From Isoetes taiwanensis (Eukaryota; Streptophyta; Lycopodiopsida; Isoetales; Isoetaceae), in assembly GCA_021234155.1 (NCBI GenBank), contig JAJEKV010000084.1, positions 3,041,702-3,105,701 on the forward strand: a DNA stretch of 64,000 nt, written 5' to 3'. The notes under the pieces are model-generated. The model ran no database searches and was not told where the DNA came from. It worked only from the letters and a program-made list of their open reading frames with translations. Of the stretch, positions 1-64,000 are shown piece by piece; position 1 is the first letter of the stretch; every line of letters begins with the position of its first letter. Made by a program: the position numbers and the translations under genes.

Positions 1-91
1 TGTATCAATTCTCCTAAAGGCCATGTAAGTTACTGCATTAGTTTCATATTTGTTTTTGAATTATTTTCATGTTCTAATTTGTTGATTTGAT

Positions 92-1014
92 GTGTATGTC
101 TGGTACAATAAGAAGCACAGAGTTAGTGCTAGGGTTCTAGCTTCTTGGATGAAATACATGCTAAGCACAATTGGCGTACAAGGAAAATTTTCTGGCAAAT
201 CTGGCAGGAGTTCAGTTGTTAGTCGTCTTGTACGTGCTAACATTCCCATTGATGTTGGGATGAACATCACTGGTCACAGGAATACTGAGTCGTATGAAAG
301 GTATGTTCTAGTTCTATTAATTGTTAATTCTGTTAGTTCTAATTGGATGTTAGTAGTAGTTAGTAGTTCTAATTGGATAGTTGTTTTGTTGGTATGATAA
401 GACGCTGAATTAAAGTCTAAAGCTGCCATATCAATCATCGGAAAACCATTCAATGCAGACGGGTCACAGAGAATGTTTGATGATGTTTACAATGAAGAAT
501 TGGCCGCGTATGATGCGAGACAGAATGTTAGAAATTTGAATATTTTACAAACTGCTGCTGGAAATATGAATTAGATTCTCAGTCAGCCGCTTCTGATCAT
601 ATTACAGGTATTGTACTTTGTAGTTCTAGTTTGTTCCTAGATCATGATTTAATACTTGAGATTTGTCAGGTGATCATGGTATGAATGTGGGTAAAGATGC
701 TGGTTTTAACTCAGTTCCAAACAATGTGGGGTTGGGAAGTAACACTGTATCTGCGAAAAGGATCAACCTATTGCGGAAAGGATTAACCTATTATTACTCG
801 ACCTGCTAGCGAACTTGATGATCCTTTTTTTGATACAGTGTCTCTTGAAGAGATTGCTGATGATAATCCGCGTGTCAGGAGGGCCTTCAATTTGAGCCTT
901 GATATTGGCACTACTAACATTTCAGGTGGCACTTTCAACAACTGTATAATCTTTCCTGGTAGTGGCAGCTTGAACATTGCAGAGATTGTGAAACATATCA
1001 GTGGAAATGACTAA
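92..1014 (+). pseudogene. 3' part of a Crypton-like tyrosine recombinase gene, intron-containing, lesioned
   Basis: Seen: exon A runs to 300 (donor gtatgt at 301). It encodes SGRSSVVSRL followed about 20 residues later by TGHRNTESYERY, the R...H...Y layout of a tyrosine recombinase C-terminal catalytic box. A second exon at about 411-607 ends in donor gtattg. A third at about 671-1014 follows an acceptor cag and ends in TAA at 1012-1014. The tail contains ISGGTFNNC, a Cys/Asn-rich ending I associate with eukaryotic Crypton/DUF3504-type recombinases. Odd: frame breaks near 411-420 and 565-574, and an imperfect ~21-bp tandem duplication near 757-797. The usual H of the HxxR box reads as K (GKSGR). 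The 5' half lies outside the window. Role, inferred: strand exchange for a mobile element or a domesticated copy. Family recognised by motif only. Confidence 0.6.
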
Positions 1015-1458
1015 GGAAATTGAATGGAAATGACTGGAAATTGAATTTTGGAATTGTAAACCCTTTTTTATTTCTAATGCAGAAACTTTTACTGCAATGA
1101 GATCATTTAGTCTTTTGTATATTATTATTGTCTTCTGTGATGAGATCATTGTTTTTACTCTACATTGTAATATTTTTACTGTATATTCTGATTTTCTTAC
1201 CCTACATTCCAGAAGACATTCTGGAAACTTTACCCCACATTCTGCAATACTTTAAACTTCAAAACAATAAAAACTTTACTGAACTTTCCCTAATAAAATG
1301 ATTGCCACGTGTAAGCTCCCTATTCCATATGGGAGCAGTAAGCAGCCTTTACGTTAGGTTAGAAATTAACAGTGTTAAAAATTTAACAATTGTGGTTGAG
1401 AATTTATACCCAGGTCTCGAGCACGGTTAGCGCCGCCGGAGGGAGAGCAAGGGAGGTC
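1015..1458. other. Spacer between recombinase gene and tandem array
   Basis: AT-rich sequence with no coding pattern. It ends in a short GC-rich patch at about 1415-1455 that is absent from the internal unit junctions. It is therefore the left flank of the array. Confidence 0.6.
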
Positions 1459-2338
1459 GCATAGGCAGATCAAGGCTAGTCGTCTATTGGCAGGTCGCCC
1501 AGGTAGATCTACCAGGCTATATGGTGGTTTCTTGCCAATTTTCTTTTCTTGCATCCTCTTTTTTTAGCTTGTTGTGTAAAAAGGGAGTAGTAAATTTATG
1601 GTTCTTCAGAGAAATTTGGGGTGAAGCTCAGTATGATGCTCACACCATGATCTGAAATCTGCAAGTGAGAACAGTTAGCAGAACTAGAAGATGGTATTTT
1701 CATGGCAGCTATACCTGTCATTGCTAATGGTCAGGTTTGGAATCACTGCAAGCAGCCAATATTTTGTAGGTTGGTGTACTAGGCGAGTAATGAATTTGTG
1801 GATAAGCCCTTAATAGTTTGATTCTCAACTAGATGCCATTCTGCTAGTTTCACATTAGATAAATCCATAGGCGCTGTTTGTTACTGCATCTTTATTTTTT
1901 CTTGGCCTTTAAAGAAAGTGTTTGCTGCTACGTCCACATTCTTGAGAGGGGATGGAACAAACAGGTTATGTTTGAAGGCAGAGGAGTAGAAGGTGTAACC
2001 ATTTTGTCAAATTATTTTCCTATATTGTTCTCTTATCCTTAAAACACTGAGTTCACCATTTCAAATGGATTCAGTAATAAACGGACAACATTCAGTAATA
2101 GAGGTAGATTGAGTACATGAAGATGATAAGAGCAAGAGTATGGATCTAGGCAGAGCGCCATTGCATAAATTGGAAGAGATGCAATAGAGCTGGCTGCTTG
2201 GGGCGGGAGAAAAGAAGAAAGCAGTAGATAGATCTAGGATGTGTTACTTGCAGTAGGTGGAAAGCCCTTAGTGGGTTTTCTTTATGCATTTGCTTTCATC
2301 ACCCAAGGCGCACCGCCCAATTCATAAGCATAGCTCCA
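1459..2338. other. Unit 1 left spacer
   Basis: AT-rich, with no supported gene. The same stretch lies at 16701-17579 and 32004-32889 in units 2 and 3. Confidence 0.5.
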
Positions 2339-2945
2339 ATGCATGAGCACTGCCCTGCACCTCCTGATAATTACACCATTGCTCTACACAAGACGCTTCA
2401 GGTCTTCAACGGCCAAATGCTTCTAATTTCCTCCAATTCTAAATTCGAAGTTTGCAACTTCTGTGTGGTCTGTTGGTCTTTAGAACAATTGGACCATGTT
2501 TTTACACCTTTGATTAACTTGGAAGCAGTATGTAACATCATTACTTTGTCATTTTAATTGTCCTCTAGCATGTTAATTTTTTGTCTCTACATAGATCTGA
2601 TGTTTAGACACCAATCTAATGCATAAAGCTTCTATACACTGCATTTGGAGTTCATCCAAAATCAAACAACATATCATACAGAGGACTTAAGGTTGGAAAT
2701 GACATTCAAAAGAATCTGGTGGGAGTTTGCTATGATGCTCACCATATCAAGTTTAGATTTCCACAAGCTTATGCAATGCCTTTACTTAGCTGGAGCATTA
2801 TAGAGTATAGCTACAAGTATGAAGCAGTAGGGGAATTTTCAGATGTGAAGGAGCTAATGAGATGGGGATTGGAGTACCTCTGAAAGACTCAAACACTTCA
2901 GGCACAAATTGATACTAGTATGATCCACATGCACGTGGAACTCAG
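2339..2945 (+). pseudogene. GH9 endo-1,4-beta-glucanase (KORRIGAN-type) N-terminal fragment, unit 1
   Basis: Seen: a first piece with DNYTIALHKTLQVFNGQ (2360-2420) and a second (about 2640-2945, donor gtaag after 2945) with SNNISYRG, NDIQKNLVG, CYDAHHIKF, LLSWSIIEYSYKYEA and LMRWGLEYL. Family knowledge: plant GH9 enzymes have the order NYT.ALHK..FFNAQ, SWRG, KNLVGGYYDAGD, LLSWS.IEY, WGTDYLLK. The YKYEA.GE stretch is most like membrane-anchored class A (KORRIGAN). Odd: the catalytic DAGD motif reads DAHH, one in-frame stop follows GLEYL, and nothing after the first third of the enzyme is present. It is therefore a dead fragment. Identity confident, exon limits approximate. Confidence 0.75.
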
Positions 2946-3332
2946 GTAAGTGCTGCCCCTTCTCAGTAGACTGTCAGCAGCAGGCCTTTCTGGCTACAGT
3001 ATATATGTTGACTATATGTTTGCTGCTGATATTGCTGGCTGCTAGCGTGGGCCAACTTTCTCTGCAGCCAAGAGACTCAAGCAATGGGCGCAATCTCACG
3101 GTTCTAAGTCATAATCATTTTGGACTATCTAAAATTTAAATACAATGCAGATAAAGAATTATATTGTATTAGTTTTATGCAGATAAATATATTGTATTAG
3201 TTTTATGCTGGCTGTGCATTGTCTTTCTATTTTTAGGACTGTTATTTTTTATTTTGTCAATGCAGTATATGATTGCTGATACGTATTTCTCTTCGTGTGA
3301 CATGTACATTAGTAAAAGGCAAGTGATTAGCT

Positions 3333-3675
3333 ATGGTGGTGGGCAGACCTCTAAGTGTTGTATGCAAGGAACTGGCTCGGGAAAATTGGCCGTTTCTTGT
3401 GGGTTTTGGAGTTACTCTGGGTCTCGTAACCAAGCTTTCTCTTTCGCTAAATCGTAATACTTTTTCCACTCCCCTTATAACTCAGCCGACTTTTAGCTTA
3501 TTTTTAATTCGCTGCTTGTTATGATGCAGCTGAAGATGCGCAGAAGTCTCCCTTTGTAAACAAGAATGCACACAGGTACTGCACCTCTTGCTTTTCTCGC
3601 GATTAAATGTGTGATTTTATTTTTACTAGAACAAGCTAATTCAATGCTTCATACAGATTTATAGAGCTTGCTTGA
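3333..3675 (+). CDS. Small protein resembling plant mitochondrial ATP synthase 6 kDa subunit, unit 1
   Basis: Three exons give about 61 aa: 3333-3453, 3530-3575 and 3657-3675. Phases match and all introns have GT..AG ends. Seen: one hydrophobic segment (NWPFLVGFGVTLGLVTKL, about residues 18-35) preceded by basic and acidic residues, then PEDAQKSPFVNKNAHR. Family knowledge: the plant 6 kDa subunit of mitochondrial F1Fo ATP synthase is 50-60 aa with a central WPFLVGF.VTG..I.K membrane helix and a (E/D)D.KNSPFV.xH tail. I infer a single-span inner-membrane protein of the Fo part. The ATG at 3333 is the only one giving the full N-terminus. The last exon is tiny and the least certain. It lies about 390 bp after the GH9 fragment, which is unrelated. 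Confidence 0.6.
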
Positions 3676-6600
3676 CTTCTAATCGTACCATTTAATGCTT
3701 GTGATTCAGTTTTTGGAATTGAAAATGTTGTCGTCTTCATTTTGTAGTATGTCTTTAAGGCTTGTTTTAATAAACTTCAATTGTCCCTGTGATTGCGGTT
3801 TAGTGGAGAAACTGTGATAAGCTAATATGTTTATCCTTAACTTCTTATCTGGTGTCTATTACAAATTTGCGATTTAGTGGAGAAAATAAGCTAATATTTC
3901 TATGTGAACTTCTTATCTGGTGTCTATTACAAATTATGTGCATTGTTTGCGGAAGATCTAAAAAAGTTGCAGCTTCTCTTTCATGAGTCTAGTTATCCAT
4001 TATGCTGGCTGGTGTAAGACTTAAATCACCCAGCAGGCTTTTACAGATGAATTGCATTTCCATTTTAGTGTCTTTATCTCTGGTTTAAAAACTTTCAACT
4101 AGGCCAATGTTACCATTACCTGCACACGTAATAGAAAGCTGCTTTTTATGCATAGAAGTATGTAGATTTCTCTTGACCAGACTGCAATATAAAGTTCACT
4201 GGAAGTATACAAATTCACTCCTGTACTTTTGTAATCCTGCAAGACACTTATGCAGGAGCTCCTTAACCTAGTTGGTTTGGGCTGAACTTCATTTATCCAC
4301 GTTCAGTAATGTGGGGACAGATGTGTGGAAAATGCAGAATGACTAATGCTTGGTTGATAATTAGAAATATATGGTGGAATTGTTATTCTAGGTACTAATA
4401 CTACCTTTCGCTGTGTTTTGCAGATAAGCATGATTGTAGATAAGCCTGTTTGCTACCAAAGGCAGCGGGCTCCTGATCTTTGCTGTCGTTACATGTACTC
4501 GGGAATTGTAATAATGTGAGGGGGTAACTTATGTGTATGATCTTTAATAATTTTCAACAATCATAACTTTGTTATGAAATGAAATGGTTCTAGACGATAT
4601 GATACAGCTCGTGTGGGAGTTAAACCCAGGAAAAAAAAAAAAAAAAACCATATATCCACCTACGGATTTAGGATTTTCAAATGTGTTTATCCACCAAATT
4701 CTGCACAAGACCAAATTCAGAATTAGCGGTCACTCCCCTCACCGTCTTTAAAATCAAATGCCAAAGTGGTCGTTGTTCCACTATTTTTTGCCTAGAAATA
4801 GAACCTGGAAACTGTAAAAAGAAAGGTAAAGGGCTACAAAAGCACATACGTGAAAACATTCTAAAACAAGTTTTGCGGCCGTCAAGAAAGCCCAAACACA
4901 TGCTACTAAACTCAAGAAGGCATGGACACACTGCGCGCATGCTACTAAACTCAAGAACACAATTGGTAACAAGCCTGGGTAAGTGGTCACAAATATCATG
5001 CTTGGTTTGTCATTTTTTTCGACGGCGTATTTTGCTTATGCCATGTGGCATGGGCCAATATCCTGAAATCCTAATCTTGCGTATGAAAATTTCTAGTTTG
5101 TTGATCCACTTTACAAAATAGAAATAGGTTCACACTTTTTTGCTGGGGGCAATAGCTTATTGCCATGTGGCAGGTCTCTACAATGCAAAATTGAAAATGA
5201 ATAAGGGTGTATCCCTCGGCAATTTCAAGCGTACGTTATCGAGTCCTAGCTACCAGTTTGTGAGACCACCATTCTCATTGCACCTATGATTTGTTTTAAC
5301 TAGTTCTGACAAAAACTAGGAAGAGGACAAATGAAATCAGGAAGAGGATAAACTAAATCTTGCTACAGAACAAACCCAATTCTGATTTAGGGTATTTAGA
5401 AGCTTTCAAATCCATTTGAATTGGAGTTCCAAACCTGTGCCATATCAACAAAATCAAACTCAGTCTTGGAATGGGAATGCTACTCCCATGCCTGTAACTT
5501 ACAAGGTGTCACGATTCTAGGCCCTTTTTGGGCGTAATGGGGATGCACCCTAACCCCATCTTGCATGACTGGTTCTCTAGGTAGCATTTTTCTTAGGGTT
5601 GTCACTGCCGCACTATTCTTGCAGCAAAGTTTTTGCACTGTTTTTCGAGCAAAGTTCTTCCTTAGGGTTGTTATAGCCGCACACTGTTCTTTGAGTTCTT
5701 GGCGAGTTTTTTAGCAGGCGGGGGCATAAGCTTTTTGCTTTCTTGTTTCTTCGGCGATCGAGAATGTATATGGCTCAATAGCATTTTCTTCTAAAAAGCT
5801 GCATTGTCTATAGAGCTTCATAACTTGGGAGTATGAACAAAGGCGAGATAAAAGTTTCGCGGGGCGAGGGGCAAAATCTTTGCAATTTTTTCCTCGGATA
5901 CGCTTAATAAGGATCGGATCTTCGCCAACTATTCAAGAGCTCTGTAGAAATTGTGAGGAAAAAAAAGGATGGAGGGTTCCCTATTTTGCCGCGGTAATGG
6001 CATTTCTTCTGCCATATCCGTTTATCCAGTGGGCTGCTCCTGCTCTTGGCTACCGCTAGTCGCAGTAGCCATCAGATAAATAGCAGTAGCTAAAGAACAA
6101 CTATTCGCCATAGTCACAAAAGGTAAAGTATATTTCGTCATAGCCATGAAAGGCAAACAAAGATCCACATCCATGAATATCAAGTGCACGATTCAAATAA
6201 TTTAATGTATTGTAATGTAATATATTCACAATAGAGGGAACCTGGGAGGTGGTGGCACTAGGCAATTCAAATTAGGTGCTAGGGTTGCTACGGACGTCAT
6301 ACTTGGGATAGGTTCAATACTCCATACGTTTTATATGCAATACGTATTATTCATATGATACGGCACAAATTTATAAATTAGAAAAATATGAACTTACCTT
6401 CCTCCTTCCATCTGTGCTCCTCATACCACAGGCCTTGCATTCTAAGCTTCAATAGAATTATGTAGAATTCAAACTAGCATCTTTTTTATAATCATGGACT
6501 TACGTTTCTTTATCTAAGCTATCAACATAGCCATGATGAATGGTCCAAGAAAGCTTTGAATAACAACTCCATATAGCGGGATGGAAGACTACTTGACTCC

Positions 6601-8089
6601 TAATGTTGAACAAGCTTGGCTGCGATGCCTTGTGCCTGCATCTGTGTTAGTAAGTCACAATGAGTGTAAGACTAAAAAGATTGTCAAATAACAAGATTGT
6701 GGCTTATGTAATCATGCCAAAAACATGAGAGAATAGGCTTTAAACAAGCATTCAAGAATGCATAGGACCCATCATACCACACAAGAGCTCTTCCCAATCT
6801 TCTATAAATGAGAATTTACTGCTTAGGTCCAAAAATGTGACATGTACTTGGTTGTAGACAAATGCCAGGACGTTGCCATCCTTGTTGTGAGCATCAAACG
6901 TGCTTGAAGAACTCTTCTAGGTCCTGTGAACTGCATTTTTTTCCATCTTCTCTTTACATAAATGCTTAAAATGAGAGCCAAAATGAGAAGACAACAGTAA
7001 TAAGAAACCTAAACTTGCGTATAAAAAGCAAAACATATATGAAGGCCTAAACCCTTGCCCGGAATTAGCTTCTTCAAACTAAAAACTAGTCTAATCCACT
7101 CCCAAACTTTATGGTTCCATGGTTTGGGGCCAAAAAACACATTGTTGAAGCTGAAAGCAGAGAGATAAACCTTTGGCAATGCACTTGTATGGTAAGAGAA
7201 TCAAGCTCATATCGAGATAAAAAGTGTAGAGATTTAGGCGAATGGGGAGGCGAATCTTTCCATAGTCCTCTTGGCGACTCCAAGCTGGGGGGGCCTCAAG
7301 GTCGAAATGTTGGCGAACCCCTAAAAAAAAAATTATCTGAGCCTACTCAACATTGGTATCCACTTTTCAAGAAACCCTAAATATAGCATCTTTGCAAAGA
7401 TTAAGCCTCTTAAAGGGAAACCACGGTCTTGCCTAGCATGGCTACAAGATTCCCTCTGATGGCCTAGGCTTATAGTTGGTCCAGCGTTTGGGGCCGGCTA
7501 TGGGTCCCGACACACCTCTGAGTCGAGAAAACATGCCTATATGGATGTCACGGGAAACCGATGGGCGCCTAAGCGGTACCATGGATTTTGGAGGGTTCAA
7601 GTCGGGTAAGGCCCGCGTTTGCACCCTAGTGGCGCGTATTCTCTAGCACATCGGGGATCCATTATGTTTGGGGAGGAGACACTTCTCGACATGCCTCATC
7701 GGACTAGGGAGATGTAACCCGAGTAGTCTCATAGGGTGATTCCATGAGATTGCATCTACGGAAGGCTACAATCATGTCATAGCATGTTTGACCTATCACG
7801 CAAAGTGTGCACAAGAGGGGGGATGGAGTGGACCACCCTAGCCATTGTTCCATGCCATCCAACACCATGTTATACTTCCGTGCACGCTAATATTTTGAGG
7901 CCACGACGTCGGTTGACCCATGGATGTACGAGCCCGGTGTAGTGCCCTTGTTGTGATGGGTTACTTATGTTACTTTGTACTTGTATTGTCATTTAGTTAA
8001 AGATGATGGATGGGCCACCCTTTGGTGGTGGTATATTATTTGAGCATGATTTTTGTATGCTAATATGTATATGCGCTTCATTTGTATAG
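3676..8089. other. Unit 1 long spacer
   Basis: No gene supported. It contains a 17-A tract at 4631-4647 right after gggagttaaacccagg, a 68-bp hAT end at 6305-6372, and a weak coding-like patch at about 7440-7735. Equivalent spacers are 18921-23342 and 34226-38629. Confidence 0.5.
6305..6372 (+). mobile_element. 5' end fragment of hAT-type element, unit 1
   Basis: gggataggttcaatac, then cgttttat, aatacgtatt and gatacggcacaaattt, match the first ~70 bp of the complete element at 58786-59430. No matching 3' end follows, so this is a one-ended remnant. Confidence 0.75.
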
Positions 8090-8804
8090 GATTCCCATAG
8101 AGGATGTGGGACGAATGACACCCTCGTGTTCCTCGCTCAGACACTTGGCCATCCCAAGTGGCAAGTATGGCGTAGGGCCCTACCATGGTTATGTATTGCC
8201 ATGCGGGAGAGGAATTACCGTATTTATGCGATGGGAGCATTGTATATAGATTACGGGGCGTCATATTCTCGGACGAGTCGGTAGACATCGAGGGATATCG
8301 AGGAGTCCGATCTGAGAAAGGCGGTCAGGTAATGTCCAGGAGTTAGTTTGAGGACTTCAGCATGCGTGATCCATCCGACTCTCAATGCTAATTACCCGAC
8401 AAGCGGAGAACATGTTAGAAGAAACATGCCTCGGGGATTTTGTAGTAAGTGAAAAGGCCGGAGGAGGTTGAACCTAGGCGGCGGGCAAAAAGGATGGGAC
8501 TACGAGCGATGGCCCGGGCGAAGATGGTGCTGCCCAAAAAAGATGAATTGTGGAGACCCAAAGCCGTCATCCATCCCCATGAATCGAGGCTGTGTAGGAT
8601 TTCCCCTTGTTATTGTTGTTATTATATGTATCTTGATATGATGTTATTATGGTGATCCACGCCTTGAGTTGGTTATATATTTTATGTGATATTATGTGCT
8701 CATGTTTTTATGTTTCCATAGCTATGATGGTTACGAGGAAGATGGGATGAATGACACTTCATTTCTTCCCACGTCGGACTCTTGTTCACCATCAAAGAGC
8801 CTAA
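8090..8804 (+). pseudogene. Unrecognised acidic coding remnant, unit 1
   Basis: Counterpart of 38630-39345. Unit 1 has many CG/CHG-site indels, and only short stretches remain readable, for example around 8250-8300 and 8540-8600. The last exon has an extra A before the stop. Confidence 0.4.
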
Positions 8805-9335
8805 CATCGAGATAAGCGGCCTCATATTAATGAGTTGCGATCTCCTCTTGATATATGATCGGGGCATCATTATATGGCGAGGAGTCCGCGGCCGAGGCAT
8901 TGCTTATCTAGGGGCGAAAGGTGTTAGCCTAAAAGCGACCTCTTTTAAGGTGCATGATTGCCTTGTAGGCATCACCTTTATTGATGAAGATCGTCGGGGC
9001 GGATTAATGGCCTTTCTATATAAACACTCTTTAAAACCCTAGCCAACAATGCATACAAGCTTCACATCTCGCACCCTTTGGATGACATCTATACGAAGCA
9101 GAAGGAGTATAGTATTATATAAGCAACAACACAAGTAAAAATCATGATATGTAGATTATGAATAGTAAAGCAAGATCTGAGGTTATAGCATAGGCTGTTA
9201 AATTTCAAATTTTGGCATCATGGCCTTGTTAAGTTTCAAACTTATGTCATCATGGCCATGCTAAATTTAGTTAAATTTGATAGATGTGGCATCTACAATC
9301 ACATAAAATGCATACCTCAAGTAATGAAAGCTTAT
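8805..9335. other. Unit 1 spacer before MITE-like element
   Basis: No gene seen. The only pattern is a short direct repeat of aatttcaaattttggcatcatggcc type at about 9210-9265. Equivalents: 24060-24596 and 39346-39878. Confidence 0.45.
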
Positions 9336-9994
9336 CCTCTAGCACTTAGCCTCCCTCTAGCACCTAGCATGGAATAATTTAAGGGCTAAACTTAGCTATG
9401 TGGCGATTTTTTAGCACATTTTCCAAACGAATTGGCTAAAGTAAATGGAAAAAATGTGGAAAAAATAATAATTTTAGCAACTTTTTAGGGACTGCACCAA
9501 TCCTAGAACTCTTTAATGGCAGCTAGAAAGTAAAAGAGTCAAATTTTGTATTGTTTAGCCAAACCACAGAAACTTTTAGAATGAATTTCGGGCTAGTTTA
9601 GCTAACATCATTCTAGTTTATAAGAAATAGATGATTAGTAGTTTAGTTTCTAGCATTATAAATTAATTTGAGACCTAGACTTGCTAGTTAGCGTTATTTT
9701 AGAATGTTTTCACAAAGAAAATGACTAAAATAAGTGGAAACAATTGAAAAAAAAAAAAAAAAAGTATAGTGATTTGGCTTAATATTTTTCATTGGCCACA
9801 CTGAGGAGAAATTTTTGGGTGATATTTGGGTTAGTTTAGCTAAACACTAGAAAGTATGAGAGAGGAAAAATGTGTAGAGAGTTTAGCTAAACCCTGAGAA
9901 AAGTTTTAGGATTAATATCGGCAGGGTTTAGCTAAAGTCATTCGGCTAATAAAAATATGCGATGGTACTAGAGGGAGGCTAGGCTAGAGGGAGG
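9336..9994. mobile_element. MITE-like element with TTTAGC(T/C)AAA subterminal repeats, unit 1
   Basis: The left end cctctagcacttagcctccc is the inverse of the right end around gggaggctaggctagaggg (about 30 bp arms with few mismatches). The ~600-bp AT-rich interior repeats tttagctaaac/tttagccaaac about eight times, often followed by (c)actagaaag or cacagaaa. There is no coding capacity and no clear target duplication. Non-autonomous DNA element by structure; superfamily not assigned. Confidence 0.55.
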
Positions 9995-10070
9995 AGAGGA
10001 GGCTAGGCGAGAGGAGATTGCGGCACCTGGCCCTCCTCTCTCCTCCCTCTCCCCTAAGCCTCCCTCTAGT
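9968..10070. repeat. GA/CT foldback, unit 1 (imperfect)
   Basis: Shortened and altered copy of 25217-25325; the arms are still recognisable. Confidence 0.6.
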
Positions 10071-10125
10071 AACAAGCCCTCTTCTCTCTCCTCCCTCTAG
10101 CACTCGGCCCTATTATCTCTCTAAA

Positions 10126-10512
10126 GTTAGGGTTTTGTCCACACTCTCTCACTAGGGTTTTGCATCGGGGCCCAAATTCTTGTATCAGCGATGTTTTTGA
10201 GTCCCCATTTTGGATTCTAGCGTTCAAAATATCTTGAGAAGCAATACTTCTCTCTTGCCTATTCTCTCACTAGGGTTTTGCATCTAGGGCCCAAATTGTT
10301 GTGTTAATGAGTCCCACTTTTGGATTCTAAGCATTCAAAACATATTTGAAGCAACACTTCTCCTTACCTATTCTCTCACTAGGGTTTTGCTTCTAGGGCC
10401 CATATTGTTGTGTCAACAATAGTTTTGAGCCCTCATTTTGGATTCCAAGCGTCGAAAACATCTTTTGAAGCAACACTTCTCTTTGCCCTATTCTCTTACT
10501 AGGGTTTTGCTT
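10126..10512 (+). promoter_or_regulatory. Minisatellite carrying telo-box motifs, unit 1
   Basis: About 110-120 bp period, just over three copies. Each copy has tctc(a/t)ctagggttttgc, then a gggcccaaatt-type stretch, ttttggattc and a gaagcaacacttctc-type stretch. TAGGGTTT is the inverse of the plant telo box AAACCCTA, found at positions near 10127, 10151, 10269, 10378 and 10498. CT-rich tracts lie between. The array ends directly before an ATG in good context at 10532. A promoter or 5'UTR role is inferred. Confidence 0.55.
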
Positions 10513-10531
10513 CCTCGACCTCCAAGCAACC

Positions 10532-10813
10532 ATGGCCACTTGTGAAAGCCCCCTGCCTGACCCGCACCTTGAGGGTGACATCCCCCTCAAGCCACAACCT
10601 GCCAAGCCCAAGCCCACCCCCAGCCCTCAGGACCCGGTCGTTGCCAAGGCACGCCCACAACCTGTTGGCCCCTGGCATGACGAGCCCGCCTGGGAGAACC
10701 AAGTGGATGGGCGCCCTAAAGCAGCGTCGACCGGACGGCAAGGACAAGGAAGAAGCCTCTTCCATGAGGGAAAGAGGCATGGGCCAAAACTCAATCAACA
10801 AGGTCAGCCTGAC
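10532..10813 (+). CDS. Pro-rich hypothetical ORF, unit 1
   Basis: The ATG sits in accATGGcc directly after the telo-box array. The start MATCESPLPDPHLEGDI is followed by a Pro/Lys-rich stretch, then VGPWHDEPAWENQVDG. Here the frame then slips. In units 2 and 3 it continues PPLKRRRPDGKDKEEASSMR and stops. The basic KRRRPDGKDK patch could be a nuclear signal or AT-hook-like motif. Family not recognised. Short Pro-rich frames of this kind can arise by chance in GC-rich DNA, so it may not be expressed. Confidence 0.3.
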
Positions 10814-11091
10814 GGGCTATTGATAGTGGCTCGTTTATTGGGTGGCTCAAGCCCTCCAATAAACCAAGCATTAACAGAGGCTGAGAAACAACTCGAGTTC
10901 CTTATTTTCAGCTTAGCAAGATTTGGTAAAACGTTTATTATTATTATTACTAACATTTCAAACGCCATGTTGATATGTTATGAGCGTGCTTTCCTCTTAT
11001 TTAATGAGCCCAGAAGAGACGGCTTCTAAAATTGCCCAAACCCAGTTTTAAAGTGGAAATTATTTAACCCACAGTTACGCTTCAGCTCAAA
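10814..11091. other. Spacer between Pro-rich ORF and PPR gene 3' end
   Basis: Contains the inverted pair tattggntggctcaagccctccaata-type at about 10835-10863 and a (tta)n run at about 10936-10950. It is the likely 3'UTR/terminator side of the PPR gene. Equivalents: 26071-26342 and 41388-41652. Confidence 0.4.
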
Positions 11092-14000
11092 TTTCTTCCC
11101 CAATAGCTTGTCGTAAATAGTCTCTTGCCTCATAATATCTTCCAGCACCTTCGTACAAACTACAAACTACACTTTCTAGATGGGAATCCTTTTCCAATCC
11201 ACTCCTCAGTCGTTCATACAAAGCTATCCCTTCCTCAAATTTACCGTTCTCTTGCAGAACTTTCAAAATGCTTCGATGACAACATGAATCCCTTGCAAGG
11301 CCAGATTTTTCCATTTCAAAATACACTCTCAATGCATCTCTGACCAAACCAGCATTCCCTAATGCAAGGACGACTGCATTATAATGCCTTATGTCTGGAA
11401 TTATACCAAAGGATTGCATATCAAGAAAGAGTTTTTCTGCCAAATAGCCCTCTCTTCTCCTAGTGCATGCAGTGAGTAATATGAGGTATGTGACTGGAGT
11501 CGGTACCAAAGCCCTGTTGTCGCATTTGAAAGAGTACTTGCTGAGCTTCTTTAAACAAACCAGCTAGGGCATAGGCTTCCATCAAGTTGTTATATGCCAC
11601 CTGATAATATAAGAAAAAAGAGTTTAATCCTATGGGATAAACTGTTTAACACAATCAAGACAGTTAATGCAAGCAGAAACATAAACCTATACAACCATAA
11701 GTGTTTTATTCAGGAGCATTTGACATATGGCAAGAAAAGGTAAAAACCTCATGTAATTTTAAACCCTTTCTTCTGTATTTCCTGGAATAAATCGGCAGCC
11801 TGCTTATATAAGCCTGCACAGCAAAAACCAAAGTGAAACTTAAATTGACAAATGGGCAGGAAGAAAAACAATGGATAAACCTACAAGGCACCAAATTTTT
11901 ACTTGCTGTCCTTTACCACAAATACCAGGAGAAGTGGACTTCCAGTCAATATTATAAAGTTCGTGACAAGTTATTCCAAATTCTCAATCTTATTAAGTTC
12001 GCATTAAACAAGTTTCCAGATTCTCAATCTTATTAAATTCTCATACAAGATAAAATCACATGCAAATTAAAGAACATCTCAAAGGTGCGCAGTGCCTATA
12101 CCTGCTAGTAGCATTTTATCATTTGAGCATAGATCTTTTCATCCAGCTCACAACCAGAGCCCCTCAATGTTTGTGAAAAGGTTTATTGCTTTCCTTGTTT
12201 GACCACATTTAGTAAAAACACTGCATTATTAAAGACAGTAAAATTGAATACCTTCATTTAGTTGTTCAATAAAGGGCAAAGCAATCTTTTACACAAAAAA
12301 ACCTTATCATGATATCATATGTCCTAAGTGATGCAGGAACTGCGGCAGTTTGCATGCCTGAATAGATTTTTATGGCTTCCATTAGTCTCCTGCAGTAATA
12401 AGACTGATCAAACATTTATTTTTACAGAAGAAAATGGAAAATTCAGACCAGGTTCAAGTTAACACACCAGCACGAAGAGCAGCTTTCATGATAACATTAT
12501 ATGCGCGGTATCAAGAATCAAGCCACTACTCTATATATTCAGCAGGAGGGCATCCAGCTCCTTCAACATTCCTACATGCATAGTCCCCAATTAACTTCAA
12601 GCAACTGATAACACTTTTGTATTAAAAACAAAACCAGACTTACCCCTTTGCTGTATATATTCACCACTGTACTCAAGAGCACAGTGTCTTGTAAAATCTG
12701 AGATTCCTCTATGCCTTGTATGCAAGCAATTGCTTCTTCTAACTTGTTGCACTTCATATACATACTAACCATAGAATTTAGGATGAAATTACTAGGCACA
12801 TGCTCATTCTTGAATAAACCATCAAACAAACTCTTTGCTCTTTCATACTGGTGAGTGTTTCCATAGAGCATAATCAGATGACCAATTGTTTCCTCACTTT
12901 GCTTGAACCCCTTTTGAGCAGCTAACCAACAAAAATATTCAGCTTGAAGGATTTCCCCTGCAATATTTAATAATTATGCAACCCTTAAAATTTAGATGTA
13001 CAACTAATTTATAAATTAAAAGGCAATAAAAGAAATTACTAACCAGCTTTAATGAGGACAAAAATAAGCTGATTATATAGTCCATCATCAAAAGCATAGG
13101 CCCCATCTTTCAAGTGATTTAGCAACTGCATTTGCCTGATCAAGCAGCAAACTTAAAATACAGTTTCACCATTTGAATCACAGCAATGCCATCAACTTCA
13201 GCATACTTGGTAAAAACATTTTCTGCTTCCATCAGGCGACCATTTTAAGCCATATGCAGTTAACATCGTTGTCAGTATTATTATACCATTTGGAAATATC
13301 CTTCTTGTTGCATATCTGCAGAACCATGCCAGCTTTATGCGACCATGTTGGCTTTACAATACAGTTTAATGATTGTCCCATACAACACTTCATCAGGCTT
13401 GACTGAAGACCGCCTCATAAGTGCAAACAACTTTTCTGCCTCTTCAAAGAGATCATTATCTGCATACAAGTTTAGCATATTACTAAAAGCATTCATGTCT
13501 GCAGTACCAAGCTCGAGCATTATGTCTAACACTTTAGAAGCCTTTGTTATATTCCCAACCTTTTGCAAAACAAAGCGAGAAAAATGCTCCAGGCTCTATT
13601 TGGAACTGTAAAGCCCTTTTTAAGGAGTTCTTCCAGAAGCAGCACTGCCTCTTCATGCAGTGCACGTTTTAAATACATGTGGGCCATCACAAGGTAAGTA
13701 CTTGCATCTATAAAGAAGCCCAAGCTGGTTTACCTCCTAAATAGCTGCTCAAGCTTCTTCATAAAGCCCAGCCTTGCCATATATAGTAATGATTGTAGTA
13801 TACACCACCTCATCTGCTGGACACCCACTCTTTACCATCTCAGAAAATATTGATGCTGCAAGTTTATAGTTTCTAGCTTTGTCATAGCGATGCAACATAG
13901 ATGAACAAGTGACCTTAGTTTGGCTTATCCCTGCAATTTCATTGCTTGGAATGCTGCAAGTGCATCCTGGTATTTTTCTAGTTTCTCCATCATTTTAATA

Positions 14001-15129
14001 GCCATGTTATACACAATTTCATCAGGATAATGGCCAGCAACTTGCATGTCTTCAAACACTTTCAAACCTTCCACAAACTTTCCTAATGTCTTGTAGATGC
14101 CAACCATAAGAACAAAAGTTTGAGGAAGTGGCTGCACATTTAATTTGCTTCAATAATATCCTTCCAAAGAAGGTTGGCTTCATGCAGTCTTTGAAGCTTT
14201 CATAAAGTAAGAAAGACAACAAAACAAACCTCGTTCTCACATTGCCTCGCATAGGAAAAAGCATGTCATCAACATGGCCCCATTATTATATGCTAAGGCT
14301 ATGGAGGTTTTTGTCACTTCATCTGATTCACACCTAGAATCCACTGTCTTCTTCAGAATTCCCTCTGCCAGTGCCAGCTTTCCGGCTTCCCCATATATTC
14401 TGAGAAGTATCGTGTATGCAATGACACTTGGAATGTAGCAGATCTGCATCACCCCAACTGTATTTAGTTTCTTGCAACCAAATATATGAAGGAAAAAATT
14501 GCGTTCTGAAGGAAGAATCTTAGTCAAAATATGCATTTTGAGAGAAGATGAAGAAGAACGTTTACCTGCAGTTTCATCCACTCAAAAAACTCTTGTGCTT
14601 GTTTCCAATTTTTCTGCTCCTTGAGCACCACACACATGTCTCTGAATGAGAGCTTGCCAATCCAAGGTGCCATTACATGTCGAATGTTGTAAGACCCGGA
14701 AGCTTCAGATGCAAGGCGCCGTACTCTAGCTATGGCCGACTGCACCAAAACTCAGGCCAGCGCGAATACCCACCTTCTGAATGGTACTGCTCCATTTCTT
14801 CTGGAGTTCGACGGATCACTTTGTAGCCTTAGCTTGGCTTCCTGATTCTTACGAAGCTGGCTTTCCCAAGCCTGGCGCTGTTGAATAATTCGGCGAGCTC
14901 CATCATCAGTTGGAGGGCGTCTGATTCTTCTACGTCTTTGATCCCTTCTGGAAATCCAATCACCATGTTTGCCATCGCTCAGCTTCCAACGCTCACCTTC
15001 AACGTCCAAATTTTGGCACTTTACTTGAACTCTGCTATTATAGAAAACATGAGATGGGCGATGGCGAGTGAAGAATAGATGGGAAGTGCGACCTACAGAT
15101 GGATACTGGGGATGATGAGTAACCTGCAT
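11092..15129 (-). pseudogene. EMB976-like PPR protein gene, unit 1 copy (many frame breaks)
   Basis: Same eight-exon layout as the copies at 26343-30420 and 41653-45738. Breaks include one C lost near 14840 and ~10 bases lost near 14757 (exon 1), and many 1-3 base changes between 12900 and 14330 (exon 2). The intron/exon 3 join has only four C, and one C is lost near the stop so the tail reads AIGEEI. Exon 3 is readable here (LIMLYGNTHQYERAKSLFDG). Changes favour CG, CAG/CTG and homopolymers, so it may be a mis-sequenced intact gene. Confidence 0.75.
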
Positions 15130-16700
15130 AGGTAACGGACGGTTTATCCCATCCTACATATTCCTGCATATTGTTCGGGCATATTGTACTATACTAAGAT
15201 CTGGAAACCCAATGGGGTGTATTATGGTTTTGGGGTGTATGTAGAATTTTTTCCACCACTAATCTTGTAGGATATTCCCCCTAGAGGCATGCGGGGCATT
15301 GGCCTGAAAGGAAGATGTGGTCAAACAGCCATGTTTTGACCCCATCGAATCAATAGAGACAAGAAATCAAATTCAATGGTTGTCAACTAAATCGACAAAA
15401 GAGTAAATACAGCCATGAGAAACATTAGCTGCTAATCCATCTTGTAAAACAAGTTTGACAAAGAGATTGAAGGGAATTGAATTGTAGGTGGCGGGGAAGC
15501 ACAATGAAGCGCAAGTAGACTTGAGCGGTGATGGATAATCTCAAATTAGCTCCTTAATGGCATTAAAACCTTTATCCGCTATTTTCCATCAAAACTTCGA
15601 ATATACAAATTGCGGTCATTAACAAATGAATATCCGCCAAACAATAAAGTAAGTTGTCCTCAGCGAATGCATGTGAATTGTGTCTTTGTAACAATGCGCG
15701 AGAGAGATATCCGGCCAACACACGCATACAAATCCGGCTCATTAAAGAAGTTTCCACTATAGATGAAAGCGAAACTTTTGTATATCTCAAGCGAGATGTG
15801 GTTAATCATTAACCAGCGATTAATCCGGCCATCAGATATCAACGGTGGTTAATGTGGCCAAAAAAGGAGAAAACCAAGCTGGCGGCGGTAGGGGGGAGGC
15901 GAAATTTCAATCAAGCGGTTCTTCTTTGCTCATGGGCAATTTGATTCGCTCTAAAACCATGCCAATCGCTTTTTATGCTAGATTGATGAAAGAGGAAGAG
16001 ATTTGAGGCAAAATAGTGTCGGATCGACAAAAAATACCTAAAAGCAGGTTGGTTCTTGGGCTTCAAAGCGTGTTTGCGCTTCATGGTCGAGATACGACCC
16101 ATTACTTAGCATCTAAGCGAGATATCCGCTGCCGATGAAAATGACGGACAAAGGAATTTCCATAAGGCCTCAACAACACATATCAACGAAGCAAATTTTT
16201 AAGCGGCTTGGCTAAAAACTAAACCAAAGAAAGAACACTCAAATCCTTGGCCTCAAACTCAATGATCTTGGAAAAAAGAATTTACTTCAAACCAAAGAAA
16301 CAAGCGCCCTCTGAATGGCAAAATGGAGATAGAAAGGCATGTGCAAGAGCACCACGCAGCCCATCCACCCCTGGACTACCAACACCAAAGCCCGAGAAAC
16401 ACAAAAAAAAAAAAATACAATCAGTAGCACTACTCCTCCTTGGCGTATCCCGGGGATCAAGCGTCGGCATTTACTATATTTATATACCAATATGCCCACA
16501 TACCATACACAATCATATGTAATAAATATATTGTTCATGACCTTGCGATGTTTATTTAGTGTAATTGGTTTTAGTATTTTCGTTGGAAACGTATACAAAA
16601 TCATATATTGATTTTAAGTGCATTTTTGCCACGGATTTTCATGGCAAGGGTTGGGTGTTGGCATCGTGAATATCGGCATGTTGCGTCTATTGGCGAATTA
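15130..16700. other. Spacer upstream of PPR gene, unit 1
   Basis: Likely promoter side of the minus-strand PPR gene. It holds a damaged foldback (15780 to about 16130) and a 13-A tract (16403-16415). No gene supported. Confidence 0.45.
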
Positions 16701-17579
16701 GCATAGGCGGATCAAGGCTAGTCGATCTATTGGCGGAATTAAGCCCGGTAGATCTACCGGGCTATATGGTGGTTTCTTGCCAATTTTCTTTTTTGCATCC
16801 TCTTTTTTAGCTTGTTGTGTAAAAAGGGAGTAGTAAATTTATGGTTCTTGAGAAATTTGGGGTGAAGCTTCGATTATGATGCTCACACCATGATCTGAAA
16901 ATACGCAAGTGAAAGCGATTAAGCGAGAACTAGAAGATGGTATTTTCATGGCAGCTATACATCATTGCTAATGGTCGGGTTTGGAATCCTTTGCAAGCGA
17001 CCAATATTTTGTAGGTTGGTGTACTAGGCGAGTAATGAATTTGTGGATAAGCCCTTAATAGTTTGATTCTCAACTAGATGCCATTACGCTAGTTTCACAT
17101 TAGATAAATCCATAGTATTTGTTTATTCTTGCATCTTTATTTTTCTTGGCCTTTAAAGAAAGTGTTTTTTCTTTCGTCCACATTCTTGAGGGATGGAACA
17201 AAGCAGGTTATGTTTGAAAGGAGAGGAGTAGAAGGTGTAACCATTTTGTCAAATTATTTTCCTATATTGTTCTCTTATCCTTAAAACACCGAAGTTCACC
17301 ATTTCAAATGGATTGATAATAAGCGGACAACATTCATTAATAGAGGTAGATTGAGTACATGAAGATGATAAGAGCAAGAGTATGGATCTAGGCGGGCGCC
17401 ATTGCATAAATTGGAAGAGATGCAATAGATTTGGCTTGCTTAGAGGCGGAGAAAAGAAGAAAGCGGTAGATAGATCTAGGATGTGTTACTTGCGGTAGGT
17501 GGAAAGCCCTTAGTGGGTTTTCTTTATGCATTTGCTTTCATCACCCAAAAAGCACCGCCCAATTCATAAACATAGCTCA

Positions 17580-18187
17580 ATGCATGAGCACGCGCCTGCA
17601 CCCTCGATAATTACACCATTGCTCTACACAAGGCGGCTTGGTCTTCAAGCGGCCAAATGCTTCTAATTTCCTCCAATTCTAAATTCGAAGTTTGCAACTT
17701 ATGTGTGGATGCATTGGTCTTTAGAACAATTGGACCATGTTTTACACCTTTGATTAACTTGGAGGCGTTATGTAACATCATTACTTTGTCATTTTAATTG
17801 TCCTCTAGCATGTTAATTTTTTTGTCTCTACATAGATCGATGTTTAGACACCAATCTAATGCATAAAGCTTCTATACTTTGCATTTGGAGTTCATCCAAA
17901 ATCAAACAACATATCATCTGAGAGGACTTAAGGTTGGAAATGACATTCAAAAGAATGCGGTGGGAGTTTGCTATGATGCTCACCATATCAAGTTTAGATT
18001 TCCACAAGCTTATGCAATGCCTTTACTTAATTTGGAGCATTATAGAGTATAGCTACAAGTATGGCATGATGGGGAATTTTAGGATGTGAAGGAGCTAATG
18101 AGATGGGGATTGGAGTACCTCTGAAAGACTCAAACACTTCAGGCACAAATTGATACTAGTATGATCCACATGCGCGTGGAACTTCGG
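17580..18187 (+). pseudogene. GH9 (KORRIGAN-type) fragment, unit 2
   Basis: Same fragment as at 2339-2945. It is more damaged: many small changes at CAG/CTG sites break the frame in the NYTIALHK and YKYEA parts. Donor gtaag at 18188 is retained. Confidence 0.65.
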
Positions 18188-18577
18188 GTAAGTCTTTGCC
18201 CCTTCTCGATGATTGTCGGCCGGGAGGCCTTTACGGCTTCTGATATATATGTTGACTATATGTTTTCGCCGATATTCTTTGGCTGCTAAGCGTGGGCCAA
18301 CTTTCTCTGCGACCAAAAGAGACTCAAGCAATGGGCGCAATCTCCGGTTCTAAGTCATAATCATTTTGGACTATCTAAAATTTAAATACAATGCGGATAA
18401 AGAATTATATTGTATTAGTTTTATGCGAGATAAATATATTGTATTAGTTTTATACCGGTTGTGCATTGTCTTTCTATTTTAAATTTGTTATTTTTATTTT
18501 GTCAATGCGATTATATGATTCTTGTCATTATTTCTCTTAGGTGTGACATGTACATTAGTAAAGGCAAGTGATTAGCT

Positions 18578-18920
18578 ATGGTGGTGGGCAGACCTCTAAG
18601 TGTTGTATGCAAGGCTGGCTCGGGAAAATTGGCGTTTCTTGTGGGTTTTGGAGTTACTCTGGGTCTCGTAACCAAGCTTTCTCTTTTCGCTAAATCGTAA
18701 TACTTTTTCCCCTCCCCTTATAACTCGGTAGACTTTTAGCTTATTTTTTAATTATTTGCTTGTTATGATCGCATTGCAGAATCATGAGAAGTCTCCCTTT
18801 GTAAACAAGAATGCACACAGTCTTTGCACCTCTTGCTTTTTTTCATGATTAAATGTGTGATTTTATTTTTACTAGAACAAGCTAATTCAATGCTTCATCT
18901 GATTTATAGAGCTTGCTTGA
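18578..18920 (+). pseudogene. ATP synthase 6 kDa-like gene, unit 2 copy (broken)
   Basis: Same locus as 3333-3675. Exon 1 loses two bases at aaggctggc and one at ttggcgttt, and gains one T at ctcttttcgc. The exon 3 acceptor catacag reads catctg. Changes sit at CAG/CTG or homopolymers, so sequence error is possible. Confidence 0.5.
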
Positions 18921-21900
18921 CTTCTAATGCATTACCATTTAATGCTTGTGATTCGGTTTTGGAATTGAAAATGTTGTCGTCTTCATTTTGTAGTATGTCT
19001 TTAAGGCTTGTTTTAATAAACTTCAATTGTCCCCTGTGATTGCGGTTTAGTGGAGAAACTGTGATAAGCTAATATGTTTATCCTTAACTTCTTATATCTG
19101 GTGTCTATTACAAATTTGCGATTTAGTGGAGAAAATAAGCTAATATTTCTATGTGAACTTCTTATCCGGTGTCTATTACAAATTATGTGCATTGTTTTGG
19201 GAAGATCTAAAAAGTTGCGACTTCTCTTTCATGAGTCTAGTTATCCATTATCTTTGTTTGGTGTAAGACTTAAATCACCAATGAGCTTTTCAGATGAATT
19301 GCATTTCCATTTTAGTGTCTTTATCTCTGGTTTAAAACTTTCAACTAGGCCAATGTTACCATTACACGCATTAACGTAATAGAAAGCCGCTTTTTTTATG
19401 CATAGAAGTATGTAGATTTCTCTTGACCAGATTTGCAATATAAAGTTCACTGGAAGTATACAAATTCACTCCTGTACTTTTGTAATCCTGCAAGACACTT
19501 ATGCAGGAGCTCCTTAACCTAGTTGGTTTGGGCTGAACTTCATTTATCCACGTTCAGTAATGTGGGGACAGATGTGTGGAAAAATGCAGAATGACTAATG
19601 CTTGGTTGATAATTAGAAATATATGGTGGAATTGTTATTCTAGGTACTAATACTACCTTCGCTTTGTTTTGGTGAGATAAGCATGATTGTAGATAAGCCC
19701 ATTTTGCTACCAAAGGCAGCGGGCTCCGATCTTTCTTTGTCGTTACATGTACTTTCGGGAATTGTAATAATGTGAGGGGTAACTTATGTGTATGATCTTT
19801 AATAATTTTCAACAATCATAACTTTGTTATGAAATGAAATGGTTCTAGACGATATGATCACATTTCGTGTGGGAGTTAAACCGGAAAAAAAAAAAAACCA
19901 TATATCCACCTACGGATTTAGGATTTTCAAATGTGTTTATCCACCAAATTTCGCACAAGACCAAATTCAGAATTAGCGGTCACTCCCCTCACCGTCTTTA
20001 AAATCAAATGCCAAAGTGGTCGTTGTTCCACTATTTTTGCCTAGAAATAGAACCTGGAAACTGTAAAAAAGAAAGGTAAAAGGGCTACAAAAAGCACATA
20101 CGTGAAAACATTCTAAAACAAGTTTTGCGGCCGTCAAGAAAGCCCAAACACATGCTACTAAACTCAAGAAGGCATGGACACACTGCGCGCATGCTACTAA
20201 ACTCAAGAACACAATTGGTAACAAGCCTGGGTAAGTGGTCACAAATATCATGCTTGGTTTGTCATTTTTTCGACCCAGTATTTTGCTTATGCCATGTGGC
20301 ATGGGCCAATATCCTGGAATCCTAATCTTGCGTATGAAAATTTCTAGTTTGTTGATCCACTTTACAAAATAGAAATAGGTTCACACTTTTTTGCTGGGGG
20401 CAATAGCTTATTGCCATGTGGCAGGTCTCTACAATGCAAAATTGAAAATGAATAAGGGTGTATCCCTCGGCAATTTCAAACAGCACGTATCAGGTCCTAG
20501 CTACCAGTTTGTGAGACCACCATTCTCATTGCACCTATGATTTGTTTTAACTAGTTCTGACAAAAACTAGGAAGAGGACAAATGAAATCAGGAAGAGGAT
20601 AAACTAAATCTTGCTACGGAACAAACCCAATTCTGATTTAGGGTATTTAGAAGCTTTCAAATCCATTTGAATTGGAGTTCCAAACCTGTGCCATATCAAC
20701 AAAATCAAACTCCAAGTGCGGAATGGGAATGCTACTCCCATGCGTGAAACTTTACAAGGTGTCACGATTACCAGGCCCTTTTTTGGGCGTAATGGGGATG
20801 CACCCTAACCCCATCTTGCATGACTGGTTCTCTAGGTAGCATTTTTTTCTTAGGGTTGTCCTTTGCCGCTACTATTCTTGCAGCAAAGTTTTTGCACTGT
20901 TTTTCGAGCAAAGTTCTTCCTTAGGGTTGTTATAGCCACCTTTGTTCTTTGAGTTCTTGGCGAGTTTTCAGGAGGCGGGGCATAAGCTTTTGCTTTCTTG
21001 TTTTTTTTCGGACGATCGGAATGTATATGGCTCAATAGCATTTTCTTCTAAAAGCTGCGCATTGTCTATAGAGCTTCATAACTTGGGAGTATGAACAAAC
21101 CGAGATAAAAAGTTTCGGCAGACGGGGCAAAATCTTTGCAATTTTCCTCGGATCTGCTTAATAAGGATCGGATCTTCGCCAACTATTCAAGAGCTCTGTA
21201 GAAATTGTGAGGAAAAAAAAGGATGGAGGGGTTCCCTATTTTGCACGGTAATGGCATTTCTTCTGCCATATCCGTTTATCCAGTGGGCTGCTCCTGCTCT
21301 TGGCTACCGCTAGTCGCAGTAGCCATCAGATAAATAGCAGTAGCTAAAGAACAACTATTCGCCATAGTCACAAAAGGTAAAGTATATTTCGTCATAGCCA
21401 TGAAAGGCAAACAAAGATCCACATCCATGAATATCAAGTGCCTGATTCAAATAATTTAATGTATTGTAATGTAATATATTCACAATAGAGGGAACCTGGG
21501 AGGTGGTGGCACTAGGCAATTCAAATTAGGTGCTAGGGTTGCTACGGACGTCATACTTGGGATAGGTTCAATACTCCATACGTTTTATATGCAATACGTA
21601 TTATTCATATGATACGGCACAAATTTATAAATTAGAAAAATATGAACTTACCTTCCTCCTTCCATCGTGCTCCTCATACCCACGGGCCTTGCATTCTAAG
21701 CTTCAATAGAATTATGTAGAATTCAAACTAGCATCTTTTTTTATAATCATGGACTTCTGTTCTTTATCTAAGCTATCAACATAGCCATGATGAATGGTCC
21801 AAGAAAGCTTTGAATAACAACTCCATATAGCAGGATGGAAGACTACTTGACTCTAATGTTGAACAAGCTTGGGCTGCGATGCCTTGTGCCTTTTTGCATT

Positions 21901-23342
21901 CGTGTTAGTAAGTCACAATGAGTGTAAGACTAAAAAAGATTGTCAAATAACAAGATTGTGGCTTATGTAATCATGCCAAAAACATGAGAGAATAGGCTTT
22001 AAACAAGCATTCAAGAATGCATAGGACCCATCATACCACACAAGAGCTCTTCCCAATCTTCTATAAATGAGAATTTACTGCTTAGGTCCAAAAATGTGAC
22101 ATGTACTTGGTTGTAGACAAATGCCAGGACGTTGCCATCCTTGTTGTGAGCATCAAACGTGCTTGAAGAACTCTTCTAGGTCCTGTGAACTGCATTTTTT
22201 TCCATCTTCTCTTTACATAAATGCTTAAAATGAGAGCCAAAATGAGAAGACAACAGTAATAAGAAACCTAAACTTGCGTATAAAAAGCAAAACATATATG
22301 AAGGCCTAAACCCTTGCCCGGAATTAGCTTCTTCAAACTAAAAACTAGTCTAATCCACTCCCAAACTTTATGGTTCCATGGTTCAGGCCAAGAAACACAT
22401 TGTTGAAGCTGAAACAGAGATAAACCTTTGGCAATGCACTTGTATGGTAAGAGGCGAATCAAGCTCATATCAGATAAGAAGTGTAGAGATTTAGGCGAAT
22501 GAGACGAATCTTTCCATAGTCCTCTTGGCGACTCCAATTTGGGGGCCTCCACCGTAAAAGAAATGGCGAACCCCTAAAAAAAAATTAATACAGAGCCTAC
22601 TCAACATTCGTATCCACTTTTCAAGAAACCCCTAAATATAGCATCTTTGCAAAGATTCGCCTCTTAAGGGAAACCCTGGTCTTGCCTAGCATGGCTACAA
22701 GATTCCTACAGTGGCCTAGGCTTATAGTTGGTCCTCGCGTTTGGGGCGGCTATGGGTCCGACACCTCACGGGTCGTGAGAAAACATGCCTATATGGATGT
22801 CACGGGCTCGATGGGGGCGCCTAGCGGTACCATGGATTTTGGAGGGTTCAAGTCGGGTAAGACCGCGTTTGCACCTAGTGGCACGTATTCTCTAGCACAT
22901 CCAGGGATCCATTATGTTCGGGGAGGAGACACTTCTCTGACATGCCTCATCGGACTAGGGAGATGTAACCCAGAGTAGTCTCATAGGGTGATTCCATGAG
23001 ATTGCATCTACGGAAGGCTACAATCATGTCATAGCATGTTTGACCTATACGCAAAGTGTGCACAAGAGGGGGGATGGAGTGGACCACCCTAGCCATTGTT
23101 CCATGCCATCCAACACCATGTTATACTTCCGTCTGCTAATATTTTGAGGCCCTGACCGTCGGTTGACCCCATGGATGTCTGAGCCCAGTGTAGTGCCCTT
23201 GTTGTGATGGGTTACTTATGTTACTTTGTACTTGTATTGTCATTTAGTTAAAGATGATGGATGGGCCACCAGCCATTGGTGGTATATTATTTGAGCATGA
23301 TTCTTTGTATGCTAATATGTATATGCGCTTCATTTTGTATAG
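18921..23342. other. Unit 2 long spacer
   Basis: As in unit 1. Here the poly-A tract is 13 A (19885-19897). The patch at 22690-22978 is open on the plus strand and includes TAFAPSGTYSLAHPGIHYV. It may be an upstream exon of the acidic ORF that follows, but I do not recognise it. Confidence 0.5.
21559..21626 (+). mobile_element. 5' end fragment of hAT-type element, unit 2
   Basis: Same 68-bp remnant as at 6305-6372. Confidence 0.75.
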
Positions 23343-24059
23343 GATTCCCATAGAGGATGTGGGGACGAATGACACCTACATGTTGTTAAGCCCGACACTT
23401 GGCCATCCCAAGTGGCAAGTATGACGTAGGGCCCTACCATGGTTATGTAGTCGCCACGGGAGAGGAATTCTCGTATTTGTACGATGGGAGCATTGTATAG
23501 ATTCTGGGAGCGTCATATTCTCGGACGAGTCAGCCGACATCGAGGATATCGAGGAGTCCGATACAGAAAGGCCAGGTCCGAGTAATACCGGAGTTCCGTT
23601 TGAGGACTTCACTGTACGTGATCCATCCGACTCTCCAATGCTAATTACCCTGACAAACGGAGAACATGTTAGAAGAAACATGCCTCGAGGATTTTGTAGT
23701 AAGTGAAAAGGCCAGAGGAGGTTGAACCTAGGCCAGCAGGCAAAAGAGGATGGGACTCTGAACGATGAAACTGACGAAGATGGTGCTGCCCAAAAAGATG
23801 AATTGTGGAGACCCAAGCCGTCATCCATCCCCATGAATCTGAGCCTGTGTAGGATTTCCCCTTGTTATTGTTGTTATTATATGTATCTTGATATGATGTT
23901 ATTATGGTGATCCACGCCTTCGAGTTGGTTATATATTTTATGTGATATTATGTGCTCATGTTTTTATGTTTCCATAGCTATGATGGTTCTGAGGAAGATG
24001 GGATGAATGACACTTCATTTCTTCCCACGCCGGACTCTTGTTCACCATCAAGAGCCTAA
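23343..24059 (+). pseudogene. Unrecognised acidic coding remnant, unit 2
   Basis: Counterpart of 38630-39345, nearly identical in sequence, including the same internal TGA. The upstream part around 23380-23400 is altered (ttgttaagcc in place of tcctcgctc). Confidence 0.45.
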
Positions 24060-24596
24060 CATCGATAGACGGCCTCATATTAATGAGTTGCGATCTCCTC
24101 TTGATATATGATCGGGGCATCGTGATATGGCAGGAGTCCTGGCCCGGCGAAGACTGTGGCAATACCTGGGAGCGTAAAAGGTGTTAGCCTAAAACAGCCT
24201 CTTTTTAAGGTGCATGATTGCCTTGTAGGCATCACCTTTATTGATGAAGATCGTGATCGGAGCAGATTAATGGCCTTTCTATATAAACACTCTTTAAAAC
24301 CCTAGCCAACAATGCATACAAGCTTCACATCTCGCACCCTTTGGATGACATCTATACGAAGCAGAAGGAGTATAGTATTATATAAGCAACAACACAAGTA
24401 AAAATCATGATATGTAGATTATGAATAGTAAAGCAAGATACAGTTATAGCATAGCTGTTAAATTTCAAATTTTTGGCATCATGGCCTTGTTAAGTTTCAA
24501 ACTTATGTCATCATGGCCATGCTAAATTTAGTTAAATTTGATAGATGTGGCATCTACAATCACATAAAATGCATACCTCAAGTAATGAAAGCTTAT

Positions 24597-25245
24597 CCTC
24601 TAGCACTTAGCCTCCCTCTAGCACCTAGCATGGAATAATTTAAGGGCTAAACTTAGCTATGTGGCGATTTTTTAGCACATTTTCCAAACGAATTGGCTAA
24701 AGTAAATGGAAAAATGTGGAAAAAATAATAATTTTAGCTTAACTTTTTTTAGATTTGCACCAATCCTAGAACTCTTTAGCCAAACGCTAGAAAGTAAAAG
24801 AGTCAAATTTTGTATTGTTTAGCCAAACCACAGAAACTTTTAGAATGAATTTCGGGCTAGTTTAGCTAACATCATTCTAGTTTATAAGAAATAGATGATT
24901 AGTAGTTTAGTTTCTAGCATTATAAATTAATTTGAGACCTAGACTTGCTAGTTAGCGTTATTTTAGAATGTTTTCACAAAGAAAATGACTAAAATAAGTG
25001 GAAACAATTGAAAAAAAAGTATAGTGATTTGGCTTAATATTTTTCATTGGCCACACCAGAGAAATTTTTGGGTGATATTTGGGTTAGTTTAGCTAAACAC
25101 TAGAAAGTATGAGAGGAAAAATGTGTAGAGTTTAGCTAAACCACAGAAAGTTTTAGGATTAATATCGAGCAGGTTTAGCTAAAGTCATTCTGGCTAATAA
25201 GAAATATGCGATGGTACTAGAGGGAGGCTAGGCGCTAGAGGGAGG
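24597..25245. mobile_element. MITE-like element, unit 2
   Basis: Same element as 9336-9994. The arms are clearer here (right arm ggtactagagggaggctagg at 25213). Confidence 0.6.
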
Positions 25246-25325
25246 AGAGAGGAGGCTAGGCGAGAGGAGAGATTCTGGCACCTAGCCCTCCTCTCTCCTC
25301 CCTCTAGCTCCTAGCCTCCCTCTAG
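25217..25325. repeat. GA/CT foldback (inverted repeat), unit 2
   Basis: A ~37-bp arm beginning ctagagggaggctaggcg is followed after a ~35-bp loop by its reverse complement ending cctagcctccctctag. It can form a long hairpin. It overlaps the right end of the MITE-like element. Copies: 9968-10070 (damaged) and 40501-40609. Confidence 0.75.
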
Positions 25326-25383
25326 TAACAAGCCCTCTTCTCTCTCCTCCCTCTAGCACTCTGGCCCTATTATCTCTCTAAAG

Positions 25384-25768
25384 TTAGGGTTTTGTCCACA
25401 CTCTCTCACTAGGGTTTTGCATCGAGGGCCCAAATTCTTGTATCAACGATGTTTTTGAGTCCCCATTTTGGATTCTAAGCGTTCAAAATATCTTCGAAGC
25501 AATACTTCTCTCTTGCCTATTCTCTCACTAGGGTTTTGCATCTAGGGCCCAAATTGTTGTGTTAATGAGTCCCACTTTTGGATTCTAAGCATTCAAAACA
25601 TATTTGAAGCAACACTTCTCCTTACCTATTCTCTCACTAGGGTTTTTGCTTCTAGGGCCCATATTGTTGTGTCAACAATAGTTTTGAGCCCTCATTTTGG
25701 ATTCCAAGCGTCGAAAACATCTTTGAAGCAACACTTCTCTTTTGCCTATTCTCTTACTAGGGTTTTTG
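25384..25768 (+). promoter_or_regulatory. Telo-box minisatellite, unit 2
   Basis: Same array as 10126-10512, upstream of the ATG at 25791. Confidence 0.55.
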
Positions 25769-25790
25769 CTTCCTCGACCTCCAAGCAACC

Positions 25791-26070
25791 ATGGCCACTT
25801 GTGAAAGCCCCCTGCCCTGACCCGCACCTTGAGGGTGACATCCCCCCTCAAGCCACAACCGAAGCCCAAGCCCAACCCCAGCCCTCCAGACCCAGTCGTG
25901 CCAAGGCACGCCCACAACCTGTTGGCCCCTGGCATGACGAGCCCGCCTGGGAGAACCAAGTGGATGGGCCGCCCCTAAAACGACGTCGACCAGACGGCAA
26001 GGACAAGGAAGAAGCCTCTTCCATGAGGAAAGAGGCATGGGCCAAAGCTCAATCAACAAGGTCAGCCTGA
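25791..26070 (+). CDS. Pro-rich hypothetical ORF, unit 2
   Basis: Same locus. The ATG frame stops early because of an extra C near 25815. The downstream frame is open to 26070 and includes RARPQPVGPWHDEPAWENQ and PPLKRRRPDGKDKEEAS. Confidence 0.3.
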
Positions 26071-26342
26071 CAGGCTATTGATAGTGGCTCGTTTATTGGA
26101 GTGGCTCAAGCCCTCCAATAAACCAAGCATTGGCAGAGGCTGAGAAACAACTCGAGTTCCTTATTTTCAGCTTAGCAAGATTTGGTAAAACGTTTATTAT
26201 TATTATTACTAACATTTCAAACGCCATGTTGATATGTTATGAGCGTGCTTTCCTCTTATTTAATGAGCCCAGAAGAGACGGCTTCTAAAAATTACTTACA
26301 AACCCAGTTTTAAAGTGGAAATTATTTAACCACAGTTACGCT

Positions 26343-29300
26343 TCAGCTCAAATTTCTTCCCCCAATAGCTTGTCGTAAATAGTCTCTTGCCTCATAATAT
26401 CTTCCAGCACCTTCGTACAAACTACAAACTACACTTTCTAGATGGGAATCCTTTTCCAATCCACTCCTCAGTCGTTCATACAAAGCTATCCCTTCCTCAA
26501 ATTTACCGTTCTCTTGCAGAACTTTCAAAATGCTTCGATGACAACATGAATCCCTTGCAAGGCCAGATTTTTCCATTTCAAAATACACTCTCAATGCATC
26601 TCTGACCAAACCAGCATTCCCTAATGCAAGGACGACTGCATTATAATGCCTTATGTCTGGAATTATACCAAAGGATTGCATATCAAGAAAGAGTTTTTCT
26701 GCCAAATAGCCCTCTCTTCTCCTAGTGCATGCAGTGAGTAATATGAGGTATGTGACTGGAGTCGGCGCAAAGCCCTGTTGTCGCATTTGAAAGAGTACTT
26801 GCTGAGCTTCTTTAAACAAGCCAGCTAGGGCATAGGCTTCCATCAAGTTGTTATATGCCACCTGATAATATAAGAAAAAGAGTTTAATCCTATGGGATAA
26901 ACTGTTTAACACAATCAAGACAGTTAATGCAAGCAGAAACATAAACCTATACAACCATAAGTGTTTTATTCCAGGGCGCATTTGACATATGGCAAGAAAA
27001 GGTAAAAACCTCATGTAATTTAAACCCTTTCTTCTGTATTTCCTGGAATAAATCGGCAGCCTGCTTATATAAGCCTGCACAGCAAAAACCAAAGTGAAAC
27101 TTAAATTGACAAATGGGCAGGAAGAAAAACAATGGATAAACCTACAAGGCACCAAATTTTTACTTGCTGTCCTTTACCACAAATACCAGGAGAAGTGGAC
27201 TTCCAGTCAATATTATAAAGTTCGTGACAAGTTATTCCAAATTCTCAATCTTATTAAGTTCTCGCATTAAACAAGTTTCCAGATTCTCAATCTTATTAAA
27301 TTCTCATACAAGATAAAATCACATGCAAATTAAAGAACATCTCAAAGGTACGCAGTGCCTATACCTGCTTTTGCGTAGCATTTTATCATTTGAGCATAGA
27401 TCTTTTCATCCAGCTCACAACCAGAGCCCCTCAATGTTGTGAAAAGGTTTATTGCTTTCCTTGTTTGACCACATTTAGTAAAAACACTGCATTATTAAAG
27501 ACAGTAAAATTGAATACCTTCATTTAGTTGTTCAATAAGGGCAAAGCAATCTTTTACACAAAAAACCTTATCATGATATCATATGTCCTAAGTGATGCAG
27601 GAACTGCGGCAGTTTGCATGCCTGAATAGATTTTTATGGCTTCCATTAGTCTCCCTGCAGTAATAAGACTGATCAAACATTTATTTTTACAGAAGAAAAT
27701 GGAAAATTCAGACCAGGTTCAAGTTAACACACCAGCACGAAGAGCAGCTTTCATGATAACATTATATGCCGCAGTATCAAGAATCAAGCCACTACTCTCT
27801 ATATTCAGCAGGAGGGCATCCAGCTCCTTCAACATTCCTACCGCATGCATAGTCCCCAATTAACTTCAAGCAACTGATAACACTTTTGTATTAAAAACAA
27901 AACCAGACTTACCCCCTTTGCTGTATATATTCACCACTGTACTCAAGAGCACAGTGTCTTGTAAAATACGAGATTCCTCTATGCCTTGTATGCAAGCAAT
28001 TGCTTCTTCTAACTTGTTGCACTTCATATACATACTAACCATAGAATTTAGGATGAAATTACTAGGCACATGCTCATTCTTGAATAAACCATCAAACAAA
28101 CTCTTTGCTCTTTCATACTGGTGAGTGTTTCCATAGAGAACGCAATCAGATGACCAATTGTTTCCTCACTTTGCTTGAACCCCTTTTGAGCAGCTAACCA
28201 ACAAAAATATTCAGCTTGAAGGATTTCCCCTGCAATATTTAATAATTATGCAACCCTTAAAATTTAGATGTACAACTAATTTATAAATTAAAAGGCAATA
28301 AAAGAAATTACTAACCAGCTTTAATGAGGACAAAAATAAGCTGATTATATAGTCCATCATCAAAAGCATAGGCCCCATCTTTCAAGTGATTTAGCAACTG
28401 CATTGCCTGATCACGCTTAGCAAACTTAAAATACAGTTTCACCATTTGAATCACAGCAATGCCATCAACTTCAGCATACTTGGTAAAAACATTTTCTGCT
28501 TCCATCAGACGACCATTTTCGCCATATGCAGTTAACATCGTTGTCAGTATTATACCATTTGGGAAATATCCTTCTTGTTGCATATCTGCAAGAACCATGC
28601 CAGCTTTGTCGACCATGTTGGCTTTACAATACAGTTTAATGATTGTCCCATACAACACTTCATCAGGCTTGACTGAAGACCGCCTCATAAGTGCAAACAA
28701 CTTTTCTGCCTCTTCAAAGAGATCATTATCTGCATACAAGTTTAGCATATTACTAAAAGCATTCATGTCTGCAGTACCAAGCTCGAGCATTATGTCTAAC
28801 ACTTTAGAAGCCTTTGTTATATTCCCAACCTTTGCAAAACAAACGAGAAAAATGCTCCAGGCTCTATTTGGAACTGTAAAGCCCTTTTTAAGGAGTTCTT
28901 CCAGAACGCGCACTGCCTCTTCATGCAGTGCACGTTTTAAATACATGTGGGCCATCACAAGGTAAGTACTTGCATCTATAAGAAGCCCAAGCTGGTTTAC
29001 CTCCCTAAATAGCTGCTCAGCTTCTTCATAAAGCCCAGCCTTGCCATATATAGTAATGATTGTAGTATACACCACCTCATCTGCTGGACACCCACTCTTT
29101 ACCATCTCAGAAAATATTGATGCTGCGAGTTCATAGTTTCCAGCTTTATCACAGAGGTGCAACATAGATGAATAAGTGACCTTGTTTGGGCTTATCCCCT
29201 GCAACTTCATAGCTTGGAATGCTGCAAGTGCATCCTGGTATTTTTCTAGTTTCTCCATCATTTTAATAGCCATGTTATACACAATTTCATCAGGATAATC

Positions 29301-30420
29301 TTCAAACACTTTCAAACCTTCCACAAACTTTCCTAATGTCTTGTAGATGCCAATCATAAGAACAAAAGTTTGAGGAAGTGGCTGCACGTTTGCTTCAATG
29401 ATATCCTCCCAAAGAAGGTTGGCTTCATGCAGTCTTGAAGCTTTCTTAAGGGATGAGATCATCATAGTAAAAACGATAACAGAAGGCAGCAAACCTCGTT
29501 CTCGCATTGCCTCGTATATGAAAAGCATGTCATCAACATGTCCCCATTTCCTATACGCTAAGACCATGGAGCTAAGACCATGGAGGTAAACGCCACTTCA
29601 TCTGGTTCACACCCAGAATCCACCATCTCCTTCAGAATTCCCTCTGCCAGTGCCAGCTTTCCGGCTTCCCCATATATTCTGAGAAGTATCGTGTATGCAA
29701 TGACACTTGGAATGTACCACATCTGCATCACCCCAACTGTATTTAGTTTCTTGCAACCAAATATATGAAGGAAAAAATTGCGTTCTGAAGGAAGAATCTT
29801 AGTCAAAATATGCCTTTTGAGAGAAGATGAAGAAGAACGTTTACCTGCAGTTTCATCCACTCAAAAAACTCTTGTGCTTGTTTCCAATTTTTCTGCTCCT
29901 TGAGCACCACACACATGTCTCTGAATGAGAGCTTGCCAATCCAAGGTGCCATTACATGTCGAATGTTGTAAGACCCGGAAGGTTCAGATGCAAGGCGCCG
30001 TACTCTAGCTATGGCTGACTGCACCAAGACTCTATACCTTTCAGGCCAGCGCGAATACCCACCTTCTGAATGGTACTGCTCCATTTCTTCTGGAGTTCGA
30101 CGGATCCACTTTGTAGCCTTAGCTTGGCTTCCCTGATTCTTACGAAGCTGGCTTTCCCAAGCCTGGCGCTGTTGAATAATTCGGCGAGCTCCATCATCAG
30201 TTGGAGGGCGTCTGATTCTTCTACGTCTTTGATCCCTTCTGGAAATCCAATCACCATGTTTGCCATCGCTCAGCTTCCAACGCTCACCTTCAACGTCCAA
30301 ATTTTGGCACTTTACTTGAACTCTGCTATTATAGAAAACATGAGATGGGCGATGGCGAGTGAAGAATAGATGGGAAGTGCGACCTACAGATGGATACTGG
30401 GGATGATGAGTAACCTGCAT
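26343..30420 (-). CDS. EMB976: EMB976-like P-class PPR protein, unit 2 copy
   Basis: Exons (high to low): 30420-29845, 29722-28316, 28229-27913, 27837-27733, 27654-27567, 27486-27365, 27074-27010, 26861-26343; all GT..AG with matching phases. The product is about 1,066 aa, close to Arabidopsis At5g27270 as I recall it. The N-terminus is Ser/Arg-rich (plausible plastid transit peptide). The block KLSFRDMCVVLKEQKNWKQA then EFFEWMKLQ is the recognisable EMB976 signature. About two dozen 35-residue PPR repeats follow (for example VIAYTILLRIYGEAGKLA), with no E or DYW domain. Inferred role: organelle RNA binding needed for embryo development. Exon 1 is intact. Lesions: a 14-bp duplication (about 29560-29586), an in-frame 18-bp loss in exon 2 and two extra bases in exon 3 (28136). 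Confidence 0.85.
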
Positions 30421-32003
30421 AGGTAACGGACGGTTTATCCCATCCTACATATTCCTGCATATTGTTCGGGCATATTGTACTATACTAAGATCTGGAAACC
30501 CAATGGGGTGTATTATGGTTTGGGGTGTATGTAGAATTTTTTCCACCACTAATCTTGTAGGATATTCCCCCTAGAGGCATGCGGGGCATTGGCCTGAAAG
30601 GAAGATGTGGTCAAACAGCCATGTTTTGACCCCATCGAATCAATAGAGACAAGAAATCAAATTCAATGGTTGTCAACTAAATCGACAAGAGTAAATACAG
30701 GCACAGAAACATTAGCTGCTAATCCATCTTGTAAAAACAAGTTTGACAAAGAGATTGAAGGGGAATTGAATTGTAGCTGGCGGGAAGCACAATGAACTGC
30801 AAGTAGACTTGAGCAGCTGATGGATAATCTCAAATTAGCTCCTTAATGGCATTAAAACCTTTATCTGCTATTTTCCATCAAAACTTCCAGTATACAAATT
30901 GCAGTCAGTAACAAATGAATATCTGCCCAGCAATAAAGTAAGTTGTCCTCAACGAATGCATGTGAATTGTGTCTTTGTAACAATCTGCAAGAGAGATATC
31001 CAGCAACACACGCACCAAATCCAGCTCATTAAAGAAGTTTCCACTATAGATGAAAACGAAACTTTGTATATCTCAAGCGAGATGTGGTTAATCATTAACC
31101 ACTGATTAATCTGGCCATCCGATATCAACCAGGTGGTTAATGTGGCCAAAAAACCAGGCTTCAAACTGCGGCGGTGGGCAGGGGGGGGGGGCGAAATTTC
31201 AATCAACTGGTTCTTGCTGCTCATGGGCAATTTGATTCGCTCTAAAAACCATGCCAATCGCTTTTATGCTAGATTGATGAAGAGAGGAAGAGATTTGAGG
31301 CAAAATAGTGTCGGATCGACCAAAAAATACCTAAAAACAGTTGGTTCTTGGGCTTCAAACTGTGTTGCGCTTCATGGCTGATACACTGACCACATTAACC
31401 GCATCTCGCTTGAGATATACGGGCTGCCGATGAAAATGACAGACAAAGGAATTTGCCGCAAGGCCTCAACAACACATATCAACGAAGCAAGATTTAAGCT
31501 TGGCTTGGCTAAAACTAAACCAGCAAAGAACACTCAAATCCTTGGCCTCAAACTCAATGATGCCGGAAAAGAATTTACTTCAAACCAAAGAAACAACGCC
31601 CTCTACGAATGGCAAAATGGAGATAGAAAGGCATGTGCAAGAGCACCACGCGCCCATCCACCCCTGGACTACCAACACCAAAGCCCAGAAAACACAAAAA
31701 AAAAAAAAAAAAATACAATCCGTAGCACTACTCCTCCTTGGCCGTAATCGAGGGATCAAGCGTCAGCATTTACTATATTTATATACCAATATGCCCACAT
31801 ACCATACACAATCATATGTAATAAATATATTGTTCATGACCTTGCGATGTTTATTTAGTGTAATTGGTTTAGTATTTTACGTTGGGCTGTATACAAAATC
31901 ATATATTGATTTTAGGGTCTGCATTTTTTGCCCTGGATTTTCATGGCAAGGGTTGGGTGTTGGCATCGCAGAAATATCAGCATGTTGCGTCTATTGGCAG
32001 GTT
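30421..32003. other. Spacer upstream of PPR gene, unit 2
   Basis: As in unit 1, with the foldback at 31066-31420 and an 18-A tract at 31696-31713. Open stretches at 31133-31381 and 31430-31747 exist on the plus strand but match nothing I recognise. Confidence 0.45.
31066..31420. repeat. 355-bp foldback, unit 2
   Basis: Same inverted ends as 46384-46738. Confidence 0.6.
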
Positions 32004-32889
32004 GCATAGGCAGATCAAGGCTAGTCGTCTATTGGCAGGTCGCCCAGGTAGATCTACCAGGCTATATGGTGGTTTCTTGCCAATTTTCTTTTCTTGCATC
32101 CTCTTTTTTTAGCTTGTTGTGTAAAAAGGGAGTAGTAAATTTATGGTTCTTCAGAGAAATTTGGGGTGAAGCTCAGTATGATGCTCACACCATGATCTGA
32201 AATCTGCAAGTGAGAACAGTTAGCAGAACTAGAAGATGGTATTTTCATGGCAGCTATACCTGTCATTGCTAATGGTCGTTTGGAATCACCGCAAGCGACC
32301 AATATTTTGTAGGTTGGTGTACTAGGCGTAGTAATGAATTTGTGGATAAGCCCTTAATAGTTTGATTCTCAACTAGATGCCATTCGCTAGTTTCACATTA
32401 GATAAATCCATAGGCGCCCATTTGTTTGTTCTTGCATCTTTATTTTTCTTGGCCTTTAAAGAAAGTGTTTCTGCCACGTCCACATTCTTGAGAGGGGATG
32501 GAACAAACAGGTTATGTTTGAAGGCAGAGGAGTAGAAGGTGTAACCATTTTGTCAAATTATTTTCCTATATTGTTCTCTTATCCTTAAAACACCGAAGTT
32601 CACCATTTCAAATGGATTCAAGAATAAACGGACAACATTCAAGTAATAGAGGTAGATTGAGTACATGAAGATGATAAGAGCAAGAGTATGGATCTAGGCA
32701 GAGCGCCATTGCATAAATTGGAAGAGATGCAATAGAGCTGGCTGCTTGGGGGGCGGAGAAAAGAAGAAAGCAAAGTAGATAGATCTAGGATGTGTTACTT
32801 GCGGAGGTGGAAAGCCCTTAGTGGGTTTTCTTTATGCATTTGCTTTCATCACCCAAGGCGCACCGCCCAATTCATAAGCATAGCTCCAA

Positions 32890-33495
32890 TGCATGAGCAG
32901 CAGCGCCACCACCTCGATAATTACACCATTGCTCTACACAAGACGCTTCAGGTCTTCAACGGCCAAATGCTTCTAATTTCCTCCAATTCTAAATTGAAGT
33001 TTGCAACTTCGTGGTGGTCCGTTGGTCTTTAGAACAATTGGACCATGTTTTTACACCTTTGATTAACTTGGAAGCGGTATGTAACATCATTACTTTGTCA
33101 TTTTAATTGTCCTCTAGCATGTTAATTTTTTGTCTCTACATAGATCGATGTTTAGACACCAATCTAATGCATAAAGCTTCTATACAATCGCATTTGGAGT
33201 TCATCCAAAATCAAACAACATATCATCTGAGAGGACTTAAGGTTGGAAATGACATTCAAAAGAATCTGGTGGGAGTTTGCTATGATGCTCACCATATCAA
33301 GTTTAGATTTCCACAAGCTTATGCAATGCCTTTACTTAGCTGGAGCATTATAGAGTATAGCTACAAGTATGAAGCAAGAGGGGAATTTTCGGATGTGAAG
33401 GAGCTAATGAGATGGGGATTGGAGTACCTACGAAAGACTCAAACACTTCAGGCACAAATTGATACTAGTATGATCCACATGCACGTGGAACTCGG
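32890..33495 (+). pseudogene. GH9 (KORRIGAN-type) fragment, unit 3
   Basis: Best-preserved copy. An uninterrupted frame covers about 33190-33495 and includes GLKVGNDIQKNLVGVCYDA, PLLSWSIIEYSYKYEA and KELMRWGLEYLRK, ending at donor gtaagt (33496). The stop seen in unit 1 after GLEYL is CGA here. The catalytic Asp pair is still lost (YDAHH) and downstream exons are absent. Confidence 0.75.
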
Positions 33496-33881
33496 GTAAG
33501 TCTTGCCCCTTCTCGATGACTGTCAGCCAGGCCTTTTCGGCTACAAATATATATGTTGACTATATGTTTGTCGCCGATATTGCTGGTCGCTAGCGTGGGC
33601 CAACTTTCTCTGCAGCCAAGAGACTCAAGCAATGGGCGCAATCTCACGGTTCTAAGTCATAATCATTTTGGACTATCTAAAATTTAAATACAATGCAGAT
33701 AAAGAATTATATTGTATTAGTTTTATGGAGATAAATATATTGTATTAGTTTTATCTTTGGGCGTGCATTGTCTTTCTATTTTTAGGACTGTTATTTTTAT
33801 TTTGTCAATGCAATTATATGATTGCTGATACGTATTTCTCTTCGTGTGACATGTACATTAGTAAAAGGCAAGTGATTAGCT

Positions 33882-34225
33882 ATGGTGGTGGGCAGACCTC
33901 TAAGTGTTGTATGCAAGGAACTGGCTCGGGAAAATTGGCCGTTTCTTGTGGGTTTTGGAGTTACTCTGGGTCTCGTAACCAAGCTTTCTCTTTCGCTAAA
34001 TCGTAATACTTTTTCCACTCCCCTTATAACTCAGCCGACTTTTAGCTTATTTTTAATTCGCTGCTTGTTATGATGCAGCTGCAGATGCGCAGAAGTCTCC
34101 CTTTGTAAACAAGAATGCACACAGTGTACTGCACCTCTTGCTTTTCTCGCGATTAAATGTGTGATTTTATTTTTACTAGAACAAGCTAATTCAATGCTTC
34201 ATACAGATTTATAGAGCTTGCTTGA
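33882..34225 (+). CDS. ATP synthase 6 kDa-like gene, unit 3 copy
   Basis: Exon 1 33882-34002, exon 2 from 34079, exon 3 34207-34225. Exon 1 is identical to unit 1. Exon 2 reads PADAQKSPFVNKNAH. The donor after cacag carries one extra T (cacagtgtac against cacaggtac in unit 1), which would shift the last seven codons or move the donor by a base. Confidence 0.55.
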
Positions 34226-35171
34226 CTTCTAATCGTACCATTTAATGCTTGTGATTCAGTTTTTGGAATTGAAAATGTTGTCGTCTTCATTTTGTAGTAT
34301 GTCTTTAAGGCTTGTTTTAATAAACTTCAATTGTCCCTGTGATTGCGGTTTAGTGGAGAAACTGTGATAAGCTAATATGTTTATCCTTAACTTCTTATCT
34401 GGTGTCTATTACAAATTTGCGATTTAGTGGAGAAAATAAGCTAATATTTCTATGTGAACTTCTTATCCGTGTCTATTACAAATTATGTGCATTGTTTGCG
34501 GAAGATCTAAAAAGTTGCGACTTCTCTTTCATGAGTCTAGTTATCCATTATCTTTGGCCGGTGTAAGACTTAAATCACCCAATGAGGCTTTTACAGATGA
34601 ATTGCATTTCCATTTTAGTGTCTTTATCTCTGGTTTAAAACTTTCAACTAGGCCAATGTTACCATTACCCGCACACGTAATAGAAAGCTGCGCTTTTTTA
34701 TGCATAGAAGTATGTAGATTTCTCTTGACCAGACTGCAATATAAAGTTCACTGGAAGTATACAAATTCACTCCTGTACTTTTGTAATCCCAAGACACTTT
34801 ATGCGGGAGCTCCTTAACCTAGTTGGTTTGGGCTGAACTTCATTTATCCACGTTCAAGAATGTGGGGACAGATGTGTGGAAAATGCAGAATGACTAATGC
34901 TTGGTTGATAATTAGAAATATATGGTGGAATTGTTATTCTAGGTACTAATACTACCTTTCATTGTGTGTTTTGCGGATAAGCATGATTGTAGATAAGCCC
35001 TGTTTGCTACCAAAGGCGGCGGGCTCGATCTTTCTTTGTCGTTACATGTACTCGGGAATTGTAATAATGTGAGGGGGTAACTTATGTGTATGATCTTTAA
35101 TAATTTTCAACAATCATAACTTTGTTATGAAATGAAATGGTTCTAGACGATATGATACATTTCGTGTGGGA

Positions 35172-35205
<34 letters not shown>

Positions 35206-38200
35206 ATATATCCACCTACGGATTTAGGATTTTCAAATGTGTTTATCCACCAAATTACGCACAAGACCAAATTCAGAATTAGCGGTCACTCCCCTCACCG
35301 TCTTTAAAATCAAATGCCAAAGTGGTCGTTGTTCCACTATTTTTGCCTAGAAATAGAACACGAAAACTGTAAAAAAGAAAGGTAAAGGGCTACAAAAGCA
35401 CATACGTGAAAACATTCTAAAACAAGTTTTGCGGCCGTCAAGAAAGCCCAAACACATGCTACTAAACTCAAGAAGGCATGGACACATGCAAGCATGCTAC
35501 TAAACTCAAGAACACAATTGGTAACAAGCCTGGGTAAGTGGTCACAAATATCATGCTTGGTTTGTCATTTTTTTCGACGGCGTATTTTGCTTATGCCATG
35601 TGGCATGGGCCAATATCCTGAAATCCTAATCTTGCGTATGAAAATTTCTAGTTTGTTGATCCACTTTACAAAATAGAAATAGGTTCACACTTTTTTGCTG
35701 GGGGCAATAGCTTATTGCCATGTGGCAGGTCTCTACAATGCAAAATTGAAAATGAATAAGGGTGTATCCCTCGGCAATTTCAAACAGCACGTATCAGGTC
35801 CTAGCTACCAGTTTGTGAGACCACCATTCTCATTGCACCTATGATTTGTTTTAACTAGTTCTGACAAAAACTAGGAAGAGGACAAATGAAATCAGGAAGA
35901 GGATAAACTAAATCTTGCTACAGAACAAACCCAATTCTGATTTAGGGTATTTAGAAGCTTTCAAATCCATTTGAATTGGAGTTCCAAACCTGTGCCATAT
36001 CAACAAAATCAAACTCCAGGTGCGGAATGGGAATGCTACTCCCATGCCTGTAACTTACAAGGTGTCACAGTTACCGGCCCTTTTTGGGCGTAATGGGGAT
36101 GCACCCTAACCCCATCTTGCATGACTGGTTCTCTAGGTAGCATTTTTCTTAGGGTTGTCACTGCCGCACTATTCTTGCAGCAAAGTTTTTGCACTGTTTT
36201 TCGAGCAAAGTTCTTCCTTAGGGTTGTTATAGCCACACTGTTCTTTGAGTTCTTGGCAGAGTTTTCGCAGGGCAGGCATAAGCTTTTGCTTTACTGTTTC
36301 TTTCTGACGATCAGAATGTATATGGCTCAATAGCATTTTCTTCTAAAGCTGCATTGTCTATAGAGCTTCATAACCCGGAGTATGAACAAACTGAGATAAA
36401 AGTTTCGCAGGACAGGGCAAAATCTTTGCAATTTTCCTCGGATCTGCTTAATAAGGATCGGATCTTCGCCAACTATTCAAGAGCTCTGTAGAAATTGTGA
36501 GGAAAAAAAAGGATGGAGGGGTTCCCTATTTTGCACGGTAATGGCATTTCTTCTGCCATATCCGTTTATCCAGTGGGCTGCTCCTGCTCTTGGCTACCGC
36601 TAGTCGCAGTAGCCATCAGATAAATAGCAGTAGCTAAAGAACAACTATTCGCCATAGTCACAAAAGGTAAAGTATATTTCGTCATAGCCATGAAAGGCAA
36701 ACAAAGATCCACATCCATGAATATCAAGTGCCTGATTCAAATAATTTAATGTATTGTAATGTAATATATTCACAATAGAGGGAACCTGGGAGGTGGTGGC
36801 ACTAGGCAATTCAAATTAGGTGCTAGGGTTGCTACGGACGTCATACTTGGGATAGGTTCAATACTCCATACGTTTTATATGCAATACGTATTATTCATAT
36901 GATACGGCACAAATTTATAAATTAGAAAAATATGAACTTACCTTCCTCCTTCCATCTGTGCTCCTCATACCACAGGCCTTGCATTCTAAGCTTCAATAGA
37001 ATTATGTAGAATTCAAACTAGCATCTTTTTTTATAATCATGGACTTCTGTTCTTTATCTAAGCTATCAACATAGCCATGATGAATGGTCCAAGAAAGCTT
37101 TGAATAACAACTCCATATAGCAGGATGGAAGACTAACAGCTCCTAATGTTGAACAAGCTTGGCTGCGATGCCTTGTGCCTGCATCTGTGTTAGTAAGTCA
37201 CAATGAGTGTAAGACTAAAAAGATTGTCAAATAACAAGATTGTGGCTTATGTAATCATGCCAAAAACATGAGAGAATAGGCTTTAAACAAGCATTCAAGA
37301 ATGCATAGGACCCATCATACCACACAAGAGCTCTTCCCAATCTTCTATAAATGAGAATTTACTGCTTAGGTCCAAAAATGTGACATGTACTTGGTTGTAG
37401 ACAAATGCCAGGACGTTGCCATCCTTGTTGTGAGCATCAAACGTGCTTGAAGAACTCTTCTAGGTCCTGTGAACTGCATTTTTTTCCATCTTCTCTTTAC
37501 ATAAATGCTTAAAATGAGAGCCAAAATGAGAAGACAACAGTAATAAGAAACCTAAACTATGTATAAAAAGCAAAACATATATGAAGGCCTAAACCCTTGC
37601 CCGGAATTAGCTTCTTCAAACTAAAAACTAGTCTAATCCACTCCCAAACTTTATGGTTCCATGGTTCAGGCCAAGAAACACATTGTTGAAGCTGAAACAG
37701 AGATAAACCTTTGGCAATGCACTTGTATGGTAAGAGGCGAATCAAGCTCATATCAGATAAGAAGTGTAGAGATTTAGGCGAATGAGACGAATCTTTCCAT
37801 AGTCCTCTTGGCGACTCCAAGCTGGGGGGGGGGCCTCCACCGTCGAAATGTTGGCGAACCCCTAAAAAAAAATTAATACAGAGCCTACTCAACATTCGTA
37901 TCCACTTTTCAAGAAACCCCTAAATATAGCATCTTTGCAAAGATTCGCCTCTTAAGGGAAACCCTGGTCTTGCCTAGCATGGCTACAAGATTCCTACAGT
38001 GGCCTAGGCTTATAGTTGGTCCTCGCGTTTGGGGCCGGCTATGGGTCCGACACCTCCTGGGTCGCAGAAAACATGCCTATATGGATGTCCTGGGCTCGAT
38101 GGGCGCGCCTAGCGGTACCATGGATTTTGGAGGGTTCAAGTCGGGTAAGACCGCGTTTGCACCTAGTGGCACGTATTCTCTAGCACATCCAGGGATCCAT

Positions 38201-38629
38201 TATGTTCGGGGAGGAGACACTTCTCTGACATGCCTCATCGGACTAGGGAGATGTAACCCAGAGTAGTCTCATAGGGTGATTCCATGAGATTGCATCTCTG
38301 GAAGGCTACAATCATGTCATAGCATGTTTCAGCCTATCTGCAAAGTGTGCACAAGAGGGGGGGATGGAGTGGACCACCCTAGCCATTGTTCCATGCCATC
38401 CAACACCATGTTATACTTCCGTCTGCTAATATTTTGAGGCCCTGACCGTCGGTTGACCCCATGGATGTCTGAGCCCAGTGTAGTGCCCTTGTTGTGATGG
38501 GTTACTTATGTTACTTTGTACTTGTATTGTCATTTAGTTAAAGATGATGGATGGGCCACCCTTCGTGGTGGTATATTATTTGAGCATGATTGCTGTATGC
38601 TAATATGTATGTACGCTTCCGCTGTATAG
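34226..38629. other. Unit 3 long spacer
   Basis: As in unit 1. The poly-A tract has grown to 29 A (35175-35203). The coding-like patch is at 37979-38266. Confidence 0.5.
36849..36916 (+). mobile_element. 5' end fragment of hAT-type element, unit 3
   Basis: Same 68-bp remnant as at 6305-6372. Confidence 0.75.
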
Positions 38630-39345
38630 GATTCCCATAGAGGATGTGGGACGAATGACACCTACGTGTTCCTCGCTCCGACACTTGGCCATCCCAAGTG
38701 GCAAGTATGACGTAGGGCCCTACCATGGTTATGTAGTCGCCACGGGAGAGGAATTCTCGTATTTGTACGATGGGAGCATTGTATAGATTCTGGGAGCGTC
38801 ATATTCTCGGACGAGTCAGCCGACATCGAGGATATCGAGGAGTCCGATACAGAAAGGCCAGGTCCGAGTAATACCGGAGTTCCGTTTGAGGACTTCACTG
38901 TACGTGATCCATCCGACTCTCCAATGCTAATTACCCTGACAAACGGAGAACATGTTAGAAGAAACATGCCTCGAGGATTTTGTAGTAAGTGAAAAGGCCA
39001 GAGGAGGTTGAACCTAGGCCAGCAGGCAAAAGAGGATGGGACTCTGAACGATGAAACTGACGAAGATGGTGCTGCCCAAAAAGATGAATTGTGGAGACCC
39101 AAGCCGTCATCCATCCCCATGAATCTGAGCCTGTGTAGGATTTCCCCTTGTTATTGTTGTTATTATATGTATCTTGATATGATGTTATTATGGTGATCCA
39201 CGCCTTCGAGTTGGTTATATATTTTATGTGATATTATGTGCTCATGTTTTTATGTTTCCATAGCTATGATGGTTCTGAGGAAGATGGGATGAATGACACT
39301 TCATTTCTTCCCACGTCAGACTCTTGTTCACCATCAAGAGCCTAA
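38630..39345 (+). pseudogene. Unrecognised acidic protein gene remnant, unit 3
   Basis: Seen: after acceptor tatag (38629) one frame runs through IPSGKYDVGPYHGYVVATGE and EEFSYLYDGSIV. After a 2-base shift near 38787 it continues with SDESADIEDIEESDTERPG, FEDFTVRDPSDSPM and MPRGFCSK. One TGA (38988-38990) interrupts before KGQRRLNLGQQAKEDG, NDETDEDGAAQKDELWRP. A ~130-bp intron (acceptor ttccatag, 39263) leads to YDGSEEDGMNDTSFLPTSD and a stop at 39343-39345. The codon pattern, length (~190 residues) and acidic clusters argue that it once coded. I do not recognise the family. It may be a transposon ORF or a host gene fragment. Confidence 0.5.
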
Positions 39346-39878
39346 CATCAGATAGACGGCCTCATATTAATGAGTTGCGATCTCCTCTTGATATATGATC
39401 GGGGCATCGTATATGAGCAGGAGTCACAGCAGCAGAGACTGTGGCAATACCGGAGCAGAAAGGTGTTAGCCTAAAACAGCCTCTTTTTAAGGTGCATGAT
39501 TGCCTTGTAGGCATCACCTTTATTGATGAAGATCGTGATCGGAGCAGATTAATGGCCTTTCTATATAAACACTCTTTAAAACCCTAGCCAACAATGCATA
39601 CAAGCTTCACATCTCGCACCCTTTGGATGACATCTATACGAAGCAGAAGGAGTATAGTATTATATAAGCAACAACACAAGTAAAAATCATGATATGTAGA
39701 TTATGAATAGTAAAGCAAGATACAGTTATAGCATAGCTGTTAAATTTCAAATTTTTGGCATCATGGCCTTGTTAAGTTTCAAACTTATGTCATCATGGCC
39801 ATGCTAAATTTAGTTAAATTTGATAGATGTGGCATCTACAATCACATAAAATGCATACCTCAAGTAATGAAAGCTTAT

Positions 39879-40529
39879 CCTCTAGCACTTAGCCTCCCTC
39901 TAGCACCTAGCATGGAATAATTTAAGGGCTAAACTTAGCTATGTGGCGATTTTTTAGCACATTTTCCAAACGAATTGGCTAAAGTAAATGGAAAAAATGT
40001 GGAAAAAAATAATAATTTTAGCTTAACTTTTTTCGGGACTGCACCAATCCTAGAACTCTTTAGCCAAACGCTAGAAAGTAAAAGAGTCAAATTTTGTATT
40101 GTTTAGCCAAACCACAGAAACTTTTAGAATGAATTTCGGGCTAGTTTAGCTAACATCATTCTAGTTTATAAGAAATAGATGATTAGTAGTTTAGTTTCTA
40201 GCATTATAAATTAATTTGAGACCTAGACTTGCTAGTTAGCGTTATTTTAGAATGTTTTCACAAAGAAAATGACTAAAATAAGTGGAAACAATTGAAAAAA
40301 AAGTATAGTGATTTGGCTTAATATTTTTCATTGGCCACACCAGAGAAATTTTTGGGTGATATTTGGGTTAGTTTAGCTAAACACTAGAAAGTATGAGAGG
40401 AAAAATGTGTAGAGTTTAGCTAAACCACAGAAAGTTTTAGGATTAATATCGAGCAGGTTTAGCTAAAGTCATTCTGGCTAATAAGAAATATGCGATGGTA
40501 CTAGAGGGAGGCTAGGCGCTAGAGGGAGG
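39879..40529. mobile_element. MITE-like element, unit 3
   Basis: Same element as 24597-25245, nearly identical. Confidence 0.6.
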
Positions 40530-40609
40530 AGAGAGGAGGCTAGGCGAGAGGAGAGATTCTGGCACCTAGCCCTCCTCTCTCCTCCCTCTAGCTCCTAGCC
40601 TCCCTCTAG
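40501..40609. repeat. GA/CT foldback, unit 3
   Basis: Same hairpin as 25217-25325. Confidence 0.75.
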
Positions 40610-40667
40610 TAACAAGCCCTCTTCTCTCTCCTCCCTCTAGCACTCTGGCCCTATTATCTCTCTAAAG

Positions 40668-41038
40668 TTAGGGTTTTGTCCACACTCTCTCACTAGGGTT
40701 TTGCATCAGGGCCCAAATTCTTGTATCAACGATGTTTTTGAGTCCCCATTTTGGATTCTAAGCGTTCAAAATATCTTCGAAGCAATACTTCTCTCTTGCC
40801 TATTCTCTCACTAGGGTTTTGCATCTAGGGCCCAAATTGTTGTGTTAATGAGTCCCACTTTTGGATTCTAAGCATTTGAAGCAACACTTCTCCTTACCTA
40901 TTCTCTCACTAGGGTTTTTGCTTCTAGGGCCCATATTGTTGTGTCAACAATAGTTTTGAGCCCTCATTTTGGATTCCAAGCGTCGAAAACATCTTTGAAG
41001 CAACACTTCTCTTTTGCCTATTCTCTTACTAGGGTTTT
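40668..41038 (+). promoter_or_regulatory. Telo-box minisatellite, unit 3
   Basis: Same array. One internal copy is about 15 bp shorter than in unit 2 (the stretch after ttctaagcat). Confidence 0.55.
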
Positions 41039-41062
41039 TGCTTCCTCGACCTCCAAGCAACC

Positions 41063-41387
41063 ATGGCCACTTGTGAAAGCCCCCTGCCCTGACCCGCACC
41101 TTGAGGGTGACATCCCCCCTCAAGCCACAACCGAAGCCCAAGCCCAACCCCAGCCCTCCAGACCCAGTCGTGCCAAGGCACGCCCACAACCTGTTGGCCC
41201 CTGGCATGACGAGCCCGCCTTGGCACGCCCACAACCTGTTGGCCCCTGGCATGACGAGCCCGCCTGGGAGAACCAAGTGGATGGGCCGCCCCTAAAACGA
41301 CGTCGACCAGACGGCAAGGACAAGGAAGAAGCCTCTTCCATGAGGAAAGAGGCATGGGCCAAAGCTCAATCAACAAGGTCAGCCTGA
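41063..41387 (+). CDS. Pro-rich hypothetical ORF, unit 3 (45-bp internal duplication)
   Basis: As in unit 2, with an in-frame tandem duplication of 45 bp (41177-41221 and 41222-41266) that doubles the ARPQPVGPWHDEPA block. Confidence 0.3.
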
Positions 41388-41652
41388 CAGGCTATTGATA
41401 GTGGCTCGTTTATTGGAGTGGCTCAAGCCCTCCAATAAACCAAGCATTGGCAGAGGCTGAGAAACAACTCGAGTTCCTTATTTTCAGCTTAGCAAGATTT
41501 GGTAAAACGTTTATTATTATTATTACTAACATTTCAAACGCCATGTTGATATGTTATGAGCGTGCTTTCCTCTTATTTAATGAGCCCAGAAGAGACGGCT
41601 TCTAAAAATTACTTACAAACCCAGTTTTAAAGTGGAAATTAACAGTTACGCT

Positions 41653-44600
41653 TCAGCTCAAATTTCTTCCCCCAATAGCTTGTCGTAAATAGTCTCTTGC
41701 CTCATAATATCTTCCAGCACCTTCGTACAAACTACAAACTACACTTTCTAGATGGGAATCCTTTTCCAATCCACTCCTCAGTCGTTCATACAAAGCTATC
41801 CCTTCCTCAAATTTACCGTTCTCTTGCAGAACTTTCAAAATGCTTCGATGACAACATGAATCCCTTGCAAGGCCAGATTTTTCCATTTCAAAATACACTC
41901 TCAATGCATCTCTGACCAAACCAGCATTCCCTAATGCAAGGACGACTGCATTATAATGCCTTATGTCTGGAATTATACCAAAGGATTGCATATCAAGAAA
42001 GAGTTTTTCTGCCAAATAGCCCTCTCTTCTCCTAGTGCATGCAGTGAGTAATATGAGGTATGTGACTGGAGTCGGGCGCAAAGCCCTGTTGTCGTCGATT
42101 TGAAAGAGTACTTGCTGAGCTTCTTTAAACAAGCCAGCTAGGGCATAGGCTTCCATCAAGTTGTTATATGCCACCTGATAATATAAGAAAAAAGAGTTTA
42201 ATCCTATGGGATAAACTGTTTAACACAATCAAGACAGTTAATGCAAGCAGAAACATAAACCTATACAACCATAAGTGTTTTATTCCAGGGCGATTTGACA
42301 TATGGCAAGAAAAGGTAAAAACCTCATGTAATTTAAACCCTTTCTTCTGTATTTCCTGGAATAAATCGGCAGCCTGCTTATATAAGCCTGCACAGCAAAA
42401 CCAAAGTGAAACTTAAATTGACAAATGGGCAGGAAGAAAACAATGGATAAACCTACAAGGCACCAAATTTTTACTTGCTGTCCTTTACCACAAATACCAG
42501 GAGAAGTGGACTTCCAGTCAATATTATAAAGTTCGTGACAAGTTATTCCAAATTCTCAATCTTATTAAGTTCTCGTGATTAAACAAGTTTCCAGATTCTC
42601 AATCTTATTAAATTCTCATACAAGATAAAATCACATGCAAATTAAAGAACATCTCAAAGGTACGCAGTGCCTATACCTGCTTTTGCGTAGCATTTTATCA
42701 TTTGAGCATAGATCTTTTCATCCAGCTCACAACCAGAGCCCCTCAATGTTGTGAAAAGGTTTATTGCTTTCCTTGTTTGACCACATTTAGTAAAAACACT
42801 GCATTATTAAAGACAGTAAAATTGAATACCTTCATTTAGTTGTTCAATAAGGGCAAAGCAATCTTTTACACAAAAAACCTTATCATGATATCATATGTCC
42901 TAAGTGATGCAGGAACTGCGGCAGTTTGCATGCCTGAATAGATTTTTATGGCTTCCATTAGTCTCCCTGCAGTAATAAGACTGATCAAACATTTATTTTT
43001 ACAGAAGAAAATGGAAAATTCAGACCAGGTTCAAGTTAACACACCAGCACGAAGAGCAGCTTTCATGATAACATTATATGCCGCAGTATCAAGAATCAAG
43101 CCACTACTCTCTATATTCAGCAGGAGGGCATCCAGCTCCTTCAACATTCCTACCGCATGCATAGTCCCCAATTAACTTCAAGCAACTGATAACACTTTTG
43201 TATTAAAAACAAAACCAGACTTACCCCCTTTGCTGTATATATTCACCACTGTACTCAAGAGCACAGTGTCTTGTAAAATACGAGATTCCTCTATGCCTTG
43301 TATGCAAGCAATTGCTTCTTCTAACTTGTTGCACTTCATATACATACTAACCATAGAATTTAGGATGAAATTACTAGGCACATGCTCATTCTTGAATAAA
43401 CCATCAAACAAACTCTTTGCTCTTTCATACTGGTGAGTGTTTCCATAGAACGCAATCAGATGACCAATTGTTTCCTCACTTTGCTTGAACCCCTTTTGAG
43501 CAGCTAACCAACAAAAATATTCAGCTTGAAGGATTTCCCCTGCAATATTTAATAATTATGCAACCCTTAAAATTTAGATGTACAACTAATTTATAAATTA
43601 AAAGGCAATAAAAGAAATTACTAACCAGCTTTAATGAGGACAAAAATAAGCTGATTATATAGTCCATCATCAAAAGCATAGGCCCCATCTTTCAAGTGAT
43701 TTAGCAACTGCATTGCCTGATCACGCTTAGCAAACTTAAAATACAGTTTCACCATTTGAATCACAGCAATGCCATCAACTTCAGCATACTTGGTAAAAAC
43801 ATTTTCTGCTTCCATCAGACGACCATTTTCGCCATATGCAGTTAACATCGTTGTCAGTATTATACCATTTGGGAAATATCCTTCTTGTTGCATATCTGCA
43901 AGAACCATGCCAGCTTTGTCGACCATGTTGGCTTTACAATACAGTTTAATGATTGTCCCATACAACACTTCATCAGGCTTGACTGAAGACCGCCTCATAA
44001 GTGCAAACAACTTTTCTGCCTCTTCAAAGAGATCATTATCTGCATACAAGTTTAGCATATTACTAAAAGCATTCATGTCTGCAGTACCAAGCTCGAGCAT
44101 TATGTCTAACACTTTAGAAGCCTTTTTGTTATATTCCCAACCTTTGCAAAACAAACGAGAAAAAATGCTCCAGGCTCTATTTGGAACTGTAAAGCCCTTT
44201 TTAAGGAGTTCTTCCAGAACGCGCACTGCCTCTTCATGCAGTGCACGTTTTAAATACATGTGGGCCATCACAAGGTAAGTACTTGCATCTATAAGAAGCC
44301 CAAGCTGGTTTACCTCCCTAAATAGCTGCTCAGCTTCTTCATAAAGCCCAGCCTTGCCATATATAGTAATGATTGTAGTATACACCACCTCATCTGCTGG
44401 ACACCCACTCTTTACCATCTCAGAAAATATTGATGCTGCGAGTTCATAGTTTCCAGCTTTATCACAGAGGTGCAACATAGATGAATAAGTGACCTTGTTT
44501 GGGCTTATCCCCTGCAACTTCATAGCTTGGAATGCTGCAAGTGCATCCTGGTATTTTTCTAGTTTCTCCATCATTTTAATAGCCATGTTATACACAATTT

Positions 44601-45738
44601 CATCAGGATAATGGCCAGCAACTTGCATGTCTTCAAACACTTTCAAACCTTCCACAAACTTTCCTAATGTCTTGTAGATGCCAACCATAAGAACAAAAGT
44701 TTGAGGAAGTGGCTGCACATTTGCTTCAATGATATCCTCCCAAAGAAGGTTGGCTTCATGCAGTCTTGAAGCTTTCTTAAGGGATGAGATCATCATAGTA
44801 AAAACGATAACAGAAGGCAGCAAACCTCGTTCTCGCATTGCCTCGTATATGAAAAGCATGTCATCAACATGCCCCCATTTCCTATACGCTAAGACCATGG
44901 AGGTAAACGCCACTTCATCTGGTTCACACCCAGAATCCACCATCTCCTTCAGAATTCCCTCTGCCAGTGCCAGCTTTCCGGCTTCCCCATATATTCTGAG
45001 AAGTATCGTGTATGCAATGACACTTGGAATGTAGCACATCTGCATCACCCCAACTGTATTTAGTTTCTTGCAACCAAATATATGAAGGAAAAAATTGCGT
45101 TCTGAAGGAAGAATCTTAGTCAAAATATGCCTTTTGAGAGAAGATGAAGAAGAACGTTTACCTGCAGTTTCATCCACTCAAAAAACTCTTGTGCTTGTTT
45201 CCAATTTTTCTGCTCCTTGAGCACCACACACATGTCTCTGAATGAGAGCTTGCCAATCCAAGGTGCCATTACATGTCGAATGTTGTAAGACCCGGAAGGT
45301 TCAGATGCAAGGCGCCGTACTCTAGCTATGGCTGACTGCACCAAGACTCTATACCTTTCAGGCCAGCGCGAATACCCACCTTCTGAATGGTACTGCTCCA
45401 TTTCTTCTGGAGTTCGACGGATCCACTTTGTAGCCTTAGCTTGGCTTCCCCTGATTCTTACGAAGCTGGCTTTCCCAAGCCTGGCGCTGTTGAATAATTC
45501 GGCGAGCTCCATCATCAGTTGGAGGGCGTCTGATTCTTCTACGTCTTTGATCCCTTCTGGAAATCCAATCACCATGTTTGCCATCGCTCAGCTTCCAACG
45601 CTCACCTTCAACGTCCAAATTTTGGCACTTTACTTGAACTCTGCTATTATAGAAAACATGAGATGGGCGATGGCGAGTGAAGAATAGATGGGAAGTGCGA
45701 CCTACAGATGGATACTGGGGATGATGAGTAACCTGCAT
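41653..45738 (-). CDS. EMB976: EMB976-like P-class PPR protein, unit 3 copy (best exon 2)
   Basis: Exons: 45738-45162, 45039-43626, 43539-43225, 43149-43045, 42966-42879, 42798-42677, 42387-42323, 42174-41653 (stop TGA). The large exon 2 is open throughout and shows P-type PPR repeats such as DEVVYTTIITIYGKAGLYEE. Lesions: one extra C in exon 1 near 45450 (cttcccctg against cttccctg in unit 2), two small insertions at about 44125-44165 that shift about 12 residues then restore the frame, and three added bases near 42094. Intron phases are the same as in unit 2. Family, transit peptide and role are as for the unit 2 copy. Reading units 2 and 3 together gives a complete protein, which supports a functional gene in the real genome. 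Confidence 0.87.
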
Positions 45739-47006
45739 AGGTAACGGACGGTTTATCCCATCCTACATATTCCTGCATATTGTTCGGGCATATTGTACTA
45801 TACTAAGATCTGGAAACCCAATGGGGTGTATTATGGTTTGGGGTGTATGTAGAATTTTTTCCACCACTAATCTTGTAGGATATTCCCCCTAGAGGCATGC
45901 GGGGCATTGGCCTGAAAGGAAGATGTGGTCAAACAGCCATGTTTTGACCCCATCGAATCAATAGAGACAAGAAATCAAATTCAATGGTTGTCAACTAAAT
46001 CGACAAGAGTAAATACAGGCACAGAAACATTAGCTGCTAATCCATCTTGTAAAAACAAGTTTGACAAAGAGATTGAAGGGGAATTGAATTGTAGCTGGCG
46101 GGAAGCACAATGAACTGCAAGTAGACTTGAGCAGCTGATGGATAATCTCAAATTAGCTCCTTAATGGCATTAAAACCTTTATCTGCTATTTTCCATCAAA
46201 ACTTCCAGTATACAAATTGCAGTCAGTAACAAATGAATATCTGCCCAGCAATAAAGTAAGTTGTCCTCAACGAATGCATGTGAATTGTGTCTTTGTAACA
46301 ATCTGCAAGAGAGATATCCAGCAACACACGCACCAAATCCAGCTCATTAAAGAAGTTTCCACTATAGATGAAAACGAAACTTTGTATATCTCAAGCGAGA
46401 TGTGGTTAATCATTAACCACTGATTAATCTGGCCATCCGATATCAACCAGGTGGTTAATGTGGCCAAAAAACCAGGCTTCAAACTGCGTGGTGGGCAGGG
46501 GGGAGGGGCAGAAATTTCAATCAACTGGTTCTTGCTGCTCATGGGCAATTTGATTCGCTCTAAAAACCATGCCAATCGCTTTTATGCTAGATTGATGAAG
46601 AGAGGAAGAGATTTGAGGCAAAATAGTGTCGGATCGACCAAAAAATACCTAAAAACAGTTGGTTCTTGGGCTTCAAACTGTGTTGCGCTTCATGGCTGAT
46701 ACACTGACCACATTAACCGCATCTCGCTTGAGATATACGGGCTGCCGATGAAAATGACAGACAAAGGAATTTGCCGTAAGGCCTCAACAACACATATCAA
46801 CGAAGCAAGATTTAAGCTTGGCTTGGCTAAAACTAAACCAGCAAAGAACACTCAAATCCTTGGCCTCAAACTCAATGATGCCGGAAAAGAATTTACTTCA
46901 AACCAAAGAAACAACGCCCTCTACGAATGGCAAAATGGAGATAGAAAGGCATGTGCAAGAGCACCACGCGCCCATCCACCCCTCGGACTACCAACACCAA
47001 AGCCCG

Positions 47007-47038
<32 letters not shown>

Positions 47039-47310
47039 TCCGTAGCACTACTCCTCCTTGGCCGTAATCGAGGGATCAAGCGTCAGCATTTACTATATTT
47101 ATATACCAATATGCCCACATACCATACACAATCATATGTAATAAATATATTGTTCATGACCTTGCGATGTTTATTTAGTGTAATTGGTTTAGTATTTTAC
47201 GTTGGGCTGTATACAAAATCATATATTGATTTTAGGGTCTGCATTTTTTGCCCTGGATTTTCATGGCAAGGGTTGGGTGTTGGCATCGCAGAAATATCAG
47301 CATGTTGCGT
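45739..47310. other. Spacer upstream of PPR gene, unit 3
   Basis: As in units 1 and 2, with the foldback at 46384-46738 and a 27-A tract at 47007-47033. An open plus-strand frame from 46748 crosses the poly-A (poly-Lys) and runs into the Copia LTR. I do not regard it as a gene. Confidence 0.45.
46384..46738. repeat. 355-bp foldback with ~27-bp inverted ends, unit 3
   Basis: gtatatctcaagcgagatg at 46384 is inverted as catctcgcttgagatatac ending at 46738. The match continues into (t/c)ggttaat. The unit 2 copy is 31066-31420. It may be a MITE, but no target duplication is clear. Confidence 0.6.
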
Positions 47311-48486
47311 TGTAATATCTCGTGTTGAGTTGCCTCAAGTTTCAGTTGATGCTTGCAATTCCAACCTTATTACAAATGGCTCCCTCCATGTGCTTTGGTT
47401 CGTGTGTTGCAATGATCAGATTAATATTCTCCAGGCAAATATCCATTCAGTACCTATGAATGAGCCAAATGACAATGATCCTGCAGGGTTAATAATGCTA
47501 CAGATACTGCATAAATATTTTCTAGGTTGAAGTCAAATGGTTGCAAGATTTCAATGGTTCATGGTGCTGGATAAATATTTCTAAATTCAAGCTCGATGGC
47601 TGCAAACAAGTTTGAATATTTATAGGAAGTCTTATTTCCTTTTAAAGTTGATATATGGCCAAATAATTGAGAGCCAAATCCAGATATGAAAAGCTCGGTG
47701 AAGGCTTCACCGTTGGTAACTCCTTATTCGTTTGCTTAATCGACGGACCTCCAAACGATAAATCTTGTATAATGCATGTCTAACTTTGTTTGATCGGATT
47801 AGCAAATGAATATCTGAAAAAATAGAATAGAATAGAATAGAATAGATTTTTTAACATCCACGAAGACCAAGTGCCCGTGGAACCCATACAATGTCTTAGT
47901 ACACTATTACTACTAGGAATAAAAAAAACCCTGCCTCAAAAGGTTTTCAAGGGAAAAATCTTTGCAGTAATGATGATAGACAAGCAGGAAAAAAATATAA
48001 GTAGACCATGATGACTACTGAGGGCTCAGTAATTGAAGGCGCTCATCTATAACCTCAAGTATGTTAATACCAAGTCACGCACTGATGGGGCTCTGATAAA
48101 TTTTGGGAGCGTGGAATGGATTGCTAAAGTCAAATAACGATTCCTGACCATCTCAAAAGCATGACATCTCAGCAGAGTATGGCTTTCATCTTCAATAACA
48201 TGTAACTGGCAACATGCACATAATCTCGCTTCTCGTGGCAATTGCGGTCGCTCCCATCTACCTGTCTCAATCCATAGCTTGGGGGAAAGAAGAAGAGCCA
48301 ATGAAACCTTCAGTACTTTGGTCAGTACCAAAGCTATAGTAACAACTGAAGTTTTATTTTTATGGTTGATTTGTTCTAGAAGTAAATGCTAATTAACTCT
48401 TCTAGTTAACTTTGAAATTTGGTGATACTGAAATTATCTAGTGATATCGATTATTAGCATTGAGAAGTGCAAATTAATAGTTTACA
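47311..48486 (+). mobile_element. Probable 5' LTR of a Copia-type retrotransposon
   Basis: It begins TGTAATATCTCG exactly where unit 3 stops matching units 1 and 2, and ends TTTACA five bases before a tRNA-Met-type primer binding site. It is interrupted by a LINE 3' end at about 47821-48345. No 3' LTR was found in the window, so the LTR assignment rests on TG..CA ends and position. Confidence 0.5.
47821..48345 (-). mobile_element. 5'-truncated LINE 3' end with (ATTCT)n tail, copy A
   Basis: On the minus strand a frame at 48331-48047 encodes ETGRWERPQLPREARLCACC, then IEDESHTLL, the CxxC..HxxxxC domain at the end of some LINE ORF2 proteins. A 3'UTR follows with a stem-loop (aaaggttttcaaggg region), then cgtggatgttaaaaaatct, then five ATTCT units (plus-strand AATAG at 47821-47845). 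It matches copy B at 54850-55370. Confidence 0.75.
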
Positions 48487-48491
48487 ACAAT

Positions 48492-48500
48492 TGGTATCAG
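48492..48500 (+). other. Primer binding site (initiator tRNA-Met type)
   Basis: TGGTATCAG followed by gaaac, six bases before the gag ATG. TGGTATCAGAGC is the common plant Copia primer site. Confidence 0.65.
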
Positions 48501-48505
48501 GAAAC

Positions 48506-49051
48506 ATGACAAACAAACTTGGTGCATCATTACTTAGTGCTATTGATGTGTTCAAAGATGGTGCGGGATTTCAAGTGTGGAAATGTAAAATTCAAGAAGC
48601 ATTGAAAATAGGAGGACTGTGGGGCCGGATCTTAGATGAAGAATAAGTTGTTGTCACATGGCAAACAAGACCTGATAAAGGTAAAACCTATGTTGTAGCA
48701 GCTAGTGATGGAAGCTCAATTGGAAAAGCAGTTGGTGGTGGAGGATCTAGTACTTTTGAACGTAGTAGTTCTTCATGTAGAGAAATCTCTAGAAAATCAC
48801 GTTTGCTTCAGGCTAGAAGTGTGATAAGCAGTTTAGTTAGCTCTAGAATTTTACTACAGCTAAGAGAACTGACTCTTAAATAGATGTGGGATTATATAAT
48901 ATCTGATTATGAGAGAAAAAACCTTCTCTCAATTAGATGTGCTACGAAAGAAGCTTAGAAAGCTCAAATACAATGATAATTATGACCTTGTTGAGATTTT
49001 TCAAAAATTTGACAATTTGATACCTCAACTTGAGGTTGTAGGAGTTCTAAT
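48506..49051 (+). pseudogene. Copia-type gag, 5' part
   Basis: The ATG at 48506 opens MTNKLGASLLSAIDVFKDG and QVWKCKIQEALKIGGLW, then a stop at GRILDEE. The frame resumes after shifts with MWDYIISDYE, FSQLDVLRKKLRKLKYNDN and FQKFDNLIPQLEVVGVLI, the usual end of the Copia gag UBN2-like domain. It is interrupted at codon VLI by the insertion at 49052 and continues at 57298 as TKEYQALP. It is degenerate and non-functional. Confidence 0.75.
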
Positions 49052-49175
49052 AGCATCGTCGGATCGTTATTCTGGGATGGGACGAGCAGCTATATATGTG
49101 CTCGTCCTTCTTGTGGCTCGTTATCGGCGTCTTCTCACAGCAGCATCTCTTTCCTTGTCCATTGCTTCCCACCCT

Positions 49176-52100
49176 TCTTGTTTCTCCTTCTTTTCAATGA
49201 ATCTTCTTCTTCTTTTCCTTCAAAAGCTTCTTTTGCCATCAGATATTTCATTAGTTTCTATCTCCTTCTCGTCCTTATGGTATGATGTAGTATGATAAGG
49301 CATGCATGGAGGAATGATCAAATCCTTAAGATTCATTACTTTCTTTTACATTTAATGCCTTCGAGTTCGCACATGGCGAATCGATTAAAAAGGGATGATA
49401 CAATATTTACTGGCTTATGTAGATTATATCAATTTTCAACAATCTTCCGTTGTTTTTTTTGCAGGTTTCAGCATTCTTAGCGTCTATGTAAATTTTCCAC
49501 AATCTTCTATTGCTTTTTGCAGTTTGTTCTTTCTGTTTTGATGCATTCGGACTGTGCATGGGCATCCATATACAAAAGCCTGATCCAATCGTTGTTATCC
49601 AGCCTATGGAGATCGTAAAAACTGGACTCTTTGTTTAATATTGCATCTTTGTAACAGTTTCTAACATGCAATTCATTGTGGAAGGTCTGGCTTTTTCCAA
49701 CAAGCAAGGAGCTGCAATGGCACTGTTAAGCAAGCATCTTCTCGTTCTTCTTCTCTGTTGATTTCTTACAGCTGCTCCATCGATTTGGAAGCTAGAGCAT
49801 AATCTAGCTCTGGTTAGTGCTTTTTGGTTGGATTCACGATTGGGTCTTCTCTCTTTATGAATCTGCAGCATTTCTCTGAATTTCATCTAGTTTGGCATCA
49901 TATCTAGCTGAATTTGCATGGCTTGCAGCGAATTTTGCCTTCTTTTTCTGCCTGTGTATACCAAACAAATGCTCCTTCTCACCGCGGTTTTCTCGCCTTA
50001 AATTAGCTTGCAAATAGAGCTTATGTTGAGTCATCGTTTGTCTTCAGGATGGTTCACAATATGATCTGCATGCATGAAGAAATAAACTTGTGTTGCTTCT
50101 GTGTTTCTTTGCTGCTATGATTTGAAAGAAATCTGCCTTATGCTAGACTAGGGACGTTAATCTTCTTTTGCAGATCTTGAACTGGTGATGGACGAGGCTG
50201 AGCACAATCGATTTGTTGTTTCTTATCCTGAACCAAAGGGTCTGCACCAAGCAACAAGGGAGCTGTTTTGCCTTTTTTGAGTCTACAGATATAGTATTCA
50301 AGATTCGAATGGCATCTCCAGAACCTACAAGACAAATTTGAACGAAGTATGGCTGTTTGACGAAGATAGTTACAGAACAGAGCATGGATATACCGAGCAT
50401 GTAGCACAGGAGGAAATTTTTTGATGACAAACCATCTCTAACCTGTTCTCACAGATCTGCTCCTTGGCTCACGATATGCCCTGCTCTCGCTTCTTTCTGC
50501 CATCCCTAATCTCTGGCCTAAGCTTTTTCCCTTCTCCCTGATCCGGCCGGCCTAATCCTTTCTCCATTCCGTTGCCTTTCTTCATTAGGGGTTACGTTCA
50601 TCTGGTATCCCTCCTAGTTTGTTTCTTCTTACACTTATTTCGAAACTTGGGACTTTTAACTGTCTAACCTTATTTTAATTGTTTAAACTCGTTGCTGGGT
50701 AGAATATCTCCGTCTCACCTTCACCTCGGTCTGCCTTCTTCGTCTTTCAAGGTTTGTGTTTCCTTCACGATTTGTGTTTTCCAATTTTTTTAGATTTGAA
50801 TGTTCGAATGAGAAACTTGTTTCGCGGCTCTGGGTTCGTCCATGTCACTTAGCCCTCTTAACCATATACATTTCCTTAGCTAACAATTTTATTCTGACCA
50901 TTGTTCAAGTCGTTTTATGTTAGGTGCCTACATAATTATTTTCGACCATTGTTCATGGGGATTGGGTTGGTATTTGCATTTAATTATGGGTTTGGCATCT
51001 CATCATTCTCATTTGTGCTTACTGGAACCTTCGGCTCTATGATATGCATGATCATTTGCCAATATTCATTTGATCTATAATTTATCCTAGTTCATCTCAT
51101 TTCTCTGGCGTTTGTTCCTCTTTTCAGCACCCTACGTTCTCAAACCATTGAATTCATGCATCAAGTTGGTTCTTCTTTTTGTGATTGCAACCCATCTTTA
51201 TTTTTTCTCCATGTGTAGCTTGTGTTGCTTGATATTGAACCTCACTAATGCAAAGCTTTTTGGGGGTTGCAAGTGTTCCATTTTAACTCTTGTGGTGCTC
51301 TCTTATTTTCTCCAGTCCATTGTTTGTGCTCTGAGGTTGAATTGACAATGCCTCGCATTTATTAGTCTGGAGTACTTGTGGTATTTTTTGTCTTTAACGA
51401 GCATCATCATTTTTCTCAAAGTATAGTTTGGGTTGCCTTTTCAAGTTAACTATTTTAAGCTACCACATTAAATTTCAATTTTATGGTGCCCCATTACCTT
51501 ATTCAGTTCATCGCCATTCTTGCCTCTAGAGATACATTCATATTGCTAGGTGTTGGTACCCACTTTGGGAGTTTTTATTTCTAGTAACTTGGTTTTTCTG
51601 AAGCAAAAGTGTTGCTTCAAAGCCAGTTTTTCTACCGGGTGTATCTCTTTATATTCCTTTGGTTAAGCATTTGGGTCATTGTCTTTGGAATCATTTTTAT
51701 GCATCATATGTTGGCTTGCCAATTTTGCCTAGATACAGGCATCTCTTTTCTACATAGTTTTTACTCTATTGGACCTAGATTTCTGTTTCAAAATTTCACA
51801 TTGACTTCTCTGGATAAGGCTGTGCAATATGTTTTTTTTTCCATGTTTCAAGGTGGTTTCACGTCAATTTGGGACTTTCTTAGTCGAATAATTGTTTCAT
51901 TCCATGTATCTACGATTTATTACAATTGCCTTTGCTAATACATTGTTTTCATTTAATCACTTTGTTTTGTGGCGAGCCTCGTTGCATCCCACCTTGCTCT
52001 TGGTTCTCTTGACTTCCATCTCCTCTACATCCTTGGCCATAACTTCCTTTGACTTAGCTCACACTTTTGACCTTTTCCTTGGTGAGCATCGCCATCTTAC

Positions 52101-54849
52101 TATTTTCATTTTCAGCCTCTCTTTTGCTAGATCCACGCTATCTTCGGCTATTCATCTTGGTCTTCTAGGTGAGAAACATCTTGTTTTGGTTCAAGTCATC
52201 CTTCTAACCCTCCGTTTGACTTGACTTTAGTGTACTGTTTTTGTGTTTAGCCTTTTTCATTTTCGTCATTGCCTAATATTGCTTTCTCCATTTTTATTAT
52301 ATTCTCTTGGGCATTTCCTTCCTTGTTGCATGGCACATATTGTCGTGCTTCAAAAATTGATGTGTATGATTTTTTGTGCATTATTATGGTGGACCATCAT
52401 TGTGCACATCGGAGATAAACTGTTGTTGCTAGATTAATGGCGGTTCTTGTATTGTGATCAGAACGCTCCATTCTTCTTCTATAGACTCATCTGTCGTTTC
52501 TTGGAGGTATTATCTTTTTTCATCTTCTAGTTAGAAAATGAGCTCGAGGTGATATGTTATTTTCATTCGGTTGGCTTTGTTCGATGTTTTCCACTAACAC
52601 TCCCATTGGCCTATTGCCATTCCCATAGGGATGGAACTTTTGCAAGCTCAAACTCCACCGTTGTAGTTTGCCTGTGTTCTTCAAGGTACTTGCGTCTAGA
52701 ACGACTTGCTTCCCAGGGGTTCATTTTTGCCATGCCGCCGCCTTTACCCCTATGCCTCAATCGACAATACATTACCGCCTCCTTATCTTCACCATTCGCT
52801 TGTTAACATGCCATCTATCTACCTATAACAAACTATCATTTCCTTAACTTACACTACATTTGTAAGTATTCACTTGAACCTTTTCTTTCACCAAGTCCCT
52901 TTGGTTGGCTTATTCAATTTTGTCGGATACATGCATGTGGGTATCTTTCTAATTTTTTCGAATGCTTTTATTCTACCGATATTGGTTATTTATCTTGAAG
53001 TTTTGAACTCACTATTCTAGACTTTGTAGGGATATATGTCCTAGGTTTTTTTCAATTGGGTTTCATACTTTGGAGCTTCATTGGTTAATGTGGTTCTTTG
53101 ATAAATATTGTAGATATATTTTCAATTGCCTTTACAAGATACATCGTCTAAGGTTACATTCCACACAACTTGTTTTTGCTCATTCTATTTTCAACTAGCA
53201 TTGGGATGTGATTTTGCAATAGTTATTTCTTGGATCACTTCATTCATCATGGCAATCGCCGCCTTCTTACTCTTCCATTTGTCTCGGAACCGGACCGCTT
53301 TTATATAGGGGATTTTTACGCTCTTTAGGGAACCCGAAGGTGCGATAAGGTAATTTATTGTTTGTTGTTTTCATTTGGGACATGGACTTTTTAGCTCCTT
53401 TTGCTAAAGTTATTTGTGATGCATTTGGTAGCCGTTACAATACGCTGTGGGTTCATTATGTCATTTGGGTGCTTTGTCCTTAATGTTCTTCCACAAGCAT
53501 TGATTTTTGATGCTATTGACATGGGTTGTATGTTGCAACTTTGAGCTATATCTTTGTGGACATGTATGGTGTACCTTATGGACATTGAGTTTTGAGTATC
53601 AGGGGGAAGCATGCCTTCTTTTCCTTTGATGAGCTTCATCGAATTTTTTCTTAGTTCTTTGCTCGCCCTAGTTCTTTGTTTCCTATATTTCGGGTCTCAT
53701 ATTGCTTCTCTTGTGATCTATATTTGGCTTCTTCACATGTTATGTTGCATACTTCTTTTTACATCTTTTCTATTGGTTTCGGTCATTGGCTCTATTTCAA
53801 GTTTGTTTCTACACCAATTTTCCATATATGCATGTATTGGATTGTCATTTTTTTGCATTGAGATTTGCGAGTGGATTTGTCTAGTATCCGTTTACATTTT
53901 GTTATGAAGTTCTTGTTCAGTTTTGCTAACCTTTTGTTTGACATTTTGCTTCATTCTTGGTCTTAACGCATTTCCTTTGTTGTCCCTGGGTACTCCCGAC
54001 CTCTTGATATGTTATGTTATGGATTTGTCATCTCTAGATATGCCCATTTATTTGTCCGAGTAAGTTTTTAATGTTTATCACGAAGTTGTCTTATTTTGTA
54101 TCATTTCCACATAGGCCTCTTAACCATGCACTTGACTCGACCTCATTCACGAGACACAAGTGCCATTGATAGACTAGGCCCACTCCATCTAACACCTCAA
54201 TTTTTTCAGAGCTCACATGGATAGCTTTACTACTAATATGTCACTTCACGTCGCCATTGTGTTTTGGTCCCTTTATCATTACTTGCGTTGCTTTTTCATA
54301 GCACACCATATGTATGGCACTTTCGCTTTATTAATAATCATCATTTTACCTAGCCAAGATATTTTCATTTGTCCTTTTTACCATATGGTGACCTCTTGCC
54401 CTCCACCCCCACCTTGGCACTTTGACCTCCATCTCTTCTTTTTCGTTGGCCATAACCTCACTTTTGACTACTTAAGCCTCATTTTTTTTTCGTTGCTAGG
54501 ATCCGAATTAACTTTCGCCTCAATTTCCTTCTTGACCTTCCTTTTGATCGGTGCTAACATGTCTACATCCTCTTCCTCAATCTCCTCCCTCATTTGCCAA
54601 AGTATGTTTCCTATTGGGACCTTTATTCATGGCTTTACGCATATGGTATTATTTGTCTTCGGACATCACCACCCATTTCTCCTATGCTACCCTGAACCAG
54701 ACCTTAGCACTTTCGCTCTCCTCATCTTGTTCCACCCATTTCACAACCTTATGAACCTCTTTGCTTTAGACTTCTTGTTGATGTCAACCTCCTTTTTCTT
54801 CTTGACATTGCTCTGAGCTGGATCATTCTGTTGGTGTTTGTCATGCACC
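49176..54849. other. T-rich interior of element 1
   Basis: The plus strand is pyrimidine-rich and open by composition (Phe/Leu/Ser-rich frames), which I do not accept as genes. On the minus strand, diverged repeats at about 52000-52080, 54400-54480 and 55526-55585 share the DNA blocks ccaccttg, tccatctc and ttggccataac. They read as Lys/Glu-rich peptide pieces such as KEVMAKDVEEMEVKR and SEVMANEKEEMEVK. This points to an old minus-strand ORF. Confidence 0.4.
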
Positions 54850-55370
54850 AGGGCCCCAAGCTTATTTGCTTGCTTCATTGTCCAGGAACAAGCTTGTAGC
54901 TATTGCATCAATTCGCACGGGGTCCCATAGGCTACGGATTGAGACAGGTAGATGGGAGCAGCCGCAATTGCCACGAGAAGCGAGACTATGTGCCTGTTGC
55001 CAGTTACAGGTTATTGAAGATGAAAGCCATACTCTTCTGAGTTGCCCTGCTTTTGAGATAGTCCGGAATCATTTTTTGACCTTAGCATTCCATTCCATGC
55101 TTCCACAACTTCTCAGAGCACCATATGTGCATGACTTGGCATTATACATACTTGAGGTTCTAGATAAACGTCTGCAATTACTGAGTCCTCAGTAGTCATT
55201 ATCTCTGCTTGTCTAGTATCATTATTACTGCAAAGGTTTTTCCCTTGAAAACCTTTCGAGGCATGGGTTTTTTAATCCTAGTAGTAATGATTGTACTAGC
55301 CCATTGTATGGGTCCCATGACCTATTGGTCTCCGTGGACGTTAAAAAATTTATTCTATTCTATTCTATTC
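54850..55370 (+). mobile_element. 5'-truncated LINE 3' end with (ATTCT)n tail, copy B
   Basis: Frame 54866-55195 encodes LRIETGRWEQPQLPREARLC, then IEDESHTLLSCPAFEIVRN. The zinc-binding-like CxxC..HxxxxC is complete. The 3'UTR has a stem-loop at 55240-55262 and ends gttaaaaaatt plus four ATTCT-type repeats (55351-55370). It is nested in element 1. Confidence 0.75.
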
Positions 55371-56118
55371 TTTTTATGTTATTGGTTGTGGTTGACATTT
55401 CATGTTCTTAGTTTGGTCTTTTCAATATTGTTCTTACCACCTTGGGCAGATTACACACTTTTTGCTAACCCTTTGTTCTTGTTAGCTCCTTGATCATAGC
55501 ACTACCCTCATGAATTCCACTCTCACCTTGGCACTCTTGATATTCATCTTCCTTTATCTGGTTTATAGTTTGACCCCTTTCCGGGGTGTTGACGTCATGT
55601 GGCTCTTGATATTTTTTGTTGTCAATTTAATTACCTTTAACGTGGTTTTATGTTGTCTTGTGGCAGCTACCTCTCGCTTATTTACCCCCCAGGAGGTCCT
55701 CTTGTTCCTCCTCTACTTTCCCTTTGGTGTTTTCCTCCCGCGCCCCATCCACCCTCACGGCTTCCATAGCTATATTCCGCCGCTTTGTTGCTTGGTGTTG
55801 TCTACATTCTGTTTCATATCTCCCTGCTTCCCCCCTTCGTCGTCGCGGCCTTTTTTCGCCTCTCTTCATCATCCTGGTATGTCTTCCTCGTCGATTACTT
55901 CGGCCTCGACAGCAATATCCTTTTTCGTCAAAAATTTTTTAACCTTCCAACCTCCGTTGTTTTACCTCTACCGTCCTTGGCTCGTCAATCTACCTCTCGT
56001 CAGGCCCCACGCCCCCGCTTCGTGCACATAGTCTCTCCCTCTCGCTATGTAGTTTGCGATGTTGCCCGAATTTAGACGTTTTTTGTCTGGGCTTGTAGGT
56101 AAGGATGTTCTCTGGTAG
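55371..56118 (-). other. Minus-strand charged coding remnant in element 1
   Basis: The minus-strand frame 55872-55678 reads MMKRGEKRPRRRRGEAG, then VEEEQEDLLGGK. Related charged peptides continue on both sides in shifted frames. The composition (Lys/Arg/Glu) resembles a nucleic-acid-binding structural protein, but no family is recognised. Confidence 0.3.
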
Positions 56119-56158
56119 TCGGCCAGTTTTGTGTCCTTTGCGAGTCCCTTCCCAGAAT

Positions 56159-57294
56159 AGCATCGATCAGGAGCCCTCGGATCGTTATCGATGGGATGGG
56201 ACGAGCAGCTATATATGTGCCCGTCCTTCTTGTGGCTCGTTATCAGCGTCTTCTCACAGCAGCATCTCTTTCCTTGTCCATTGCTTCCCACCCTACCCGC
56301 CCTTATATGTTATCTTGAGTTCGTCTATTGTTTATATGTTTTTGTTCAGTTTTGACCACCCGTTGGGTGATGCTTAAATTATTTTCCACCCCAAGGGTGA
56401 TGCTATCTATATTTTTCCCACCCGTTGGGGATGCTCGATGATCTCCACCTGGTGATGCTATTTTTTCTTTTTTTCCACCTCTCGGTCTTTGTTTTCTATT
56501 TCTATATATGTTTGTTTACGGTTCCTAACATCTAACGGGTGACTTTTCATCTATTTTTGGTTCATGCACTATTTGTTGTTGTCCACCTTAGGTGTTGCTA
56601 TAATAATGTTTTCTTTAATAATGTTTTTCTTTTTTTCGGCATTATGCCGCATTATTCTCCACCTGCGGGTGATACTGTTTATTTCCACCTCGAGGGTGAT
56701 TTATATTTCTTTTCACATGATTGTTATCCACCCGTTGGGTGGCGCTTTTCTCCACCCTATGGTGATGCTATCTCCACTGCGGGTGATCTTTGTTTATTTC
56801 CACCTCGAGGGTGGCGATATTTCTTTTTACATAATTGTTCTCCACGGTTGGGTGATCTTTGTTCTCCACCCTATTGGGTGATGCTCTCTTTTACGCTACA
56901 TGTTTGATTTTCTCTAACCATTCACGGGTGTTTTTTAGAGTTCTTTGTGTTGCTTGCAGGTTTTACGCCATCTTCTGCGGTCCTGCTTTTTTTGGCTTCG
57001 CCATCGACCCACTCCTTCGGTTCTCCAGGCAACACATTCAAGGTTGCTGGCGACCATTTCTCATTAGGGTTTTCCTCGAAAACCCGAAAGGGCGGGGTTT
57101 TTTATCCCGATGAGAAGTTGTCGCCATTACCCTTCTATACTGCCTGTGCACATTTCTTTTGTTTCCGGGGTAGCCCGATATTGTTCCTATGGTCGGCTAC
57201 CCCTCTCTATTCTTCAAACATTGTATACTGCTGCTGTGATGAATGACAAGCCTATCTTCGGCCGGTTTTGTGTCCTTTGCGAGTCCCTTCCCAG
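56159..57294. mobile_element. Insertion element 2 (1.1 kb), non-autonomous, head-to-tail with element 1
   Basis: It is bordered by AAT at 56156-56158 and 57295-57297, and shares both ends with element 1. There is no coding capacity. The interior is dominated by an array of short CCACC..GGGTG hairpins (56356-56884). Near the 3' side is a stem-loop around ggttttcctcgaaaacc (57067) followed by gggcggggttttttatccc. Confidence 0.65.
56356..56884. repeat. Array of ~13 short hairpins, consensus CCACC-N(2-5)-GGGTGATGC
   Basis: Copies start at 56356, 56386, 56418, 56445, 56583, 56659, 56685, 56728, 56752, 56774, 56800, 56842 and 56866. Loops differ (cgtt, tta, tgc, tcga, tat), while stems keep pairing, for example CCACCCGTTGGGTGATGC and CCACCTCGAGGGTGGCG. 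T-rich spacers are 5-125 bp. Degenerate copies lie near 56475, 56533 and 56917. Confidence 0.85.
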
Positions 57295-57297
57295 AAT

Positions 57298-57940
57298 TAC
57301 CAAAGAATATCAGGCATTACCAATATCACATGTCTTTTGAAAGTTTGCCCATCTGTCTACACTTGTGAGAAATCTAACCAAAGATAGAAAGGAGGTAGAA
57401 AATATAATAAGAACAGATCTAGAACAAAAAGGTTTTGTAGAGGAAGATGAGCCGACTGAGATACTCTATGCTGGAGGGAAAGGATGTGGTTGGTCCTTGC
57501 TTCTTATGCGAGCATATAGCCACATCAAAGCTAACTATTCCAAACTATCTAAAGATAATAGATGCTTTAATTGTGAAGGATTTGGAAGCATTGCTGCCGA
57601 TTGATCTACTTTAAAAGACCAAGATAAAAACAAGGGTAATGGTAATGTTAGAGGCAGAGAGTTTAATACAAAGGGCAACAACTTTAGAGAAAGATGGAAC
57701 TTTAGAAAGATAGCAAGGGAAGGCCATCTCTTGTCAATATTGCAAGGGAAGCAGAAGAAGATCTTGAAGAAAAAATGGACGAAAATGATGAGGTAAAAAA
57801 TTCAAATGCCTTTCAGTTTCTAATAACCATTCTAAGGATGATGGCAACTTATTTGTAATAAATAGTGGGGCTGGGCTTTCATAATGAGGCATTGTAAATA
57901 CATTGAGTACACCTACCTTAAAATTATGGCAACACACTCA
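57298..57940 (+). pseudogene. Copia-type gag, 3' part with zinc knuckles, and protease remnant
   Basis: It continues from 49051: TKEYQALP, then KFAHLSTLVRNLTKDRKE, a first knuckle split by a frameshift (GPCFLC / AYSHIKANYSK) and a second, RCFNCEGFGSIAAD (57560-57601), in which His is Ser and the last Cys is a stop. A Lys/Asn-rich stretch follows. Beyond about 57850 a weak protease-like piece (LFVINSGAG) fades out. Integrase and reverse transcriptase are absent. Confidence 0.65.
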
Positions 57941-58471
57941 TGCAAACAACATCTATTATATGATTAAAAAAGGTTTGATTGTGGGAGAAGAAAACAAGCC
58001 CATGGCTCTATCTAATATACATTAAATGACAGGTCGATTCGAAAGAGTTCAGATGACTTGAAGGGATTCTTATATGATTATTTTAAATAATTTCTGGAGG
58101 ACAAATCATTATCTTACCAAGCTGTATTTGAAGAGTTAGTGATCCTGAAGGTGCAGCCAGTGACGTCTTTCAGTAGAAGATTTGCATCAGGCAATTCTTC
58201 TTTAGATAAAGGTAAATGCCTTGGGATGGATGGAATACCAATTGAGTTTTTTCAACAAATGAAGGCATATTTTCAGCCTACACAAATCTTACACAAGCTA
58301 ATAATTTGGATTCAAAGTTAAAACATGTTGCATTGCTTTAATACCCAAGGGTATTATCCACACACTATCAATGATTGATATTCCATCTCGCTTCTATTCG
58401 CATTCTATGGCAGAAAAAATAAAACCAAATTTGTCAGATAACATCTTGTGTACAATCAAGGTTTCTCGCTA

Positions 58472-58551
58472 AAATTAGAATTTCTTGTGATCAAGGGGTC
58501 CCATGGCCTATTGGTCTTCGTGGGCGTTAAAAAATCTATTCTATTCTATAT
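58472..58551 (+). mobile_element. 80-bp LINE 3' end with (ATTCT)n tail, copy C
   Basis: gggtcccatggcctattggt, then cttcgtgggcgttaaaaaat and ctattctattctata match the last ~55 bp of copies A and B. It is flanked by tcgcta (58466-58471 and 58552-58557), a possible target duplication inside the other LINE. Confidence 0.65.
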
Positions 58552-58785
58552 TCGCTAGTAGAAGCATCTTAAATAATGTGGGCTGCTTTTGAAGGCCTAT
58601 ATTGGGCAAGGAAAACAAATGAAAGGTGGCATATATCAAGCTGGATTTTATTAAAGCATATGATAGTATTTGGTGGTGTCTTCTAGACAAAATGACAGTA
58701 AAATAAGGATGCAGTGAATCCTTCACCAATACTGTTAAGAAGCTATTGTATACTGCACGTGCACCAGTTCTACTCCAGTGATGAG

Positions 58786-59430
58786 CAGGGATAGGTTCAA
58801 TACGCTGTACGTTTTATACGGAATACGTATGAATTGTATGATACGGCACAAATTTGCCGTATAAAACGCAAAAAATACGGCAAAAAACAATTCCGGCGTC
58901 GGAAGATTTTCGCGTACGCGAAAACAACTATATTGCGTACGCGAAAAATTTTTCGCGTACGCGAAACCTTCAGAACCGCGTACGCGAAACCAAAAATTTT
59001 TCGCGTACGCGAAAACAACGCCACAGCGTACGCGGACTTTTTTTCGCGTACGCGATTTAGTTGTTTTCGCGTACGCGAAAATCTTCCGACGCCGGAATTG
59101 TTTTTTGCCGTATTTTTTTTCGAACACCGCGCTGCTTTCGCGTACGCGAAATGAACTGGATAGCGTACGCGAAAAAATTTTCGCGTACGCTATCACGAAG
59201 CTTTCGCGTACGCGAATGTCAGGCCTGTCCTTTCGCGCCGCGATTCTTTCTATTTCGCGTACGCGAAAAAATTTTCGCGTACGCTTTCACGAAGGTTTCG
59301 CGTACGCGAAGATTTTTTTTTCCGGCCGGCGAGGTATTTATACGTTAAATACGTATTTTATTAAAAAATACGTATTTTTTAACTTTATACGTCAGAAATT
59401 TTAATTTTGTACGTATAGAACCTATCCCTG
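58786..59430. mobile_element. Complete non-autonomous hAT-type foldback element
   Basis: The 8-bp target duplication GTGATGAG is exact (58778-58785 and 59431-59438). Terminal inverted repeats are CAGGGATAGGTTCAATACG and CAGGGATAGGTTCTATACG (one mismatch in 19). An 8-bp duplication with CAGGG ends is typical of hAT. The interior has an inner hairpin of ~55-bp arms (58874-58929 and 59059-59116) and 15 copies of GCGTACGC, mostly within TTTCGCGTACGCGAAA (58912-59307). No transposase. It is inserted in the LINE just before its RGIRQ motif. Confidence 0.9.
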
Positions 59431-62011
59431 GTGATGAGTCTTGTTCTATTTTTGAAATCAAAAGAGGCATCAGGCAAGTATGTCCACTGGCACCATTCTT
59501 ATTTAATATAGCTGCAGAGGGATTTTCACAGTTTTTTTATTTAAGCCTCAAAAGATGGAGCGGATCACAACAAATATGCAATTAGTATGCAGACAACTCT
59601 TTTCTTTTCTTACAAGTAGCAGAAGACAACTTAATGAATGCAAGTCAATTGCTTGATACTTTCTCTTTAGCATGTGGATGCCTCATAAACTGGAAGAAGT
59701 GTTATGTACAGTGCGCGGGGGAAGGCACACATCCTAATTGTCTTGAACATCTTCCATAGAAAGTCATTCCAAAAGGAGAAAGCTCCAAGCTCCTAGCAAC
59801 GGTTGGAATACATACAACTAGTATTTAGGACAATATGATTCTTGGACTCCAAAGACACTTAAACTGGTGGAAAGTTGCAAAGCTATCATTAGCTTGAAGG
59901 ATTGTAGCAGCAAAGCATGTGTTATGTAGCATCCATATCTATGTGTCCTCACTCTTAATTGCTCCACTTGATAAGGCACACAAGATGGAAGCAACAATTC
60001 TAAATTTTGTTTGGGAAGGCAATGAAGAAGGTGCATTTGACAAAATTGCATGGTGGAAGTGTAGAAGGGCAAAGGAAGAAGGGGGTATTAGCATGATAAA
60101 GCAAAATACTAGTGGCAAAATTCATCTGGAAAAAGTCAATTCACCGGGTCTATTACTCATTATTCAAGCTTTACTATTCTCATGCTATTATAATAAAACA
60201 TCGGTACCGAGTTCACTTCCATGGTCGCTTTTCAATAATTTAAGACCATGTTTGAAGTCCCCTTTCCTTAAGAGGTTGCTTGATGCATGGAAAACATTGA
60301 AAAAGCTGTTCACATTAAGCAACAATGATCTCATGTTGTTACCACCCCACCGTGGTGGATCCGACTGAATTTCCATAATAAGAATGGACTCCTAGCTTTA
60401 ACAGCTGATGCCCGTGTAGGAAGAAGGTGGATCACCTGTGGCATAAATTATTGTGCACCATGGTACAAGAGCAACAAGTTTAGTGGATGGGCGGAGTTTA
60501 ATGATGAATTTGGGCTAAAAGGTTATGACATGGCAATATGGGATTGTATAGCAACAATTTTGCCAGATCACATAAAATGTATACGGACCATGCCTTGGGT
60601 TCCCCATCTTTCCCTTCAGGCAACGCCATTTGTAAAGTCATCTTACAAATATCTGAAGATGTCTGATGTCATCTCCTTAGACTCCAAGTGGAATATGCAA
60701 GCTACACTAACAGAAATTAAGAATGTGTGGAACTGGTTAAAATTCACCCCCCCAAGGGTGTGCTCGCTTATTTGGCAAGTTGTGCATGGAGTCCTCCAGG
60801 TGAATACACGAGTTTTAAAGTATTAAAAAAGGATGGGGCATGATGAAGCTGGCGTGGGGTGAGCTTTGTTGTGACAAAAAAAGATGGTGGATTAGGCTGC
60901 AAAGAACCCCTTCTTACAAGCACAGGCTTTGGCAGCTAAATTTATCTGGCGGAATCATTCAAGTCATCCCTTGCTTCGAAGTTTGTTTCTTATTGGCTGA
61001 AGCAAGGGAAGCTCCTAGGTAAGCCATTTCTCTCCGAGGTCAGTGCTTTGTTTTACGGTTTCAAGGTGGCCCCTGGCATGTCTCCTGTTATGAGGAAGAT
61101 TCTCCAGACTTGGTTGAATGTGATGCATCTCTTCTCCCCTATGGATCCTTCTAGGGATGCAGGTGGATTCAGCCTACTTTAATATATCATGATTTGGGAG
61201 AGAGAGATGGACTTCCCTTGGTTCTCTCACACCCTCGTATCTTTTCCAAGTAGAAAGGTTGCGGAATAACTTTGTTGCAATACCTCTGGGTTAATGGCAA
61301 ATGGATTAACTGGACTGCATTCAAGGGTATAATCTTGGATCCAGGTCAAGGGGACTATAAAGTATTAAGGGAGATCCTATGGAATGCCACCAATTTAACA
61401 AGTATTGTGGGTCCTTGTGAGAAGTGGCTACATGATGGGCATATACAATATAGTGTGGCGAGAATATATAGTGATTTGTGCCCTTGAAAGTCGAGGAAAG
61501 GCTCGAGGTCTGGAAGTCTATTTGTTCTAGGAAGATTCGGTTCTTTAGATGGTTAACTCTTCAAAGGTGGCTAAGTACTAAGGAAATTTTATTTAATAAG
61601 GGTATCACGGTTGATGACATGTATCCACTTGATTGTCAAGTCACTGAATCTATTGCACACCTCTTCTTTTACCCCCTGATTGCAGAGTTCTGGCAGTGGG
61701 TCTGTCCTATAATTGAGCTCATGCTATACTGATTGGTTTGGCCAAAATTGATAATGATGTTGAATCGCTGCTGCATAGAAGCCTCCCTTGTGAATCTGAC
61801 GCTCTGGGTTATTTGGAAGCATCGGTGTGATGTGGCTCTGGGTGGTCAGGAGATCTCCGTGGTGAAGCTAAAAAACTCTTTCAATCTGGAAGTTGCTTTG
61901 GTGGCATTATCACATCATAGAAAAGAAAGTTATAAACTACAACACAGGATACAACAATGGTCTTTCTCGACTCGCAAGTCGAGAAAAACAGCTCAAAATA
62001 AAAAAACATAG

Positions 62012-64000
62012 TTTTGAGGGCCATAGGTTATTTTTGCAGAGATCCCATTCTAAAATAGTTGACAAAACCTATAAACGATTAAGCCCTATGAATTAAACCA
62101 ATGTAAACCTTGTGCAACTTTGTGTTAGGAACTATAGAAGACGATCACATACATCAAAGAGTACTTACCCCATTTTGTGTCCTAAATATACCTTCAAAAT
62201 GGGTCAACAAGGTTTAAAGTATATCATGATCTTTGAAAAGTTAATTTTATACCCTAGAATAAAAATATGTGCACCTATAATGACAACGTAACGTGTAACG
62301 TGTGATAGTAACGCACATATAAAAAGGGAAATTGGGTACATATAAATAGACTTGTCAAATTTTAGTTACATATTAGTATTTATTTTATAATTGTTATTTC
62401 AACATCTTTATACCCCGTTTTTTTCCTATACCCCGCCTTTTTTTCCCGCCCATACTTGAAATCTGAAATCTGGTACATATATTTGAGCCGAACATATATT
62501 TGAGCCGAAGATCCTTTTGTTCCACTTGGAAAAGCTACTCTCTGTTTATGACAAAGCTTCAGCAAATCCTGATTTGCTTCTTGTTCCAATAGATCTGCAT
62601 GGTATTCCTTCTTATTCGCAGAAGAAGCTTCGTTAACCACAAATTTTCTCCAAGGGCTTCAAAATCTCAGAAGCTCATGTGCTTCAAAAGCTTGCCCGTT
62701 CATAGTTTCAATCATGCGTTCATAGTTTTAATCCTGCGCTCATGGCGCATATGCCACAACTATATGAAGACGAAAGGCCCATTCCGTAAATTCTTCTATA
62801 GCAGTTAAAAAATATTCTTGCTGGATGCTCTAAATCCCTTGGAGATATTAGCCCCCCTGTAGATTTGAATAACATAGCCCCAAGAAATTGAAATCGACCA
62901 TCTTTTTTATCTGCCATAGCAGATTGATTGCTGTAGTAGCCCTACTAGATCTGCATCAAATCTAGATGAAAAAAGGATCGAGTGCAGAAGACAGGGTCGG
63001 CTGCTTCTGCTTGAGCTTGGCCGCACCCTATGCCATACTATATTTCTTGCCCCTGTGTTGTCATAGACATGCATCCATATGTCTCTCACAGGCTCGACAG
63101 GGTAGAATAAACTAAACATGTATGAAAGGGTGGTTTCTGATGCTAGCTCGGTCAAATTAAAAAACATATATGAAACCCTAATCCTAGAGGACTATAAGTG
63201 GCGATTCTTAGATGGACATGTGGTCGAGATGTAATATGGCCACCCCCTTACCCATTAAAATTTATCTTAGGTTCTAATTGGCTATCTCGATAAGTTTTTT
63301 CCCACGTACAAAAAATCGAATTGGCCACACCTTATGCCTAGCCGGATTTAGTAAATATCGAATTGGCTACTAAACGAGTAAAATATACAAATTCATGTTT
63401 TGAACTGGCCACTACCCTTCGGTCAGGGCATGAACGTATCCTACGCTGGCGTAGCCAACCATTTCTGAAAAAATATGAATATGTGGCCAACTGGCCTACC
63501 GGGGCTAAAAAAATACCCTGTCCTGGGTTTGGAAAAATAGGCCGGATTTGATTTCCAGAATCAAGCAAGGAGCATCACGAAGAAAATGGGAAGGATCGAA
63601 GAACACAGTAACAAAAGAGGCAGTCGAATCAGAGAAGTGCAAAGCGCCAAGGGTGCACACAGATCCAAAAATCGAAGGTTAGGCAGCTGAATCATGGGAG
63701 CTTGAAAACCTGCTGGCAAAATCAGTGAACCTGTCCAGAATCGATGGAGCCTAGAAGCTGGAGGGCCGAGCTTCGATTCATATTCTAGCAAGCCCCTTTT
63801 GGCCCAAGTATGATGGGGCGGAGCTTCGATGGTGTAGCTTTGGCAGCTCCTCGTTCTTCGTCCACCATAGCTTCACATCATCTCTCTGTCGGATCTACTG
63901 TGGAGCTTGCAAATTTGGAGCAGTGTCGAATTTGAGTTCCCCTGCTAAATCCCTTTTGTTATCTGAAGCTTAGATTCTAATGAAGCTAGAACCTGCTAAA
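62012..64000. other. Right-end spacer, no supported gene
   Basis: AT-rich. A minus-strand frame at 62640-62380 (MVNEASSANKKEYHADLLEQ) is the only one with protein-like composition, but it is unrecognised and probably chance. At 63190-63545 the motif (a)ttggc(c/t)a recurs on both strands. Confidence 0.4.

Follow-up and report, generated by a model that had tools for sequence, protein, structure and literature searches.

A hairpin array in an abundant, gene-less Helitron-like element of Isoetes taiwanensis

In the parts of the published descriptions available to us, elements of the Helitron2 group carry asymmetric terminal inverted repeats (ATIRs), the 5′ one 0-2 bp from the 5′ end and the 3′ one followed by a hairpin and placed 20-30 bp short of the 3′ end; the group includes Helitron-5_SMo and Chlamydomonas elements, and compensatory changes have been noted between the ends of related elements (PMC3627910). 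Helitrons are described as moving by a single-strand mechanism, with a terminator role cited for the end hairpin (PMC5876387). The HINEs (DINE-1 type), such as Cg_HINE of the Pacific oyster (PMC7492417) and HINE-Mo of a mite (PMC4067079), are gene-less, high-copy elements with subterminal inverted repeats, a 3′ palindrome and, in some of them, central tandem repeats. The autonomous partner of Cg_HINE was not identified (PMC7492417), and Helentrons are said to be mostly unidentified in plants (PMC4067079). In addition, the rice Helitron DHH_Mothra reaches high copy numbers without RepHel and has low-GC tandem-repeat blocks that vary by sub-type and were proposed to improve transposition (PMC4683698), and the FoHeli elements of Fusarium oxysporum have ATIRs, hairpins at one or both ends and composites attributed to self-insertion (PMC5148889).

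The window analysed here is a stretch of 64,000 nucleotides (contig positions 3041702-3105701) from the genome of Isoetes taiwanensis, which comprises 1.66 Gb in 1110 contigs; a near-identical segmental duplicate of the window (L002) was excluded from the counts of units, ends and structures. Matches to chlorophyll-binding proteins number 66 in this genome, as expected for a plant; of 14 control genomes, just one, that of a cyanobacterium, gave such a signal. The window holds a hairpin array that is genuine, lies at the location originally given for it and is part of an abundant, gene-less Helitron-like element. The best explanation overall, to which we assign a probability of about 0.62, is that the array forms the central repeats of a rolling-circle DNA transposon, non-autonomous and of the Helitron2/Helentron (HINE) type. 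The element is like Helitron2 in its terminal anatomy and differs in that neither a 5′-terminal hairpin in the window copy nor a RepHel partner was found. It shares with the HINEs the traits named above, but their repeats are microsatellites or satellite-like monomers (about 160 bp in the related Pearl elements), whereas here they are hairpin units of 17-20 bases separated by T-rich spacers, in a plant. DHH_Mothra is alike in copy number and repeat blocks but has canonical ends (5′ TC, 3′ CTAG, one hairpin), and its repeats are not described as hairpins in the available part of the source (PMC4683698); FoHeli, alike in its ATIRs, end hairpins and composites, differs in including members that carry RepHel, and the available part of its description contains no hairpin array (PMC5148889). 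With the central repeats of HINEs (PMC7492417, PMC4067079) and the blocks of Mothra (PMC4683698) so close, the claim of the original prediction that no equivalent had been described was too strong, as far as these partial sources go. Since the arms are constant, without clear matched-pair change, we regard the array as a variant of something already described. What the locus offers is an abundant, apparently Helitron2/Helentron-like plant family (4342 exact termini) with central repeats built of short hairpins, in which it becomes testable whether HINE-type central repeats are passengers or aids to single-strand transposition.

The array and the element that carries it

The array, the element and its ends were located as follows.

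56356-56884, no strand assigned: array of 13 units CCACC-N(3-6)-GGTGATGC, from a permissive scan and a genome-wide pattern search
56656-56889, no strand assigned: two copies of a block of hairpin units of about 114 bp, 82% alike, within the array
56156-57297, minus strand: short non-autonomous Helitron2/Helentron-like element of 1.14 kb containing the array, with the 5′ terminus (minus strand) at 57297
57279-57297, minus strand: 5′ ATIR, ATTCTGGGAAGGGACTCGC on the minus strand
56185-56206, minus strand: 3′ ATIR, mutated in the window copy; family form on the plus strand ATTCTGGGATGGGACGAGC
56164-56184, minus strand: 3′ hairpin, degenerate in the window copy; family form CGATCCGAGCCCTCGGATCG, with 4342 exact family-type termini

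In the permissive scan the units of the array start at positions 56356, 56386, 56418, 56442, 56583, 56659, 56685, 56728, 56752, 56774, 56800, 56842 and 56866; weak matches at 56968 and 57009 were judged to be false units. The array has 11 perfect hairpins (stem 4, loop 3-7), compared with 1.18 on average and never more than 5 in 1000 dinucleotide shuffles; CGGCATTATGCCG at 56637, which is among the 11, is of another type than the repeat. The predicted number of about 13 hairpin units is thus borne out, and the spacers are T-rich and unequal, as had been described. In comparison with shuffles, folding of the array region as single-stranded DNA gave z values of -5.5 for the minus and -5.3 for the plus strand, and folding as RNA gave -5.1 and -2.75, respectively. 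Searched genome-wide, the two-unit pattern CCACC-N2-6-GGTGATGC-N4-30-CCACC gave 4676 matches versus 1 for the reversed control, which places the repeat at thousands of sites; across loci, the number of units per array ranges from 1-2 up to about 14. The loop is 4-5 bases long in 601 of 763 units and, since lengths of just 2 to 7 were scanned, the freedom of the loop is a weak argument for a hairpin.

Of 1590 candidates, 40 were scored, and these copies match the array region at 83-100% identity. On the left, an aligned piece starts at 56156-56158 in 11 of the 40 (9 by the longest piece). On the right, the end of the longest piece falls at 57295-57307 in 16 copies and at 57256-57257 in 7; it runs on in two, which are the window and its duplicate. 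Read on the minus strand, the element begins with ATTCTGGGAAGGGACTCGC and has near its other end the inverted ATTCTGGGATGGGACGAGC, followed by the hairpin CGATCCGAG..CTCGGATCG and a few bases. The left-terminus pattern has 4342 exact matches in the genome and one right terminus has 156 exact 22-base matches, with 0 matches for either control.

The sequence of the terminal repeats varies among subfamilies. Another large subfamily has ATTCTAGAATGGGAC at both ends, and L077 has ATTCTAGAATGGGGC, a GGGGC variant, at both, while the two ends of L073 read ATTCGGGGAAAGGAC and ATTCTGGGAAAGGAC; in L054 and L094 the GGGGC variant stands at one end and is unmatched at the other, which was counted against the rolling-circle reading. 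The paired ATIRs of an element resemble each other more than they resemble those of other elements: over 33 loci they share 12.15 of 15 positions versus a shuffled mean of 11.18 and maximum of 12.03, and over 22 distinct pairs they share 11.5 versus 10.5, a value reached by 2 of 2000 shuffles; these figures include some misread ends (right ends of L011, L015, L021 and L033, left register of L014, L056 and L088). The terminal repeats covary more clearly than the array. In a further subfamily the ATIR ATTCTAGAAT is itself palindromic, and in L053 (279-327) the left-end hairpin is doubled back to back, perhaps via repeated use of the end.

The assignment to Helitron2 and the HINEs relies on ATIRs of which the 5′ one is terminal and the 3′ one lies about 20-30 bp inside the end, on a hairpin separating the 3′ ATIR from the 3′ end that is present in family copies and degenerate in the window copy, and, for the HINEs, on central tandem repeats between two end modules. 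No 5′-terminal hairpin accompanies the 5′ ATIR in the window copy, the sole copy folded (z +0.76), and for this reason the element is called Helitron2-like and not a proven member. A canonical Helitron (Helitron1; 5′ TC, 3′ CTRR, hairpin 10-12 bp before the end) was rejected, the 3′ end on the minus strand being ..GATGC[GT]ATT in the copies read and inverted repeats being present. In 49050-57297 no stop-free stretch exceeds 207 aa, and a Pfam scan of nine frames of this interval found no family; the sole Pfam match, zf-RVT in the frame 61478-61729, is outside the element and, like a Copia-like flank, agrees with a plant genome. A search for Rep proteins of an autonomous partner gave 1813 candidates, of which 150 were listed and 20 read: all 20 have RGLPH (canonical Helitron-type) and none RGSPH (Helentron-type). 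Furthermore, none of the 150 listed Reps was seen within 50 kb of 100 listed terminus matches when the two lists were compared by eye.

The view that the array belongs to a mobile element is upheld by interspersed copies, defined ends, empty sites and composites. Joined flanks of six insertions were used as queries (40 of 487 candidates scored) and revealed empty sites for four of them (L060, L048, L077 and L057); this search gave none for L047 and L029, and L047 was negative in two further searches as well. Two empty sites were read for each of L060, L048 and L077 and one for L057, and all seven have a single AAT, versus an AAT at both ends of the filled sites. The single AAT fits insertion without duplication beside ATT or inside it (minus strand), in the manner of Helitron-like elements, and a 3-base duplication fits equally. 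The latter would be the mark of a MITE-like transposon with terminal inverted repeats and AAT/ATT duplications in place of a rolling-circle element; however, the inverted repeats are asymmetric, one being terminal and the other inside the terminal hairpin, and abutting head-to-tail composites are common. We consider such a transposon very improbable, and a form with symmetric repeats was rejected on the asymmetry found here, the AAT duplication being ambiguous. As for the composites, the L060 insertion consists of two abutting units sharing one pair of flanks, the alignment extends to 56037 or further upstream in 22 of the 40 copies, and right ends of a second type (R2) are directly followed by a left end in 8 of 9 cases. 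The window copy itself abuts a tandem partner.

56119-56158, minus strand: 5′ end of the upstream tandem partner, head-to-tail against the short element; a 40-base repeat of 57258-57297 (98%)
49050-56158, minus strand: long tandem partner of 7.1 kb, T-rich when read on plus; its two ends are of the kinds found in the short element

On the plus strand, the AT skew of the partner is about -0.3 between 50 and 56 kb, and the unit pattern gave no exact match to an array unit in 49050-56158. Its frame 54866-55195, for which there is no Pfam match, presumably resembles the C-terminal zinc-binding region of a LINE, and an inverted partial copy of this region is present at 47819-48286.

Conservation and covariation of the stems

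The original prediction had described the stems as compensating, with pairing kept across variants. Double changes were counted in a set of 829 units from 94 loci, which included 55 extra array loci from the first 100 places listed by the two-unit pattern; a strict filter retained 763 units and dropped the false units near 56968 and 57009 with their variants, as well as units with more than two mismatches in the arms or more than two in the tail. In the four outer pairs of the 763 units there were 2, 1, 2 and 0 double changes (total 5) versus 0.8, 0.6, 1.3 and 1.0 expected (3.7), and in the 318 distinct units 1, 1, 2 and 0 (total 4) versus 1.2, 0.8, 2.6 and 1.4 expected (6.0). At the innermost position, 128 of 309 distinct units have a Watson-Crick pair versus 103.5 expected, a weak excess that is confounded by descent, and with G-T included the count is 199 versus 196.7. 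The outer arms CCAC/GGTG are nearly invariant; the variants quoted in support of compensation differ chiefly in the loop and the innermost pair, and the CCACCT variants mostly retain the same G, that is, they are one-sided changes.

Homologous blocks of four hairpins were also aligned: 116 full-length matches were found, 40 were kept at less than 90% identity and the best 27 were aligned. In this alignment 92.6% of the cells are paired versus 91.2% after shuffling (reached in 2 of 500), five pairs have two-sided changes versus 1.4 (0 of 500), and the covariation score is 0.088 versus 0.067 (1 of 500). Sliding the alignment by 1-3 columns lowered pairing to 40-51% and the score to 0.037-0.057, yet still gave 5-7 two-sided pairs; three of the five two-sided pairs sit in helix 1, which has ragged ends and is poorly aligned. 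RNAalifold predicted 14 pairs in the 27 rows, none of them compensatory. Altogether, the notion of compensating stems is not sustained, with 5 double changes versus 3.7 expected and 0 of 14 compensatory pairs. As regards covariation itself, the unit counts are negative and the alignment is mixed, in that it beats its shuffles and is equalled by the slid controls in two-sided pairs. The arms of the array are mainly conserved sequence, and covariation is neither demonstrated nor excluded.

The degree of conservation was compared among the parts of the unit. At G/C positions outside CpG in 39 copies, 3.3% of the letters are off consensus in the arms, 4.3% in the spacers, 6.2% in the loops and 10.1% in the ATGC tail; at A/T positions of the same copies the arms (3.2 and 2.5%) are no better kept than the spacers (2.5%). 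The 27 divergent blocks gave 7.3 and 5.0% for the arms versus 29% for the spacers (9 columns) at G/C positions, and 8.7 and 3.7% versus 6.1% at A/T positions. These values lend mild support to a constraint on the arms that would be modest relative to the spacers.

Downstream of the array, the same element contains two other structures, the first of which served as a comparison stem.

57048-57126, plus strand: branched structure with core TAGGGTTTTCCTCGAAAACCCGAAAGGGCGGGGTTTTTTATCCC and a closing stem that covaries between subfamilies; in array-less members too
57167-57203, plus strand: second hairpin, GGGGTAGCC...GGCTACCCC

The region 57048-57126 folds with a z of -5.2, and its core occurs 82 times in 81 of the 141 loci searched. 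In 37 distinct rows out of 81, the stem has 78 two-sided cells versus 35.9 after shuffling (0 of 500) and 9-16 when slid, and its covariation score is 0.182 versus 0.097 (0 of 500); weaker measures are the two-sided pairs (9 versus 6.4, 29 of 500) and the further pair types (26 versus 24.2, 101 of 500). Much of this signal is one deep split between two subfamilies, to which L143 adds one more two-sided pair (columns 26-82). Comparison with Rfam gave two matches, both far below their gathering scores, and for 57048-57126 no family came close to its threshold. On the evidence of these rows, the stem covaries, and more clearly so than the array. The comparison carries a caution, as conserved hairpin arms in a repeat array are easily taken for covariation while a covarying stem is at hand in the same element. 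In the region of another subfamily that matches 57167-57203, TGGGTAGTTCGCATGTGTGCGGCTACCCA was seen.

Distribution of the array and its possible role

Among the first 25 left termini listed, 6 have the array and 19 do not (1 of 20 loci within about 1.05 kb, plus the five array loci L041, L042, L043, L044 and L047). Right ends with the array are 12 of the 25 assessed among the first 42 places listed (7 of 20 loci with at least two units within about 1.4 kb, plus L025, L049, L024, L031 and L018); the background of units at up to 2 mismatches is 4 in 49 kb on both strands. The array is therefore confined to some subfamilies or copies, and the absence from other family members, which the original prediction had named as evidence against it, holds for a part of them. 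Where present, the array has a fixed orientation and a similar position: none of the 94 loci with a perfect unit has such units on both strands, the terminal hairpin lies within 350 bp of the array on the left in 52 loci and on the right in 3, and the conserved downstream core follows within 600 bp on the right in 40 loci, with no case on the left. The interval that holds the array is bordered on its inner side by a short motif.

56955-56960, plus strand: TGCAG|G after a T-rich tract, a putative 3′-splice-like site that closes the array interval on its inner side

A similar TGCAG|G stands at the corresponding place in several relatives and subfamilies. Together with TATATATG at 56210-56217, near the left end, the motif at 56955-56960 hints that a unit on the plus strand may be transcribed and spliced.

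In some relatives that lack the array, the stretch from the left-end module to TGCAG|G holds different hairpins, namely CGCGTG-G-CACGCG, CCTCC..GGAGG, CCTCG..CGAGG and CCTCT..AGAGG. The interval was measurable in 8 of 20 loci, of which L157 has an empty interval and L143 was set aside as part of a neighbouring unit was included; in the six usable loci, which are related copies, there are 10 hairpins versus 1.2 expected. A pattern built for a pair of these hairpins gave 1182 matches genome-wide and 0 for the control, and by eye, over 100 listed places, the inner pair in CCTCN/NGAGG is mostly C-G or G-C, once T-A, and broken or G-T in a minority. These observations suggest that hairpins rather than one sequence recur at the T-rich interval, with few evolutionary events behind it. 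A bolder proposal, which we hold only tentatively and think rather unlikely, is that plant Helitron2-like elements have a dedicated hairpin slot, that is, a T-rich interval, flanked by the 3′ end module and the splice-site-like TGCAG|G, where hairpins would be required and their sequence free, with unrelated fillings (CCACC/GGTG, CGCGTG/CACGCG and CCTCN/NGAGG) acting on single-stranded DNA or RNA in transposition. The selection for structure put forward in the original prediction survives in a weaker form: the other hairpins in the same interval of some array-less relatives speak for it. In the unit counts, the arms themselves do not covary above independence.

The strongest competing explanation, to which we give slightly less than even odds, is a passive minisatellite, in which a hairpin-prone repeat was expanded by replication slippage or recombination inside the HINE-like element, has no function and has its arms shared by descent alone. 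The absence of clear covariation from the array is in line with it, as are the internal duplication of 114 bp, the spread of unit number (1-2 up to about 14) and the lack of an array at 19 of 25 left termini examined, and the central repeats of oyster HINE are described, in the part of the source available, as satellite-like and dispersed by the element (PMC7492417). It accounts less well for arms that are better kept than loops and ATGC tail in 39 copies, and for unrelated hairpins in the same interval of some relatives.

The conservation of the arms could also stem from a role in double-stranded DNA, CCACC and GGTGATGC being half-sites of iterons bound by Rep or a host factor and the hairpin potential being incidental. 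In that case the arms would be conserved as sequence, as they are, and the GATGC tail outside the stem would belong to the motif; the spacing, mostly of 4-5 bases, also fits. Yet this spacing is not constant over the 2-7 bases scanned, recent copies keep the tail least well of all parts (10.1% at G/C positions) and 19 of 25 left termini examined have no such motif, and we regard iterons as unlikely. Equally doubtful is a function in plus-strand RNA, in which the T-rich interval would be intron-like (TATATATG leader, T-rich tract, TGCAG|G) and the hairpins would act in the transcript, for example by folding back or shielding the interval. The T-rich asymmetry of the plus strand, the TGCAG|G at the inner border in several subfamilies and the conserved structures downstream in the same element are compatible with it; on the other hand, plus-strand RNA gave the weakest of the four foldings (z -2.75, the others being -5.1 to -5.5), and one-sided changes that leave a G-U in the plus strand are just slightly commoner (61 C-to-T changes on the left, 46 G-to-A changes on the right).

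For the array as the central repeat block of a HINE-type element, a function is something that we infer. A Rep/helicase from another source would copy the element in single-stranded form, and the CCACC/GGTG arms may fold into small hairpins during this stage or, alternatively, in a T-rich-strand transcript. The interval would tolerate loss or exchange of hairpins, the array being a helpful or neutral accessory and no required site. The number of units would shift through repeat duplication, and the arms would be kept by mild constraint.

Other repeats were observed in the window. A comparison with plasmid records gave no match. A further array at 58907-59318 is made of palindromic units (TTTCGCGTACGCGAAA and variants) that form many inverted repeats with one another, and in 1-47000 tandem-repeat landmarks recur about 15.3 kb apart (5318, 20569 and 35873; 9196, 24456 and 39738), suggesting three large tandem copies.
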